This document shows positions 1 to 56,854 of a stretch of 56,854 bases of DNA, piece after piece. The notes beneath the pieces are model-generated. The model was not told the DNA's origin. It saw only the letters and a list, made by a program, of their open reading frames with translations, and made no database searches. This DNA comes from Asanoa siamensis (GTDB taxonomy: Bacteria > Actinomycetota > Actinomycetes > Mycobacteriales > Micromonosporaceae): NCBI RefSeq assembly GCF_016862555.1, contig NZ_BONE01000054.1, positions 1 to 56,854 on the forward strand, read 5' to 3'. Positions within the stretch are counted from its first letter, which is position 1. Each line of letters begins with the position of its first letter. The position numbers and the translations under genes were made by a program.

Positions 1-107
1 GCGACCGCGCTGTCCATCCGGGCGTCGCCGTGGAACCGGCCCACATCGTGACGCCCGCCCCGACCCGCGGGGTTCATCAAGGCGATGCCGCTGACCTGAC
101 GCCTGCC

Positions 108-506
108 GTGACCCGTGCGGTCTATCCCGGGACGTTCGATCCCTTCACCCCGGGGCACCTCGATGTCGTCGCCCGGGCGCGCCGGCTGTTCGACCATGTC
201 GTCGTGCTGGTCGCGGTCAACGACGACAAGCGCCCGTCGCAGCCGGCGGCCGCTCGGGCCGCCGCGATCTCGCGTGGGCTCCCGGCGGACTGGGGCAACG
301 TGTCGGTGGACGCGTGGCGCGGCCTGACCGCGGACTACTGCCGTGGCCACGGATGCGCGGTGATCGTCCGCGGCGTCCGGGACGCTACCGACTACGCCTA
401 CGAGCAGGGGCTCGCGGGGATGAACGAATCCCTGGGCATGACCACGGTCTTCGTTCCGGCCCGGCCGGAGCTGGTGACGACGTCAGCGACCGCGGCGCGA
501 ATCTGA
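108..506 (+). CDS. CoaD-like nucleotidyltransferase, C-terminally short
   Basis: Resembles phosphopantetheine adenylyltransferase, which transfers AMP from ATP to 4'-phosphopantetheine in CoA synthesis. The N terminus reads TRAVYPGTFDPFTPGHLD, containing the TxGH nucleotide-binding motif of this superfamily; IVRGVRDATDYAYE matches the family's central region, and TTSATAARI sits where the ISSTxxR-type motif is expected. The protein stops immediately after that motif, about 25 residues short of a typical 155-165 aa CoaD, and the convergent MerR gene ends 4 bp later. The GTG at 108 gives the family-like N terminus. The frame stays open upstream (GTG at 48 and 30, and to the window edge), so the start is uncertain. 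It may be a paralogue or a decayed copy rather than the housekeeping coaD. Confidence 0.7.
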   Translation: MTRAVYPGTFDPFTPGHLDVVARARRLFDHVVVLVAVNDDKRPSQPAAARAAAISRGLPADWGNVSVDAWRGLTADYCRGHGCAVIVRGVRDATDYAYEQGLAGMNESLGMTTVFVPARPELVTTSATAARI

Positions 507-510
507 GCCC

Positions 511-969
511 TCAGCCTTCCGGGTGTCCGTCGTAGACGCGGATCTTGTGCTCGGTCGTCTCCAGCGCAAGCCCGAGCTCGCGGATCTGCCGCGCGATCCG
601 GTCGCGCTGCTCGAGCATGATGCGGCGGCGTTCCGGGACGGTGCGCGGGCCCTGCTCGACGAGCGCGATGTAACGCTTGAGGTCGGTCATCGTCATGCCG
701 GACAGCCGCATCCGGGTGAGGAAGACGAGGCGGCGCAGGTCGGACGCGGCGTACTCGCGGTGCCCGGCGCCGTTGCGCGCGGGCCGCACGAGCCCTTCCT
801 GCTCGTAGTACCGCAGGGTGTGCGCCGACAGGCCGACGAGCCGGGCCGCGTCGGCGACGCTCAGCGGCGTCGCCGCGGCCTCGATCGTGGCGTCGTCGTG
901 CAGCGCGTCGATCGCCGACGGCCCGTCGCCGGCGGCGAGGATGCGCGCGACCAGCGCTTGGGTTGCCAT
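511..969 (-). CDS. MerR-family transcriptional regulator
   Basis: A 152-aa DNA-binding protein. Residues about 37-105 form the MerR winged helix: LSVADAARLVGLSAHTLRYY is followed by EQEGLVRPARN and the GHREYAASDLRRL wing. A coiled-coil dimerisation helix (residues about 110-145) carries the usual ERRRIMLEQRDRIARQI pattern. No cysteine cluster follows the helix, so a metal sensor is unlikely; organic or redox ligands are more usual in this subgroup. The 35-residue extension before the HTH is atypical. It lies 19 bp downstream of an SDR oxidoreductase on the same strand, so the pair is probably one transcript and the regulator may control the SDR gene. That link is inference. Confidence 0.85.
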   Translation of the reverse strand: MATQALVARILAAGDGPSAIDALHDDATIEAAATPLSVADAARLVGLSAHTLRYYEQEGLVRPARNGAGHREYAASDLRRLVFLTRMRLSGMTMTDLKRYIALVEQGPRTVPERRRIMLEQRDRIARQIRELGLALETTEHKIRVYDGHPEG

Positions 970-988
970 GACCCCGAGGGTACGGCGG

Positions 989-1849
989 TCAGAACGCGCG
1001 TACGGCGGGCGGCAGGCCCGGGAAGTCCGCCGACTCGCTCACGGACGCCCACTTCTCGACGTCGTCGAGCGCACCGCCGTAGGCGCGGGTGAGGTTGCGG
1101 ACCGCCTCGGCGCCGAGGGGGAGCCGCAGCGGCGCGTCGGGGGTGTCGAGCAGGTTGCGGATCACCCGGGCGGCGCGGGCCGGGTCGCCCTCCTGGATGC
1201 CGTCGGCTTCGGCCATGTTCGTGCGTACGGCTCCGGTGGTCGTGTCGTAGACCTCGCTCCGCCGGGCCGTGTTGAGCACGTCGGCGGCGTTGAACGCCGT
1301 GCGGAAGCGGCTGGGCTCGACGATGAGGACGCGGATGCCGAACGGTGCGACCTCGCCGGCGAGCGCCTCCGACCAGCCTTCGAGCGCGAACTTGCCGGCC
1401 GAGTAGCTGCCCACGGCGGGGAACGACATCCGCCCGCCCTGGCTGCTCATCTGCACGATCGCACCCGCGCGACGCGCCCGCAGGTGGGGCAGCACGGCAC
1501 GCACGTAGGCGGCCGGGCCGAACAGGTGCTGTTCGAGCATCGCCCGCAGCGCGGCATCCGTGATCTCCTCGGCGGTGCCGACCTGGCCGGCGCCGGCGTT
1601 GTTGACGAGCACGTCGACGTGCCCGAACACGTCCAGCGCCCGGCGCACGACCGCGGCCGCTCCGGCCGTGTCGCGCACGTCGTGCGCGACGGCCAGGAAA
1701 CGGTCCCCGTGCCGCGCCGTCAACGAGGAGAACCGTTCGGCCCGGCGCGCTGTCCCGATCACCTGCTCGCCGGCCGCCAGGGCGGCCTCGGCGAGCGCCA
1801 GGCCGAGACCGCAGCTCGCACCCGAGATGAGCCATGTCTTCGTGGTCAT
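989..1849 (-). CDS. Short-chain dehydrogenase/reductase (SDR)
   Basis: A 286-aa classical SDR, predicted cytosolic, NAD(P)-dependent and acting on an unknown carbonyl or alcohol substrate. The Rossmann motif is SGASCGLG near residue 8-15, NNAG is at about residue 85, and the catalytic YSAGK with its upstream serine (MSSQGGRMSFPAVGS) is around residues 130-150. The length exceeds the typical 250 aa because of a C-terminal extension, common in the SDR subgroup that includes actinobacterial homologues of 17-beta-HSD/retinol dehydrogenases. The start at 1849 (MTTKTW) places the glycine motif correctly; the frame extends 13 codons further upstream without family features. It is followed by the MerR gene and preceded by an unknown gene, all on the same strand. 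Confidence 0.88.
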   Translation of the reverse strand: MTTKTWLISGASCGLGLALAEAALAAGEQVIGTARRAERFSSLTARHGDRFLAVAHDVRDTAGAAAVVRRALDVFGHVDVLVNNAGAGQVGTAEEITDAALRAMLEQHLFGPAAYVRAVLPHLRARRAGAIVQMSSQGGRMSFPAVGSYSAGKFALEGWSEALAGEVAPFGIRVLIVEPSRFRTAFNAADVLNTARRSEVYDTTTGAVRTNMAEADGIQEGDPARAARVIRNLLDTPDAPLRLPLGAEAVRNLTRAYGGALDDVEKWASVSESADFPGLPPAVRAF

Positions 1850-1895
1850 GGCCCCGGACGCTAGAGCTTCGAGTGCGCTCGAACGCAAGCCGCGG

Positions 1896-2525
1896 TCAGC
1901 GGCACCAGAGGCCGCCGACCCGCAGGCGGGTGGCTTGTTCGCCGGGCTCCAGGTCGAGGACGTCGAGCAGCGTCGGGTCCGCGTCGATCGCGTGGGACAG
2001 GTGGCTGATCGTCGCTGTTCCGGCGGCGTCGCTGGTGCCGCCGAGCTGCCAGGCGCCGTCCGCGTGGGTGACGCTCAGGACCGGCTCGCGGCGGTCGCGG
2101 GTCGCGGGTGTCTGGGCGCAGGTGGTGCCGAGCAGCCAGTGGCGCATCCAGCGGGCGCGGCGGTCGCGGTCCATGACCTGGTCGACGACCGCCCAGACGA
2201 ACGGCAGGTCCTCGTGGGCGCGGGCCTGGTCGGCGGTCAGGTGGGGACCACCCTCCGGTACGCGCTCGAACGGCTCGTCGACCAGCCCGAACGCGTGCTC
2301 GCCGTCGTGCACGAAGACCCGGGCGTGGAACGTGCCGCCACCGGGGTTCCCGGCGCCGATCCCGACCGTCATGGACCCGACGCGCGGCTCGATGCCGGCG
2401 ATCCACCCGAACGCGTAGGAGGCGAGCTCGCCCCGTGGGCTCACGAACTCCCCGAACGCCCGCCGGTCGACGCCGCTGGCATCGCAGTTCGGCGCCTCGC
2501 GCAGGTCACCTTCGATGATCTTCAC
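1896..2525 (-). CDS. Hypothetical protein, 209 aa
   Basis: I do not recognise this family. The protein begins MKIIEGDLREAPNCDASG from a GTG codon, has no signal peptide or membrane segment, and is mildly acidic. Trp-rich patches (DLPFVWAVVDQVMDRDRRAR, then WMRHWLLGTT) and a glycine-rich centre (GIGAGNPGGGTFHARVFVHD) suggest a compact alpha/beta or beta-sandwich fold. Two adjacent cysteines (TTCAQ and a C-terminal LWC) are not arranged as a metal site. High GC3 throughout supports real coding. It ends 46 bp before the SDR start on the same strand, so it could be the first gene of a three-gene unit with the SDR and MerR genes. Confidence 0.65.
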   Translation of the reverse strand: MKIIEGDLREAPNCDASGVDRRAFGEFVSPRGELASYAFGWIAGIEPRVGSMTVGIGAGNPGGGTFHARVFVHDGEHAFGLVDEPFERVPEGGPHLTADQARAHEDLPFVWAVVDQVMDRDRRARWMRHWLLGTTCAQTPATRDRREPVLSVTHADGAWQLGGTSDAAGTATISHLSHAIDADPTLLDVLDLEPGEQATRLRVGGLWCR

Positions 2526-2615
2526 CCGGCGAGCTTAGGTCCTGGCCCGAGCCGCCGCCGTCCGGCCGGCAACGCGACCCCGGCGGCGGGCCGTCCGGGC
2601 CCATAGGCTGCCCGC

Positions 2616-3353
2616 GTGGTGACCTTTCACGTGCCCTGGCATCAGGACGAGCGGCTGACCGACGAGAGCATCCCCCTGCCCGCCGGGGCGGTGACGGTAG
2701 TCCCGGTGCTGCCCGCCGGCACCACCTGGGAGCGGCTCAGAGCCCTGCACGACGCCGTAGCCGAGCGGGTCGCCCACCAGATAACCGACGGGGACGTGCC
2801 GACCGTCGTGTCCGGCGACTGTCTCGTCGCCCTCGGCACCCTCGCCGGGGTGCAGCGGGCCGGTTTCGATCCCGGGATCGTCTGGTTCGACGCGCACGGC
2901 GACGTCCACACGCTCGACACGACGACCTCCGGCTACCTCGGTGGGCTGTCGTTGCGGCTCGCTCTGGGCGCCCACCCGGACCTCGCGGTGAACCGGCCCG
3001 TCGACGTCGACCGCGCGCTGCTCGTCGGCGCCCGCGACCTCGACCCCGCGGAGATCACCTACCTGGACGGCGCCACCGCGCCCGCCACGCGCACCGTCGA
3101 GGACCTGGGCACCCTGCCGGACGGCCCGCTGGTGCTGCACGTCGACCTCGACGTGATCGACGCGGGCGCGCTACCCGGCCTGCGTTTCCCGGCGCCCGGC
3201 GGCCCTAGCGCCGCGGCCGTCCGCGCCGCGATGGACGAGGTCCTGCGGACCGGCCGGGTGGCCGCGATCGACCTCGCCTGCCCCTGGCACCCGGCACCGT
3301 CGCCACAGACCCAGGCGGAACGGCAAGACCTCCTCGCCCACCTAACATCCTAG
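2616..3353 (+). CDS. Arginase/agmatinase-family hydrolase
   Basis: A 245-aa ureohydrolase-fold protein. The binuclear manganese motifs are visible: SGDC at about residue 67, where GGDH is usual; WFDAHGDVHT at about 90-99 (DAHxD); and HVDLDVID at about 172-179 (DxDxxD). Family members hydrolyse guanidino compounds such as arginine, agmatine, guanidinobutyrate or formiminoglutamate. The protein is about 50 residues shorter than classical arginase, like many actinobacterial arginase-family proteins of unsettled substrate, and the His of GGDH is replaced by Cys, which could alter one metal ligand. GTG at 2616 is used; 2619 is an equal alternative. It appears monocistronic. Confidence 0.85.
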   Translation: MVTFHVPWHQDERLTDESIPLPAGAVTVVPVLPAGTTWERLRALHDAVAERVAHQITDGDVPTVVSGDCLVALGTLAGVQRAGFDPGIVWFDAHGDVHTLDTTTSGYLGGLSLRLALGAHPDLAVNRPVDVDRALLVGARDLDPAEITYLDGATAPATRTVEDLGTLPDGPLVLHVDLDVIDAGALPGLRFPAPGGPSAAAVRAAMDEVLRTGRVAAIDLACPWHPAPSPQTQAERQDLLAHLTS

Positions 3354-3441
3354 GACGCCTTACAGGGTGTGCGGCCAGTCGCGACGACAAGAAAGCGCCG
3401 ACGACGCTACGCCCGGTCGAACAAGTCCTAGGGGCGCCTTA
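3348..3441 (+). repeat. Direct repeat TCCTAGG-GCGCCTTA, two copies
   Basis: TCCTAGGACGCCTTA (3348-3362) and TCCTAGGGGCGCCTTA (3426-3441) are near-identical copies 78 bp apart. The first overlaps the arginase stop codon; the second lies 72 bp upstream of the sigma-glycosidase start. Read on the other strand both contain TAAGGC, which also occurs in the iron-box-like site at 10396. They may be paired operator sites for the sigma-glycosidase gene; no protein can be assigned. Confidence 0.4.
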
Positions 3442-3512
3442 AATGTGTTATCCCGTGGTCGCCCCGCTGGTCTCCTGTGCGCCACGATGAGGCGGCTTCA
3501 AGGAGAGGTGCG

Positions 3513-5450
3513 ATGCACGAAGGGTACGAGCAGGCGTTGGTGCTCGCCGCTCGGGACGGGGATCCGCGGGCGGTCGACCAGCTGGTCGCCGAGTATCTAC
3601 CGCTGGTCTACAACGTGGTCGGCCGGGCGCTCGACGGGCACCCCGATGTCGACGACGTGGTTCAGGAGACGATGTTGCGGTGCCTGACCGGGCTGCGGAC
3701 CCTGCGCGACCCGACCCGGTTCCGGGCGTGGCTGGTCGCGATCGCCGTCCGGCAGGTACGGGACCGGCAGGCCGACCCCTACCGGGCGCGCCAGGCGGGC
3801 CACCCGGGCGACGACGTCGGGCAGCCGGTCGCGGACTTCGCGGACCTGACGATCCTGCAGCTCGAGCTCTCCGGCCAGCGCCGGGAGGTCGCCGAGGCGA
3901 CCCGGTGGCTGGATCCCGACGACCGTGAGCTGCTCTCGTTGTGGTGGCTGGAGTCGTCGGGCGAGCTGACCCGCGACGACCTGGCGCTGTCGCTGGGGCT
4001 GACGAACCAGCACGCGGCGGTACGCGTCCAGCGGATGAAGGCGACCCTCGACACGGCCCGGATCGTGGTGCGGGCCCTGACGGCGCGGCCGCGCTGCGCG
4101 GACCTCGACGATCTCGTGGCGGGCTGGTCGGGGCGGCCGGACGCGTTGTGGCGCAAGCGGCTGGCCCGGCACGTGCGGGACTGTGGCTACTGCGGCCAGG
4201 CGCAGGTGCAGTTGGTGGCGGCGGAGCGCCTGCTGGCCGGCATCGGTCTGGTGGCGCCGGCGGCGGGGTTGGTCGCGGGCGTGCTGGGGATGGCCGGCGG
4301 CGCGGCGGCGGTGTCGGGCGGTGCGGTCGGCGCGGCGGCGGCGACGGGCTGGAACGCGGCGACGGGCGCGGCGGTGGAGGGGCTGGCGACGGGCACGACG
4401 AGCGTCACCGGCACGGCGGCGGGTACGGCCGCGAAAAGCGCCGGCTGGGTGTTGAAGGGTCTGGCGATCTCGAAGCCGGTCGCGGCGGCGGTCGCGACGG
4501 TCGCGGTGGCGGCGACGGCGGCTGTCACGTTCAGCGTGGTGCGCGCCGACGACGCGGTTCCGGCGGCGGCCCTGTTGCCTCCTCCCACGAGCGGGGCGCC
4601 GTCGCGCGTATCCCCTGATCCGACGCTGAGTCCGACGGCGGTCCCGTCGGCGACGGTCTCGCCCACCGCGAAGCCGTCCCCGAGGAAGACGGCGGCGAAG
4701 CCGTTGCCGCCGACCCGCACGACGGCGAAGAAGGGCGCCGCGGTCTGGGATTTCCCGGCGGTGAACGCGGGCCTGAAGGCGGTCGGCGCCTCCTGGTACT
4801 ACAACTGGGGTGCGAACAACGACCGTATGCCGGCGAGCGGGGTCGAGTTCGTGCCGATGATCTGGGGTACGGCCAACGCCACCGACTCGACGCTCGCGCA
4901 GGCGAAGCGGGAGGGTGACACGCTGCTGGGGTTCAACGAGCCCGACATGGCGGAGCAGGCGAACATGACGCCGGCGAAGGCGTTGGAGCTGTGGCCGAAG
5001 CTGCAGGCGACGGGGATGCGGTTGGGCAGCCCGTCGGTGGCGTTCGGCGCGGCGGACACGGGCAAGTGGCTGGACCAGTTCATGAGGGGCGCGAAGGAGA
5101 AGGGTTACCGGGTCGACTTCATCACGCTGCACTGGTACGGCGGTGACTTCTCCGCGGCGGCGGTCGGGCAGCTGAAGGGCTACATCCAGCAGGTGTACGC
5201 GAAGTACAAGCTGCCGATCTGGTTGACGGAGTTCGCGTTGATCCGGTTCGACGGGTCGGGTGCGCACTATCCGAGCGACGCGCAGCAGGTGGCGTTCATC
5301 AACGGGGCGACGGACATGCTGCAGGGCCTGTCGTACGTGGAGCGGTACTCGTGGTTCGGGTTGCCGTCGACGGCGGACAGCCACACGGGTCTCTACCAGG
5401 AGAGCGGCGCGTTGACGCCGATGGGTACGGCCTACCGGGCGGCGGGCTGA
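3513..5450 (+). CDS. ECF sigma factor fused to membrane-anchored GH128-like glycosidase
   Basis: A 645-aa fusion. Residues about 8-85 are sigma-70 region 2 (VDDVVQETMLRCLTGLRTL, then FRAWLVAIAVRQVRDR) and about 125-190 are region 4 (an HTH with SLGLTNQHAAVRVQRMK). A zinc-finger-like HVRDCGYCGQ follows at about 219-227, then an Ala/Gly-rich hydrophobic stretch, a membrane segment at about 324-343 and a Pro/Thr/Ser-rich linker. Residues about 408-645 match the GH128/Asl1-type glycosyl hydrolase fold: WYYNWG, GFNEPD (putative acid Glu, about 474), HWYGG and WLTEFAL (putative nucleophile Glu, about 572). Topology would put sigma inside and the glycosidase outside. A strong AAGGAGAGG ribosome site 4 bp upstream fixes the start. 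Known GH128 enzymes cut beta-1,3-glucans; sensing of fungal glucan is inference. The 3' end overlaps the convergent gene by 19 bp. Confidence 0.85.
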   Translation: MHEGYEQALVLAARDGDPRAVDQLVAEYLPLVYNVVGRALDGHPDVDDVVQETMLRCLTGLRTLRDPTRFRAWLVAIAVRQVRDRQADPYRARQAGHPGDDVGQPVADFADLTILQLELSGQRREVAEATRWLDPDDRELLSLWWLESSGELTRDDLALSLGLTNQHAAVRVQRMKATLDTARIVVRALTARPRCADLDDLVAGWSGRPDALWRKRLARHVRDCGYCGQAQVQLVAAERLLAGIGLVAPAAGLVAGVLGMAGGAAAVSGGAVGAAAATGWNAATGAAVEGLATGTTSVTGTAAGTAAKSAGWVLKGLAISKPVAAAVATVAVAATAAVTFSVVRADDAVPAAALLPPPTSGAPSRVSPDPTLSPTAVPSATVSPTAKPSPRKTAAKPLPPTRTTAKKGAAVWDFPAVNAGLKAVGASWYYNWGANNDRMPASGVEFVPMIWGTANATDSTLAQAKREGDTLLGFNEPDMAEQANMTPAKALELWPKLQATGMRLGSPSVAFGAADTGKWLDQFMRGAKEKGYRVDFITLHWYGGDFSAAAVGQLKGYIQQVYAKYKLPIWLTEFALIRFDGSGAHYPSDAQQVAFINGATDMLQGLSYVERYSWFGLPSTADSHTGLYQESGALTPMGTAYRAAG

Positions 5451-6259
5451 TCCACGAGCAGGTGTTCGTACGGGAAGCCGTCGGTCAGCTCGTCGCGGCG
5501 GGCGGACAGGTCGCGGAGTCGGGCCTCGATGTGGGCGAGGTCGACGAGGTCCGGCTCGGCGCTGTGGCGCAGTTTGAGGCGTTGGCCGATGGCGGCGCCG
5601 GCGAGGTCCTCGGCGAGGCGGTCGGCGGGGACGCCGCAGGTGGTGCGGTGTTCGGCGAGCAGGACGCGTTCGAACACGTACCCGCCTTCCTGGAGTTGGA
5701 GCCAGGCCCAGCCTTCGGCGGGGCCGCCGGTCCAGCGGACGCGGATGCCGCGGATGATCGGGTCGAAGAGCTGCCGGGCGGCGTACGCGTCGACGGCGGC
5801 GGCGCGAGCTACGGAGGAGAGGTCGTTGACGTAGCCGGTGCGGCCGTCGGGTAGGCGGCCGACGATGTCCCGGTAGCCGCGGCCGCCCTCGGCGGCCCCA
5901 GCATGGGAGTCGTCGCCTTCGCCGAAGGCGCGGGCGTCGAGGATGTAGTTGAGGATCTGGGTGCCGTGGTCGGCGCCGGTGAGCGCGGCCGAGGTGATCC
6001 GCAGCAGGGGCAGGCCGACGGCGTCGCAGACGGCGGTGGTCATCCGTTCGACGCGCCCGCCGGGTTCGGCGGCGCTGAAGATCAGCGCGAACTCGGGCGC
6101 TTCGGTGGCGGCGTCGGTGACGAGGTGGTCCAGGACGACGGTGCCGGCGGTGTTCCATTGTGCGCCGGTGATGCCGGTGGGCTTGCGGCCGATCACCTGG
6201 CCGAGTCGGCGGCCGGTGTGGACACGGCGGCCGCCGCGCAGGATGGAGGGCGTCGTCAC
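5432..6259 (-). CDS. Unknown protein, last gene of siderophore operon (DUF2726-like?)
   Basis: A 275-aa soluble protein that I cannot assign firmly. Residues about 60-90 (FALIFSAAEP, then VCDAVGLPLLRI) resemble the end of the DUF2726/restriction-endonuclease-like fold, in which a partner residue set precedes a GLPLLRI strand; the usual DxxH-type residues are not evident. The second half (RQLFDPIIRGIRVRWTGG; EGWAWLQLQEGGYVFERVLL) looks like an alpha/beta domain with no motif I know. It starts 9 bp after the decarboxylase stop, so it is probably co-transcribed with the siderophore genes; its role there is unclear. The 3' end overlaps the sigma-glycosidase gene by 19 bp on the other strand. Confidence 0.6.
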   Translation of the reverse strand: MTTPSILRGGRRVHTGRRLGQVIGRKPTGITGAQWNTAGTVVLDHLVTDAATEAPEFALIFSAAEPGGRVERMTTAVCDAVGLPLLRITSAALTGADHGTQILNYILDARAFGEGDDSHAGAAEGGRGYRDIVGRLPDGRTGYVNDLSSVARAAAVDAYAARQLFDPIIRGIRVRWTGGPAEGWAWLQLQEGGYVFERVLLAEHRTTCGVPADRLAEDLAGAAIGQRLKLRHSAEPDLVDLAHIEARLRDLSARRDELTDGFPYEHLLVDQPAAR

Positions 6260-6268
6260 GGCCCGACG

Positions 6269-7405
6269 CTAGCTCACGGGCGGCAGGACGGTCACCTCCG
6301 GGTACGGGTGACGTAGGAAGTCGTGGTGGGAGATATCCCACCCGTACGCGCCGGTGCGGGCGTAGACGAGCACGTCGCCGACGCGCAGGCGGTCGACGTG
6401 CTGGGCGCGGGTGAGGACGTCGCGGGGGGTGCAGAGCTCGCCGGTGGCGTCGACGTCCACGTTCGATACCTCGGGGCGGGCGTACGGGTGGGGCCAGTCG
6501 TCGACGGGCAGCACGGTGAAGGGGTGGCTGTAGCCCCAGGCGGCGGGGAGGCGGAAGTGGTGGGTGCCGCCGCGCAGGACGGCGAACCAGCGGCCGTGGT
6601 TGCGTTTGAGGTCGATGACCTCGGCGGCGTACCAGCCGGTGTCGGCGGCGATCCACCGTCCGGGTTCGACGGTGAGGGTGACGCCGGCCGGGGGTGGGGT
6701 GATCCGCAGCCGGTTGAGGTCGAAGGTGGTGTCGCCGGTGTAGTCGATGCCGAGGCCGCCGCCGGCGTTGACGTAGGTGAGGGTGATGCCGAGGCGCCGC
6801 GCGGTGGTGAGCGACCAGGCGACGGCGTCATCGACGAAGCGGGCGTGGGCGGCGGCGTCGAGGTTGTTGGAGACGGCGTGAAGGTGGAAGCCGCTGATCG
6901 GCAGGTCGCGCGGGAGGGTGTCGAGGTCGTCCTCGGCGATGCCGAACGGGGTGGGTGTGCCGGTCATCCGGTGGCTGCCGCTGGGTGTGTCGGCGGCGCG
7001 GTTCACCCGTAGGGCTGTCCTGGGGTGGTGGCCGCGGGCGAGGTGGGTGAGGCGGCGCAGCTCGTGGGCGCTCTCGACGTGGATCATGGCGTCGGCGGCG
7101 ACGGCGGCGCGCAGCTCGTCGTCGGTCTTGGCGGGGCCGGCGAACGCGATGGTCTGCGCGCCGGCGGCGAGGGCGAGGTCGAGCTCGCCGCCGGAGGCGA
7201 CCTCGAGGCCGTCGGCGTGGGTGGCGATGGCGCGCACCAGGTCGGGGTTGCTGTTGGCCTTGACGGCGTAGAGGACGCGGGTGCCGGCCGGGAGGGCCGC
7301 GCGGAGGTCGGCGATCCGGCGTGTCGCGATGTCCGGGTCGTAGACGTAGGCGCAGACCGGTCGGCGGCCGGCGCGGATGGCGGCGGCGACCCGTTCAGGG
7401 ATCAT
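6269..7405 (-). CDS. Type III PLP-dependent decarboxylase (siderophore-type)
   Basis: A 378-aa alanine-racemase-fold decarboxylase. VLYAVKANSNPDLV at about residues 44-57 carries the PLP lysine. GLEVASGGELDLAL, the HLHAVSNN stretch and VNAGGGLGIDY (phosphate-binding glycines) follow in the family order. EPGRWIAADTGWYAAEV leads to the C-terminal beta domain with GELCTPRD (CxxxD-type active site). Relatives decarboxylate ornithine, diaminopimelate or, in siderophore operons (SbnH, PvsE), a citryl-amino acid intermediate. It overlaps the upstream synthetase by 11 bp and belongs to the same transcript, so decarboxylation of a citryl-diaminopropionate or citryl-serine-like intermediate is a reasonable inference. 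Confidence 0.85.
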   Translation of the reverse strand: MIPERVAAAIRAGRRPVCAYVYDPDIATRRIADLRAALPAGTRVLYAVKANSNPDLVRAIATHADGLEVASGGELDLALAAGAQTIAFAGPAKTDDELRAAVAADAMIHVESAHELRRLTHLARGHHPRTALRVNRAADTPSGSHRMTGTPTPFGIAEDDLDTLPRDLPISGFHLHAVSNNLDAAAHARFVDDAVAWSLTTARRLGITLTYVNAGGGLGIDYTGDTTFDLNRLRITPPPAGVTLTVEPGRWIAADTGWYAAEVIDLKRNHGRWFAVLRGGTHHFRLPAAWGYSHPFTVLPVDDWPHPYARPEVSNVDVDATGELCTPRDVLTRAQHVDRLRVGDVLVYARTGAYGWDISHHDFLRHPYPEVTVLPPVS

Positions 7406-8972
7406 GCAGCGGATTCTGCACGGGTACGTAGCGGTCTCCGTGGCCGGCCAGCCGCATCCGCACGAGTGCCTTGTGCGGGACGGTGCGGGCGGTCAGGGCG
7501 GCGTGGTCCTCCTTGGCGGCGCGGGCGCAGGTGGGGTCGCGCAGCAGCGGCTCGTAGGCCTCGTCGAGGGCGGCGCGGATCTCCCGCCAGGCGCGGTCCT
7601 CGTCGAGGTCGTGGGAGCGGGTGAGGCGGACGACGATCTCGCCGAGGTGGGCCTGCAGGGCGGTGTAGCCGAGTTTGGCGCGCATGACGTCGACGTCGTC
7701 GGTGGCGACGACGGAGCCCGGCCACAGCGGCGGCGGGTCGGCGAGGCGCGGCAGGTAGAGGCGCAGGCCGGCGAAGTCGCGGAAGACGATCCGGTGTGGG
7801 CGGCCGTCGACGAAGGTGGGCAGGCAGTTCTGCAGGTGGGCTTCGAGGGCGATGCCGTGGCGGGCGGCGAGGCCGACGACGGGTGGCAGGAGCAGGCGGG
7901 CGTACGCGCCGACGAAGTGGAGAGCACTCCCCGCTCCCGGGGGGACGAGGTGGTCGAGGGTGTCGCCGGCGGTGAGGCCGCCGCCGGGGATCGCGGTCTC
8001 GCTGGGTGCGAGGTGGCGGTCGAGGCCGTCGCGCAGGATCGCGGACCCGTCGCGGCCGGCGCCGGCGGACAGGGCGGTGCCGGCGGTCTCGGCGAGCAGG
8101 ACGGTGGTGGGGTCGTCGGCGAGGAGGCGGTGCAGGACGGTGGAGATGGCGGGGCCGTTGCGGGTGCTGGCCGTGGAGATGCTGCGGCGGGTGGAGGTGA
8201 CCTGGATGTCGAGGGAGAGCTTGAGGTAGCGGCGGTGGCCGTCGCGGGCGGGTGGCAGCAGCAGGGTGCGGACGGCGGCGGTGGGCGCGGCCTCGATGGT
8301 GCCGTCGAGGTCGCGGATGCGGCCGGCGGCGTAGAGGTCGGCGTAGCGGTGGCGCAGGACGGTGTCGCGCTGCCACTGGTGGACGGGGATGACGGTGGCG
8401 CCGTCGGGGACGCCGTCGTAGCCGGCGGCCAGATCGAGAGCGTCGCCGGTCAGGAGATCGGGGTGTACGGCGATGAACGCGACCGTGGTCGTGCCGGCCT
8501 CGACGTCGTGGCGCAGGGTGTCGTCGGTGTCCCAGCCGAGGCGGGTGCGCCCGCACGGGTGCAGGTTGTGGCCGTCGATCGCGACCCGCTCGTAGGCGAG
8601 GGCGCGTCCGTCGGGGTCGTCGCCGGGGTCTTTCGGCTGGGGGCGGGCGAGGGCCAGGGCGAGGTTCACGGTGGCGTTGGTGAGCTCCTCGGTGAGCGCG
8701 GCGGCGCCGGGGAGGCCGCGTGGGAGCAGGTCCGCGGGCGGGTCCTCGAGCTTGTCGACCTCGAGGCGGTCGAAGCCGTGGCGGCGGCCGACGCCGGCGA
8801 ACCGCTCGCGGGCGTCGCCGATGTCCTCCCGGTAGAGGGCGCCGGCGAGGCGGCGGCCGACGGTGGCGGCGGCGCGCGGCAGGGCGGCCCGGAACGGCGC
8901 CACGAGCGCGGGCGCGGTGAGCGCCAGCCGGGCGGTGGTGTGCCGGGCGGCGGTGTCGAGGTCGGTGGTCAC
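7395..8972 (-). CDS. IucA/IucC-family NIS siderophore synthetase (525 aa)
   Basis: An NRPS-independent siderophore synthetase that would adenylate a carboxylate such as citrate and condense it with an amine or alcohol. Family signatures in order are IDGHNLHPCGRTRLGWD (ATP-binding HP motif), IPVHQWQRD, YLKLSLDIQVTSTRRSIS (central active-site Lys and Thr/Ser/Arg), LEAHLQNCLP and VFRDFAGLRLY, with the C-terminal helical domain after. The GTG start at 8972 overlaps the stop of the upstream synthetase in GTGA, so the two are translationally coupled; the open frame that continues upstream is only antisense-quality sequence. The length is near the low end of the family's 560-640 aa. Confidence 0.88.
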   Translation of the reverse strand: MTTDLDTAARHTTARLALTAPALVAPFRAALPRAAATVGRRLAGALYREDIGDARERFAGVGRRHGFDRLEVDKLEDPPADLLPRGLPGAAALTEELTNATVNLALALARPQPKDPGDDPDGRALAYERVAIDGHNLHPCGRTRLGWDTDDTLRHDVEAGTTTVAFIAVHPDLLTGDALDLAAGYDGVPDGATVIPVHQWQRDTVLRHRYADLYAAGRIRDLDGTIEAAPTAAVRTLLLPPARDGHRRYLKLSLDIQVTSTRRSISTASTRNGPAISTVLHRLLADDPTTVLLAETAGTALSAGAGRDGSAILRDGLDRHLAPSETAIPGGGLTAGDTLDHLVPPGAGSALHFVGAYARLLLPPVVGLAARHGIALEAHLQNCLPTFVDGRPHRIVFRDFAGLRLYLPRLADPPPLWPGSVVATDDVDVMRAKLGYTALQAHLGEIVVRLTRSHDLDEDRAWREIRAALDEAYEPLLRDPTCARAAKEDHAALTARTVPHKALVRMRLAGHGDRYVPVQNPLHDP

Positions 8973-10381
8973 CTGTGCTCCGTCAGCGGGTTCGGTACGT
9001 AGGCCCAGATCGGTTCGAGCGGGTCCGTGGCCAGGCGCATGCTCGTGGTCGCCTTGACCGGCAGCGTCTCCCGGCGCAGGAGGCGGTCGCCGGCGGTGCG
9101 GGCCGCGGCCGCCCACAGCTGCGCGGGCGGGGTGGCGGTGGCGGCGGCGAGGGTGCCGACGATCTGGCCGAGGACGACGGTGAGGGCGGCGAGCAGGGTG
9201 GTCTCTGGCTCGTCGGGGTCGATCGCGGCGATGTCGCCGCGCAGGGGTGGCGTCGCCGTGCTCGTCGGGTCGATCCGGATGCCGCCGACGTCGCGGTAGT
9301 AGAGGGCGCCGGGGCGGCCCCGGTCGAGCGTGAGCAGGGTGTTCTGGCCGTGCGCCTCGAGGCCGATGCCGCGGTCGAGGAGGTCGAGGGGGCCGGTGAC
9401 GAGCAGGCGGGTCAGGTCGGTGAGGAAGGGTCGCGGGTCGCCGGCGTACGCGAGCCGGACCGCTTCCATCGCGATCGGGGCGCCGCCGGCGGGTGAGGGC
9501 GCGGACAGGGCGGCGACGGGGATCGCGTGGGGCGGCGGGGCCTGGCGGTGGACGACGGCGAGGCGGCGGTCGGGGCCGGCGTCGGTGGTGACGGCGCCGG
9601 CGGCGTACTCCCGCAGGATCGTCATGGTCGTCGTCTGTCCGGCGAGGAACGCGGTCAGCGCCGGTCCGTTCTCGACGGCGGCGGGGGAGACCGTGCGGAC
9701 GGCGCTGGTGAGCTGCGCGTCGATGGCGGTCTTGAGGTGCAGGGCCGGGTCGTCGAGCGGCGCGAGGGTCCGCAGCGACATCAGCGGGCGGGCCGGGCGG
9801 GTGCCCGTGGGGCGCAGCCAGGGGTGGTCGGCGCGGACGCGCTCCCACTGCCACGGGTGCAGGTGCAGCAGCGGCGGCAGGCCCTCCCCGGTGGTGTGCC
9901 AGCGGTCGGGCGGGACCTGGACCTGGACGAGGTCGACGACCGGGCGGTGCTCGGGGGCGTAGGCGAGGACGTCCTGGGTGGACATGCCCGATCGGGTACG
10001 GCAGCCGGGGTGCAGCGGGTGCCCGTCGACGACGAGTTGCTCCCAGTGCGGCGGGGCCGGGCGGGTGATCGCGGGTGGGCCGTGGTCGGGGCGCGGCTGG
10101 GTGGCGTGGGCGAGGGCGAGGTTGGCGACGCTGTTGTCGACCTCGGCGGCGAACCGGTCGTGGCCCATCGCGCGCAGCAGCGCGGCCGGGTCCGCGTACC
10201 CGTGGGGGGCCTTGATCTTCTCGCGGTCGAAGGCGGTGACCAGCCGGTGGCGGATCGCGTCGCGGGCCGCGGGCAGGTGCAGCAGGTAGGCCGGGTGCAG
10301 GTCGGGGCGGTGACGTTCCAGCCACCGCGCGGTCGTCGACGGGTCGGGCCCGTCGAGGGGCTCCGCCGTCGTGCCACTCAC
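8969..10381 (-). CDS. IucA/IucC-family NIS siderophore synthetase (470 aa)
   Basis: The first gene of the siderophore operon and a second NIS synthetase, diverged from its neighbour. Visible motifs are VVDGHPLHPGCRTRSGMS, LHPWQWERV, LHLKTAIDAQLTSAVRTVSP, LEAHGQNTLLTLD and YYRDVGGIRI. At 470 aa it is about 100 residues shorter than most family members, chiefly in the N-terminal part, so activity needs checking. Two synthetases plus a decarboxylase resemble the staphyloferrin B and vibrioferrin logic, but no precursor synthase, exporter or ferric-siderophore uptake gene lies in the window. The GTG start at 10381 has a weak ribosome site and sits 14 bp after an iron-box-like palindrome. Confidence 0.86.
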   Translation of the reverse strand: MSGTTAEPLDGPDPSTTARWLERHRPDLHPAYLLHLPAARDAIRHRLVTAFDREKIKAPHGYADPAALLRAMGHDRFAAEVDNSVANLALAHATQPRPDHGPPAITRPAPPHWEQLVVDGHPLHPGCRTRSGMSTQDVLAYAPEHRPVVDLVQVQVPPDRWHTTGEGLPPLLHLHPWQWERVRADHPWLRPTGTRPARPLMSLRTLAPLDDPALHLKTAIDAQLTSAVRTVSPAAVENGPALTAFLAGQTTTMTILREYAAGAVTTDAGPDRRLAVVHRQAPPPHAIPVAALSAPSPAGGAPIAMEAVRLAYAGDPRPFLTDLTRLLVTGPLDLLDRGIGLEAHGQNTLLTLDRGRPGALYYRDVGGIRIDPTSTATPPLRGDIAAIDPDEPETTLLAALTVVLGQIVGTLAAATATPPAQLWAAAARTAGDRLLRRETLPVKATTSMRLATDPLEPIWAYVPNPLTEHR

Positions 10382-10395
10382 ACCCGCAAGCTTAC

Positions 10396-10414
10396 TAAGG
10401 GCAGCCTTACCTAC
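10396..10414 (-). promoter_or_regulatory. Iron box (IdeR/DmdR-type operator)
   Basis: On the minus strand the 19 bases read GTAGGTAAGGCTGCCCTTA, matching the actinobacterial iron box TTAGGTTAGGCTAACCTAA at 14 of 19 positions. It lies 14 bp upstream of the first siderophore synthetase start. IdeR/DmdR proteins bind such sites with ferrous iron and repress siderophore genes, so this operon is probably switched on by iron limitation. Confidence 0.7.
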
Positions 10415-10436
10415 TGGCGTGACCCCGGTCGCTTGT

Positions 10437-10544
10437 TCAGCGGTCCCGGGAGCGGCGCAGCCAGATACCGGCCGTACCGATGAGGATGAAGACGAGGGCG
10501 GTGCAGACCAGGACCTTGAAGATCACGCGGCCACCCTGCCACAT
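10437..10544 (-). CDS. Small single-pass membrane protein, 35 aa
   Basis: A short reading frame beginning MWQGGRVIFKVLVCTAL and ending in RRSRDR. It has one strongly hydrophobic stretch (VLVCTALVFILIGTAGIWL) flanked by basic residues, a typical one-helix membrane peptide with a positive C-terminal tail. A GTG at 10526 with a nearby CAGGGTGG ribosome site is an alternative start giving 29 aa. It lies between the siderophore operon and a divergent phosphodiesterase gene. The amphipathic layout is unlikely by chance in GC-rich noncoding DNA, but I do not recognise a family. Confidence 0.5.
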   Translation of the reverse strand: MWQGGRVIFKVLVCTALVFILIGTAGIWLRRSRDR

Positions 10545-10563
10545 CACCCCGTAGGGTGCATAG

Positions 10564-11400
10564 GTGCGGTTGGCGACCTTCAACGTGTTACACGGCCGAT
10601 CCATCGACGACGGCATCGTCGACAGGAAACGGTTCGCGGAGTCGGTGGCGGCGATCGACGCCGACGTCCTGGCCCTCCAGGAGGTCGACCGGCTGCAGCC
10701 CCGCTCGGGCTCCCTGGACCTGACGACCGTCGCCGCCGAGGCCGCGGGCGCGGTGTCGCACCGCTTCGTGGCGGCGGTGGTCGGGACGCCGGGGGAGACC
10801 TACCGGCCGCTGTCGTTCGACGACGACGGTGCCGACGAGCCGAACTACGGCATCGGCCTGGTGAGCCGCTACCCGGTCCGCTCGTGGCGCACGCTGCGGC
10901 TCTCACCGTCACCGGTCCCGGGCCCGATCTACATGGTGGGGCCCGCCGGCGGCCGCGGGCGCCCGATGCTGCTGCGCGACGAGCCCCGCGTGATGGTCGT
11001 CGCGGTCCTCGACACTCCCTGGGGCGACGTGACGGTCGGGGCGACCCACCTGTCGTTCGTGCCCGGCTGGAACCTGTGGCAGCTCCGCCAGGTGGTCCGG
11101 GTGCTGCGCACGTTCCCGGCCCCGCGCATGCTGCTCGGAGACCTCAATCTGCCCGCGGCGCCGGCGGCCCTGGGGTCGGGGTGGCGGCCGCTGGGCCGGG
11201 TGCCGACGTTCCCGTCGTCGGCGCCGCGGGTGCAACTCGACCACGTGCTCGCGGACCCGCGCGGCTGGGGGACCTGGCCGTCCACAGCGGACGTCACCAC
11301 CCCCGTCGTCCCGGTCTCCGACCACCGCCCGCTCGTGGTCGACCTCCCGCTCAACGGCGCACCCGGTAGCGCAGGTGCAGCACCCGGTCACCCCGGATGA
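10564..11400 (+). CDS. Endonuclease/exonuclease/phosphatase-family protein
   Basis: A 278-aa EEP-fold metal-dependent phosphodiesterase. MRLATFNVLHG supplies the first metal-site Asn, LALQEVDRLQ the catalytic Glu, YGIGLVSRYPV the core strand, GDLNLPA the DxN motif and VSDHRPLVVDL the terminal DH pair. All catalytic positions are present, so it should be active on a phosphodiester or phosphomonoester; the substrate (nucleic acid, phospholipid or inositol phosphate) cannot be read. No signal peptide is seen. The GTG start at 10564 makes the FNVLHG motif N-terminal as expected. Its last 50 bp overlap the convergent DHFR-like gene. Confidence 0.85.
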   Translation: MRLATFNVLHGRSIDDGIVDRKRFAESVAAIDADVLALQEVDRLQPRSGSLDLTTVAAEAAGAVSHRFVAAVVGTPGETYRPLSFDDDGADEPNYGIGLVSRYPVRSWRTLRLSPSPVPGPIYMVGPAGGRGRPMLLRDEPRVMVVAVLDTPWGDVTVGATHLSFVPGWNLWQLRQVVRVLRTFPAPRMLLGDLNLPAAPAALGSGWRPLGRVPTFPSSAPRVQLDHVLADPRGWGTWPSTADVTTPVVPVSDHRPLVVDLPLNGAPGSAGAAPGHPG

Positions 11401-11929
11401 CCTCCGGGTCCTCCAACAGGTGCTGCGCGTCGACCGACCCGAAGTAGCGCTTCCCGGATCCGAACACGACGGGTACGACGTCCATGCGCACCTCGTCGAC
11501 CAGCCCCGCGGCCAGCGCCTGGCCACCGACGTCACCGGCGGCGACCTCGACCAGGCGGTCACCCGCGAGTTCCCGCGCCCTGGCCACGGCCGCCTCGACA
11601 CCGTCGACGAAGTGGAACGGCGCCGCCGGGTCCCAGCCCTCGGGCGGCGGGCGGTGCGTCACGACGACCACGTGGTCGATGCCGCCGGGCGGCTTGCCGT
11701 CCCAGCCGTCCGTGAGGTCGAAGACGTGGCGGCCGGCGACGGTCGCCCCGACCTGGTCCCAGTAGGCGCGGGTGTAGTCGTAGGACGTGCGGGAGACCTT
11801 CACCGCGCCGCTGTCGTCCAACGGCACGTCACCGCTGACCAGCCACTCGAACAGCGGCCCGGGGTCGTCGTTCGCGTCCGCGATGAAACCGTCGACCGAC
11901 ACCGAGCTGTACATGACCACCGTGCCCAC
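11351..11929 (-). CDS. Dihydrofolate reductase-like (RibD C-terminal) protein
   Basis: A 192-aa protein of the RibD-C/DHFR-like group. VVMYSSVSVDGFIAD is the typical N terminus, followed by GRHVFDLTDGW, VVVVTHRPP, the glycine-rich VAAGDVGGQALAAGLVDEV and a C-terminal hydrophobic strand. Members bind NADPH; most actinobacterial copies have no known substrate and are not true folate enzymes. A GGAGGAG ribosome site 7 bp before the GTG at 11929 fixes the start. The gene follows an AraC-type regulator on the same strand (71 bp gap), a pairing that suggests regulated expression. A TTGGG-N6-CCCAA inverted repeat (11950-11965) lies just upstream and may be an operator. Confidence 0.85.
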   Translation of the reverse strand: MGTVVMYSSVSVDGFIADANDDPGPLFEWLVSGDVPLDDSGAVKVSRTSYDYTRAYWDQVGATVAGRHVFDLTDGWDGKPPGGIDHVVVVTHRPPPEGWDPAAPFHFVDGVEAAVARARELAGDRLVEVAAGDVGGQALAAGLVDEVRMDVVPVVFGSGKRYFGSVDAQHLLEDPEVIRGDRVLHLRYRVRR

Positions 11930-12000
11930 GGGCTCTCCTCCGGTTTTTCTTGGGATGGGCCCCAAAATAGTGGGTCGCGGGTCGTCGCTCTTGTAGGAAA

Positions 12001-12840
12001 TCAATCGGCCGGCAGTGACCAGTTGTCCAGCACGTTGCCGGGGTGCTCGCGCGCGAACCGCCGCCGGACCTGCGCGTACCGGGTCGGCGTGAGCCCGGTG
12101 AACGCCCGGAACTCGTGGCCGAAGTGGGCCTGGTCGAAGTAGCCCGCGGCACCGGCGACGTCGCTCCAGTCGACCGGCGCGGCGAAGTCGATCGCGAGCA
12201 GGGTGGCGGCGAAACGCTGGGTGCGGGCCAGCCGTTTGGGTGTGACGCCGACGAGCTCCTTGAACCGCTGCGTCAGGTGGGTGCTGCTGACGCCGGCCGC
12301 CGCCCGCAGGTCGGCGATCGCGACCGCCCCGCCGGTTGCCGCGATGACACCGCTCGTGTGGCGGACCAGCCCAAGGCCCCGGGTCGCGCACAGCCGTCGC
12401 GCGAGCGCGTCCTCGAGCAGCGTCAGCATCTCGTGCGGGCCGTGCGCCGTGGCGAGCCGGTCGCGCAGCTCGGCGACCGCGGGTCGGCCCCAGACCTGTT
12501 CGACCGTCACCGGGCGGTCGCGCAGCTCGGCCGCGGGCATCGGCAGGAACGGTGCCAGACCCCACGGCTTGAGGTGCGCGCCGACGGACCGGGTCCAGGG
12601 TGGGTAGCTGAACTCCCACGCGCGGGTGGGCACGGTGATCACGCAACCGTCGGCGTAGTCGGTCGCCTCGACGTCGGCGCCGGCGCGGATGCGGAACGGC
12701 GGCCCGAGGTTGAGGACGAGCAACGCGCCCGGGCTCGGCGGCAGGGTCAGGCGGGCGTACGGAGGCGCACCCTCCAGGTAGTAGAGGTCGTCGATCAGCC
12801 GGTCGAGCGGCGGTCGCGGCACTACGGACACGTACTCCAC
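12001..12840 (-). CDS. AraC-family transcriptional regulator
   Basis: A 279-aa protein with a C-terminal AraC/XylS double HTH. The first helix pair is IADLRAAAGVSSTHLTQRFK, then VGVTPKRLARTQRF, and the second is WSDVAGAAGYFDQAHFGHEF, ending FTGLTPTRYAQVRR. The N-terminal half (ARLTLPPSPGALLVLNLG, then YADGCVITVPTRAWEFSY) has the cupin-like layout of ligand-binding AraC regulators. The start at the GTG at 12840 (VEYVSVVPRPP) is preferred; the frame runs further upstream without homology-like sequence. The adjacent downstream DHFR-like gene is the likely target, along with autoregulation. Confidence 0.82.
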   Translation of the reverse strand: MEYVSVVPRPPLDRLIDDLYYLEGAPPYARLTLPPSPGALLVLNLGPPFRIRAGADVEATDYADGCVITVPTRAWEFSYPPWTRSVGAHLKPWGLAPFLPMPAAELRDRPVTVEQVWGRPAVAELRDRLATAHGPHEMLTLLEDALARRLCATRGLGLVRHTSGVIAATGGAVAIADLRAAAGVSSTHLTQRFKELVGVTPKRLARTQRFAATLLAIDFAAPVDWSDVAGAAGYFDQAHFGHEFRAFTGLTPTRYAQVRRRFAREHPGNVLDNWSLPAD

Positions 12841-12913
12841 GTGCCCAGCATCGCCGACGCCTCGGTTTGGATCATGGGTGGGGCAGGGGAGCGGGATGGC
12901 AGACTCATGTCCC

Positions 12914-13206
12914 ATGATCGATGACGTGGCCGCGGGGCGCCCGCCGATCGTCGTGCTGTGCGGCTCGACGAGGCGAACTACCGCCTCACGCTGGAGGGCG
13001 CGATCGTGTTGTCGGTGGGTTTCCACCCGCACGCCGCGCCCGACCCTGGCGCGAAGGCCGCCCTGGCGGAGTTGCACCTGCGGAAGATCGACCTGGCCGA
13101 CCGGGTGCACGTGCTGAACGTGGGCGGCTACATCGGCGGGTCGACCCGCGCGGAGATCGCCTACGCCACGGCGCAGGGCAAGCCGATCACCTACCTGGAA
13201 ACCTGA
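12914..13206 (+). pseudogene. Broken nucleoside-deoxyribosyltransferase-like small protein
   Basis: Two frames together encode a compact protein that I recall as a conserved small family with an N-terminal nucleotide-type loop. Frame one gives MIDDVAAGRPPIVVLCGSTR; it is then lost, and a second frame gives RLDEANYRLTLEGAIVLSVG through LHLRKIDLADRVHVLNVGGY and GKPITYLET. About ten residues expected between CGSTR and the EANYRL helix are missing. The break coincides with CGGCTCGACGAGG, which can be read as GSTR in one frame and RLDE in the other, as expected after deletion between two short direct repeats. The remaining sequence is intact, so this is a recent lesion or an assembly error. Confidence 0.65.
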
Positions 13207-13230
13207 CGGCGCTCGCGTTCCCTCGCTAGG

Positions 13231-13249
13231 TTGACATAATGTGCATTAT
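13231..13249 (+). promoter_or_regulatory. TTGACA box with 14-bp AT-rich palindrome
   Basis: TTGACA at 13231-13236 runs into the perfect palindrome ATAATG-TG-CATTAT (13236-13249). Such an AT-rich symmetric site is rare in this GC-rich DNA and lies 55 bp upstream of the SUKH-like gene. It looks like a promoter -35 element overlapped by an operator of MarR/TetR type. No good -10 at standard spacing was found, so the promoter part is weaker than the operator part. Confidence 0.45.
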
Positions 13250-13303
13250 CGAACAACCGCTGATTACCCGGGTGTCCCGGGAAGGCGGTAGGCGCGTGCC
13301 AGA

Positions 13304-13942
13304 ATGGCCCGCGTGAAGGATCCCCGGGACATCACGCTGCACGATCTGATCACCAGCTGGTACGGCCCGCCGGTCCGCGCGGCGATACCGCTTCCCGACA
13401 CCTGCGACTGGCTGCCCGCACCGCTCAAGCATTGGCACACGCTCGCGTCGCGCTGGGACGCCCGGCTCACCCGGATGACGTCGATGGTGCCGCCGGAGAA
13501 AATCCAGGTGGCCGACGACGGCAAGGCAGTGTTCATGGTGGACGCCACGGGCGACTGGCGCTGGTCCTTCGACCCGGCCGACCCGGGCACGGTCCACGAC
13601 GCGGAACTCTACGAGCCCTGGCAACGCAACCCGGAACCCTTCACGCAGTTCCTGATCCACACCGCCACCCGCGAACTGGTCCACAGTGTCCCCCACCGGC
13701 TATGGACATCCGCGGCCCCCGACGCCGCCGTGGCCGAAATCCTCTCCCCGCTAGAAGAAATCGGATTCGGCGCATGGCAGTGGCCAACCCCCGGCCACCG
13801 AATCTTCACGGGCGACGACACCCTGGTCCAGGTCGTAGCCGCCGACGGCGGCTGGCAGGTCGAGGTAGCAGCCCGCGAACCCACCGCCCTGACCCGCCTG
13901 GAGTCCATAGCCACGATCACCTGGCACCGCCCCACGAGGTAA
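13304..13942 (+). CDS. SUKH/SMI1-KNR4-like protein, possible immunity protein
   Basis: A 212-aa soluble protein. The pattern LPAPLKHWHTLASRWDARLT, the strand KAVFMVDATGDWRWSFDP, the loop DAELYEPWQRN and the helix FTQFLIHTATRELV follow the order seen in SMI1/KNR4 (SUKH) proteins, where a glycine/aromatic strand is followed by a tryptophan-bearing loop and a final helix. SUKH proteins are common immunity partners of polymorphic toxins. Downstream, on the opposite strand, lies a giant RHS toxin whose toxin-encoding 3' end faces this gene 520 bp away. An immunity role is inference; usual toxin-immunity pairs are codirectional and adjacent. The ATG at 13304 is used; the GTG at 13313 is also possible. 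Confidence 0.6.
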   Translation: MARVKDPRDITLHDLITSWYGPPVRAAIPLPDTCDWLPAPLKHWHTLASRWDARLTRMTSMVPPEKIQVADDGKAVFMVDATGDWRWSFDPADPGTVHDAELYEPWQRNPEPFTQFLIHTATRELVHSVPHRLWTSAAPDAAVAEILSPLEEIGFGAWQWPTPGHRIFTGDDTLVQVVAADGGWQVEVAAREPTALTRLESIATITWHRPTR

Positions 13943-14049
13943 CGGCCGCCAGCCCGGCGGCGCGTGCCGCCCGGCGCGTAACCCGGTGCCGCGCCGCACA
14001 CATGCCCCACGCGAAGTAACCCGGTGCGGGTCGCACGTGCGCGCCCGCA

Positions 14050-14073
14050 CCGGCGGCGCACGTGCGCCGCCGG
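14050..14073. repeat. Perfect 24-bp palindrome centred on CACGTG
   Basis: The left arm CCGGCGGCGCAC is followed directly by its exact reverse complement GTGCGCCGCCGG, with no loop. A second GCACGTGC core occurs about 25 bp upstream. The position between convergent genes suggests a bidirectional terminator or cruciform; a protein-binding site is also possible. Confidence 0.6.
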
Positions 14074-14421
14074 GCGACGTAACCGCTGCAGGGCCCTAGA
14101 CCGGTGTGGGCCCGTAACCGGTGCCAGGCCAGCCGGTCCCCAGACCGGTGCCAGGTCCCGAACGTTGACGGTGCGGGACCGGACCGTGCTGACTGCAGAC
14201 GGTGCCGGGGCGGACTGGTGCCGTAGACAGTGCTGGACCGAGCCAACCGCAGCAGGCGACCCGGACCGTGCCGCACCGGACTGGACCTGACCATGGCGCT
14301 CTCGAACCGTGCCGGACCCGACTGGACCGAATTTGACCAGGCCGTGGCGGCCTCGAAGCGTAGCGGTTTCGGATCGTAGCCGGACCGGCCTGGACCGGTC
14401 CGGGCCGAGCTGAGCCGAAGG

Positions 14422-14457
14422 CGGTGCCGAGCCGCACACACGTGCGGCCCGGCACCG
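14422..14457 (-). terminator. Hairpin terminator downstream of the RHS gene
   Basis: Arms CGGTGCC-GAG-CCGCAC and GTGCGG-CCC-GGCACCG pair almost completely around an ACAC loop, starting 5 bp after the RHS stop codon. There is no U tract, as is common for actinobacterial terminators. Confidence 0.6.
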
Positions 14458-14462
14458 TCCGG

Positions 14463-17400
14463 TCAGTTGGCGTTGCCGATATAGGGCACCGACTCGAAGA
14501 TGCTGCCGTCCTTCTGCCGGAAGACCACCGTCAGCTCCGCACCCTCCGGCAGCATGTCGCGCAGCGTGTCGTCGCACGCTCCGCACACCTCACGCTTGAT
14601 GTCGTCGCCGCGGAAGTGGATGTAGAGGGTTGCCTTGCGCATTGCCGGGTTCTGGCGCATCATCGCCGCGACCTGGGCCTCCAGGTGGTGCTTGAAGCCC
14701 GCCTTCGTGTGTGGCGCGGGACTGCCGGCGACGCTCGGGTGGATGTTGCGGTTTCCCGACGACAGCGGGTCGGCGAACCAGCCGCTCTCGGTGCGCAGCG
14801 CGCCCGTGACGCCGCCGGGGCGGTCGAAGCCCCCCGCCGCCTCCTCGGCGTGGGACAGGCCCGCCTCGTGGCAGTCGGTGTTGTGGACGAGGACGGACTG
14901 CGCCCCCGCGCCGACGTAGTAGGTGTGGATGCCGTCGACCGTGAGGTCGTAGGTGATCCGCTCCGCCTCGAACGTCCGGACCGCGCCGACCTGGACGTAG
15001 GTGCCGGCCGACGTGCGCAGCAACTCCCCCGGCCGCAGGTCGCCGGCGTCGACCCAGCGGCCCCGCGTGACCGACCAGAACGGGTGGTGGTCGGTGGTCG
15101 TGAGGGTGTCACCGCCCTGCACCGTGACCTCGACGTACTCCTTGTCGCTGTCGGTGCGGATCGTGTGCGTGACCTGCCGTGCCTCGGTCCGGCCCGTCCG
15201 CGGGTCGGTGGCCAGCACGGTGTCACCCGGCTCGACCTGCTCGATCGCCTTGCGGGTGCCGTCGGCGAGGACGACCACGGTGCCGGCGACGAAGCTGTTC
15301 GCGCACTTGCAGGCGCAGCCGCCACCGTCGGAGTTGCGTTTGGTCTTGGCCTTCGCCTTGGCCGCCAGTGCCTTGGCGCGGGCGGCGGCCTGCGCGGCCG
15401 CCCGTCTGGCCGCGGCTTCCGCGGCGGCCTTGGCCGCGGCCGCCTTCTGCGCGGCTTCCCGGGCCGCGGCCGCGGCGGCCGCCTTGGCGGCCTCGGCGGC
15501 CCGTTCCGCGCCCCGCAGGATCGCGCGGGCCCAGTCGAGCTCCTTGAAGAAGGTGATGACCGCCTTGCCGGCCCGGAAGATGGCCTCGGCGATCTTCTTC
15601 GCCTTGAAGATCTTGCCCCAGGGCAGGGCGCCGATGACCATCGAGACGCAGGCGCCCAGGTCGCCCTTGAGGCAGTTGAGGATGTCGTTGATCCCGAGGA
15701 ACTCCATCAGGATCTGGCCGCCGGCCTCCAGGACGACGTCCAGGACGCTCTTGCTCTGGATCTGGTTGGCCCTGGCGACGTCTTCGGGGTTGACCTGCGG
15801 CACGTCGGTCGCCGCGGGTGTGGTCGTGCCGGTGCCGCCGCCGTCGCCCGGCTCGAACATCGCGCCGGTCGGGTCGGTGTAGACGTTCGGGTTGTTGTCG
15901 GCGTAGATGTAGGGCGAGACCGCGGAGGCGCCCACCGGCATCGGGTCGGTGGCGGTGAACCGGCCGGTGCCGGGGTTGTAGTTGCGGGCCCGTAGGTAGT
16001 AGTTGCCGTTGCCGGTGGTGGAGTCCTGGTAGGCGCCGGTGAACTGCAGCGGGTTCTCCGGGCCGCCCGCCTGCGCCTGCACCGCGCCGGGCGCGGTCTC
16101 GGTCCCCGGCGACGTCGTCCCGGCCAGGGTCGCGCCGACGCGCGGGTTGCCGAACGGGTCGTAGTCGTAGCCGACCTCCGGCGTGCCCGCCGGGGTGAGC
16201 ATGTTCGCCACCCCGCCCAACCAGTCGTGGGTGTAGGCGTGCGCTCCGGTGGCCGCGTCGAGCAGGGCCAGCGGCTCGTCGTCGGGCCCGTACGTGAACC
16301 CGCGTTTCTCGACCGTGGCGCCGTTGGCGTCGGTGACCGTGTCGACGGCGATCTGCGGCAGGGTGCCGGCGACGTCCCAGGACCAGCGCTGGGTGGCCGA
16401 CTCCGGCTTGCCCGGGTCGGTGGTGGCGGTCAGCCGCAACCCGTCGGCGCCGTAGCCGAACGCGGCGTCCCGTCCGCCGACGGTGGCCTTGGCGAGGGTG
16501 TTGTCCAGGTTGTACGTGAACCGGTCGGTGCCGGCCTTCGTCTGGTTGCCGTTGGCGTCGTAGTCGTAGGCGGTCGTGGTGACGTGCCGGGGCTCGCGGA
16601 CGACCTGCTTCCTGAGCTGGCTGGCGTCGTCGTACTCGTAGGTGGTGGTGTCGTCCCCGGCCGAACCGCTGCGCTTCTGGCTCGTGCGGTTGCCGAGCAG
16701 GTCGTAACGGTAGTCGATGCGCCCGGCCGGCCGCGTCCGGTCGTCGCAGTCCGTGGCCGCGTAGCAGGCCGAGGTCAGCCGGTCGGCCTTGTCGTACGCG
16801 TAGGCCACGGACTCGGAGACGCCGCCGCGGGTGGTGACGACCCGGGTGGGGTTGCCGACCTGGTCGAGCTCGAGCTGGAACGCCGAGACGGGGTTCTGCG
16901 GCAACGCGACCGGAGTGACGGGCGCGGACGGTGGCGAGACCTCGCCGGGGCCGTCCTCGTCGTGGGCGGTGACGGTGAACGTGTACGCGGTGCCGGCGTC
17001 CAGCCCGTGCACGACCGCGCTGGTGGCGTCGGCGCCGACGGTCGTGGACCGGCCCCCCGGTGCGGCGGTGACCGTGTAGCCCGTGAGGTCGTCGTCCTTG
17101 GGCGGCTTCCAGGAGACCACCGCGAGGGCGGCACCCGGTTGCGCGGTCACACCGGTCGGCGGGTCGGGCCGGTCACCGAGGGCGAGCAGGCCCGGGTCGG
17201 GCAGCCGCGCGGGCGCAGCCTGCGGCACCTGTTCGGGGCCGATGCCGGTCAACCGGCCCGCGTCGTCGAACCTGCGGCGCTCGAGCAGGCCGGTGGCGGC
17301 CGGCAGCCAGGTGACCTCCCGGTTGCCCGCCACGTCGTAGTCGAAGGCCCAGCTCGCCTGGGTGTCGCCGACGGAGCCGCCGGCCACGTTCAGCGTCTTG

Positions 17401-20400
17401 AGCTGGCTGTCGGCGTCGTAGGTGGCGGTGGCCCGGGTGCCGTCCGGGTACTCGCGCAGCTTGATGTTGCCGCGGACGTCGTACTCGTAGCGGAACGTCT
17501 CCTCGAGGCCCGCCTCGACCCGGGTGACCGCCCGGATCTGGTCCTCGTCGTCGTACTCCACGGTGCGGTGACCGGTCGGGTCGACGTACGCGGTGATCCG
17601 GTCCTTGGCGTCGTACCGCCACGAGTAGCGGGGCCCGTCGGTGCCCAGTGCCCGGGCGTCGCGCCGGCCGACGATGTCGTAGGTGTCGACGATCGTGCGC
17701 TTGGCCCGCTCCGTCGGCGAGAGCCGCTCGTGCTCCCACCGGGTCAGGGTCGAGACCCGGTTGCCTTCGACGTCGTACGTGTTCTCGGTGACGCGGCCCA
17801 GCGGGTCGGTCTCCTTGACCAGGCGGCCGCCGTCGTCGTAGGACAGCCAGCTGCGGTTGCCGTTCGGGTCGCGGACCGACGAGACCATCCCGTCGTCGAA
17901 GTAGTCGTAGACGGTCGCGTACCGGGTCGGGTCGTCGCGGTCGTGCGGCGCGTCGGGTGTCCGCACGGTGCGCGGCAGGTTGTCGTCGCGGTAGGTGTAC
18001 TGCGTGGTGCGGTTCTTCGCGTCGGTGACGGAGGACAGCCGGTTGTTGGCGTCGTACCGCATGGTCGTGGTGTGGCCGAGCGGGTCGGTCGTCCGCGTCG
18101 TGTTGCCGGCCAGGTCGTACTCGTAGCGGGTCGTGAACCGGGCCGGGTCGGCGCCGGCGACGTTGCCGCGCGGCTCGGTCGAGCTGGCCAGCAGCCCGTC
18201 GTCGTCGTAGACGAAGGTGCTGACGCCGCCGGTCGCCCGCTTCGCCTTGACCTTGTTGCCGGCCTCGTCGTACTCGTACTCGACGACGCCCTGCTCAGGA
18301 TCTTTGATCGACGTCTGCTGGCTGTTGTCGTCGTAGCCGAGCTCGGTGCGCCGGCCCAGGTTGTCTTCGGCGGCGGTGACCTGGCCGAGGTTGTCGCGCT
18401 CGAACGTGGACTGCTTGTCGTGCTCGTCCACCTTCGCCGTGGTGCGGTTGAGGTCGTCGACCCGGATGTCGCGCTTGACGGTGACGCCGCCCGGGTAGGG
18501 GCGCTCCATCCGCAGCGGGTTGTCGTTGGCGTCGTAGAAGTAGGTGGTGGTGTGGTCGGCCGCGGTCGCGCCGGGCAGGTTGCCGCGCGGCGAGGTGACC
18601 TTGTGGAGCAGACCCTTGGCGTTGTACGCGTACGTCGTCACCGGGTCGGGCTGGTCGTCGAGCTCCATCCGGGCCGACGCCCGGCGCCCCGCGTCGGTGT
18701 AGGTGTAGGACAGGGTCCGCCGTGGGTCCTTGACGGTCTTGAGCAGGCCGTTGTCGAAGTAGCGGTATTCGGTGCGGGCGCCCATCGGGGTGGTCTGGGC
18801 CACGAGCCGACCGACGTCGTCGAAGCTGGTCCGCCACGGGTCGTCCTTGCCGGGCTCGTGCACCTCCGTGGCCCGGTCCTGGGCGTCGAACTCGTAGCGG
18901 GTCGTGTAGTCCCGCCGGTCGGCGTGGGGCACGGTGCCGCGCGGGTCGGTCACCTCGACCTGCCGCCCCGTGCGGTCGTACCGGAACTCGACGCGGCGGC
19001 CGCCGGGTGAGGTGACGGCCTTCGGCAGCCCGACGTTCGCGTCGCCGGCGGGCAGGTACTCGTACCGGGTCACCTTCTTGCGCTGGTCGGTGCTGGCCAG
19101 CAGCAGCCCGCGCGCGTCGTACTCGTAGGTGACCGTGTTCTTCTTCGGGTCGGTGCTCTTGACCAGCTCGTCGAACTCGTTGTAGTCGTCCTGCCAGACC
19201 TTGCCGTTGGCGTCGGTGTGCTTCGTCGGGTTGTTGCGCGCGTCGTACTCGGTGTCCTCCTTGAAGCCGAGCGACTGCGGCGCGTCCCGCCGGGTCCGGT
19301 TGCCGCGGTCGTCGAAACGCGACTCGTGCTGGCTCTGCTTGCCGTCGACCACCAGGCCGCGGTTGAGCGAGGTGTCGTAGCGGTGGTGCTCGGAGTCGCC
19401 GTTGCCGCGCAGGGTGTAGACCAGCACGTTGCCGCGGTAGCCGTCGTAGACCCGGACCCCGTCGGCGTCGGTGGTCAGCGCCTCCTCGTCGGCGGCGCGC
19501 CACTCGAAGGTCGTCGCGTTGCCCAGCGCGTCGAGCTGGCGGTTGACCCGGTTGCCGGCGTCGTACCCGGTGCGGACCTCGACGACCTTGTCCGGGTTGG
19601 TGACGTCGGCGAGCAGGCCGTTGGGGTGGTAGGCGTACTTCCAGAGCTTGCCGCGGGCGTCGAGGTGGGCGGTGAGCAGCGAGCCGGTGTAGAAGAATCT
19701 GACCTTGCGGTGGTCGGGCAGGCTGATCTCGCGGATGAGGCCGCCCTCGAGGGTGGCCTTCGCGACGCGACCGGAGGCGTCGGTGATCGTGACGGCGTTC
19801 TCGGTGTGGGTCAGCCGCACGCCCATGCCGCGCGGGTTGGTGATGGAGACGAGCCGACCCTGGGCGTCGAAGGTGTACGCGATGTTGCGCGGGGTGGTCA
19901 GCTCCCACCCGTCGCCGGCCCTGCGCAGGTTGGAGCGCACGCCGGCCGGGCGGCGGTAGGTGTCGCCGTCGAGCCGGTAGGTGGCTTCCGCGCCGTCCTC
20001 GGCGCGCACGACCGCACCGCCGTCGGTCGGGGTGACGGCCATCGCGTAGGACCAGGCCCAGCCGGCGCCGAGCGGGCCGGTGCCGTTGGCCGACGAGTAG
20101 GTGCGGGACGAGACGAACGGGACACCGAAGGAGACCATCGCCAGGTCCTGCTTGACCTGGATGAAGGCCCCGGTGGCGGTGTTGACGCCGTTGCCGCGGA
20201 TGGCCTGGCCGGCGCTGGTCAGCGCGAGCGCGTTGCCGCACCCGCAGCCACCGGCCTGGCCGAGCGGGATCGCCGGCGGCACGATGGTGGCGCGGGGCCG
20301 GACCTCGGGGCGCTCGGAGACGATCTCGCGGCCGTCGTCGAGGACCGCGGTCATGGTGACCTCGTAGGTCCGCGCCGGGTCGAGGGTCCAGCCGTGCTCG

Positions 20401-20930
20401 CGCCCGAAGGACCGGCAGAAGTCGCGTTGGCCGGAGCACTGCGAGCGGGCGATCTCGTCGCGGGTCAGCGTGGTCGACGCCTGCTCGGTCTGCGACTCCT
20501 TGTCGTAGGCGGTGACCCGCCAGCTGGAAAATGCCGGCGCCGCGGCGTTGACGTTGAAGTAGAGGCTGACGGAGGTGTCGCCGAGCAGGAAGCCGGGCCG
20601 GGCGAGCACCTCGGTGAAGACCCTGTCCTCGGCGGCGACGCGGGCGCTGGTGCGGCGCTCCCACGCGGCTCTGGACAGCTCCTTGGGTGCGCCGTCGGCG
20701 CGGACCTCCGGCGGGACGAGCGGTGGGCGCTTGTCGGGCGGGAACGCGGTGTCGGGGCGCACGCCCTTGGGCATCGGCCGGTCGACCGGACCCTGGCCGG
20801 GGCCCGGTGGCGTGGGCGGCGCCGCCGCGGCGGCGTTGGGTGTCAGCGGCTGCAGCAGCGTGACCGTCATGATCAGCGCGCAGAACGCCGCCAATGCGCG
20901 CACACGGCCGCGCACGGTGCGACTGGACAT
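14463..20930 (-). CDS. Secreted RHS/YD-repeat toxin with Hint and DddA-like deaminase domains
   Basis: A 2155-aa protein. A signal peptide (RALAAFCALIMTVTLL, then NAAAAAPP) is followed by dozens of YD repeats of the YDxxGN/RLxxxTD type, an inserted fibronectin-III domain at about 1255-1342 (PPTGVTAQPGAA; LTGYTVTAAPGG) and the RHS core terminus (YYLRARNYNPGTGRF; YADNNPNVYTDPTG) at about 1640-1690. An Ala/Lys-rich helix (about 1810-1865) leads to a Hint domain from about 1877 (NSFVAGTVVVLADGTRK; TTDHHPFWS; VLVHNT); the expected nucleophile position is Ser. The last 137 residues carry HLEAQ, then CGACDDTLRDMLPEGAELTV, the HxE and CxxC zinc site and layout of SCP1.201/DddA cytidine deaminases. 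The start has a GGGGGAGGG ribosome site. I predict a delivered toxin that deaminates DNA; a clear adjacent immunity gene is missing. Confidence 0.88.
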   Translation of the reverse strand: MSSRTVRGRVRALAAFCALIMTVTLLQPLTPNAAAAAPPTPPGPGQGPVDRPMPKGVRPDTAFPPDKRPPLVPPEVRADGAPKELSRAAWERRTSARVAAEDRVFTEVLARPGFLLGDTSVSLYFNVNAAAPAFSSWRVTAYDKESQTEQASTTLTRDEIARSQCSGQRDFCRSFGREHGWTLDPARTYEVTMTAVLDDGREIVSERPEVRPRATIVPPAIPLGQAGGCGCGNALALTSAGQAIRGNGVNTATGAFIQVKQDLAMVSFGVPFVSSRTYSSANGTGPLGAGWAWSYAMAVTPTDGGAVVRAEDGAEATYRLDGDTYRRPAGVRSNLRRAGDGWELTTPRNIAYTFDAQGRLVSITNPRGMGVRLTHTENAVTITDASGRVAKATLEGGLIREISLPDHRKVRFFYTGSLLTAHLDARGKLWKYAYHPNGLLADVTNPDKVVEVRTGYDAGNRVNRQLDALGNATTFEWRAADEEALTTDADGVRVYDGYRGNVLVYTLRGNGDSEHHRYDTSLNRGLVVDGKQSQHESRFDDRGNRTRRDAPQSLGFKEDTEYDARNNPTKHTDANGKVWQDDYNEFDELVKSTDPKKNTVTYEYDARGLLLASTDQRKKVTRYEYLPAGDANVGLPKAVTSPGGRRVEFRYDRTGRQVEVTDPRGTVPHADRRDYTTRYEFDAQDRATEVHEPGKDDPWRTSFDDVGRLVAQTTPMGARTEYRYFDNGLLKTVKDPRRTLSYTYTDAGRRASARMELDDQPDPVTTYAYNAKGLLHKVTSPRGNLPGATAADHTTTYFYDANDNPLRMERPYPGGVTVKRDIRVDDLNRTTAKVDEHDKQSTFERDNLGQVTAAEDNLGRRTELGYDDNSQQTSIKDPEQGVVEYEYDEAGNKVKAKRATGGVSTFVYDDDGLLASSTEPRGNVAGADPARFTTRYEYDLAGNTTRTTDPLGHTTTMRYDANNRLSSVTDAKNRTTQYTYRDDNLPRTVRTPDAPHDRDDPTRYATVYDYFDDGMVSSVRDPNGNRSWLSYDDGGRLVKETDPLGRVTENTYDVEGNRVSTLTRWEHERLSPTERAKRTIVDTYDIVGRRDARALGTDGPRYSWRYDAKDRITAYVDPTGHRTVEYDDEDQIRAVTRVEAGLEETFRYEYDVRGNIKLREYPDGTRATATYDADSQLKTLNVAGGSVGDTQASWAFDYDVAGNREVTWLPAATGLLERRRFDDAGRLTGIGPEQVPQAAPARLPDPGLLALGDRPDPPTGVTAQPGAALAVVSWKPPKDDDLTGYTVTAAPGGRSTTVGADATSAVVHGLDAGTAYTFTVTAHDEDGPGEVSPPSAPVTPVALPQNPVSAFQLELDQVGNPTRVVTTRGGVSESVAYAYDKADRLTSACYAATDCDDRTRPAGRIDYRYDLLGNRTSQKRSGSAGDDTTTYEYDDASQLRKQVVREPRHVTTTAYDYDANGNQTKAGTDRFTYNLDNTLAKATVGGRDAAFGYGADGLRLTATTDPGKPESATQRWSWDVAGTLPQIAVDTVTDANGATVEKRGFTYGPDDEPLALLDAATGAHAYTHDWLGGVANMLTPAGTPEVGYDYDPFGNPRVGATLAGTTSPGTETAPGAVQAQAGGPENPLQFTGAYQDSTTGNGNYYLRARNYNPGTGRFTATDPMPVGASAVSPYIYADNNPNVYTDPTGAMFEPGDGGGTGTTTPAATDVPQVNPEDVARANQIQSKSVLDVVLEAGGQILMEFLGINDILNCLKGDLGACVSMVIGALPWGKIFKAKKIAEAIFRAGKAVITFFKELDWARAILRGAERAAEAAKAAAAAAAREAAQKAAAAKAAAEAAARRAAAQAAARAKALAAKAKAKTKRNSDGGGCACKCANSFVAGTVVVLADGTRKAIEQVEPGDTVLATDPRTGRTEARQVTHTIRTDSDKEYVEVTVQGGDTLTTTDHHPFWSVTRGRWVDAGDLRPGELLRTSAGTYVQVGAVRTFEAERITYDLTVDGIHTYYVGAGAQSVLVHNTDCHEAGLSHAEEAAGGFDRPGGVTGALRTESGWFADPLSSGNRNIHPSVAGSPAPHTKAGFKHHLEAQVAAMMRQNPAMRKATLYIHFRGDDIKREVCGACDDTLRDMLPEGAELTVVFRQKDGSIFESVPYIGNAN

Positions 20931-20979
20931 GGTCGGACCCTCCCCCGTGGACGGATCTCTCGTCAGCAATCCACGGCCG

Positions 20980-20985
20980 ATCATA
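20980..20985 (-). promoter_or_regulatory. Candidate -10 element of the RHS gene
   Basis: TATGAT on the minus strand, 50 bp upstream of the RHS start, in an unusually AT-rich stretch (20975-21110). No convincing -35 at 17 bp is visible. The composition shift here suggests either a promoter island or the edge of acquired DNA. Confidence 0.35.
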
Positions 20986-21146
20986 GAGGTAATTCAATGG
21001 AATTCCGGAGTCACCTAGATGACAGAAATCAACTGCAACCTATTGCCTTGATCGCGATACGGAAATTGGCGTACGCAAATCCGTTCTGACAATTTCGATG
21101 ATCCATTGTCGACGGGACGGCGGTCGTTGCCCGTACCCTGCTTCGC

Positions 21147-21989
21147 ATGGGTGGCAGAGCGTTGGTCTGTGGCGGTGGCGGCGTCACGGGAATCGCGTGG
21201 GAGCTCGGGATGCTGGCCGGCCTCGCGGCGCAGGGCGTGGACCTGACCGCCGCCGACGTGGTCGTCGGCACGTCGGCGGGCTCGTTCGTCGGCGCCGGCG
21301 TCGCGTCGGGCGTACCCGTCGAAGACCTCTATGCCGCGCAGCTCGCGCCACCTGAGACCGGGACCCCCGCGAAGCTCGGGTGGACGTCGGTGGCGTCCTG
21401 GGTGTGGGCGTCCGCGACGTCGCGTGACCCGGTGCGGGCCGCCGCGCGCGTCGGCGCGATGGCGTTGCGGGCCCCGACGATGCCCGAGGCGCGGCGCCGG
21501 GCGGTGATCGCGGCCCGGCTCCCGACCGTCGACTGGCCGACGGGACGCGACCTGCGGATCGTGGCCGTCGACGCGGGCAGCGGCGAGACGACCGTGTTCA
21601 CCGGCGACTCCGGGGTCGACATCGTCGACGCGGTCGGCGCGAGCTGCGCGGTGCCGGGCGTCTGGCCGCCGGTGACGATCGACGGGCGCCGCTACGTCGA
21701 CGGCGGTGTGCGCTCGACCACCAACGTCGACCTCGCGACCGGCTGTGACCGGGTGGTGCTGCTGGCGCCCATCGCCCGTGCGGTCGGCCGGCACCACCGC
21801 CTGGGCCGGCAGCTCGCGACGCTGCGCCGGGCCGGCGCCGAGGTGGTCATGGTCACGCCGGATCCCGCGGCGCGGCGGGCGATCGGGCGCAACGTGCTCG
21901 ACCCGGCGGCGCGGGCACCCTCGGCGCGGGCCGGTCGGGCGCAGGCCGCGGCCGAGGTGGCGCGGGTCGCGGCGGTCTGGTCTTCCTGA
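21147..21989 (+). CDS. Patatin-like phospholipase
   Basis: A 280-aa patatin-fold serine hydrolase. The oxyanion loop CGGGGVTGIAWELGML is at about residues 8-23, the nucleophile elbow VVGTSAGSFVG (Ser about 45) follows, and the catalytic Asp is in YVDGGVRSTTNVDLA (DGG, about 193). The Ser-Asp dyad, rather than a triad, is typical. Family members release fatty acids from phospholipids or neutral lipids. No signal peptide is seen, so it probably acts on cytoplasmic or inner-membrane lipids. It stands alone; the next gene begins 93 bp later. Confidence 0.88.
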   Translation: MGGRALVCGGGGVTGIAWELGMLAGLAAQGVDLTAADVVVGTSAGSFVGAGVASGVPVEDLYAAQLAPPETGTPAKLGWTSVASWVWASATSRDPVRAAARVGAMALRAPTMPEARRRAVIAARLPTVDWPTGRDLRIVAVDAGSGETTVFTGDSGVDIVDAVGASCAVPGVWPPVTIDGRRYVDGGVRSTTNVDLATGCDRVVLLAPIARAVGRHHRLGRQLATLRRAGAEVVMVTPDPAARRAIGRNVLDPAARAPSARAGRAQAAAEVARVAAVWSS

Positions 21990-22082
21990 CCGGCGGCGTG
22001 CCGCGTTCGGTTTTGTCGTAGGCGCCTGGTAAGAAGAGCCTGCACAAAATCAAACAGGTGTACGGATGAGAGGGGTTCCCTG

Positions 22083-22805
22083 ATGGCCGCCGCGCGCACC
22101 GCTGTCCGCGGTCTGTCCACCGACGAGCTGTCGTCGATCCGCGACAGTCTCGCGGCCGGCCGCAAGCCCAAGGTGGTGTTCACGGCCGCCGCCGGCCAGA
22201 TCGAAGGCCAGACCGGCCAGGTGGTCGAGCTGACCGACCCGGACGCGTCCGACGAGTTCGTGGTGGTCCGGTTCGGCCGCGACGAGCTCCCCTTCTCCCC
22301 CACGGACCTGGCGGTTCCCGTGCGCGGCGCGAGCCGTGCGACACCGGCCAAGAAGGCGGCGGCCGCGCCGCCGGCCGACGAGCCGCCACCCGGCCCCGGC
22401 CTGCTACCCCCCGCACCCGTCGTCCCCGCGCCACGTGAGGAGAAGAACGTGACCACGTCCCCGTCCACGGTGGAGGAGCCCGTCGAGGCGCCGCGCCCGG
22501 CGAAGCGGCCCGCGAAGGCGGCCAAGCCGAAGGGCCCGGCCGGGCTGACGGTGACGCTGGCCTACGCCGACGGCGAGTGGACGGTGGCGGCGTCGCAGGG
22601 CAGCAAGAGCCTGGCCAAGCCCTACGTGATCCGCCCGGCCGAGGCGCTGAAGATGGTCGCCATGGTCGACGTCCCCGGCGTCCACGAGACCGTCGAGCAG
22701 ATCATGGCCGCCGAGCGGGCCGAGGCCGAGACGCAGGCGCAGAAGCTACGCGCGGAGCTGGCCGAGATCGAGGCCCGCCTGGCGGAGCTACGGGACGTGG
22801 GCTGA
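22083..22805 (+). CDS. Hypothetical two-domain protein (DUF6319-like?)
   Basis: A 240-aa protein. The N-terminal domain (RGLSTDELSSIRDSLAAGRK; PKVVFTAAAGQIEGQTGQVV; FVVVRFGRDELPFSPTDL) resembles a small beta-barrel family restricted to actinobacteria that I recall as DUF6319; the name is uncertain. A Pro/Ala/Lys-rich linker (residues about 85-155) follows. The C-terminal part has a strand-rich segment (GLTVTLAYADGEWTVAAS) and ends in a charged coiled coil (AERAEAETQAQKLRAELAEI). Histone-like basic linkers suggest nucleic-acid binding, but nothing decisive is visible. A GAGGGG ribosome site precedes the ATG. It is followed 3 bp later by the split-barrel gene, so they are cotranscribed. Confidence 0.7.
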   Translation: MAAARTAVRGLSTDELSSIRDSLAAGRKPKVVFTAAAGQIEGQTGQVVELTDPDASDEFVVVRFGRDELPFSPTDLAVPVRGASRATPAKKAAAAPPADEPPPGPGLLPPAPVVPAPREEKNVTTSPSTVEEPVEAPRPAKRPAKAAKPKGPAGLTVTLAYADGEWTVAASQGSKSLAKPYVIRPAEALKMVAMVDVPGVHETVEQIMAAERAEAETQAQKLRAELAEIEARLAELRDVG

Positions 22806-22808
22806 GCC

Positions 22809-23285
22809 GTGGCGTCCTGGGCGGTCTTCGTGGCGCAGGCGCCGGAGCTGGCGGCGCGGGTGCGGTCGGCGCTCGACGCCAACAAGCACAAGACCCTGGC
22901 CACCGTGCGTCGCGACGGCGCGCCCAGGATCAGCGGCGTCGAGACGACGTTCGCCGGCGACGACCTGTGGTCGGGCAGCATGTGGCAGGCCCGCAAGGCC
23001 CAGGACCTGCTACGCGACCCGCGCTACGCGCTGCACTCGGCCACGATCGACCCGGGCGACGACCCGGCGTCGTGGCCGGGTGAGGCCAAGCTGTCCGGGG
23101 TCGTCGAGACGGTCACCGACCTCGACCGGTTCGCCGCGGTCATCCCCGACGGCTCGCCCGACAGCATGCACCTGTTCCGCCTCGACCTGCACGAGGTCGT
23201 CCACACGGGCCTGTCCCCGGCGATCGACAAGCTGGTCATCGAACTGTGGCGCCCCGACACGGCGGTGCGGCGCTTCGAGCGCTGA
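22809..23285 (+). CDS. Pyridoxamine 5'-phosphate oxidase-like split beta-barrel protein
   Basis: A 158-aa flavin/F420-type split-barrel protein. HKTLATVRRDGAPRISGVET is the typical first strand pair, DLWSGSMWQARKAQDLLRDP gives the cofactor-phosphate-binding strand and helix, and GEAKLSGVVETVTD the following barrel strand. Actinobacterial relatives reduce substrates with F420H2 or bind FMN, heme or biliverdin; the substrate is unknown here. The GTG start lies 3 bp after the previous stop, implying coupling. The stop is followed at once by an inverted repeat. Confidence 0.8.
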   Translation: MASWAVFVAQAPELAARVRSALDANKHKTLATVRRDGAPRISGVETTFAGDDLWSGSMWQARKAQDLLRDPRYALHSATIDPGDDPASWPGEAKLSGVVETVTDLDRFAAVIPDGSPDSMHLFRLDLHEVVHTGLSPAIDKLVIELWRPDTAVRRFER

Positions 23286-23317
23286 GCCATGATCGCCGCG
23301 TGTGGCACGATCATGGC
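23286..23317. promoter_or_regulatory. Inverted repeat GCCATGATCG-N12-CGATCATGGC
   Basis: Perfect 10-bp arms flank a 12-nt loop, starting directly after the split-barrel stop and ending 3 bp before the ATG of the acyltransferase, which has no other ribosome site. It may be a terminator, a repressor operator, or an RNA hairpin controlling translation of the next gene. Confidence 0.6.
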
Positions 23318-23320
23318 CTG

Positions 23321-24118
23321 ATGGAAGCCGAGACCGCGCCCCCCACCACCTCCACGACCTGGCAGCCGCCACGGTTCTGGAAGTTCCTGCAGTGGCTGGC
23401 CCGCTTCCTCATGCCCCTGGTCGGCCGCCTGCGGGTCAGCGGCGACGTCCCCGAGGGCCTGCGCCGCGGCCCGATGATCCTGGCGGCCAACCACATCAGC
23501 CCGTTCGACCCGATCGTCCTGACGGCCGCCACCGGCGTCCGCCGCGTCCGCCCCCGCATCATGGCGACCGGCGGCCTTTTCCGCGCGCCGTTCGTCGGCT
23601 TCGTGATGCGCCGCTCAGGCCACCTGCGCGTCGACCGCCGCACGGCCTCGGTAGCCGACGCGCTCCAGGTAGCCGCCGACGCCATCAAGGACGGCTGCGT
23701 CGTCATGGTCTACCCGGAAGGCCGCATAGGCCTGGACCCCACGATGTGGCCGGAACGCGGCAAGACGGGCACGGCCCGCCTGGCCTTCCTCAGCGGCGCC
23801 CCGGTGGTCCCGATCGCCCAGTGGGGCTCCCACGAAATCGTCCCGTACGCCACGTCGTTCAAAGGCATCGTCCGCGGCGCCGCCCACGCCGTCGTCCACC
23901 GCCCGGTGATCCGCGTGCACTTCGGCAAGCCGGTCGACCTCTCCGACCTGATCCCGGGCGTCCCGGGCGCGGCCCAACGCGCCACCGAACGCATCATCGA
24001 GGGACTGACGGAGACGTTGGCGGCGATCCGCCCGGACGAGCCGGACCTGCCACACTTCGTCGACAGGACACGGCCGGTCGACGTGACGCGGCGCTACCGT
24101 CGCCGCCCTACACCCTGA
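23321..24118 (+). CDS. 1-acyl-glycerol-3-phosphate acyltransferase-like (PlsC family)
   Basis: A 265-aa membrane-associated acyltransferase. LAANHISPFDPIV contains the catalytic NHx4D motif, HLRVDRRTA the acceptor-binding motif, VVMVYPEGRIGLDP the EGR motif and GAPVVPIAQWGS the fourth motif. An N-terminal hydrophobic helix (FLQWLARFLMPLVGRL) probably docks the membrane. It would acylate lysophosphatidic acid or a similar acceptor, as in many actinobacterial paralogues. The ATG at 23321 follows the hairpin; a GTG at 23300 inside the hairpin is an alternative start. Confidence 0.87.
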   Translation: MEAETAPPTTSTTWQPPRFWKFLQWLARFLMPLVGRLRVSGDVPEGLRRGPMILAANHISPFDPIVLTAATGVRRVRPRIMATGGLFRAPFVGFVMRRSGHLRVDRRTASVADALQVAADAIKDGCVVMVYPEGRIGLDPTMWPERGKTGTARLAFLSGAPVVPIAQWGSHEIVPYATSFKGIVRGAAHAVVHRPVIRVHFGKPVDLSDLIPGVPGAAQRATERIIEGLTETLAAIRPDEPDLPHFVDRTRPVDVTRRYRRRPTP

Positions 24119-24772
24119 TCACATTCGGGATCCGGTCCCGGGTCCGTGGTGGTGCGGACCGTCGCTCCCGCCGGACAAACTCGCTGACGCGTCGAGCCAG
24201 GCCCGCATCCCACAACCCCGACGCCGGAGCCGCAACCCGGAGATCACGTCTCGGCGGCGCGTTTGCCGGGAGTTGGCTTGACCAATCCGGCGTGTCGCCG
24301 AGTGGCGCAGCAGGCCGCGCGGACCATCGCCGACTCGGGCGCGGGCCCGTCGCGCGTCCCGATAGCCATACAAACCGAACGCCGGGTCGCAACCGGACGG
24401 GCCTCCGCCCGTGGACGGCAGACGCCGCAGGCCGCGCGGACCATCACCGGCTCGGGCGCGGGCCAGACGAGCGTCCCGATAGCGTCACAAACACGCCGGC
24501 CCGCAACCGGACGGGCCTCCGCCCTGAACAGCAGACGCCGCAGCCCGCGCGGACCATCACCGGCTCGGGCGCGGGCCCAACGAGCGTCCAGGTGGTGGCC
24601 AACCGCGCCGCGGTCGTGGCCCGTCGTAGACAGCAGAGCTGCAACCGCGTGGATCACGGACCCGGTCCCAACCCTGGAGGCCCCGCGCCGCATGCCGCGA
24701 GCGCCGTCCGTCGTGCAGACGGTCCAGGGCGACGCGTCGCGCAGGAGCGTTCGCGTGGCGCGCCGGCCCAGG
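24119..24772 (+). repeat. Noncoding region with about 115-bp tandem repeats
   Basis: Units beginning CAGSCCGCGCGGACCATC start at 24311, 24428 and 24541 (spacing 117 and 113 bp). They share TCGGGCGCGGGCC, GAGCGTCC and AACCGGACGGGCCTCCGCCC. A degenerate unit may precede them from about 24150, and the third copy decays after about 24600. The minus-strand frame also repeats at peptide level but has no family resemblance. No gene is supported in this 654-bp gap. Confidence 0.65.
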
Positions 24773-25306
24773 TCAGGTGGCGCGTTGGCGGAGGTAGGTG
24801 AGGACCGCTTCGCGGGTCGTGCGGACGCCGAGCGTGTCGCGGGCCTGGGCTATGCGGCGGTTCGCCGTGCGTAGCGACAGGAACTCCGCCGCCGCGGCCG
24901 CCGCTATGGTTTCGCCGTTGGCCAGGCGGTCCAGGAGGGCGCGTTGTTCCGGGAGGAGTTCGCCCGGGGCCGTCGCTACCGGGCCCGGGTCGGTGCCGCC
25001 CGCGTCGCGGTGGACCGGGCCCAGGCGCGTCAGGTCGGCGAGCAGCGACCGGCCGATGTCGCCCGCGGTGTCGGTGATCGCGACGACCCCGGCGCCGCGG
25101 GCCGCCGCGAGGACCACCAGCTTGACCGTTTCCCGGTCGGGGACGCGGCCGAACAGCAGCAGCCGGTTGCCGGTCAGGTCCCAGGCCTGTTCGGTCAGGG
25201 CGAAGCCCTCCCGGGTGTTCCAGCCCGACCGGGCGAGGCGCCGCAAGACCGCTGTGGCGTCGCCGGTGCTGGGCAGCACGTACCGCGGCTGGTCCTCGCC
25301 GGTCAC
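24773..25306 (-). CDS. Small LuxR-type HTH protein
   Basis: A 177-aa protein whose last 65 residues form a LuxR/NarL-like helix-turn-helix (LLPEQRALLDRLANGETIAA, then AAAEFLSLRTANRRIAQARD and TLGVRTTREAVLTYLRQ). The N-terminal half (TGNRLLLFGRVPDRETVKLV and VVAITDTAGDIG) may be a partial receiver-like or sensor fold, without a phosphorylatable Asp pocket that I can see. It begins 13 bp after the stop of the large LAL regulator, with a GGTGGAGG ribosome site before the GTG, so both are co-transcribed. It may act with or modulate the LAL protein. Confidence 0.75.
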   Translation of the reverse strand: MTGEDQPRYVLPSTGDATAVLRRLARSGWNTREGFALTEQAWDLTGNRLLLFGRVPDRETVKLVVLAAARGAGVVAITDTAGDIGRSLLADLTRLGPVHRDAGGTDPGPVATAPGELLPEQRALLDRLANGETIAAAAAAEFLSLRTANRRIAQARDTLGVRTTREAVLTYLRQRAT

Positions 25307-25319
25307 GCCTCCACCCCCG

Positions 25320-28202
25320 TCATCGCAGCTGTTCCAACGCCAGCGCGGCCGCCGCCGTGCGGGTGCGGGCGCCGAGCTTGCGCATGCCCGCCCGGATGTG
25401 GGTCTCGACCGTCTCGGCCGAGATGCCGAGCTGACCGGCGATCCGGCGGCTCGGCTCGCCCTGGGCGACCAGGCGCAGCACGTCGCGTTCCCGCTCCGTC
25501 AGGTCGGAACCCGCCCGCGGGCCGCGGGTCTCGCGCCGCACCGCGTGGCGGCGCAGCGCCCGCCGGGCCCGGCCGAGCAGCACCACCAGGCCCGCCGACT
25601 CCGCCAGCGACTCCGCGGCCAGCAGCGCCGCCACCGCGCGTTCCGGGTCGGGCTCGTGCAGGCCGGCGGCCAGCAGGCAGCGCACCTCCTCGCGGACGAC
25701 CAGGTCGTGCCAGGCCGCCGCGGCCTGGTCGAAGCCTCCCGTACCCGACCACGCCGCCAGCGTCTCGCGGACCGCGGGCAGACCAGCGGACGCGCCGTCC
25801 GTCGCATCGAGGTCCGCCGGATCCCGGTCGCCGTTCTCCGCAGTGCCACCGTCGTACGCGGCCCAGCGGGCGGTGATCCGGCGCAGCCCGTCCACCAGGG
25901 GCGGCGCGGTGTCGTCCGAGGGCTCGGCGGCCCGCTCGGGCTGCCCGTCGAGCCAGGCGGCCTCCCGCGCGACCCAGCCGAGCAGCGCCGCGGCGCCCGG
26001 CACCGGTGCGGCGGCCGCCAGCCGCGCGCGGGCCGGCGCGAGCAGGCCACCGTCGGCCTCGACCAGGCTCGCCGCCGCGACCGCGTACGCCCGGGCCAGC
26101 CGCGGCACCGTGCGGTCCGTGAGGTCCGCGGCCCGGCGCACCACGTCGTCGGCCGGGGTGCCGCCCGGATCACCACGCAGCGCCACGCACCACAGGGCGG
26201 CGGCGAGGAACCGGGCCTGCCAGCTGTACGCGAGATCGGCCGCGCACGCCGCCGCCGCCCGATCCGCGGTGGCCGCGGCCTCCCGCAGGCGCCCGTCGGC
26301 CGCGAGCGTCTCCACCAGCAGCCAGGCACTCCACCGGGTCGCGAGCGGATCACCGGCCGCCGCGGCGGCCTCGGCCGCGGACGCCAGCCCGAATTCCCAG
26401 CCCGGCACCCGCGCCGCCGCCCGCACCGCCGCGACGGCGGCCCGCAGGCCGGCATGCTCGGGCGCGTCACCGTGCCGGGCGGCGTCGCCGAGCGCACCGG
26501 CCCGGTCGGTCGCCAGCCGGGCCAGCAGCAGCACCCGGTCGCGGCCGGCCCGCACGGGTGGGGGCGCGTCATCGGGTACGGGCGCCGCCGCCGCCCGCGC
26601 CCCGACCAGGTCACCGACCTGGAGCAGGGCCTCGGCCCGCAGCACGGCGGCGTCGACACCGAGCGGGGCGCCGGGCGCCGCGAGCACCCGCACGGCGTCC
26701 CGCGGCCGGCCGGCAGCGAGCGCGGCCGCCGCCGCGGCGATCCGGGTCGCGTCGGCGGGGCGGGCGCCGGGCAGGTCGCAGGCGAGCAGCAGCAGTTCGG
26801 CCCGTTCCCCGACGGTCGCGGCGCGGTCGGCGGCGGCCAGGGCGCGGGCGGCCGCGGCGGCGTCGTCACCGGCGGCGGCGAGATGCCGGGCGGCCTCCCG
26901 GTCGGGGGTCAGCGCGGCGAGCCGACGGTGCAGGGCGGCGCGGGCCGCGGGATCGAGCATGCCGGCCGCGACCTCGGCCACGTACGGCGAGGCCGGCCCG
27001 ACCAGGTCGGCCGCCTGGACGTCGAGCGCCACGACCAGGCCCGCCTCGCGAAGCTCGTCGACACCGGTTCCCAGCATCGTGGGATGGGCCGGCCGGCCGA
27101 GCAGGCCGAGCGCCGCCATCGCGGTACGGGCGGGGCGGGTGAGATCGGCGAGCGCCTCGGCGATCGCGTAGGCGACCTGGTCGACCTCCGGTGTGGGCGC
27201 CGCGACCGGCAACGCCCCGGTCGCATCGGGGTCGCCGTCGTCCGGCGCAGAGCGGCCCAGGGCCGGCACGGAGCGGCCCGAGGCCGGCGCGGGGTCGCCG
27301 TTGTCCGGCGCAGCTCCACCCGAGGCCAGCGCAGGGTCGCCGTCGTCCGGCGCGGACCCGCCCAACGCCGGCACGGGGTCGCCGTCGTCCCCCGCGGACC
27401 CACCCAACGCCGGCGCAACGCGGCCCGAGGCTGGCGCGGGGCCGCCATCGTCCGGCGCGGACCCGCCCGAGCCCTGCGCGGGCCCGCCCGAGGCCGGCAC
27501 AGCGCGGCCCGCAGCCACCGCAGCGCGTCCGGAGGCCGGCGCAGCGCGGCCCGCGGCCGGCGCAGGGCGCCCGGCGGCCGCGTGCCGGGCCAGCGCCTGC
27601 ACCGCGAGCGGGATGCCCCCCGCCCGCCGGACAACCTCGGCCACCGCCGCGTCACCAAGGGCCGGCGCCACCTTGCGCGCCAGATCGGCGGCCGCGGCGG
27701 CGTCCAGAGGCGGCAGGGTCAACCAGCCGGCGGCCGCGGCCCGCAGCCCGGCCACCGCCTCGGCCGGCAGGCGGTGCGGGGTGCGCAGGGCGACCGCGAC
27801 GCGGGTGTGCGCCGCCAGCGCCGCGACGGCGGCGACCGTCGCCGGGTCGGCCCACTGCAGGTCGTCGACGACGAGCAGCCCGCCCCGGACCCGCGAGCGG
27901 ACCGCCTCGGCAAGAAGTGCGGCGTCGTGGGCCGGCAGCCGGACGCGGACCGCCCGGGACAGGGCCAGCGCCGGGACGTCCTGGAGCATGGCCAGGCCGC
28001 CGCCGGTGAAGACCGGGCCGCGGAACGCCGTCGCCAGGTCGCGCAGGGCGGCGCTGCGGCCGCTGCCGGGCGCGCCCGTGATCACGACCAGGCCCGGGGT
28101 GGCCAGCAGGGCGCGGGCGCGCGCGACGACGTCGTCGGGCGCCGTGTCGGCCGATCCGCCGGCCGCACGGTCGGCGACGCCGGTGCCCGGTGCGTGCGGC
28201 AC
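25320..28202 (-). CDS. Large LAL-type (MalT/STAND) LuxR regulator with repetitive insert
   Basis: A 960-aa regulator. The Walker A motif is ITGAPGSGRS (residues 41-50) and Walker B is LLVVDDLQWAD (109-119), followed by a winged-helix and long helical repeat region typical of LAL proteins. The LuxR HTH is at the C terminus (LTERERDVLRLVAQGEPSRR; LGISAETVETHIRAGMRKLG, about 900-958). Residues about 211-338 are an unusual Gly/Pro/Ala/Asp insert of 14-residue units such as LGGSAPDDGDPALA, absent from the usual family plan. A GGAGGA ribosome site precedes the GTG. It is divergent from the dynamin operon, as mycobacterial IniR is near iniBAC; control of that operon is inference. Confidence 0.88.
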   Translation of the reverse strand: MPHAPGTGVADRAAGGSADTAPDDVVARARALLATPGLVVITGAPGSGRSAALRDLATAFRGPVFTGGGLAMLQDVPALALSRAVRVRLPAHDAALLAEAVRSRVRGGLLVVDDLQWADPATVAAVAALAAHTRVAVALRTPHRLPAEAVAGLRAAAAGWLTLPPLDAAAAADLARKVAPALGDAAVAEVVRRAGGIPLAVQALARHAAAGRPAPAAGRAAPASGRAAVAAGRAVPASGGPAQGSGGSAPDDGGPAPASGRVAPALGGSAGDDGDPVPALGGSAPDDGDPALASGGAAPDNGDPAPASGRSVPALGRSAPDDGDPDATGALPVAAPTPEVDQVAYAIAEALADLTRPARTAMAALGLLGRPAHPTMLGTGVDELREAGLVVALDVQAADLVGPASPYVAEVAAGMLDPAARAALHRRLAALTPDREAARHLAAAGDDAAAAARALAAADRAATVGERAELLLLACDLPGARPADATRIAAAAAALAAGRPRDAVRVLAAPGAPLGVDAAVLRAEALLQVGDLVGARAAAAPVPDDAPPPVRAGRDRVLLLARLATDRAGALGDAARHGDAPEHAGLRAAVAAVRAAARVPGWEFGLASAAEAAAAAGDPLATRWSAWLLVETLAADGRLREAAATADRAAAACAADLAYSWQARFLAAALWCVALRGDPGGTPADDVVRRAADLTDRTVPRLARAYAVAAASLVEADGGLLAPARARLAAAAPVPGAAALLGWVAREAAWLDGQPERAAEPSDDTAPPLVDGLRRITARWAAYDGGTAENGDRDPADLDATDGASAGLPAVRETLAAWSGTGGFDQAAAAWHDLVVREEVRCLLAAGLHEPDPERAVAALLAAESLAESAGLVVLLGRARRALRRHAVRRETRGPRAGSDLTERERDVLRLVAQGEPSRRIAGQLGISAETVETHIRAGMRKLGARTRTAAAALALEQLR

Positions 28203-28254
28203 TCATCCTCCGACCCTCGCCGTCCTTGCGGGATCCCGGTGGCACGAACATGGG

Positions 28255-28273
28255 ATCCTGCCGCCGGCAGGAT
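28255..28273. promoter_or_regulatory. 19-bp palindrome in the LAL/dynamin divergent promoter
   Basis: ATCCTGCCG-C-CGGCAGGAT is a perfect palindrome with a one-base centre, 53 bp upstream of the LAL start and 47 bp upstream of the leader ORF start. Its place makes it the best operator candidate for shared control of both transcripts. Confidence 0.6.
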
Positions 28274-28319
28274 ATTCGTAGTGTTGGTCGAGCGACCCAG
28301 CCAGGAGGACCACGCCACA

Positions 28320-28451
28320 ATGACCGCGCACCCCCGACGGGCCACCGCCATTGTCGCCGACGGTCCGCGCCCTGACGACCCCAGCACGGGCGCCATGCCC
28401 GGTTCGGGCGGTTTGCGCGGGAGCGTCGGGTCAGGGCGGGTCGCGGCATGA
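28320..28451 (+). CDS. 43-aa leader peptide, coupled to the dynamin gene
   Basis: An ATG preceded by an AGGAGG ribosome site opens a 43-codon frame starting MTAHPRRATAIVADGPRPDD and ending GSGRVAA. The stop overlaps the next start in ATGA, so ribosomes finishing it would be placed on the dynamin gene. The peptide is Gly/Pro/Arg-rich without domains. It may be a translation leader, the remnant of an IniB-like N-terminal gene, or a real small protein. Confidence 0.55.
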   Translation: MTAHPRRATAIVADGPRPDDPSTGAMPGSGGLRGSVGSGRVAA

Positions 28452-29968
28452 CGGCACCGCTCGCGCTGCGGCAGGTCGTCGCCGGGTTGTGTGACGAGGT
28501 CAGCCCCCGGCTCACCTCCGACGCCGCGCGCGTCCAGGTGCGGCGGGTCCGGCAGCGCCTCGACGAGCCGCTGCGGGTCGCGATCGCCGGGCGCCTCAAA
28601 GCCGGCAAGTCGACCCTGGTCAACGCGCTGATCGGCCGGCGGGTCGCGCCGACCGAGGTCGGTGAGTGCACCCGGGTGGTCACCCAGTTCCGCTACGGCA
28701 CCGCCGACCGGGTCGACGTCGTGCGCCGCGACGGCAGCCGGGTCAGCCTGCCCCTGGACGAAACGGGGATGATTCCCCAGCGGTTGGGCGTACCCGCGGC
28801 TGAGGTGGCTTTTGTCGATGTTGCCCTGACCAGCGCCAACCTGCGTGACCTGACCGTCGTCGACACGCCCGGCCTGTCGTCCACCAACGCGTCCGTGTCC
28901 GCCGGCGCCCGGCGGTTCTTGTTCGAGGACGCCACCGCGCCGATCGACGACGGGCTCGACGCCGACTCCGCGGGCGCGATCTCCGGGGCGGAGGCGATCG
29001 TGTACGTGTTCACGCAGGCCGTACGCGACGACGACGTGGCCGCGCTCGAGGCGTTCCGGTCGGTCTCGGCGCGGCTGGCCAGCAACCCGATCAACTCCGT
29101 CGGCCTGTTCAACAAGGCCGACAAGCTCGTCGAAGGCCCCGGCGACCCCTGGCCGGTCGCCGAAGGGCTCGCCAACACCCAGGCCCAGACGCTGCGCCGC
29201 GTCGTCTCCGGCGTCGTACCGGTCGTCGGGCTGCTCGCCGAGACGACCGAGGCCGGCCGGCTCACCGCGGCCGACTGCGAGGCGCTGCGGGTGCTCTCCG
29301 GGCTGCCGGCCGCCGACCGTACGCTGCTGCTGGCCTCGGTGGACCTGTTCGTCTCGCGGCCGGCCCCCGTACCCCGTGAGCACCGGGAAAGGCTTTTGAC
29401 CCTGCTCGACCTGTACGGGATCGGCTTCTCCCTGGCACAGCTCGCCGCGCACCCGACGCTGGGCAGCGGTGACCTGGTGCGGATGCTCTACCAGGCGTCC
29501 GGGTTCCCGCGGCTGCGGCACACGCTCGACCACGCGTTCCGCTGGCGGACCGATGCGATCAAGGCGGGATGGGCGCTCTCGACGCTGGAGAAGGCCGCCG
29601 GGCACGCCGACACGATCCCCGACCGCGAGGTGCTGCGCGACGCGATCGAGCGGGTGCTGCAGCGGCCCGAATATCACCGCCTGCGGCTGCTCGAGGTCGC
29701 CCAGCAGGTCAGCGGCGGCGCCGTCGAGCTGCCGACGCCGATGGAGCAGGAGCTGACCCGGCTGGCGCTCTCGCAGGACCCGCAGTGGATCCTCGGCCTG
29801 CCCGCCGCCGGCCCCGACGAGCTGCGCGAGGCGGCGCTGGCCGCGGCCGCCCGCTGGCGGGTCTACGCGGTCGCCGGCGCCAGCCCCGCCCAGTCCCGGG
29901 TGGCCCTGGTCGTCCACCGCGGCTTCCACCTGCTCTCCCAGCGCCTGCGGGAAGGGGTGGCATCGTGA
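28448..29968 (+). CDS. Dynamin-like GTPase (IniC-like size)
   Basis: A 506-aa bacterial dynamin-family protein. The P-loop is GRLKAGKS (residues 48-55), G2 lies near VGECTRVVT, G3 is DTPGL (139-143) and G4 is NKAD (222-225). Helices after the GTPase domain (DLVRMLYQASGFPRLRHTLD; AIERVLQRPEYHRLRLLEVA) form the stalk. Such proteins bind or remodel membranes; in mycobacteria IniA and IniC fold this way and respond to cell-wall stress, while Streptomyces DynA/DynB stabilise division septa. It is coupled upstream to the leader ORF and followed 63 bp later by a larger paralogue, so a heteromeric pair is likely. No transmembrane segment is evident here. Confidence 0.88.
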   Translation: MTAPLALRQVVAGLCDEVSPRLTSDAARVQVRRVRQRLDEPLRVAIAGRLKAGKSTLVNALIGRRVAPTEVGECTRVVTQFRYGTADRVDVVRRDGSRVSLPLDETGMIPQRLGVPAAEVAFVDVALTSANLRDLTVVDTPGLSSTNASVSAGARRFLFEDATAPIDDGLDADSAGAISGAEAIVYVFTQAVRDDDVAALEAFRSVSARLASNPINSVGLFNKADKLVEGPGDPWPVAEGLANTQAQTLRRVVSGVVPVVGLLAETTEAGRLTAADCEALRVLSGLPAADRTLLLASVDLFVSRPAPVPREHRERLLTLLDLYGIGFSLAQLAAHPTLGSGDLVRMLYQASGFPRLRHTLDHAFRWRTDAIKAGWALSTLEKAAGHADTIPDREVLRDAIERVLQRPEYHRLRLLEVAQQVSGGAVELPTPMEQELTRLALSQDPQWILGLPAAGPDELREAALAAAARWRVYAVAGASPAQSRVALVVHRGFHLLSQRLREGVAS

Positions 29969-30031
29969 GCGAGCGAACCGGCTGGCTCAGTGAGCGGCTC
30001 GTTGGTGCTCCTCGCGGAGCGAGGTGCGGCA
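29969..30031. repeat. 63-bp linker with palindromic segments between dynamin genes
   Basis: The linker reads GTGAGCGAGCGAACCGGC, then further GAGCGG words and GCTCC-TCGC-GGAGC, a small hairpin, and ends in AGGTGCGGC just before the next ATG. The second ribosome site (GGAGCGAGG) lies inside the hairpin arm. It resembles short palindromic repeats that sit upstream of start codons in some actinomycete genomes. Confidence 0.4.
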
Positions 30032-31879
30032 ATGAGTGATCTTGGTGCCCTGCTGGGCGAGGCCGTCGACGGGTCGCTGGCGTTCCTGCGCCGCGCCGAC
30101 GCCGACGCGGCCGCCGACATCGAGGCGACCCGCCGCCGCGCCGTCACCCGCCCGTCGATCGTCGTGGTCGGCGAGACCAAGCGCGGCAAGAGCTCCCTGG
30201 TCAACGCCCTGATCGGTGTCCCGGACCTGTCGCCGGTCGACGCGGCCGTGGCGACCGCCACCTACCTGGAGTTCGTGCCCGGCGCGACGCACGGCGCCCG
30301 GGCGTGGGTGCCGGACCGCGCCGAACCCGTCGGCCTCGAGCTGGGGCAGCTGCGCGACTGGGCGACCACGCTGGGCCAGCTCCCGGAGGGCACCCGGCCG
30401 CCGCGGCGGGTCGAGGTGACCCACTCCGCGCCGCTCCTGCAATACCTCAGCCTGGTCGACACCCCCGGCACCGGCGGCCTGGACCCGCTGCACGCCGAGG
30501 TCGCCCTCGACGCCGCCGCGCAGGCCGGCGCGCTGCTGTTCGTCGTCGACGCGTCCGGGCCGTTCACCCGCCCCGAGCTCGAGTTCCTGATCGAGGCAAG
30601 CAAGCGGGTCAACGTGGTCGTGTTCGCGCTGACCAAGATCGACGCGTACCCCGGCTGGCGCACGATCCTCGCCGACGACCGCGCCCAGCTCCAGACGCAC
30701 GCGCCGCGCTTCGCGCAGGCGCCCTGGTTCCCGGTGTCCGCGCGGCTGGCACAGCTGTCGATGACGCTGCCCGGCGACGCCGGCACCGAGCTGGTCCGCG
30801 AGTCGCGGATCGCGCCGCTGCAGCACGCGCTGATCGAGCTGGCCGGCAACGGGCACCTGCTGCAGAAGGCCAACGTGCTGCGCTCCGTACGCAGCGAGCT
30901 GGTCCGCCTCGACCTGCGGGCCGGCGAGCGGCTCACCGCGACCGACCCCGACCCGGCCGACGTCGCCAAGGCCCGAGCCGACCGGGCGGCGCTGGCGGCG
31001 CGCAAGCGCACCGAGTCGCGGCAGTGGTCGCTGACGCTGAACACCGAGACGCAGCGGGCGCGGGTGGAGGCGACGGGCAAGCTGCGCACGTACGTGGGTC
31101 AGCTCCAGGACGATCTCCTCACCCGCATCGACAAGGCGAAGAGCGACGAGCTCAAGGCGCTGCCCAGCGACCTGGACACGGCATTGCAGGCACTGTCGGT
31201 ACGGCTGTCGCAGGATCTGGAGTTCCGGTTCCGCAAGGTCGCCGAGAAGGTCCTCGCCCAGGTGTTCGGCGCCGACGAGCTGCAGTTCGTGCTCGCCCGG
31301 CTCAACGCGACGCTGCGGCACGCCCTCACGTCGCGGCCGCCGCGGGACACCGGCACCGACAACATGATGATCGCCATGTCGGCCGGTGGCATGGCGTTCA
31401 TGGCCGGCCGGGGTGCGATGGCGGGGGCGTCGGCGCTGGGCGCTTCGGCGTTGCTGGGCGGCGGGCTGCTCGTACCCGTCGCGGGTCTGGGTCTGGGCCT
31501 GGCCGCCGGGGCCTTCATCCTCTATCGCCGCCGCGCCCAGAGCGACCGCGCCCAGGCCCGGCTGTGGCTGCGCGACGTCCTCAGCGAGGCCCGGGCGGCG
31601 CTGTCCGACGAGATCATGCACCGGTTCACCGACCTGCAGTACGCGCTGACGCTCGCCCTCGACGACGCCATCGAGCGCCGGCTGGCGCAACTCGACGCGC
31701 ACATCGCCGAGATCGACAAGGCGCTCGCCGACGACAAGGCCGAACGGACCCGTCGCCGCGCCGCCGTGGCCGCCGAACGCGAGGCGATCCGGTCGCGCAT
31801 CAAGCAGGTCGACATGGTGCTGGTCCGCGCTCGGACCCTGGCACCCGCCGCGACCACCGAAGACCAGGAGCTGCCATGA
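30032..31879 (+). CDS. Dynamin-like GTPase with C-terminal membrane hairpin (IniA-like size)
   Basis: A 615-aa dynamin-family protein. The P-loop is GETKRGKS (47-54), G3 DTPG (143-146) and G4 TKID (201-204). A long helical stalk follows, then a hydrophobic Gly/Ala-rich segment at about residues 444-500 (MMIAMSAGGMAFMAG, then VAGLGLGLAAGAFILY) that probably inserts in the membrane, and a final charged coiled coil (AERTRRRAAVAAEREAIRSR). The size and hydrophobic paddle match IniA/DynA-type proteins. It probably acts with the shorter dynamin on the inner face of the cell membrane. The next gene overlaps by ATGA, so all three proteins are made together. Confidence 0.87.
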   Translation: MSDLGALLGEAVDGSLAFLRRADADAAADIEATRRRAVTRPSIVVVGETKRGKSSLVNALIGVPDLSPVDAAVATATYLEFVPGATHGARAWVPDRAEPVGLELGQLRDWATTLGQLPEGTRPPRRVEVTHSAPLLQYLSLVDTPGTGGLDPLHAEVALDAAAQAGALLFVVDASGPFTRPELEFLIEASKRVNVVVFALTKIDAYPGWRTILADDRAQLQTHAPRFAQAPWFPVSARLAQLSMTLPGDAGTELVRESRIAPLQHALIELAGNGHLLQKANVLRSVRSELVRLDLRAGERLTATDPDPADVAKARADRAALAARKRTESRQWSLTLNTETQRARVEATGKLRTYVGQLQDDLLTRIDKAKSDELKALPSDLDTALQALSVRLSQDLEFRFRKVAEKVLAQVFGADELQFVLARLNATLRHALTSRPPRDTGTDNMMIAMSAGGMAFMAGRGAMAGASALGASALLGGGLLVPVAGLGLGLAAGAFILYRRRAQSDRAQARLWLRDVLSEARAALSDEIMHRFTDLQYALTLALDDAIERRLAQLDAHIAEIDKALADDKAERTRRRAAVAAEREAIRSRIKQVDMVLVRARTLAPAATTEDQELP

Positions 31880-32544
31880 CCGACGACTGGACCTGGGACG
31901 ACGACGGGCACGGCCCCCACGACGACCCTGCCGGCTTCGACGGGGTCGGCGATCATCACGACCATTTCGGGTACGACGGGGGCGACGACTACGACGCAGC
32001 CGGCGGGTACGGCGGCCCGGGCGACGACCACGGCGGCTTCGACGACCTGTCGGGTGGCGATCTCTCCTCCGGCGATGGGTTGTCCGCCGGTGACCACCTG
32101 GCCGGGCATGACGACCCGGCCGGGTTCGGGGCCGACGATCCGTTCGCCCCGGACGCGCTGGTCAGCGACCACCACAACTGGGCGGCGGGCCTCGACGAGG
32201 ACGGCACCGACGGGCTCGGCCCGATCGACGCCACACACCTGTTCGGCACCGACCCGGACGTCTCCGCGTACACGGACGCCCTGTGGCCGACCCCGGAGTT
32301 CCCCGCGGCCCTCGACCTCGGCGCCGCGCTGCCGGAGCCGATCGACGGCGCGCCGTGGACGGACCCGGCGTCCCTCGGCGTCGCCGGGCCCGCCGATCTG
32401 GTCGCGGGCGACGCGCCGGAGCCCGCAGATCTGGCCGCGTACGCGGGACTGGACCCGGCTTCGTCGGGGTGGGAGGCACTGGTCGGGTCGGAGGATCCGG
32501 CTACGTCGGCGCTGGCGCGGTTCTGGGGGCCACCGCTAGCCTGA
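31876..32544 (+). CDS. Acidic Asp/Gly/His-rich protein of the dynamin operon
   Basis: A 222-aa, very acidic, probably disordered protein (TDDWTWDDDGHGPHDDPAG; FDDLSGGDLSSGDGLSAGD). The second half (HLFGTDPDVSAYTDALWPTP; DLAAYAGLDPASSGWEAL) is less repetitive and ends in ALARFWGPPLA. It has no signal peptide or membrane helix. Its ATG overlaps the upstream stop, showing coupling to the dynamins. Mycobacterial iniBAC also carries a low-complexity Gly-rich protein (IniB), but sequence similarity cannot be claimed. His/Asp clusters could bind divalent metal. Confidence 0.72.
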   Translation: MTDDWTWDDDGHGPHDDPAGFDGVGDHHDHFGYDGGDDYDAAGGYGGPGDDHGGFDDLSGGDLSSGDGLSAGDHLAGHDDPAGFGADDPFAPDALVSDHHNWAAGLDEDGTDGLGPIDATHLFGTDPDVSAYTDALWPTPEFPAALDLGAALPEPIDGAPWTDPASLGVAGPADLVAGDAPEPADLAAYAGLDPASSGWEALVGSEDPATSALARFWGPPLA

Positions 32545-32606
32545 CCGACCGCGGTCGCCCAGCGTGATGCAGGTCCCGCCGTCTACCGTGCGGCGGTCGC
32601 GGGAGC

Positions 32607-32627
32607 CCGGCTCGACTGCCGAGCCGG
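32607..32627. terminator. Hairpin between convergent transcripts
   Basis: CCGGCTCG-ACTGC-CGAGCCGG gives a perfect 8-bp stem with a 5-nt loop between the end of the dynamin operon and the end of the AidB-like gene. It is probably a bidirectional terminator without a U tract. Confidence 0.5.
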
Positions 32628-32716
32628 CATAGTCCGGTGGCGCCGAGCGCGACGCGGCCCTGATGCGTGGACGACAGCCGCCGCTGACGCGAATCAAGCC
32701 ACGCGTCTGATCTGCC

Positions 32717-34399
32717 TCAGCAAAGGACGTCGACGTAGTTGGCCGCGTCCACCGCGATGTCGTCACCGCGTAGCCAGCGGCGGGTCCACAGCCGGGCGAT
32801 GGTCTCGGCCAGGTCGTCGCGGTCCGCGGCCTGTTCGACGAGCAGGGCAGCGGCCAGCGCGTACGCGGTGCGCAACGCCAGCCCGCGCGCGCTCGCCACG
32901 ACCGTCGCCGCGGTCGGGTCGGCGGCCACCTCGGCGAACCGGGCGCCCAGGTCCCGGGCCGCGGCGGCGAGCGAGTCGGCGACCGCCGGTGACAGGCCGC
33001 GGGCCAGGTCGGCCGCCGCCGCGACCCGCGCGACCACGGGTGTGGCGGCGTCGTCGCGGGCGACCGCGCGGAGCGCGTCGAGCGCCAGCACGTTGGTGGT
33101 GCCTTCCCAGATCGGCAGGACCTGCGCGTCGCGGAGCAGCCGCGGCACACCGGTGTCCTCGACGTAGCCGGCACCGCCGAAACACTCGACGTACTCGCTG
33201 GCCGACGAGACCGCCAGCCGCCCCGTGGCGAGCTTCGCCAGCGGGGCGACCAGCCGCAGTTCGGCCGCCGCGGCCGGATCCGAGCCGACCTCGACCCGGC
33301 CGAGCAGCGCGAACGCGTGCCCGGCGAGCACGAACGCACCGGCGGCGTCGACGGCGAGGGTGGCCAGCGTGGCCCGGTGCAGCGGCGAGTCGAACAGGAG
33401 GCCGCCGGCGACGTGGCGGGCTTTCGCGTACGCGATCGCGTAGTCGAGCCCCCGCCGCATCCCACCGGCGGCCGCCGCGGCGTTGTGCAGCCGGGTGATC
33501 ACCACGAGCGTCATCGCCCGGACCAGCCCCGGCTGGGCGGGGTCACCGAGCGGAATCCCGACGGCATCGGTGAGCCCGATCTCCGCGGTGGGCAGGGCCC
33601 GGGTGCCGAGCTTGTCCTTGAGCCGGCGCACTGTCACACCCGGGGCAGGCGCCCCGCCGCCCGCGCCGTCGGCATACCGCGGCATCAGGAACGGCACCAG
33701 CGCCCGGCTCCCCGGCGCGCCACCCTCCGGACGCGCGAGCGCGACCGCCATCGCGGAGTCGGCCGCCGAGCAGAACCACTTCTCACCGGTGAGCAGCCAC
33801 CGCCCGCCGTCATGCCGGGCGACGGTCGACGACCGGGCCAGGTCGGACCCGCCCTGCGACTCGGTCATCCACTGCCCGCTGGTGATCGCGGTGTCGGGGT
33901 CGGTGGAGAGCAGCCGCGGCAGCCAGGCGTCGCGGACGTCGCGGCCCACGTCACCGCGGGACAGCAGCGCCGCGGCACCGTCGGCCATGGCGACGGGACA
34001 GGAGAAGGTAGCGGACTCGGGCCCGTACAGATGCAGCAACGCATGCTGGACGATCCGGGTCGCGGCCCCCCACGTGCCGCGCGTCTCCTCGAGATACGGA
34101 AGCGCGACGACGGCGTGCCGCGCGGCCGCGGCCCGCTGCGCCTGCCAGCCGGCGGAGGTCTCGACCCGGTCGACCCGCGCCCCCCACGGGTCGTAGCGGA
34201 CCAACACCGGCGGATGCGCCTCGGCATCGCCGTGCGCGGCCCTCAGTGGCCCGGCGACATCGGCGGCGAGATCGGTCAGCCGCGCCTTGGCCAAGGCATG
34301 CCCGGTGGCGCCGAGCTGCCGGTCGAGCCAGACGCGCAGAAACCGATCCCCCGCGTACGGATCCTCCAACGGCGGCAGCGGCTGCACGAACCGGGCCAT
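32717..34399 (-). CDS. AidB-like acyl-CoA dehydrogenase family protein
   Basis: A 560-aa flavoprotein of the acyl-CoA dehydrogenase superfamily. [13 protein letters not shown] is the characteristic AidB signature, [13 protein letters not shown] the FAD/substrate region, [20 protein letters not shown] the dimer helix and [20 protein letters not shown] the region of the catalytic glutamate, followed by [13 protein letters not shown]. AidB proteins protect DNA during alkylation stress and bind DNA weakly; other members are true dehydrogenases, and the two are not easily separated by sequence. A GAAGGAG ribosome site places the ATG at 34399. It stands alone, flanked by a repeat-bearing gap. Confidence 0.85.
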
Positions 34400-34786
34400 G
34401 GCGGCTCCTTCACGAACGAGCGAAGCGGTTGGCCCCGACGGTAATCGAGCAGACGCACCCCCGACCACACAACGCCGCCGCAAGCGCCGGAAGGCCCACA
34501 GCCCTCGCCGGACGGCTCAACGCCTTGACTGCCGGCCCACCGGCCCGGCTGTGGCCACAGCCGACACGGACCCGATGCGGGCAACCCGCCGACTGACAAC
34601 GACGAGGCCACCCCTGCTCGACTACCCGATCTGGCAGCGCTCGTGGCCAACAGCCCCGCGTCGAGCCGCCCGTGCCAACAGCCCCGCGTGCAGCCGCCGG
34701 TGCTGACAGCCCAGCGACGAACCGCCGGAGCCAGCGGTCCGATCCCGTCGCCGCCGGCGGGCTTACCTGCGTGCCCCGAAGCGCGG
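34400..34786 (+). repeat. 387-bp gap with three 28-bp tandem repeats
   Basis: Copies of GCCAACAGCCCCGCGT-type units start at 34646, 34674 and 34702, an exact 28-bp period with the third copy diverged (GCTGACAGCCCAGCG). The rest of the gap has no supported gene. Confidence 0.6.
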
Positions 34787-35521
34787 CTAGCCGGAGGCCG
34801 CAGCCGTTGTGCGGCGCGGGGACACCGGCGACCACGTCGCCGCGAGCAGCGCGCCGGTCCCAGCCCCGATCAGCACCACCATCCAACGGTCGTGCGCAGC
34901 GTCCCAGGTCGGGGCGCCGGGCGCGGCCAGCAAGGCGACCCGGTCCGGTAGCAGCGCCGCGACCACAACCGCCGCCAGGAAGACCGGGGCCGCCACCAGG
35001 CCGACGGAGCCGCGGGCCGACCGCCGCCAGACCAGCGTGCCCGCCGCGACCGCCACCGCCACCACGGCGGCCGTCTCCAGGGTGAGGTCGCCGCGCGGCA
35101 GCACCACCGACGCCGGGCCGGCCGCCGCAAGGGCCGTGGCCAGGGTCGCCCACCACCAGGCGGCGAGCACCACCGCCCCGGCGCCCAGCCGGGCCGCCAG
35201 CGGTAGCCAGGCCGGCGTCGGCGACGTCAGCGTCGTCGGCCGGGACGGGTCGTCGAGCAGGAACCCCACTGCGAGACCCGCGCACACCGCCGCCAACCGG
35301 AGCAGGATGACCAGCAGCTCAGGGCTGGAAGGCCCCGAGACCGCGGCCGGCAGACCCACCATCGCGTAGCCCACCAGCAGCCCGCCCACCGGCGGCAGCC
35401 ACCGCACCGCCCGGATCGCCGGCACCGCCGCCGCGACCCCGACCGTCACGAGACGCACCACACCGTCCTCCACTTCGGACCCCGACACCCGTCCACGCGT
35501 CGACAAAGACGAACCCCTCAC
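34787..35521 (-). CDS. Membrane protein of ABC-exporter operon 1
   Basis: A 244-aa protein with about five hydrophobic helices (VTVGVAAAVPAIRAV; LLVILLRLAAVCAGLAVGFL; LGAGAVVLAAWWWATLATAL; AAVVAVAVAAGTLVW; VFLAAVVVAALL; WMVVLIGAGTGALLAATW). No enzyme motif is visible. The GTG at 35521 overlaps the stop of the large permease in GTGA; a GTG at 35461 with a GGAGGA site would remove a polar 20-residue N terminus. It is probably a further transmembrane subunit or accessory protein of the ABC system. Confidence 0.65.
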   Translation of the reverse strand: MRGSSLSTRGRVSGSEVEDGVVRLVTVGVAAAVPAIRAVRWLPPVGGLLVGYAMVGLPAAVSGPSSPELLVILLRLAAVCAGLAVGFLLDDPSRPTTLTSPTPAWLPLAARLGAGAVVLAAWWWATLATALAAAGPASVVLPRGDLTLETAAVVAVAVAAGTLVWRRSARGSVGLVAAPVFLAAVVVAALLPDRVALLAAPGAPTWDAAHDRWMVVLIGAGTGALLAATWSPVSPRRTTAAASG

Positions 35522-37122
35522 GAGTCGCAGCGCTTGCTGTCCAGCGACGGGTCCGCGGGTGGTGGCGCCGGGACGCCCAACAGCTGCGCCGCCTGCTCGA
35601 GGGTCGTGCCCGGTGCCGTCAGCTCCGCCCAGTGCGTCGCCACCAGCGCCGTCGCCTCGGTCGGCGGGCGTTCGAGCAGGGCCAGGCCGACACCCGCGGC
35701 GCGGTCGTCGACGAGCAGGGAGTTGTCGATCGTGTAGTCGACCAGCGCCAACGCCCCGCTGCTCTGGTTGTCGAGCTGCCGCAAGCCGGCCGCCGTGCGC
35801 GCGTTGGCCTGGCCGGTCAGCCAGACGATCAGAGCGCCGCGCGGCCCGCACGCGGTCGTGCTGCTCGTCACCGCCCGACCCGTGACGATGCGGTAGGCGA
35901 CGCCACCGGCGAATGCGGCGGCGCTGGCCTCGTCACCCCAGGCGGTGCCTACCGGGATCGCCTCCGGCGTGCCCGCGGCGGTGTCGGTGGCGCGCTGCGT
36001 GCGCGAGCGCGCCTCGAACCACTCCGGACCGAAGCTGCCGCCGAACGTCGGGTAGCGGTCGGACCACACCCACTGCCGCACCGCCAGCGGCGGCCCCGCC
36101 GCGACAGCACCGGGTGGGGTCAGCCGGACCACGTCGTCGACAACACGAGACCACGCCGGGACCCAGGCCGTGAAATCGTCGAACGCGCAGTAGGTCACCT
36201 GCCCGCGCGTCTCGCACGTCTGGAACGGCGCGGGGTTGTCGTTGGCCGCGACCCGGGCCGCCAGGATCTCGTCGTCCTGGCCGAGCTGGACGCTGCCCGC
36301 ACCCACCGTCACCGCGAGCGCCGCCGCCAACGCCGGCACGGCCGCCCGCGCCCGCAGGCCGGCGTGGAACAGGACGACCACGACGAGCACGGCGGTCAGC
36401 CCCACGAGGTAGGCGAGGTGCCAGCCCGACGGTCGCGCGAGCAGCGCCCATGGCAACGCGATCGGTAGGTCGTCGGGCAGGATCGGCAGCAGCCGCCCCC
36501 AGGTCGTGCCGGTGGCGACCGACGCGACCGCCACGAACCCCACCGCCGCGAAGATCACCGCGACCAACGGCGCCACAATGGGCGAGCGGATCACCCGGCC
36601 CAGCAGCACACCGCCCACGCCGAGCACGGCGACGATCGCCGCCGGGATCGCCACGTCGAACGGGTCGACCCGGCCGGCCCGCCCGGGTAGGAGCGCGAGC
36701 GTCAGCACCTGCCCCGCGAAGACGGCGAGCGTCAGCGCGGCCGGGGCCAGGGTCGCGAGCAGGAACGCACCCGTACGCCAGGTCGGCGGCAGCACCAGCA
36801 GGTCGGACACCGCGTCGGTGCGGTGCCGCCGTTCCCGCAGCACCGCCAGGTTGGCCACCACCAGCGCGGCGCCGCCGAGGACGAGCATCACGGCCATCTG
36901 CAGCATCGCCATGTCGGCGTGCAGGACCGGATAGCGGTCGGCGCCCGGACGCGCCAGATTCCACACCCACGGCCCCAGGTAAAGCAGCAGCGCGGCCACG
37001 GTCACCGGATGCCGCGCCATGCGCACCGCCTCGAACCGGGCCAGCGCCAGCATCGCCTGCCGCCGCGACACCGCGGCCGCGACCGGCGCGGCGTCCCGCG
37101 GCGCGTCAACCACCATCGTCAT
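35518..37122 (-). CDS. ABC-2 type exporter permease with large extracytoplasmic domain
   Basis: A 534-aa permease. The N-terminal half has about six membrane helices in an ABC-2 layout (TVAALLLYLGPWVWNL; MLQMAVMLVLGGAALVVANL; TDAVSDLLVLPPTWRTG; AIPAAIVAVLGVGGVLLGRV; VIFAAVGFVAVASVATG; LAYLVGLTAVLVVVVL). The last 270 residues (VQLGQDDEILAARVAANDNP onward, with CETRGQVTYCAFDDF) form a soluble region, probably outside the cell, with a possible disulphide (CETRGQVTYC). Such domains are unusual for ABC-2 permeases and suggest a peptidase-like or ligand-binding module. It follows the ATPase through a 19-codon mini-ORF. Confidence 0.8.
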   Translation of the reverse strand: MTMVVDAPRDAAPVAAAVSRRQAMLALARFEAVRMARHPVTVAALLLYLGPWVWNLARPGADRYPVLHADMAMLQMAVMLVLGGAALVVANLAVLRERRHRTDAVSDLLVLPPTWRTGAFLLATLAPAALTLAVFAGQVLTLALLPGRAGRVDPFDVAIPAAIVAVLGVGGVLLGRVIRSPIVAPLVAVIFAAVGFVAVASVATGTTWGRLLPILPDDLPIALPWALLARPSGWHLAYLVGLTAVLVVVVLFHAGLRARAAVPALAAALAVTVGAGSVQLGQDDEILAARVAANDNPAPFQTCETRGQVTYCAFDDFTAWVPAWSRVVDDVVRLTPPGAVAAGPPLAVRQWVWSDRYPTFGGSFGPEWFEARSRTQRATDTAAGTPEAIPVGTAWGDEASAAAFAGGVAYRIVTGRAVTSSTTACGPRGALIVWLTGQANARTAAGLRQLDNQSSGALALVDYTIDNSLLVDDRAAGVGLALLERPPTEATALVATHWAELTAPGTTLEQAAQLLGVPAPPPADPSLDSKRCDS

Positions 37123-37174
37123 CGCACACCCCCCTCGCGCAGAGACCGGCGGGCCCGCGCGTCGAGCAGCGCCG

Positions 37175-37178
<4 letters not shown>
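37119..37178 (-). CDS. 19-codon coupling mini-ORF
   Basis: MTALLDARARRSLREGGVR is encoded between the ATPase and the permease. Its ATG overlaps the ATPase stop and its TGA overlaps the permease ATG, each by 4 bp, so it bridges two genes by translational coupling. Its first residues (MTALL) resemble the N terminus of the paralogous permease at 45399 (VTALLAVARYEF), so it may be a remnant of an earlier permease start. A functional peptide is doubtful. Confidence 0.4.
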
Positions 37179-38043
<865 letters not shown>

Positions 38044-38047
<4 letters not shown>

Positions 38048-38841
38048 CGGATCCTCCGGGTCGTCAGGACGTCGAACAGGGCGGCCCGGCGGGCCAGGAG
38101 CACGGACAGCACGGCCACGACCGCGCACAGGGACAGTTGGCCGGCGGCGGAGAAGGGCAGCATCTCGGCCCAGGTCACCGCCAGCACCCAGCCGGCGCCG
38201 ACCAGCACCGCCGCCCAGGCCGGGCCGAGCCGCGGCGACAGCAGCAGCGTGAGCACCGTCAGCGCCAGCGACGGCAGGAACCACCCGGCGATGGTCAGGC
38301 CGTAGCCCGGGACGAACAGCGTCGCCGCCGCGCAGAGCAGCGTGTTGGCCACCAGCACCGCGACGCAGCGCAACAGCAGCAGCCGGAACGCGTGCACCGG
38401 CGACGTCACGGTGATCTCGTAGGTCGGGTCGACGCCCGGCCCGAACGAGACCGCGACGCCGATCAGCGTCAGCAGCGGCGCCACCCCTAGGAACACCACG
38501 GGCGTGGCCGCGTTGGCCAGCAGGGCCGTCAGCACCAGCGTGGCCGCGACGGCCGCGAGCCACGACAGGCGCAGTGCCGGTGTGGCCGTCAGCAGCCGCG
38601 CGGTGTGGTCGGGGACGCCGACCAGGACCAGCACCCGCTCCACCGGCCCTGGACGCGGCGCGTCCAGCGCCGCGTCGAGCCGCGCCCAACCGGCGTCGAC
38701 CGGGACCAGCGCGGCCAGCCGCGAGCGGCACACGGCGCAGGACGCCAGGTGGGTCTCGGTCGACCAGAGCAGCGGCGGCCCGAGGCCCTGCCCGGCATAG
38801 GCGCGTAGGTCGTCGTCAGGAACATGCCAGGTGGTGGTCAT
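38044..38841 (-). CDS. Zinc-finger (zf-HC2) membrane anti-sigma-like protein, operon 1
   Basis: A 265-aa protein. Residues about 25-45 carry THLASCAVCRSRL, the HxxxCxxC zinc motif of zf-HC2 anti-sigma factors. Five to six membrane helices follow (RLSWLAAVAATLVLTALLAN; VVFLGVAPLLTLIGVAVSFG; FRLLLLRCVAVLVANTLLCA; FLPSLALTVLTLLLS; WAAVLVGAGWVLAVTWAEML). Its start overlaps the ECF sigma stop and its stop overlaps the ATPase start, so it joins sigma and exporter in one coupled unit. The multi-helix body is larger than that of classical single-pass anti-sigma factors. It may both hold sigma and serve as a transporter subunit; this is inference. Confidence 0.78.
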
Positions 38842-39389
38842 GTCAACTCCGCACGCAACTGTTGGCGGGCGCGCATCGCCCGGGACTTGACCGTGCCGGC
38901 CGGAATGCCCAACAGGACGGCGGCCTCGGCGGTGGACAGGCCGTCGATCACCGTGGCCTGGATGACGGCGCGCAGCTCAGGCGAGAGCCGCGCCAGCGCA
39001 CCGGACAGGTCGCCGTGTTCGACCCCCCGCAGCACCTGCTCCTCGGCGGACGGCTCGTCGCGGCGCCGGAACCGGGCCAGCAGCCGGCCCAACCGGTCGC
39101 GGGAATGCCGCCGCCGTAGCGCGTCGACCAGCCGCCGCGACCCGACCCGCCACAGCCAGCCGGCGACGTCGGCGGACGGTGAGGCATGGAACCGCGCGGC
39201 ACCACGCCAGACGTCGAGGAACGTCTCCTGCACCACCTCGTCGACCAGCCCGTCGTCGGGGCAGCGATGCCGCAGCCGCAGCACCAGCCAGGCCGCGTGC
39301 CGCCGGTAGAACGCCTCGAACGCCGCCCGGTCGCCCGCGGCGACATGAGCCAGCAGATCAGCGTCACTCGGAGGAGGTGGTGGTCTCAC
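38838..39389 (-). CDS. ECF sigma factor, operon 1
   Basis: A 183-aa ECF sigma-70. Region 2 is AFEAFYRRHAAWLVLRLRHR with VDEVVQETFLDVWRG (core and -10 recognition) and WLWRVGSRRLVDALRRRHS. Region 4 is LSPELRAVIQATVIDGLSTA then AVLLGIPAGTVKSRAMRARQ (-35 recognition). Start at the GTG at 39389; the frame extends upstream through unrelated sequence. It overlaps the zinc-finger gene by ATGA, the usual arrangement for sigma and cognate anti-sigma. It probably activates this operon in response to an envelope signal. Confidence 0.86.
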   Translation of the reverse strand: MRPPPPPSDADLLAHVAAGDRAAFEAFYRRHAAWLVLRLRHRCPDDGLVDEVVQETFLDVWRGAARFHASPSADVAGWLWRVGSRRLVDALRRRHSRDRLGRLLARFRRRDEPSAEEQVLRGVEHGDLSGALARLSPELRAVIQATVIDGLSTAEAAVLLGIPAGTVKSRAMRARQQLRAELT

Positions 39390-39444
39390 ATACTCTTCAT
39401 CGGAACGAGGAACCGATCTGGTTCGCGTACCGACAAAGAATTTC

Positions 39445-40134
39445 TCACATGCCCGGCAGTGCCGGTTGCGGTGCGACGGAACCCAGCTCACCGGCCATGA
39501 AATGCCGCCGGCACAACACCTGATAACGGACGTCCGCGTCGGACGCCGTATCCCCGATCACGACCTGCTCACCCGACCGGGCCACCACCCCGTTGACGAC
39601 CCGCGCGTTCAACGCACCGGCCCGCCCGCACCAGCACAACACCTCGACCTGGATCCGCTCCACGGAGTCGGCCAGCTCGAACAACCGCCGCGCCGCGGGA
39701 AACAGCACCGACCGGAAATCGCTGGCCAGACCGAACGCGAACACGTCCACGTCGTAACAGTCGACCAGCTCCACCATCTGCTCGATGTGCTGCTCACCGT
39801 AGAAACAGGCCTCGTCGCAGATCAGATAGTCGACACCGACCCCGGCGGCCCACTTCGACCGGACCAGCTCCACCAGGTCGAGATCATCGGTGACCTCGAT
39901 CGCGTCGTGCGCCAGCCCGATCCGGGAGGTGACCTTGGGGCCGAGCGACCGGTCGATCCGCGTCAGCACCAGGCCACGCCGCCCCTGCCGCGCGTGGTTA
40001 TAGTTCATCTGCAGCGCCATCGTCGACTTGCCGCAGTCCATCGGCCCCCAGAAGAACTTGAGGGCCGCGCCGTGGCGCAGCCGCCCGTCGCCGGCGGCGT
40101 GGCAGGTCGTGGACAGTGCGGAGTCGTCGGTCAC
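39445..40134 (-). CDS. tdk: Thymidine kinase
   Basis: A 229-aa type II thymidine kinase, phosphorylating thymidine to dTMP with ATP in the salvage pathway. FFWGPMDCGKSTMALQ is the P-loop, DYLICDEACFYGEQHIEQMV contains the catalytic Glu and Walker B region, FAFGLASDFRSVLFPAARRL the lasso region, VLCWCGRAGALNARVVNG the first zinc cysteines and YQVLCRRHF the last cysteine. The 30-residue N-terminal extension before the kinase fold is common in actinobacteria. GTG at 40134. It is followed 55 bp later by the sigma gene, probably without functional connection. Confidence 0.93.
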   Translation of the reverse strand: MTDDSALSTTCHAAGDGRLRHGAALKFFWGPMDCGKSTMALQMNYNHARQGRRGLVLTRIDRSLGPKVTSRIGLAHDAIEVTDDLDLVELVRSKWAAGVGVDYLICDEACFYGEQHIEQMVELVDCYDVDVFAFGLASDFRSVLFPAARRLFELADSVERIQVEVLCWCGRAGALNARVVNGVVARSGEQVVIGDTASDADVRYQVLCRRHFMAGELGSVAPQPALPGM

Positions 40135-40171
40135 GATCCGGCAGCCTAACCGCCGGATACGCGAGATCCGC

Positions 40172-41572
40172 TCACAGCACGCGCGGCGGCGTGTTCCCCG
40201 CGGCCACGATCGCCCGGCGGACCGGCACCGCCAGCAGCAGGAAGAAGCCCACGACGAAGAAGAACACCAATGAGATGATGCCGACGCGGTACGAGTCAGT
40301 GAGCTGGAACACCAGACCGAAGGCCAGCGGCCCGAGCCAACTCGTACCCTTGTCGCTGATTTCGTAGAAACCGTAGTATTCGCCCTCCTTGCCCGGCGGG
40401 ATCATCTGGCTGAACAGCGACCGGCTCAACGCCTGGCTGCCGCCCAGCACGATGCCGATGCACGCGCCGAGGATCATGAACGGCACCGGCGCCTCGGCCG
40501 GCAGCCAGAACGCCCCGATGATCACGCCGGTCCAGAGCACCAGGCTGATCAGCACGGTCTTCCAGGCGCCGATCTTCTCCGCGAGCCGCCCCAGCCCCAG
40601 CGCGCCGCCGAACGCCAGGAACTGCACCAGCAGGATCGTGATGATCAACGTGTTCTGCTCGAGCTTGAGCTCCTCGGTGCCGTACTGGCTCGACAGCGTG
40701 ATCACCGTCTGGATGCCGTCGTTGAACACCAGGAACGCGAGCAGGAAGAACAAGGTCAGCGGGTACGCCTTGAGGTGCCTGATCGTGCCGCCGAGCTGCC
40801 GGAACCCGTCGGTGAGCACGTTGCCGCGCGGTGCCGGCGTGGTCGCGTCGACGACGACCGGCCGGTCCCGCAGCCACAGCAGCGGCAGCACCGTGAACGC
40901 CGCCCACCAGATGCCCGCCGACACGATCGACCAGCGGGCCAGGTCGAGGGTGCGCTGGTCGTTGCCGTCCTGGCTGAGCAGCATCACGGCGACGAGGTTG
41001 AGCAGCAGCAGGAGGCCGCCGCCGAGATAGCCCAGCGCCCAGCCGCGGCTCGACACCCGGTCGCGGTCGTCGGGCGCGGCGAGTTGGGGCAGGAACGAGT
41101 TGTTGACCACGAACGCGGCGCCGAACGAGATGTTGGCGACGAGGAACAGCAGTCCGCCGAGCAGATAGCGGTCGCCCGTGACGAACGCGAACAGGATCGT
41201 GGCCAGCGAGCCGAGGAACGCGAAGCCGGCCAGCAGCCACTTCTTGCGCGGCGTACGGTCGGCGATCGCGCCCACGATCGGGAGCACGAAGACCTGGAGC
41301 AGGACCGAGAGCGAGATGAGGTACGGGTAGAAGGAGCCGGCCGCGATCTCGATCCCCAGTGGATGGACGCGCCCGGTGCACTCGTCGGCCCCCAGCGCGC
41401 AGCCGGCGGCGAGCTCGGTGACCGTGGTCAGGAACGGGCCGAGGAAGACCGTGATGACCGTGGTCTGGAAGGCCGAGTTGGCCCAGTCGTACATGTACCA
41501 GCCGGTGCGCTCCCGTTTGGTGCTCGGCGGTGGCGCGGCGTCGACGGGTGTCGCGGCGGTGACCTCGGCCAT
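40172..41572 (-). CDS. UMF1/Atg22-type MFS transporter
   Basis: A 466-aa, 12-helix major facilitator protein. The start WYMYDWANSAFQTTVITVFL is the hallmark of UMF1 (Atg22/Vps22-like) proteins; VVNNSFLPQLAAPDDRDRVS and GSQALSRSLFSQMIPPGKEG are further signatures, and YYGFYEISDKGTSWLGPLAF is the conserved helix 10-11 loop. Yeast relatives export amino acids from vacuoles; bacterial substrates are not known. It lies 19 bp after the GDPD stop on the same strand, so both may be co-transcribed, consistent with handling of glycerophosphodiester or amino-acid products, though this is inference. Confidence 0.88.
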   Translation of the reverse strand: MAEVTAATPVDAAPPPSTKRERTGWYMYDWANSAFQTTVITVFLGPFLTTVTELAAGCALGADECTGRVHPLGIEIAAGSFYPYLISLSVLLQVFVLPIVGAIADRTPRKKWLLAGFAFLGSLATILFAFVTGDRYLLGGLLFLVANISFGAAFVVNNSFLPQLAAPDDRDRVSSRGWALGYLGGGLLLLLNLVAVMLLSQDGNDQRTLDLARWSIVSAGIWWAAFTVLPLLWLRDRPVVVDATTPAPRGNVLTDGFRQLGGTIRHLKAYPLTLFFLLAFLVFNDGIQTVITLSSQYGTEELKLEQNTLIITILLVQFLAFGGALGLGRLAEKIGAWKTVLISLVLWTGVIIGAFWLPAEAPVPFMILGACIGIVLGGSQALSRSLFSQMIPPGKEGEYYGFYEISDKGTSWLGPLAFGLVFQLTDSYRVGIISLVFFFVVGFFLLLAVPVRRAIVAAGNTPPRVL

Positions 41573-41591
41573 CGGATGTTCCTCGGGGTGG

Positions 41592-42350
41592 TCAGGCGGG
41601 CCAGAGGCCGCGGGCGATGTAGACGTCGCGCAACACGTCGACGCGATCGGTCATGATGCCATCCACGCCGAGATCCAGTAAGTGGTGCATCGGCTCGGGT
41701 TCGTCGATCGTCCAGACATGAACCTGCAGGCCGAGCTTCTGGGTGTACGCGACGAAGCGTCGATCGACGACGGTGAGGCGCCCGTACCGTGGCGGGACCT
41801 GCGCGGCGACCACACTCGGGTGCATCCTGATCTTGCTGTTGCGCCTCGACGCCAGCCACAGCCTGGTGACGCCGCGCATGCCGAGGGAGGTGGCGATCTC
41901 CGGGCCGGCGAGGGCGCGGATGCGGGCCAGACGGCTGTCGCTGAAGCTGGCGAGCAGGACGCGGTCGGCGGCCTTCGCGTCCTTGACCGCCTGCACGGTG
42001 GGTGCGATGCCGGGCGCCGCCTTGACGTCGATGTTGAACCGCACCTGCGGCCACGCGGCGAGGACGTCGTCGAGCCGGGGCACGGCGGCCGAGCCGTTGA
42101 CGCGTACCGCCTCCAGGTCCTTGATCGTCATGTTGCGGATCTGGCCCGGCTGGCCGGTCACCCTGCGCAGATCGGAGTCGTGGAAGACGACCGCGACGCC
42201 GTCGCGGGTGCCGTGCACGTCGGTCTCGACATAGCGGTAGCCGAGCGCGATCGCGCGCCCGAACGCCTCGGCGGTGTTCTCGTCACCGTCGGCGGCGCCG
42301 CCCCGGTGGGCGAACGCGAGCGGCGTGGGGGCGTCAAGATACGGGTGCAC
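41592..42350 (-). CDS. Glycerophosphodiester phosphodiesterase
   Basis: A 252-aa GDPD, hydrolysing glycerophosphodiesters to sn-glycerol-3-phosphate and an alcohol. AFAHRGGAADGDENTAEAF holds the catalytic HRG and first metal Glu, YRYVETDVHGTRDGVAVVFH the ETDVxxTxDxxxVxxHD metal site and second His, and NIDVKAAPG the third Glu/Asp equivalent. The family's full catalytic set is present. No signal peptide is seen, so it probably acts inside. The GTG at 42350 (VHPYLDAPTP) is chosen because the longer start at 42395 would use the same four bases (CATG) as the divergent Hsp70 start, leaving no promoter. Confidence 0.9.
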   Translation of the reverse strand: MHPYLDAPTPLAFAHRGGAADGDENTAEAFGRAIALGYRYVETDVHGTRDGVAVVFHDSDLRRVTGQPGQIRNMTIKDLEAVRVNGSAAVPRLDDVLAAWPQVRFNIDVKAAPGIAPTVQAVKDAKAADRVLLASFSDSRLARIRALAGPEIATSLGMRGVTRLWLASRRNSKIRMHPSVVAAQVPPRYGRLTVVDRRFVAYTQKLGLQVHVWTIDEPEPMHHLLDLGVDGIMTDRVDVLRDVYIARGLWPA

Positions 42351-42393
42351 GCGACGGAGTATGCCGGCCTCGACCGACGATAGGGTGACGGCC

Positions 42394-43995
42394 ATGCGGG
42401 CGGTGGGCATCGATTTCGGCACGTCGCACACGGTGGCGGTGGTTGCCGTCGATGGCACGTCACGGCCGCTGCTGTTCGACGGCTCGCCCCTGTTGCCGTC
42501 CGCCGTCTACCTCGATCCGTCCGACCGTCTGGTCGCGGGCGCCGACGCGGTGCGGGCGGCCCGCCTCGACCCGGCGCGGTTCGAGCCCAACCCGAAGCGG
42601 CGGGTGGACGAGGGTTCGGTGCTGCTGGGCGCGCGGTCGGTGCCGGTGCCGTCGCTGGTCGGGGCCGTGCTGGGCCGGGTGGCGGAGGAGGCGCGGCGGT
42701 GGGCGGGCGAGTCGTTCTCGGTCGTGTTGACGCACCCGGCGGGCTGGTCCGGCCTGCGCACGGGGGTGCTGGTCGAGGCGGCGTCGTCGGCGGGCCTGCC
42801 CGGCACCCCGGTGCTGCTCCCGGAGCCGGTAGCGGCGGCGCGCTACTTCACGGGCGTGCTCCGCGGGGCGGTCCCGGTCGGCGCGTCACTGGCGGTGTAC
42901 GACCTGGGCGGCGGCACCTTCGACGCGGCGGTGGTGCGCAGGTCCCCCGGCGGTTTCGAGGTGCTCTCCGCGCACGGTTTGCCGGACGTCGGCGGGCTCG
43001 ACCTGGACCAGGCGCTGGTGGAGCACCTGGGCGCGGCGTACTCGTCGTCGCGGACGGCGGTCTGGGACGCGGTCGTGACGCCGTCGTCAGCGGCGGAACG
43101 CCGCCAACGCGCATTGCTGTACGACGACGTGCGGGGCGCGAAGGAGGCGCTGTCCCGCACGTCGTCGGCGGACATCCACCTGCCGGCCCTGGACGTGGCG
43201 GCGCACGTGACCCGCGACGAACTGGAACGCCTGGCCCGCCCCATGCTGACACGCACGGTCGACTGCCTGGCCCGCACGATCGCGGACGCCCGCCTGGACG
43301 AGGACGACCTGGTAGGCGTGTTCCTGGTAGGCGGCTCGAGCCGGATGCCGCTGGTGGCCCGGATGATCCATCAGGAGTTGGGCATAGCCCCGACGGCACT
43401 GGAACAGCCCGAGACGGTCGTGGCGCAAGGTGCGGTCAGCCCTGAGGTCGAGTCTCCCGGGGCCCGGGTGCCGACGCAGCGCCTGCCGATGGGGTCGGGC
43501 GGGGACCGGCCGGTGTCGCCGCCGTCGGGGTTCGTGGTGCCGACGCAGCGGGTGCCCACGTCCGGCGCTGGTCAGGGGGCGCCGGACCACGGACCCTCAG
43601 CCGGGACTGCCTCGGGCTATCCGGGCGGCGCGGGCTCTGTCCCGGGTTACCCGCCGACCGCCGGCACCGGCCCGGCTTACCCTCCCCAGGCCGACGGCAG
43701 CCCGGGCAACCCGGCCCAAGCCGACGCTGGCGTGGGCAACTCACCCCAAGCCGGCGGCAGCCCGGGCAACCTGGCGCCGGCCAACGGTGGCCCGGGCTAT
43801 CCCGGCCCAGCGGGCCCGGGTTATCCGGCACCAGCCAGCCCAGCCACCGGCTACGGCGGCTTCGTGCCGAGCCAGCCCGTCCCGCCGACCGTCTCGCCGG
43901 CCCCCAACCGCGCGGGGCTGGCCTGGGTCATCGCCCTCAGCATCGCGGTCGCGATCGCGGCCACGGTGCTGGCGCTGATGCTCCTGAACGGCTGA
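42394..43995 (+). CDS. Membrane-anchored Hsp70-family protein
   Basis: A 533-aa protein. Residues 1-370 are an actin/Hsp70 ATPase domain (AVGIDFGTSHTVAVVAVDG phosphate-1; PEPVAAARYF; YDLGGGTFDAAVVRR phosphate-2; GVFLVGGSSRMPLVARMIHQ adenosine loop). The substrate-binding domain of DnaK is absent. Instead a Pro/Gly-rich region of about 130 residues (GYPGGAGSVPGYPPTAG; PAYPPQADGSPGNPAQ) leads to a final membrane helix (LAWVIALSIAVAIAATVLAL). Such anchored Hsp70-like proteins occur near actinobacterial dynamin/Ini-type genes; here the dynamins are 10 kb away. It lies divergent from the GDPD gene. An AGGGTGA ribosome site supports the ATG at 42394. Confidence 0.86.
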   Translation: MRAVGIDFGTSHTVAVVAVDGTSRPLLFDGSPLLPSAVYLDPSDRLVAGADAVRAARLDPARFEPNPKRRVDEGSVLLGARSVPVPSLVGAVLGRVAEEARRWAGESFSVVLTHPAGWSGLRTGVLVEAASSAGLPGTPVLLPEPVAAARYFTGVLRGAVPVGASLAVYDLGGGTFDAAVVRRSPGGFEVLSAHGLPDVGGLDLDQALVEHLGAAYSSSRTAVWDAVVTPSSAAERRQRALLYDDVRGAKEALSRTSSADIHLPALDVAAHVTRDELERLARPMLTRTVDCLARTIADARLDEDDLVGVFLVGGSSRMPLVARMIHQELGIAPTALEQPETVVAQGAVSPEVESPGARVPTQRLPMGSGGDRPVSPPSGFVVPTQRVPTSGAGQGAPDHGPSAGTASGYPGGAGSVPGYPPTAGTGPAYPPQADGSPGNPAQADAGVGNSPQAGGSPGNLAPANGGPGYPGPAGPGYPAPASPATGYGGFVPSQPVPPTVSPAPNRAGLAWVIALSIAVAIAATVLALMLLNG

Positions 43996-44507
43996 CGGGC
44001 GGAGCGAGTTCGGTCTGCCCCGCATGACCGACCCGCCGGGTATCGGATGGCCCGCAGCGCAGCCCGCGGTCCCGGTCGCTGGGTAACCGATCGCCCGCGG
44101 CGCGGTCGGCGTTCCGGGTCGCCGGGTAACCGATCGCCCCGACGGTCCCGGTCGCCGGGCCGACCGGGGCGCCGGGGCGCCGGGGCGCCGGGGTCAAGGT
44201 GGCCGCCATCCCGAGCGAGTTCGGTCTGCCCCGCGTGACCGACCCGCCAGGTAATCGATCACCCGCGGCACAGCCGCCGGTCCCGATCCCCGGGTAACCG
44301 GTCGCCTGCAGCGCAGCCGGCGGTCCCGGTCGCCCGGGCCACCCGGGCGCCTGGCAGGTGGCCGCCTTCCCGAGCGAGTTCGGTCTGCCCCGCGTGACCG
44401 ACCCGCCGCGTTACCCGATCGCGCGCGGCCCAGCCGGGGCGGTCACGGCCGCCGGCCGACCGGGCCACCGCCGGGTCAAGGTCGCCGCCCCGGCGGTGGC
44501 CGGGGCG
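43996..44507 (+). repeat. 512-bp noncoding gap with 36-bp repeats and GGGGCGCC array
   Basis: A 36-bp word starting GAGCGAGTTCGGTCTGCC and continuing through TGACCGACCCGCC occurs at 44002, 44213 and 44372. Between copies lie related GGGTAACCGATCGCC words (about 44080, 44124, 44292). An 8-bp unit CGGGGCGC is repeated three times around 44165-44190. No gene is supported; the frames are low complexity. Confidence 0.65.
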
Positions 44508-45386
44508 TCAGCCGACCGGGGTTGGGGTCGCGGAGCGCATCAAAGCGACATACCCCTCCTCCAACGACGGGCTAACAAGCACGGCATCGGGCGCCGGCGG
44601 CCGCGGGCTGACCACGCGGTAGTGGGTGCCGTCCGCCCGCGCGATGGCCGAGACCACGACGCCCTCCGTGGGTGGTGGGCCTGGGGTGATGATCTCCCAG
44701 GTCACCCCGTCGGCGCGGGCCGTGAGGTCGGTGACCGCGCCCGTGAACAGGACACGGCCGCCGGCTAGGACCGCCGTCTGGCGGCAGGTTTGCGCCACGT
44801 CTTCGACGATGTGCGTGCTGAGCAGCACAGTGCGGTTGCCCGCCAGGCTGGATAGGAGCGTGCGGAAGCGGATCCGTTCCTCCGGGTCCAGGCCGACCGT
44901 CGGTTCGTCGACGATGAGCAGCGTCGGGTCGCCCAGCAGCGCCTGGGCGATGCCGACGCGGCGGCGCATGCCGCCCGAGAAGCCCTTGAGCTTGCGGCCC
45001 GCCTCCGCGGACAGGCCGACCAACTCGAGGAGCTCCCCGATCTGCCGGCAGCGGGCCGCGCGGTCGTCGAGGCCCTTGAGCAGGCCGATGTAGTCGAGGA
45101 ACTCGGTCGGCGTCAGATCGGGATAGAGGCCGACGTCCTGCGGCAGGTAGCCCAGGCGGCGCTGGACCGCCACGCGGCCCGCGCGGGTCGACAGGTCGTG
45201 GTCGCCGACCACGGCCCGGCCCGAGGTGGCGGGCAGCACCCCAGCCAGGATCCGCATCAGCGTGGTCTTGCCCGCGCCGTTGGTGCCCAGCAGGCCGAAC
45301 ATCCCGTTGGAGACGGTGAGGTCGACCCCGTCGAGGGCGGTCACCCGGCCGAAGCGGCGCCGTAGGTCGGTGATCTCGATGTGCAC
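44508..45386 (-). CDS. ABC transporter ATP-binding protein (operon 2)
   Basis: A 292-aa ABC-2-type ATPase, paralogous to the one at 37175. Walker A is GLLGTNGAGKTTLMRI, the Q-loop region GYLPQDVGLYPDLT, the signature FSGGMRRRVGIAQALLGDP, Walker B LLIVDEPTVGLDPEERIRF and the His switch VLLSTHIVEDV. The C-terminal extension ends SPSLEEGYVALMRSATP, matching the EPTIEDGYLTL end of the first paralogue. It follows the two permease genes (12 bp gap). It powers export of an unknown substrate. Confidence 0.9.
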   Translation of the reverse strand: MHIEITDLRRRFGRVTALDGVDLTVSNGMFGLLGTNGAGKTTLMRILAGVLPATSGRAVVGDHDLSTRAGRVAVQRRLGYLPQDVGLYPDLTPTEFLDYIGLLKGLDDRAARCRQIGELLELVGLSAEAGRKLKGFSGGMRRRVGIAQALLGDPTLLIVDEPTVGLDPEERIRFRTLLSSLAGNRTVLLSTHIVEDVAQTCRQTAVLAGGRVLFTGAVTDLTARADGVTWEIITPGPPPTEGVVVSAIARADGTHYRVVSPRPPAPDAVLVSPSLEEGYVALMRSATPTPVG

Positions 45387-45398
45387 GGTGGGGTCCTC

Positions 45399-46211
45399 TC
45401 AGGCCTTGGCCGGCCAGGTCTGGCGGGCGTTGCGGTGGGCGAGGAAAGCGGCGACGGCCAGCGGGATCAGCCCGAACAGGACGATCACGGCGACGCTCGC
45501 GGCGGCGGTCGCCGCGGTCGGGTCGGGGCGGAGGAAGGGCAGGATGCCGGGCGTGCCGGCGAACAGGGCCGTGGCGCCGTTGCCCAGCAGCCAGGTCGCG
45601 GCGTAGTCACCGATCGGCGTCAGCAGCGTGCCCGTCAGCGACGGTAGGAGGCCCGGGGCGAGCATGTTGCCCCAGAACCAGTAGCCGACGAACAGCACCC
45701 GGAACAGTGGCACCGAGACCAGCGTCGGGCAGACCAGGGCGAAGCCGGCGACCATCGCGATGCCCGGCAGGGTGACGACGGCGAACGCCACCAGTGCCCA
45801 GCCGATCAGGGCCGGGTCGTGGCGCTTGGGCAGCTCGGTGGCGACCGCGATCAGCAGCGCCGCGAGGCCCGGCAGCCCGCAGGCGGCGACGCCGCCGAGG
45901 AACTTGCCGGCGAGCCGGGTCGCCGGCGCGTGCGGAAGGCTCTCCAGCAGCGGCTCGACGCGGAGCTTGCGGTCGCGGACCAGGCGGTCGGCCAGCAGCA
46001 TGCCGTAGGCGAGCGGCATCAGGATCGAGAACAGCAGCGCCCAGGTGCCCACGACCTCTCGGGCCGGCGTGTCCAGCGGCAGGTGGTGCGGGCCGCGCTC
46101 GCCCTGCAGGACGACCAGGGCACCGCCGAGCAGCACCGCGGAGATCCACAGTGAGCGTTTGCGGGCCTGCATCCGGAATTCGTAGCGGGCCACGGCGAGC
46201 AGCGCGGTCAC
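45399..46211 (-). CDS. ABC-2 permease subunit B (operon 2)
   Basis: A 270-aa, roughly six-helix permease. It starts VTALLAVARYEFRMQARKRS, a typical ABC-2 N terminus, with helices at VGTWALLFSILMPLAYGMLL, FLGGVAACGLPGLAALLIAV, WALVAFAVVTLPGIAMVAGF, YWFWGNMLAPGLLPSLTG and VAVIVLFGLIPLAVAAFL. The GTG at 46211 overlaps the stop of subunit A in GTGA. The first half resembles the mini-ORF in operon 1, supporting common ancestry of the two modules. Confidence 0.82.
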   Translation of the reverse strand: MTALLAVARYEFRMQARKRSLWISAVLLGGALVVLQGERGPHHLPLDTPAREVVGTWALLFSILMPLAYGMLLADRLVRDRKLRVEPLLESLPHAPATRLAGKFLGGVAACGLPGLAALLIAVATELPKRHDPALIGWALVAFAVVTLPGIAMVAGFALVCPTLVSVPLFRVLFVGYWFWGNMLAPGLLPSLTGTLLTPIGDYAATWLLGNGATALFAGTPGILPFLRPDPTAATAAASVAVIVLFGLIPLAVAAFLAHRNARQTWPAKA

Positions 46212-46888
46212 GCGTCCTCCTCGGTCAGCAGTCGTTCGGGCCGCAGCAGCACGGCGGCGGTGGCCACCAGGAAGACCAGACCGCCGGCGAGCAGGCCGAC
46301 CCGGTTGCCGGCCCAGCCCGGGCTGTCGCCGAGCCGAGTGGTGAAGAACAGGAACAGCGGCCGGAGCCCCGCGTTGTCGACGAAGGTCTGCGCCCAGAAC
46401 AGCTCGCCCAGCCACACCAGGGCGACCGCGCTGCTGGCCAGCACCGTGCTGCGGCTGATCGCCGCGACCAGCGCGGCGAAGCCGGCCAGCCACAGGGTCG
46501 GCGCGATCCACACCAGCACGCCACCGCCCGGGCCGACCCGGAAGCCCGCGACGACGGCCACCGCGGCGTAGACGACGCAGGCCGCGACGGTGATGGCGCC
46601 GAGCACGCCGAGGCGGCGACCGATGGTGACGAGATGCGGGGTGGGCAGGGACAGGTGCAGCTCGCGACAATTCTCGCGGACGACGATGGTCAGCGCCGCC
46701 ATCGCGACCGCCAGAGGGACGACGCCCTCGAGCCCGGCGACCAGGATCAGCTCGGCTCGCCTGTGCCCGGCGCCGGTGACCTGGATGGCGATGGCGACGA
46801 TGGCCATGAGCAGCAACGCGGCCGGCGCCGCGACGAGCGCTGCGGGCCCGGCCCGACGCGCCTCATGAAGCCAGATGGGAAGTCTCAC
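46208..46888 (-). CDS. ABC-2 permease subunit A (operon 2)
   Basis: A 226-aa membrane protein. Helices are AALVAAPAALLLMAIVAIAI, ELILVAGLEGVVPLAVAMAA, RLGVLGAITVAACVVYAAVA, VLVWIAPTLWLAGFAALVAA, AVALVWLGELFWAQTFVD and VGLLAGGLVFLVATAAVLL. There is no ATPase motif. GTG at 46888 (VRLPIWLHEARR) is the most likely start, without a strong ribosome site. It heads the ABC operon, which is separated by 188 bp from the zinc-finger membrane gene of the same orientation. Together with subunit B it should form the membrane half of the exporter. Confidence 0.78.
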   Translation of the reverse strand: MRLPIWLHEARRAGPAALVAAPAALLLMAIVAIAIQVTGAGHRRAELILVAGLEGVVPLAVAMAALTIVVRENCRELHLSLPTPHLVTIGRRLGVLGAITVAACVVYAAVAVVAGFRVGPGGGVLVWIAPTLWLAGFAALVAAISRSTVLASSAVALVWLGELFWAQTFVDNAGLRPLFLFFTTRLGDSPGWAGNRVGLLAGGLVFLVATAAVLLRPERLLTEEDA

Positions 46889-46945
46889 GATGGTGAGTAC
46901 CGGGGCGGGCGCCGAAGGTTCACGCGACGAAGGCAGGATTTTCGG

Positions 46946-47077
46946 ATGACGAAGGAGACGACGGGCAGATTCGCCGAGGTCCCCCAAGCCATGATCGACC
47001 GCGCCGCCGCCGACCAACTGACCTGGACACTCGTCGCCGAAGCGCTGACCCTGGCCAGCGGCTCCGAACAGCGCGGT
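46946..47077 (+). pseudogene. Possible 5' remnant of a lost gene
   Basis: An ATG at 46946 opens a frame reading TKETTGRFAEVPQAMIDRAA and then QLTWTLVAEALTLASGS. Codon third positions are strongly G/C and the peptide is a normal helical mixture. Just after 47077 the frame continues only as antisense of the zinc-finger gene and its composition becomes Arg/Pro/Thr-biased. This looks like the first 45 codons of a gene cut off by rearrangement. It could instead be chance, so confidence is low. Confidence 0.3.
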
Positions 47078-47988
47078 CACGACAAGGCGGCCGGCCGGAC
47101 CACACGCCGGTTGGCCAGCGGAGCCAGGCCGACGACGACCAACGTCAGCGCGACCGCCCCCACGACCATGGGCACCCCGGGTCGCCACACCGCGTCGAGC
47201 ACCGTCGACAGACCGCGGTCGAGCAGCGCCGTCGGTGCGAGCAGCCGCAGGATCCAGCAGCCCAGCACCACGGCCGCGCCGGCCTCCGGCCGCCACAGCA
47301 CCGCCAGGGTGAAGCTCAGCGCCGACAGCGGCACCAACGGCCCGAACCAGGTCAGGAACAGCTCCGCGAGCAGGAGATCACCACGCGGCCAGGCCATCGC
47401 CGTCGAGGCGAGCGCGCCGACCCCGACGGTGACGGCGAGGACCAGCGTGAGTCGCGCCAGCACCAGCACCCGCGTCGACGTCGGCGTCGACCGCACGAGC
47501 TCGACCGCCTCGCCGTCGGCGCCGCACGCGGCGGCGACCGACACGGCCGCGACCAGCGGGATCACCAGCGACAGCAGCTCACCGGCGCGGCCGGGCGGAG
47601 CGGACCCGGCGAACGCGGCACCCCCGCCGATCACCATGATCGCGACCGCCCACACCCGCCAGCCGACCAGCCGCACCTGCCGCGTCAGCAGCCCCCACGC
47701 GACCCGCACCGGCGCCGACCAGCGCCCGGCCGCGGCGGCCGGGCGGTAGGCAGGTGCGACCGGGGGCGCCGATGCGACCAGGCGCGCGCGGACGGCCGCG
47801 AACGGCGGCGGGTCCATGGCAGCCAGGGTCGGGGTGGCCGCGCGTATCCCCGTGGCCAACGCGGACCACGACGCGGCGTCGGCGCGGCAGGAAGCGCAAC
47901 CCCGCAGGTGGTCGGCGATGTCCGCCGCCATCGGCGGCGATAGCGTGCCGGCCGTGTACGCCGGGAGCGCGTCGACGGGATGGGTCAT
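47077..47988 (-). CDS. Zinc-finger (zf-HC2) membrane anti-sigma-like protein, operon 2
   Basis: A 303-aa protein. ADIADHLRGCASCRADAASW is the HxxxCxxC zinc finger of zf-HC2 anti-sigma proteins, followed by a 60-residue Pro/Ala linker and about six membrane helices (VWAVAIMVIGGGAAFAG; LLSLVIPLVAAVSVAAACG; LARLTLVLAVTVGVGALAST; LVPLSALSFTLAVLW; VVLGCWILRLLAP; VVGAVALTLVVVGLAPL). It is built like the operon 1 protein (finger plus multi-helix body) although sequence identity by eye is modest. It overlaps the ECF sigma stop by ATGA. The ABC exporter lies immediately downstream on the same strand. Confidence 0.76.
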   Translation of the reverse strand: MTHPVDALPAYTAGTLSPPMAADIADHLRGCASCRADAASWSALATGIRAATPTLAAMDPPPFAAVRARLVASAPPVAPAYRPAAAAGRWSAPVRVAWGLLTRQVRLVGWRVWAVAIMVIGGGAAFAGSAPPGRAGELLSLVIPLVAAVSVAAACGADGEAVELVRSTPTSTRVLVLARLTLVLAVTVGVGALASTAMAWPRGDLLLAELFLTWFGPLVPLSALSFTLAVLWRPEAGAAVVLGCWILRLLAPTALLDRGLSTVLDAVWRPGVPMVVGAVALTLVVVGLAPLANRRVVRPAALS

Positions 47989-48545
47989 CGGCCAGCCTCC
48001 TTCGCGGTGAGCTGTGGCAGAGCCCTGGCCAGGGCGGCGCGGGCGTTGAACAGGCGGCTCTTGACCGTGCCGAGCGGTATGTCGAGCAGCGCGGCGACCT
48101 CGGTCATCGGTAGCTCGGCCGCGAACACCAGATGGAGCACCTCGCGATGCCCGGCGGGCAACCGGGCCAGCGCCGCCCCGACCGCGCTGACATCGGCGCG
48201 GGCCAGGGCGACCTCGTCGGGCGTGGCGAGAGCGCTCGCCATGGCCGCCGCGGCGTCGAGTGGCAGGGCGGGCGGTGGGGCCGAACGGAGCCGTTTGCCC
48301 GCCTGGTTGCGGCAGATCCCGAACAGCCAGGTGCGCACGGTGGAGCCGCCGCCGAACCGGACCGCCGCGCCCTGCCACACGGCGACGAACGTGTCCTGGA
48401 GTGCCTCTTCCGCCAGCCCACGGTCACCCGTCAGCTGTGCGGCATAGCGCAACAGCGCGGCCGCGTGACCCGTGTAGAGCAGCTCCAGCGCCTGCTCGTC
48501 ACCACCGGCCACGCGGCGCACCAACGCCTCGTCGGACCCGTCCAT
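47985..48545 (-). CDS. ECF sigma factor, operon 2
   Basis: A 186-aa ECF sigma-70. Region 2 is ALELLYTGHAAALLRYAAQL with LAEEALQDTFVAVWQGA and TWLFGICRNQAGKRLRS; region 4 is LPAGHREVLHLVFAAELPMT then AALLDIPLGTVKSRLFNARA. The start at 48545 (MDGSDEALVRRV) is the first Met before region 2 and has GGAG upstream; a longer frame extends upstream without family features. It is coupled to the zinc-finger membrane gene. Its 5' end faces the hsp20 gene, separated by 140 bp that contain a palindrome. Confidence 0.85.
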   Translation of the reverse strand: MDGSDEALVRRVAGGDEQALELLYTGHAAALLRYAAQLTGDRGLAEEALQDTFVAVWQGAAVRFGGGSTVRTWLFGICRNQAGKRLRSAPPPALPLDAAAAMASALATPDEVALARADVSAVGAALARLPAGHREVLHLVFAAELPMTEVAALLDIPLGTVKSRLFNARAALARALPQLTAKEAGR

Positions 48546-48582
48546 CGCATGTGAGTACCACTCCGGAGCCAGAAGGTTCACG

Positions 48583-48614
48583 GCGGATTTGAAATCTGCA
48601 GCGGTGGGTATAGA
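48583..48614. promoter_or_regulatory. 17-bp palindrome plus TATAGA -10 in the sigma/hsp20 intergenic region
   Basis: GCGGATTTGAAATCTGC (48583-48599) is symmetric around a central G with one mismatched pair. TATAGA at 48609-48614 is a likely -10 for hsp20, 71 bp before its ATG. No HspR (CTTGAGT-N7-ACTCAAG) or CIRCE element is visible. The palindrome would block or flank the promoter and may bind the downstream MerR-type regulator. Confidence 0.5.
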
Positions 48615-48685
48615 CTTTCCGCTTCGCCAAGGACAACATCCCTGGCACGACGACACGACAACCCGCCCTGGGAGGTGTGCTGATC

Positions 48686-49111
48686 ATGATGCGTTTCGAC
48701 CCGTTCCGTGACTTCGACCGGCTCGCCAACGAGGTGCTCGGCGCGGCACGCACGCCGGCTCTCATGCCGATGGACTGCCTGCGCACCGGCGACACCTTCG
48801 TGGTCCGGTTCGACATGCCCGGCATCGACGTCGACTCCCTCGACGTCTCCGCCGAGAACAACACGTTGACCGTGCAGGCCGAGCGTCGCCGGCACGACCC
48901 CGACGAGGCGACCTACCTGGTCTCCGAGCGCCCGGCCGGCACCTACCGCCGCCAGTTGGTGCTCGGCGAGGGCCTCGACGTCGACGCGATCCGCGCCGAC
49001 TACAGCGACGGCGTGCTGACCCTGACGATTCCGGTGGCCGAGCGGGCCAAGCCGCGCCGCATCGAGGTCACCCGGTCCGACCACAGGGTGATCGAGGGCG
49101 CGTCCGCCTGA
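48686..49111 (+). CDS. Hsp20 small heat-shock protein
   Basis: A 141-aa alpha-crystallin-type chaperone that binds unfolding proteins in large oligomers. RFDPFRDFDRLANEVLG is the typical N terminus of actinobacterial Hsp20; the alpha-crystallin domain runs from GDTFVVRFDMPGIDVDSLDV to DGVLTLTIPVAERAKPRRIE, which contains the conserved GVLTLTIP motif. GGGAGG lies 10 bp before the ATG at 48686 (a GTG 9 bp upstream is possible). It is followed by a strong hairpin and a MerR-type gene. This MerR-Hsp20 pairing is seen in other actinobacteria and implies feedback regulation. Confidence 0.92.
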   Translation: MMRFDPFRDFDRLANEVLGAARTPALMPMDCLRTGDTFVVRFDMPGIDVDSLDVSAENNTLTVQAERRRHDPDEATYLVSERPAGTYRRQLVLGEGLDVDAIRADYSDGVLTLTIPVAERAKPRRIEVTRSDHRVIEGASA

Positions 49112-49121
49112 CATGTGACAG

Positions 49122-49159
49122 CGGTCGGACCCGCCGGGGAGCACCGGCGGGTCCGACCG
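49122..49159 (+). terminator. Perfect 16-bp hairpin between hsp20 and merR
   Basis: CGGTCGGACCCGCCGG pairs exactly with CCGGCGGGTCCGACCG around a GGAGCA loop, 10 bp after the hsp20 stop. There is no U run. It probably limits read-through, lowering merR expression relative to hsp20, or protects the hsp20 3' end from decay. Confidence 0.7.
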
Positions 49160-49175
49160 GAACAGGAGCCGCGAG

Positions 49176-49496
49176 ATGGCCGGAAACAGACCGGGCCCCG
49201 GCGCACTCGACGACGCGAGCTATCCCGCGTACGCGATGAGCGCCGCCGCCGACGCCCTCGGTGTGACGCCTGCGTTCCTGCGGGCCGTCGAGACGGCGGG
49301 TCTCTTCGAGGCGCACCGGTCCAGCGGCGGCCATCGGCGCTACAGCCGCGACGACCTGCAGCGCGCCGACCGGGCCCGCAACCTCGTCGACGACGGCATG
49401 CGGCTGGACGCCGCGGTCCGGATCATCAGCCTGGAATACCAGCTCGCCGCGGCTAACACGATGATCGAGGTGCTACGCCGCCGGCTGCGCGACTGA
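49176..49496 (+). CDS. MerR-type regulator paired with Hsp20
   Basis: A 106-aa HspR-like MerR protein. AYAMSAAADALGVTPAFLRA and VETAGLFEAHRSSGGHRRYS form the winged HTH with the conserved GGHRRYS wing; a short helix (LAAANTMIEVLRRRLRD) mediates dimerisation. The size matches HspR-type regulators (100-140 aa), which repress chaperone genes and are themselves modulated by chaperones. A GGAGCCGCGAG ribosome site precedes the ATG. It is linked to hsp20 by a 64-bp spacer. Its 3' end overlaps the convergent MFS gene by 24 bp. Confidence 0.84.
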   Translation: MAGNRPGPGALDDASYPAYAMSAAADALGVTPAFLRAVETAGLFEAHRSSGGHRRYSRDDLQRADRARNLVDDGMRLDAAVRIISLEYQLAAANTMIEVLRRRLRD

Positions 49497-50708
49497 CACG
49501 GGCTTCGCCGGCCGGACGTCCAGCTCGCGCCACACCGGCCGGACCAGCGGCACCAGCGTCACGAAGAGATAGAGCAGACCCGTGACGATCAAGGCGACGT
49601 GTACGCCCACGGCGCCCGCGACCGCACCGCCCAGCAGGCCGCCGAGCGGGATGCCGGCCCAGCTCACCGCCGTCGCCACCCCCTGCACCCGGGCCATCAT
49701 GTGCGGCGGCACCCGCTCGTAGATGACCGCCCCGAGGATCGGGTTGATCGCGGCGATGCCCACGCCGGCGACGAACGACACCGCGTACAGCAGCCAGATC
49801 TCCTCGGAGAAACCGATCGCGAGGAACCGTGGCGCGCCGCCGACGATGAACCCGAAGGTGAACAACGCCCAGCGCGGGGCTCGCGGCGCGTACGCGGTGA
49901 ACACGATGTTGCCCAGCACCGCACCGATCGCGAACGACCCGTTGGCCAGGCCGAGCACCACCGGCGACCCGACCAGCGTCGCCCAGAGCGGCAGCAGCAC
50001 CGAGCTGTACGCGGCGTCGAACAGGTTCGTCGCGAACAGCATCACCACGATCGCCGCGGCCAGCTTGTTGCCGCGCAGGAAGACCAGACCCGCCCGGAGC
50101 GCCTGCGGGTACGGTTCGGCCGCGCCCGACGGATCGACAACCCGCGGAACCCGCACCAGCAGGAGTACGAGCACCGCGCTGAACCCGAACGAGGCCGCGT
50201 CGAGCAGCAGCACCGTCGGGGCGTCGAGGATCGCGATCAGCGCGCCGCCGATGGGCGCACCGAGCAGTGTGGCCAGCCGGTGCAACCCGTCCTGCAGGCT
50301 CGCCGCCCTGGTCATCTCCATGCCGGACGCCTCGGCGATCCGCGGGAACATGGCCTCCTTGGCCGTGTCACCGAAGCCGCGCAGGGCGCCCGCGATCCCC
50401 ACCAGGACGAGCAGGCCGCCGAACCCGATGTCGTGGTGGAGCAACGGTACAGCCGCGACGGCGAGCGCGCTGCCCGCGTCGGCGACGATGCTGAACCGGC
50501 GCCCGCCGACCCGGTCGATCCACGGCCCGCCGGCGGCCGCGGCCAGCACGTACGGCAGCATCTCGACGAACGCGACCACGCCCGCCTTGGTCGCGGAGTC
50601 GGTGCTGACCAGCACGAACCACGGCAGCGCGAGCGCGCTCATCCGGGTGCCGACCGCCGAGATCGTGTCGGCGGTGAGCAGCGCGACGAGGGCGCGCCGG
50701 TGCCTCAC
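49473..50708 (-). CDS. MFS transporter, multidrug-type
   Basis: A 411-aa, 12-helix major facilitator. It begins VRHRRALVALLTADTISAVG then TRMSALALPWFVLVSTDSAT, the signature of the MFS drug-exporter group with the RxGxRxxxLAxPW pattern; GFGDTAKEAMFPRIAEASGM lies in the central loop and PILGAVIYERVPPHMMARVQ near helix 10. Such transporters usually efflux drugs or metabolites by proton antiport. The GTG start overlaps the ArsR-like regulator stop in GTGA, so the two are coupled and the regulator should respond to the exported compound. Confidence 0.84.
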   Translation of the reverse strand: MRHRRALVALLTADTISAVGTRMSALALPWFVLVSTDSATKAGVVAFVEMLPYVLAAAAGGPWIDRVGGRRFSIVADAGSALAVAAVPLLHHDIGFGGLLVLVGIAGALRGFGDTAKEAMFPRIAEASGMEMTRAASLQDGLHRLATLLGAPIGGALIAILDAPTVLLLDAASFGFSAVLVLLLVRVPRVVDPSGAAEPYPQALRAGLVFLRGNKLAAAIVVMLFATNLFDAAYSSVLLPLWATLVGSPVVLGLANGSFAIGAVLGNIVFTAYAPRAPRWALFTFGFIVGGAPRFLAIGFSEEIWLLYAVSFVAGVGIAAINPILGAVIYERVPPHMMARVQGVATAVSWAGIPLGGLLGGAVAGAVGVHVALIVTGLLYLFVTLVPLVRPVWRELDVRPAKPVSVAQPAA

Positions 50709-51283
50709 CGCTCGGCGTCCGGCGCCGCGGGGAACGGCAGGATCTGCACCTGGAGCACCACGCGTTCGGCGTCGTCGGGGTGCGGGACGTCCTCGTCGTC
50801 GCGCCGGTAGCGCGCGGCGAACGCGAAGATCGCCTCGTTGAGCTCCTGCGCCTCTTCGGCGGTGAGCCGCAGCCGCCAGTCGCTGATCGTGAACGGGTCG
50901 AGCCAGCGCGGCGGCAGCGACACCATCTCGTCGAGGAAACGGGCGACCCGGTCCGCGTACTGCGTGGCGACCGCGCGCAGGTAGCCCTCCGCCTCGGGCG
51001 GCGCCTGCAGGCCCGTGGGAACGTCGAGCCGGGTGGTCCGGTGGGCGGCCTTCCACCAGCGCTCGCGGCCGACGTTGCGTTCCGGGTCGTCGACGACGAA
51101 GCCGTAGTTGGCCAGGATCCGCAGGTGGTAGCTGGTGGCGCCGGTCGACTGGCCGAGCCGCTCCGCCAGCGTGGTGGCCGTCGCCGGGCCGTCTTCGCGC
51201 AGCAGACCGAGGATCCGGACCCGCAGGGGGTGGGCCAGGCCGCGCAGCGTTGTCGCGTCGAGGTTGATTTCGCGCTCCGTCAT
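50705..51283 (-). CDS. ArsR-like winged-helix regulator of the MFS operon
   Basis: A 192-aa DNA-binding protein. LDATTLRGLAHPLRVRILGL starts the ArsR fold, LAERLGQSTGATSYHLRILA is the recognition helix with the typical SyHLr core, then VGRERWWKAAHRTTRLDV gives the wing. The C-terminal half (EGYLRAVATQYADRVARFLD; RLRLTAEEAQELNEAIFAFA) is a helical extension common in actinobacterial PadR/ArsR relatives and may bind ligand. There is no metal-binding cysteine set. ATG at 51283 is used; a 57-codon extension upstream is unlike the family. It sits beside a GCAAAG-N4-CTTTGC operator array and is coupled to the MFS gene. Confidence 0.84.
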   Translation of the reverse strand: MTEREINLDATTLRGLAHPLRVRILGLLREDGPATATTLAERLGQSTGATSYHLRILANYGFVVDDPERNVGRERWWKAAHRTTRLDVPTGLQAPPEAEGYLRAVATQYADRVARFLDEMVSLPPRWLDPFTISDWRLRLTAEEAQELNEAIFAFAARYRRDDEDVPHPDDAERVVLQVQILPFPAAPDAER

Positions 51284-51287
51284 GTAT

Positions 51288-51331
51288 GCAAAGGTATCTT
51301 TGCCAAGGAATCTTTGCAAGGGAGTCTTTGC
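51288..51331. promoter_or_regulatory. Operator array with 14-bp period (GCAAAG/CTTTGC)
   Basis: GCAAAG-GTAT-CTTTGC (51288-51303) is a perfect inverted repeat. TCTTTGC recurs at 51297, 51311 and 51325, exactly 14 bp apart, each preceded by a GC(A/C)AAGG-type left half. The array overlaps the ArsR-like start region and lies 48 bp before the divergent AlkZ-like gene, so it can control both. Confidence 0.75.
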
Positions 51332-51378
51332 ATGGCGACGGCCGGTTCTTGTCGGTGGGTCGTGCGACGATCCCTGCC

Positions 51379-52557
51379 GTGACGCGACGCATCGACGTGA
51401 CCGAGCGGCGGGCCCGCCTGGCGCTCCGCCACCGGCTGGCCGGCCCATCCGCACACGACCCGGTCGAGGTCACCCGCGACCTCGTGGTGCTGCACGCCAC
51501 CGACCCGGCGACCGTCTACCTGTCGGCCGCGGCGCGCCTGCAGGCACCGGTCATCAAGGACATCGAGCACGCGTTGTACGCGGACCGCACGCTGATCCGG
51601 ATGCTCGGCATGCGCCGCACGGTGTTCATCGCCCCGGTCGAGCACGCACCGATCGTGCAGGCGGCCTGCACCGACGCGATCGCGGTCGTGCAGCGCAAGC
51701 TGCTGCTCAAGCACCTGACCGAGGCGGGCCACGACGTCGGCGACGACTGGCTACGTGACGTCGAGCGGAGCACGCTGGCCGCGCTGGTGGCCCGGGGCTC
51801 GGCCACCGCCGCGCAACTGTCGGCCGACGAGCCGCGGCTGCGCACGCTGTTGACCATCGACACCGACAAGAGCTACGGCGCGACGCCGGCGATCACGTCG
51901 CGGGTGCTCAACCTGCTGTCGATGCAGGGCCTCATCGTCCGGGGACGGCCGCGGGGGTCATGGCTGTCCACACAGTACGCGTGGGCGCCGGCCGCCGACT
52001 GGGTCCCGGGCGGGCTGCACCTGCACGACGCGGCGACCGCGCGAGCGAAGCTGGCGCGGCTCTGGCTGGCGCGCTTCGGCCCTGGCACGGCCGCCGATCT
52101 GAAGTGGTGGGCGGGCTGGACGGGCGCCCAGGTCAAGGCGGCGCTGGCCGCGCTGGACGTGGAGACGGTCGACCTCGACGGCGGCGAGACCGGTTACGTG
52201 CTCGCGTCCGATGTGGAGCCGGTCGCGTCGCCCGAGCCGTGGGTGGCGCTCCTACCGTCCCTCGACCCGACCATCATGGGTTGGGTCGGCCGCGGGTGGT
52301 ATCTGGGTCCGCACGCGCCGGCCCTGTTCGACCGGTCGGGCAACCCGGGGCCGACGGTCTGGGTCGACGGGCGGGTGGTGGGCGGCTGGAGCCAGCACCC
52401 GGACGGGCGGGTGGTTCACCGCCTACTAGAGGAGGTGCCCGCGGGCACGTCGAAGCGGATCGCCGCGGCGGCGGACGAACTGGCCGACTGGCTGGGCGAC
52501 GTCCGCGTCAAGCCGAAGTTCCGCACGCCGCTGGAGAAGGAGCTGTCCGGCTCGTAG
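51379..52557 (+). CDS. HTH_42/AlkZ-YcaQ-type winged-helix DNA glycosylase-like protein
   Basis: A 392-aa protein of the winged-helix family that includes AlkZ and YcaQ glycosylases, which remove bulky or crosslinked alkylated bases. LALRHRLAGPSA, VVLHATDPATVYLSAAARL and the RTLIRMLGMRRTVFIAPVE segment match the N-terminal winged helices and the catalytic loop. The catalytic pair is normally QxQ or QxD in a similar loop; here it reads LHATDP, so activity is uncertain. FGPGTAADLKWWAGWTGAQV and LLPSLDPTIMGWVGRGWYLG are C-terminal signatures. GTG at 51379. It shares the operator array with the ArsR-like/MFS pair, possibly a self-resistance or stress module. Confidence 0.8.
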   Translation: MTRRIDVTERRARLALRHRLAGPSAHDPVEVTRDLVVLHATDPATVYLSAAARLQAPVIKDIEHALYADRTLIRMLGMRRTVFIAPVEHAPIVQAACTDAIAVVQRKLLLKHLTEAGHDVGDDWLRDVERSTLAALVARGSATAAQLSADEPRLRTLLTIDTDKSYGATPAITSRVLNLLSMQGLIVRGRPRGSWLSTQYAWAPAADWVPGGLHLHDAATARAKLARLWLARFGPGTAADLKWWAGWTGAQVKAALAALDVETVDLDGGETGYVLASDVEPVASPEPWVALLPSLDPTIMGWVGRGWYLGPHAPALFDRSGNPGPTVWVDGRVVGGWSQHPDGRVVHRLLEEVPAGTSKRIAAAADELADWLGDVRVKPKFRTPLEKELSGS

Positions 52558-52589
52558 CCCTTTCGCCGGGCGGCGGTGGGGGTTCGCCG

Positions 52590-53582
52590 TCAGGGCGTGC
52601 GGCGGGCGCGGGCCGCCCAGATCGCGTAGGCCGGGTCGCGGTCCAGGTTGTGGCGGTCGCGGTCGTAGCGGCGTGTCGTGCGGGGGTCCGCGTGGCCCAT
52701 CGCGTCCTGGACGTCCTCCAACGCCACGCCTTCCGCGCGGGCGGTGGTGGCGAACGCGTGGCGCAGCGAGTGCGGCGACAGCTTGTCAGCGGCGGGGATG
52801 CCGGCGTCGCGGGCGACCTTGCGTACCAGGCGGAAGAGCGCGTGCCGGTCGAGCCGTCCGCCGGACGCGGTGGCCAGCAGCGGCCCGGTCAGCTCGGCGA
52901 CCGTGACACCCTCGGCGGCGGCGCGCTCGGTCAGGTAGGTGTCGACGGCGGCGGCCGTGCCGGGCGTCAAGGCCCGACGGCGGTGCTTGCCGCCCTTTCC
53001 GGTGAACCGGATGCTGCGGTGACCGCGCTCCTCCCCCAGGTCGGTGACGTCCAGCGAGACCAGCTCACCGACCCGCAGGCCGAGGTCGGCGAGCAGGGCG
53101 AGGGCGGCCCGGGTCCGGGCGGCGGTCGGGCCGGTCGCGGCGGCGGCCGCGCGCAGCAGCGCGTCGACCTCCTCCGGGAGCAGGCCGATGGTGGCCGAGT
53201 GGTCGCGGTCGAGCCGGGGGCGGTCGGCGCCGGCGACCGGGTTGCCGTCGAGGGCCTGCAGTTTGACGAGGAAGTCGTACCAGCTCGACAGCGCCGACAT
53301 CTTGCGCGCGACCGTGGTGGGGGCGGCGGTCTCCTCGACCTCGCGGGCGTAGGCGTTGACGTCCAGGAACGTCGCCGCGAGGGGGTCGAGGTCGCGGGCG
53401 CCGCACCAGGTCAGCCAACTCCCGACGTCACGGCGGTAGGCGGCCCGGGTGTGGGGCGAGAGGCGCCGGTTGGCGAGCCACGCGTCGGTGAACTCGCCCG
53501 CACCGGATGCGGCCACCACGGGCACGCGGTGCGGGTCACGCGGCGCCGGCACGCCGCGGCTGGCCGGCACGAGCGAGGTCAC
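52590..53582 (-). CDS. Tyrosine recombinase (XerC/D-like)
   Basis: A 330-aa integrase. The SAM-like N domain (LANRRLSPHTRAAYRRDVGS) binds DNA. The catalytic core has LGLRVGELVSLDVTDL (Arg I), FTGKGGKHRRRALT (Lys), LSPHSLRHAFATTARAEGVA (HxxR), DAMGHADPRTTRRYDRD (His/Arg and the Tyr nucleophile); all five residues are present. The length is near XerC/D (about 300 aa). No phage or conjugative gene, tRNA or attachment repeat lies nearby, so it may be a host Xer-type or orphan recombinase rather than an integrase of an element. It is followed by an AraC gene on the same strand upstream. Confidence 0.88.
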   Translation of the reverse strand: MTSLVPASRGVPAPRDPHRVPVVAASGAGEFTDAWLANRRLSPHTRAAYRRDVGSWLTWCGARDLDPLAATFLDVNAYAREVEETAAPTTVARKMSALSSWYDFLVKLQALDGNPVAGADRPRLDRDHSATIGLLPEEVDALLRAAAAATGPTAARTRAALALLADLGLRVGELVSLDVTDLGEERGHRSIRFTGKGGKHRRRALTPGTAAAVDTYLTERAAAEGVTVAELTGPLLATASGGRLDRHALFRLVRKVARDAGIPAADKLSPHSLRHAFATTARAEGVALEDVQDAMGHADPRTTRRYDRDRHNLDRDPAYAIWAARARRTP

Positions 53583-53591
53583 GCGCAGACG

Positions 53592-54413
53592 CTAGCCAGC
53601 ACGGTCGGGCGCGGCCGGGCGGCGCGCCGCACTCCGCGCGAACTTCGCCGGTGTGGTGCCGAGGTAGCGACGGAACGTGCGGGTCAGGTGGGCCTGGTCG
53701 TAGAAGCCGGCGGCGGCCGCGACCTGCGCCGGTGGCTGGCCGGCGAGCAGCAGCGCGCGGGCCCGGTCGACCCGCCGGCCGACGAGATAGGCGTGCGGCG
53801 GCAGGCCGAACGACGCCGTGAACGCGCGGACGAGGTGGGTGGGGTGCGCGCCACCGAGCCGCGCGGCCGCGGTCTCGAGCGTGATGCCGGTGTCGACGTG
53901 GGCGTCGAGCAGGTCGCGCAGGTCCCGGGCGAGCCGGCGCGGCTCCGGCTCGCGGTGGGCCGGCGCGCCGAGATGACCACGGAGCCGGTCCACGACGAGG
54001 GCGAGGCGGCTCTCGGCCTGCAGTTCCTCGCCCGGTCCGTCGAGCACGCGGTGCAGTTCGGTGACCCGGCGGCGCAGCAGCGGATCGGCCAGGGCCGGGT
54101 GGTCCACGGCGGCGCCCGTCAGGTCGCGACCGACCACGTCGGCGTCGAGGTAGACGACGCGCTTGACGAAGCCGCCCGGTGTCGCGGCCCGCCCGTCGTG
54201 CGGCACGTCCGGCGGCAGCAGGGTGACCTGGTCGGCGACCGCGCCGTGGCCATGCCGGTCCAGGTCGTAGCGGATCGCGCCGTCGTCGACCACCAGCAGC
54301 GTCCACGCGTCGTGGGTGTGCGGCGGGTAGGCGTGCGTGACGAACCGGGCGTGCAGCACCTCGGCGATCCCCGGCACCGCGGGCCGCCAGGCCCGCAGTC
54401 GCTGACCGTCCAT
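53592..54413 (-). CDS. AraC-family transcriptional regulator
   Basis: A 273-aa AraC-type protein. The N-terminal cupin-like half (HAYPPHTHDAWTLLVVDDGA; VTLLPPDVPHDGRAAT) resembles ligand-binding AraC domains of the PPHTH type. The C-terminal double HTH is ITLETAAARLGGAHPTHLVR, AFTASFGLPPHAYLVGRRVD and QVAAAAGFYDQAHLTRTFRR, ending YLGTTPAKFARS. ATG at 54413 follows sequence without family features upstream. It lies 50 bp from the divergent DUF2000 gene, which is its likely target. Confidence 0.85.
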   Translation of the reverse strand: MDGQRLRAWRPAVPGIAEVLHARFVTHAYPPHTHDAWTLLVVDDGAIRYDLDRHGHGAVADQVTLLPPDVPHDGRAATPGGFVKRVVYLDADVVGRDLTGAAVDHPALADPLLRRRVTELHRVLDGPGEELQAESRLALVVDRLRGHLGAPAHREPEPRRLARDLRDLLDAHVDTGITLETAAARLGGAHPTHLVRAFTASFGLPPHAYLVGRRVDRARALLLAGQPPAQVAAAAGFYDQAHLTRTFRRYLGTTPAKFARSAARRPAAPDRAG

Positions 54414-54463
54414 GTCAGGAACGTACAAGACCGGCGGGCTCGCGCGCCGGCACGCTGGAGGTC

Positions 54464-54874
54464 ATGAGGTTCGACACCAAGATCGCTGTGCTGCTCCGCG
54501 ACGACCTGGCCACGTGGCAACGGCTGAACGTGACCGCGTTCCTGGTCAGCGGCATCGCCGGCACGCGCCCGGAGACGATCGGCCAGCCGTACGCGGACGC
54601 CGACGGCACCCCGTACCTGCCGATGTTCCGCCAGCCGGTGATGGTCTTCACCGGCGACGCGGCGCTGCTCACCGCGGCACGGGAGCGGGCACTGCGCCGC
54701 GGCCTGACACCGGCGGTGTTCACCGCGGACCTGTTCGCGACGGGCAACGACGCCGACAACCGCGCCGCGGTGGCGGCGGTCCACGCGGACAAGCTGGACC
54801 TGGTCGGCATCGCTGTCCACGGGGCGCGCGGTGACGTCGACAAGGCCTTCAAGGGCGCGGCCCTACACCCGTGA
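54464..54874 (+). CDS. DUF2000-family protein
   Basis: A 136-aa protein of the DUF2000 family (RFDTKIAVLLRDDLATWQRL; NVTAFLVSGIAG; YLPMFRQPVMVFTGDAA; LVGIAVHGARGDVDKAFKGA). The fold is a small alpha/beta domain of unknown activity often found next to AraC/LysR regulators in actinobacteria. The AraC gene is divergent, 50 bp away. Its last 50 bases, including the stop codon, are duplicated downstream in an 82-bp tandem repeat, in which the AAG codon of the second copy has become TAG. Confidence 0.82.
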   Translation: MRFDTKIAVLLRDDLATWQRLNVTAFLVSGIAGTRPETIGQPYADADGTPYLPMFRQPVMVFTGDAALLTAARERALRRGLTPAVFTADLFATGNDADNRAAVAAVHADKLDLVGIAVHGARGDVDKAFKGAALHP

Positions 54875-54984
54875 CCGGGCGCTGGCCGGCGGCGCGGGCG
54901 GCGGGCCGCGCGGTGACGTCGACTAGGCCTTCAAGGGCGCGGCCCTGCACCCGTGACCGGCCGCTGGCCGGCGGCGCCGGCGGC
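54821..54984 (+). repeat. 82-bp tandem duplication of the DUF2000 3' end
   Basis: Copy one (54821-54902) covers the last codons GDVDKAFKGAALHP and stop; copy two (54903-54984) repeats them as GDVD-stop-AFKGAALHP. The copies share CCTTCAAGGGCGCGGCCCT and CACCCGTGACCG and differ at a handful of sites. It is a recent duplication by slippage or unequal recombination. Confidence 0.85.
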
Positions 54985-55256
54985 GGGCCCGCGTGCGCGC
55001 CAGGCCGCCGCCAGAGCCGGCCGCGCGGGCCGTACCGGGCGGCGGGGCCGACAGCGCGCGTGCCCGGTCTGCGGCCGCGATGCCGCAGCCGACGTGCGCG
55101 CCGTGCTGCCCAACCTGCGGGAGGGTCCCACCACGTAGCTGCGGCGGGTGATCGTCCGGCGCAAGCGGGCGGTGCGTAACGCCGGGCGGGCGGTCCGCGG
55201 CGGTGCCGGGCGGGCGGTCCCGGGCGGGCGGTCGCGGCGGCCCCGGCCGGACCGCG
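54985..55256 (+). other. 272-bp gap without a clear gene
   Basis: This gap follows the tandem duplication. A short plus-strand frame carries CPVCGRDAAADVRAVLPNL, a CxxC start like a zinc ribbon, but it is embedded in low-complexity Arg-rich sequence and lacks a second CxxC. Three CCGGGCGGGCGGTC-type words lie around 55180-55240. I see no reliable gene. Confidence 0.4.
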
Positions 55257-55835
55257 TCAACTCCCGGTGTCCGCGCGCTTGGGGCGGGCGCGGACGTGCA
55301 TGCGTTCGCCCTGGGGGCCGAAGAGGCTGAGTACCTCGGCCGGCTCCTCGTAGGGGTTCGTGATCGCGTGCGGCGTCCGTGTGTCGAACTCAGCGGCCTC
55401 GCCGTCGCGCAGCGTCAGGTCGTGTTCGCCGAGTTGCAGGCGCACGCGGCCGGCGAGGACGTAGAACCACTCGTACCCCTCGTGGGTCTGCAGCTCGTAG
55501 CCGAACGACGGATATCTCGGCGGGATGATCTGCTTGAACGCCTGCAGCCCGCCCGGGCGGCGGCTGAGTGGCAGGAAGACGACCTCGCCGCGGCGGATCG
55601 GGCGGCCGTGCACGCGGGGGTCGCCGGTCTCCGGCGCGCCGACCAGCTCGTCGAGGGCCACCTGGTGTGCGCGGGCCAGCGGCAGCAGCAGCTCCAGCGT
55701 CGGCTTGCGGCGGCCAGCCTCCAGGCGGGACAGGGTGCTGATCGAGATGCCGGTCGTCTCGGACAGGTCGGCCAGCGTGATGCGGCGCTGCTTCCGCAAC
55801 GCCCGTAGCCGTTCGCCCACTTCGCGCGCTTCCAT
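55257..55835 (-). CDS. XRE-cupin transcriptional regulator
   Basis: A 192-aa protein with an N-terminal XRE helix-turn-helix (LRALRKQRRITLADLSETTG; ISISTLSRLEAGRRKPTLEL) and a C-terminal cupin (SFGYELQTHEGYEWFYVLAG; RVRLQLGEHDLTLRDGEAAE; FDTRTPHAITNPYEEPAEVL) whose HxnH-like residues could bind metal or a small ligand. This architecture is common for repressors of detoxification or amine/amino-acid genes. It is divergent from the flavoprotein gene, with a TTGCC operator between them, so it probably controls both. Confidence 0.87.
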   Translation of the reverse strand: MEAREVGERLRALRKQRRITLADLSETTGISISTLSRLEAGRRKPTLELLLPLARAHQVALDELVGAPETGDPRVHGRPIRRGEVVFLPLSRRPGGLQAFKQIIPPRYPSFGYELQTHEGYEWFYVLAGRVRLQLGEHDLTLRDGEAAEFDTRTPHAITNPYEEPAEVLSLFGPQGERMHVRARPKRADTGS

Positions 55836-55845
55836 GCCACCGAAT

Positions 55846-55871
55846 TTGCCACAACGGCAACGAAACTTGCC
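55846..55871. promoter_or_regulatory. TTGCC operator sites between the XRE and flavoprotein genes
   Basis: TTGCC-ACAAC-GGCAA is a perfect inverted repeat (55846-55860), and TTGCC recurs at 55867, 21 bp (two helical turns) after the first. It overlaps the XRE start region and lies 33 bp before the flavoprotein ATG, so it is the best candidate for the XRE-cupin binding site. Confidence 0.6.
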
Positions 55872-55903
55872 ACTGTCCCGGGCCGCGAGGGAACGTGGAC
55901 CGC

Positions 55904-56827
55904 ATGGAAACGTATGACGTCATCGTGGTCGGTGGCGGGCCCGCGGGGCTCGCCGGCGCGCTCACCCTGGCCCGCGCGCGGCGGTCGGTGCTGGTCGTCG
56001 ACAACGGCACGCCCCGCAACGCCGCCGCCGGGCATGTGCACAACTTTCTCACCCGTGACGGCACGCCGCCCGCGGAACTGCTCGAACTCGGCCGCACGGA
56101 GGTTGCGGGCTATGGCGCCAGGTTCGTGACGGGTACGGCGACCGCGGCCAAGCCGGCGGACGACGGCTTCACGGTCACGCTCGACGACGGCCGGGAGTAC
56201 GGTGCGCGGCGGCTCCTGATCACTACCGGCCTGGCCGACCACCTCCCCGACATCCCGGGCATCGCGGGCAGGCTCGGCAGCGACGTGCTGCACTGCCCGT
56301 ACTGCCATGGTTGGGAGGTAAGCGACCAGGCGATCGGGATCATCGCCACCACACCGGGCATCACCCACGCGGGCCTGCTGTGGCGGCAGTGGAGCGCCGA
56401 CGTCACCATCGTCCTCAACGGACAGCCGGCCCCGTCCGAGCAGGAGGCGAAGCTGTTGGCCGCCCGCGGCGTGACGGTCGTCGACGACCGGGCCACCAGG
56501 CTCGACCCTGACCGCACCCTCCACCTGGCCGGCGGCGACACCCTGACCCGCGACGTCTGGGTGACCCCGACCCGCATGGTGGCCCGCTCCGCGCTCCTGA
56601 CCGACCTTGGCGTCGAAACGGAGCCGGTCAAAATGGGCGAGGTGGAGGTCGGGGTAGGCGTCAAGGCCGACGCGAACGGCGCCACGTCGGTACCAGGGGT
56701 CTGGGTGGCCGGCAACGTCACGGACCTCCGCGCCCAGGTGATCGTCAGCGCGGCCGCCGGCCTCAACGCGGGCGCGATGATCAACGCCGACCTGGTCATG
56801 GCGGACGCCCACCGCGCCGCCGGCTGA
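55904..56827 (+). CDS. Thioredoxin-reductase-like FAD/NAD(P) oxidoreductase
   Basis: A 307-aa flavoprotein. TYDVIVVGGGPAGLAGALTL is the FAD-binding GxGxxG, followed by RSVLVVDNGTPRNAAAGHVH; LLITTGLADHLPDIPGI is the second conserved strand, VLHCPYCHGWEVSDQAIGII the redox CxxC and NAD site, and VPGVWVAGNVTDLRAQVIVS the C-terminal GxxGD equivalent. The CPYCHGWE motif groups it with thioredoxin-reductase-like proteins found near cupin-XRE regulators. ATG at 55904 or GTG at 55895. Its exact partner (a thioredoxin, mycoredoxin or a dithiol metabolite) is unknown. Confidence 0.88.
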   Translation: METYDVIVVGGGPAGLAGALTLARARRSVLVVDNGTPRNAAAGHVHNFLTRDGTPPAELLELGRTEVAGYGARFVTGTATAAKPADDGFTVTLDDGREYGARRLLITTGLADHLPDIPGIAGRLGSDVLHCPYCHGWEVSDQAIGIIATTPGITHAGLLWRQWSADVTIVLNGQPAPSEQEAKLLAARGVTVVDDRATRLDPDRTLHLAGGDTLTRDVWVTPTRMVARSALLTDLGVETEPVKMGEVEVGVGVKADANGATSVPGVWVAGNVTDLRAQVIVSAAAGLNAGAMINADLVMADAHRAAG

Positions 56828-56854
56828 GCCACCACACGGACGCACCCCGGCTAG

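Follow-up and report, generated by a model that had tools for sequence, protein, structure and literature searches.

In the window, the whole 56,854-nucleotide stretch of Asanoa siamensis DNA that was analysed, positions 3513-5447 of the forward strand code for a single 645-aa chain, and the frame is open throughout the 645 codons. From the N- to the C-terminus, the chain consists of ECF sigma regions, a zinc anti-sigma-like (ZAS) motif, a likely membrane helix, a Pro/Thr/Ser/Ala-rich tether and a GH128 domain. The features of the locus, with the evidence for each, are as follows.

3447..3475, + strand: predicted autoregulatory ECF promoter, GTTATC (3447-3452) - N17 - GTCTCC (3470-3475)
3500..3508, + strand: ribosome-binding site AAGGAGAGG, by direct reading; the ATG is 4 nt downstream
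3513..5450, + strand: fused ECF sigma - ZAS - TM - tether - GH128 gene (645 aa plus stop)
3582..3767, + strand: sigma region 2, residues 24-85 (Pfam PF04542)
3873..4082, + strand: sigma region 4, about residues 121-190 (TIGR02937 match 20-179; AlphaFold2 helices)
4083..4208, + strand: ZAS motif, ligands C195, H220, C224 and C227 (spacing, invariance)
4485..4541, + strand: likely single transmembrane helix, about residues 325-343 (hydropathy in 28/28, charge pattern)
4542..4721, + strand: extracytoplasmic Pro/Thr/Ser/Ala-rich tether of about 60 aa (sequence)
4722..5447, + strand: GH128 domain (PDB 6uaq match, Pfam PF11790)
4938-4940, + strand: catalytic E476 (invariant 28/28)
5229-5231, + strand: catalytic E573 (invariant 28/28)

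The preliminary description of this DNA had read a sigma factor and a glycosidase in one frame, and the comparison of genomes bore this out: the whole fusion was present in all six Asanoa genomes, the five others being 83-87 % identical, and at 22 further loci. Because the whole fusion lies in one frame in 6/6 genomes of the genus, we ruled out a frameshift or mis-assembly that joined two genes; the 22 other loci keep the same frame, no point in favour of such an artefact was found, and we regard it as extraordinarily improbable. In the five Asanoa orthologues of the gene, GGAGAGGTGCGATG recurs as the ribosome-binding site. A Pfam scan of seven neighbouring ORFs showed an arginase-family protein upstream and, downstream, a PLP-dependent decarboxylase and an ORF without family (5435-6259, minus strand). 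No anti-sigma gene was among the seven, in agreement with what had been first described.

Relatives were collected by scanning contigs with the sigma-plus-zinc part, and the best 80 of 418, a sample by similarity, were sorted by C-terminal extension. Among these 80, 23 were of the GH128 type, one of which is an Asanoa copy already counted; 42 fell in a CAP cluster (CAP by Pfam in the 4 scanned of 42), 4 in an AbfB cluster (AbfB by Pfam in the 1 scanned of 4) and 3 in another cluster that showed no extension family in the 2 scanned of 3, and 8 were interrupted by a contig end. Domains of the AbfB type bind carbohydrates. The 28 distinct fusions used below are thus the six from Asanoa and 22 from this sample, the latter spread over four families, Micromonosporaceae, Streptosporangiaceae, Streptomycetaceae and Sanguibacteraceae; GH128 was recognised in all 22 by phmmer (E <= 8.2e-82) and in 3 of 22 by Pfam. 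When the sigma parts were placed on a tree of 90 rows, the four extension types required 4 label changes; GH128, which falls in two places, needs 2. Over the 15 Asanoa pairs, dN/dS was low in the GH part (0.157) and the sigma part (0.169) and higher in the linker (0.376) and the zinc part (0.416); by this sequence measure the fusion gene is under purifying selection. A paralogue of the AbfB cluster also occurs in 5/6 Asanoa genomes, the AbfB name coming from Pfam on the Streptomyces member L062.

Both ECF regions had been called intact. Region 2 was recovered by Pfam (Sigma70_r2, residues 24-85, E 1.7e-12), and region 4 by TIGR02937 (sigma70-ECF), which spans residues 20-179 with E 1.5e-18, and by confident AlphaFold2 helices at 135-148, 154-161 and 165-190, whereas the fusion protein gave no match to the Pfam r4 model. 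An AlphaFold2 model of the sigma-plus-zinc part, built from 52 rows selected from the fetched sequences (pLDDT 84), resembled ECF sigmas, with Foldseek matches to CnrH, SigW and sigma-E. Taken together, the Pfam, TIGR02937, AlphaFold2 and Foldseek results place this part among the ECF sigma factors, with regions 2 and 4 only.

ZAS anti-sigma factors carry the zinc-ligand pattern (C/H)-X24/25-H-X3-C-X2-C. The fusion has C195-X24-H220-X3-C224-X2-C227; these ligands are invariant in the six Asanoa fusions, in 28/28 fusions overall and in a 9-row alignment that includes four paralogues, and HX3CX2C is present in all 80 sigma relatives (the best 80 of 418). The zinc-finger-like motif noted previously is therefore real in the sense of a ligand spacing kept in 28/28 fusions; the agreement is with the ligand pattern, no curated zinc-finger or anti-sigma profile being matched and no Pfam family being found for residues 179-252 at E <= 10. 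The preliminary description had also found it remarkable that no separate anti-sigma was present. We dropped the reading that an anti-sigma is missing, since the ligands of the zinc motif follow the ZAS pattern: the anti-sigma seems instead to be fused in cis into the sigma chain, where the ZAS part would inhibit the sigma part as a brake. Structural comparison at most hints at an anti-sigma-like occluded state of the modelled sigma part, because the TMq values are mixed. The global fits were 0.40 to CnrH-CnrY and SigW-RsiW, 0.38-0.39 to RpoE-NepR and lower, 0.20-0.24, to polymerase-bound SigH. Other ECFs with a bound anti-sigma, however, reached just 0.26-0.32, and SigG1, a C-terminally extended ECF that is entered without an anti-sigma, gave 0.39-0.40.

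A membrane segment and a Pro/Thr linker had been reported between the two ends of the chain. In 28/28 fusions, a hydrophobic 19-mer (about residues 325-343 here) precedes a Pro/Thr/Ser/Ala-rich tail and then the GH domain. The computed tail length was 51-79 residues with one exception, 37 in L009, for which the program chose a Pro-containing stretch as the hydrophobic 19-mer. In 25/28 fusions (L009 being counted on the Pro-containing stretch), the 15 residues ahead of the helix carried a higher net charge than the 15 behind it; the two values were equal in L061, L071 and L085. This positive-inside pattern, together with the hydropathy, fits the N-in/C-out arrangement predicted earlier and suggests that the GH128 domain lies outside the cell. 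The topology is in some doubt, because the helix is Ala-rich in the Asanoa proteins and a second hydrophobic stretch, residues 240-258, is strong in all six of them. Two membrane helices would leave the GH domain inside the cell. We consider this unlikely: among the 22 other fusions the 240-258 stretch fell below a hydropathy of 1.5 in 13, and in 9 its insertion sum was unfavourable (4.0-7.6); moreover, the full-length AlphaFold2 model (28 sequences), in which the sigma and GH parts are confident and residues 234-411 are of low confidence, has a single long helix within 234-411, the low-confidence 321-342, and a short helix at 251-260.

The C-terminal domain matched Glyco_hydro_cc (PF11790) at residues 425-641 with E 2.9e-54. 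Residues 404-645 matched PDB 6uaq with E 3e-81 and, more weakly, 6uax (E 2.8e-24); we take 6uaq to be AmGH128_I, a GH128 endo-beta-1,3-glucanase. The solved chains 6uaq, 6ufl and 6uas share this enzyme domain with the fusion but are chains of 263 aa that hold the enzyme domain. The name AmGH128_I is used in PMC10956234 (papers are cited here by identifier, from the parts of their text that were available), in which 6uax belongs to subgroup II of GH128 and roles are given for N167, E168, H245, Y247, E272 and F310. By motif, these residues map to N475, E476, H540, Y542, E573 and F615 of the fusion, all six of which are invariant in 28/28 fusions. At the place of E573, the aligned 6ufl and 6uas chains have Q or A, as would be expected of active-site mutants. 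The PF11790 match, the catalytic Glu pair and the N-E and H-x-Y motifs, with residues mapped by motif, thus assign the domain to GH128, and both catalytic glutamates are kept, as originally noticed. The fusion is the sole PF11790 match in 5/6 Asanoa genomes; in the sixth, a further match narrowly passes the cut-off of 21 bits, with 21.6.

The GH128 domain may nevertheless be a binding module only, its fold kept for ligand recognition with catalysis irrelevant or very weak. That this sigma chassis also carries CAP or AbfB extensions suggests a slot for domains in general. The GH10 domain of RsgI6 binds with very low catalysis and was read as a binding domain (PMC4711584). However, the invariance of the six mapped residues goes beyond the obvious needs of binding, and the GH part shows as low a dN/dS as the sigma part. 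We find this reading credible but somewhat doubtful. With its active site conserved, the domain may also act in signalling by catalysis, and we favour a domain that binds, and probably cuts, beta-1,3-glucan.

The promoter region provided a second line of evidence. The pattern G[TC]T[AG]TC-N16/17-GTC[TC]CC occurs upstream of 28/28 fusion genes, 33-89 nt before the start, and the strict form GTTATC-N16/17-GTCTCC in 25/28; in 1000 sets of dinucleotide shuffles, the average was 0.001 such sequences per set. Among the best 80 of 418 relatives, the looser pattern was found in 18/42 CAP-type and 2/3 other-type genes; it was found in 0/4 Streptomyces and 0/5 Asanoa AbfB-type genes. The motif thus pairs with the GH128/CAP chassis, since it is present in those types and absent from the AbfB types. 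ECF sigmas are usually autoregulated, and on this ground we infer that the fusion sigma reads GTTATC-N16/17-GTCTCC; another sigma could also read it, because the motif is common to at least 18/42 CAP-fused sigma genes.

The genomes of the 22 relatives contained 52 strict sites, in 21/22 genomes, against 0 in the reversed control. The fusion's own promoter accounted for 19, three fusion promoters in the relatives departing from the strict form, and 33 sites lay elsewhere. By tblastn, 9 of these 33 stand before GH16 genes, 6 before DUF1996 genes, 9 before BTAD genes and 9 before none of these. The 24 sites before GH16, DUF1996 or BTAD genes come from 13/22 genomes; they are not independent events, because all 13 carriers are Actinoplanes-like Micromonosporaceae. 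Pfam on three GH16 examples showed GH16 with a ricin-type lectin (two) or F5/8 (one), and confirmed one DUF1996 and one BTAD example. When one of the GH16 domains was compared with the PDB, its nearest chains were glucanase, beta-1,3-glucanase and laminarinase chains. Beta-1,3-glucan had been a guess at the ligand; it is strengthened because the promoter motif is common to the fusion and the relatives' GH16 beta-1,3-glucanase-like genes.

A fungal or oomycete origin of the glucan, as first guessed, would be one possibility; the glucan could instead be one of the bacterium's own envelope, spore or sporangium, which would make the protein a developmental sensor. Several carriers of the fusion presumably form sporangia. 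The ECF52 protein SCO4117 controls development (PMC5826349). Against this, the GH16 targets in relatives look secreted, with N-terminal signal-like segments (seen by eye) and, in those scanned, ricin-type lectin or F5/8 domains, and GimA, an enzyme of the sporangium matrix, gave no product on laminarin or curdlan (PMC12691653). Neither the available part of that paper nor the literature search yielded a connection between the sporangium matrix and beta-1,3-glucan. We judge a developmental sensor to be quite unlikely.

The results in Asanoa were different in kind. A search of the six genomes for GTTATC-N15/18-GTCTCC gave 10 sites (reversed control 0), namely the fusion's own promoter in 6/6 and four single sites with spacing 15 or 18, so that the own promoter is the sole strict site at spacing 16 or 17 in every genome. 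With one mismatch, there were 42 sites at spacing 17 against 14 in the reversed control (the own promoter makes up six of the 42) and 55 at spacing 16 against 9; a few of the one-mismatch sites recur across several genomes. Weaker Asanoa targets are possible, given this excess over the control and the recurrence of some sites. GH16, DUF1996 and BTAD homologues were found at none of 52 Asanoa near-motif loci, whereas the same queries matched 24/33 of the relatives' loci. The 52 loci include all 18 non-self sites of Asanoa genome G000 (8 one-mismatch sites at spacing 17, 9 at spacing 16 and 1 at spacing 18) and, from the other five genomes, those sites for which the search at spacing 15 to 18 or the one-mismatch search at spacing 17 had given a locus; one G000 site is at a contig end with almost no sequence behind it, and at least three (L242, L245 and L247) lie within likely coding frames. 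For lack of such homologues at near-motif loci, only self-regulation is supported in the window's own genome, as far as sequence comparison goes.

A close orthologue of the GH16 genes is present in 6/6 Asanoa genomes (71-72 % identity). Both this gene and an F5/8-type GH16 gene of Asanoa have GAGAGCGCTCTC-like repeats upstream, and the GTTATC-GTCTCC motif was found neither in the upstream regions of the Asanoa GH16 orthologues nor before them in the genome-wide scans. We rejected these genes as targets of the fusion sigma.

The sigma could then serve just its own enzyme supply, as part of a self-controlled, membrane-anchored surface glucanase with no wider Asanoa regulon. The own promoter as sole strict site in 6/6 Asanoa genomes and the fusion as the only PF11790 match in 5/6 agree with such a role. 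It is less easily reconciled with the motif before GH16, DUF1996 or BTAD genes in 13/22 relatives' genomes, or with the Asanoa one-mismatch sites above control, among which weaker targets may exist. We think this account unlikely.

We propose, with a probability of about 0.6, that the fusion protein is a one-component beta-1,3-glucan sensor that is proteolytically freed, amplifies itself and induces glucanases in Actinoplanes-like relatives. At rest, the fused ZAS domain would keep the sigma domains inactive at the membrane while the GH128 domain outside binds, and probably cuts, beta-1,3-glucan. Contact with glucan would lead to proteolysis in two steps, within the tether and the membrane helix, which would free the cytoplasmic part; upon loss of the ZAS domain, the sigma could bind RNA polymerase. 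The freed sigma would read GTTATC-N16/17-GTCTCC at its own gene in all carriers, a positive feedback that makes more surface glucanase, and in Actinoplanes-like relatives it would also drive secreted GH16 beta-1,3-glucanases, DUF1996 proteins and BTAD regulators. More tentatively, the sensor may consume its ligand and reset itself, its own outside domain cutting the glucan that activates it, such that the signal lasts while fresh glucan is present. If so, a single polypeptide would combine the control of transcription, the brake, the sensor and the first digestive enzyme, and the freed sigma would make more of the surface enzyme and, in some relatives, secreted glucanases.

Precedents exist for several of these steps. 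Proteolytic release is expected for ECF48, ECF52 and ECF53 proteins and was characterised for IutY (PMC8999054), and the truncation of SCO4117 is a precedent for release (PMC5826349). IutY of Pseudomonas putida (ECF243) is likewise a sigma joined to a membrane anti-sigma part and freed by proteolysis, but it responds to a siderophore via cell-surface signalling, and the available part of PMC8999054 does not mention a glycosidase. RsgI of Clostridium thermocellum resembles the fusion in having an extracellular GH or CBM polysaccharide sensor, a membrane helix and a proteolytic cascade, and in that an autoregulated sigma drives the matching glycosidases. RsgI, however, is an anti-sigma on a chain apart from SigI, on which it acts, and has a periplasmic domain of its own, whereas the fusion has sigma, brake and sensor in one chain with a ZAS motif. 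It thus stands apart from RsgI/SigI systems, in which the sigma and the RsgI-type protein are separate genes; here there is one chain, and the seven scanned neighbours are not anti-sigma genes. RsgI6, with its GH10 sensor, autoregulated SigI6 and SigI6-activated xylanase promoters (PMC4711584, PMC12203970), is by analogy the nearest working counterpart of the fusion sensor.

The build of the fusion is that published for ECF52 and ECF53 of Actinobacteria: an ECF sigma with a C-terminal zinc finger, one or more predicted membrane helices, a region rich in proline and an extracytoplasmic domain related to sugars. Glycosyl hydrolase domains have already been predicted in print for some ECF52 and ECF53 proteins (PMC10766802, citing Huang 2015 and Pinto 2019). 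The principle of the fusion is therefore known, and the preliminary description had overstated its novelty. SCO4117 of Streptomyces coelicolor (ECF52) ends in a carbohydrate-binding module, whereas the present protein carries an apparently intact GH128, and the SCO4117 motif CSGYN-17-SRHA (PMC5826349) is unlike GTTATC-N16/17-GTCTCC. The predicted glucanase-linked regulon in relatives also sets the fusion apart from ECF52/ECF53. A search of the open-licence PMC literature found neither a sigma of this kind tied to beta-1,3-glucan nor a description of the GH128 identity, the invariant active site, the promoter or the glucanase-linked targets; by title, none of the GH128 papers among the matches listed was on sigma factors. 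New here are the promoter motif, the GH128 identity, the invariant active site and the glucanase-linked targets in relatives. For one sigma group there is thus an enzyme family, a set of catalytic and zinc residues that do not vary, and a promoter motif, and in relatives the predicted targets belong to the same class of substrate. Ligand, promoter and release become directly testable with a single protein, which offers a one-gene, glucan-responsive expression switch. The literature that pairs DUF1996 with glucan was, by title, mostly fungal.

Ahead of several GH16 genes (L168, L179, L182, L184, L187 and L193) in Actinoplanes-like fusion carriers, the spacer of the predicted GTTATC promoter was found to contain GGTTCCGGAACC or a near form of it. 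This sequence is a palindrome and may be a site for a second regulator. Upstream of the Asanoa GH16 genes (L207-L212 and L233-L238) we found GAGAGCGCTCTC-like inverted repeats, which resemble the operators of LacI-type sugar repressors. Because the Asanoa genes carry these repeats, the control of glucanase genes seems to differ from genus to genus. Another palindrome, GTTATCAGTAATCCGATAAC, is a motif site with one mismatch that recurs in three Asanoa genomes (G000, G002 and G004; L239); in G000 a long same-strand frame lies downstream, and the sequence looks like the operator of another regulator.

The motif also precedes genes for DUF1996 proteins (L167, L172, L180, L185, L191 and L194), a position that is possibly a clue to the role of this domain. 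Those inspected by eye show a membrane-anchor-like N-terminal segment and a Ser/Thr/Pro-rich linker.

In many Streptomyces, what extends the same sigma-zinc chassis is a CAP (cysteine-rich secretory) domain; this cluster makes up 42 of the best 80 of 418 relatives (L016-L095), its label resting on Pfam assignments for 4 of the 42, and at least 18 of its 42 sigma genes have the promoter motif in common. A chassis paralogue of the AbfB cluster, AbfB being an arabinofuran-binding type of domain, is present in five of the six Asanoa genomes (L002 and L011-L014), and the GTTATC motif was absent upstream of all five. The G000 copy is:

G000:C31:84092-84841, minus strand, AbfB-cluster paralogue (L002)

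Other frames in the window were:

7395-10381, minus strand, large open reading frames resembling IucA/IucC-type siderophore synthetases by eye
14463-20984, minus strand, open frame of 2173 aa

The former, which look like putative synthetases of that type, adjoin a PLP-dependent decarboxylase gene.
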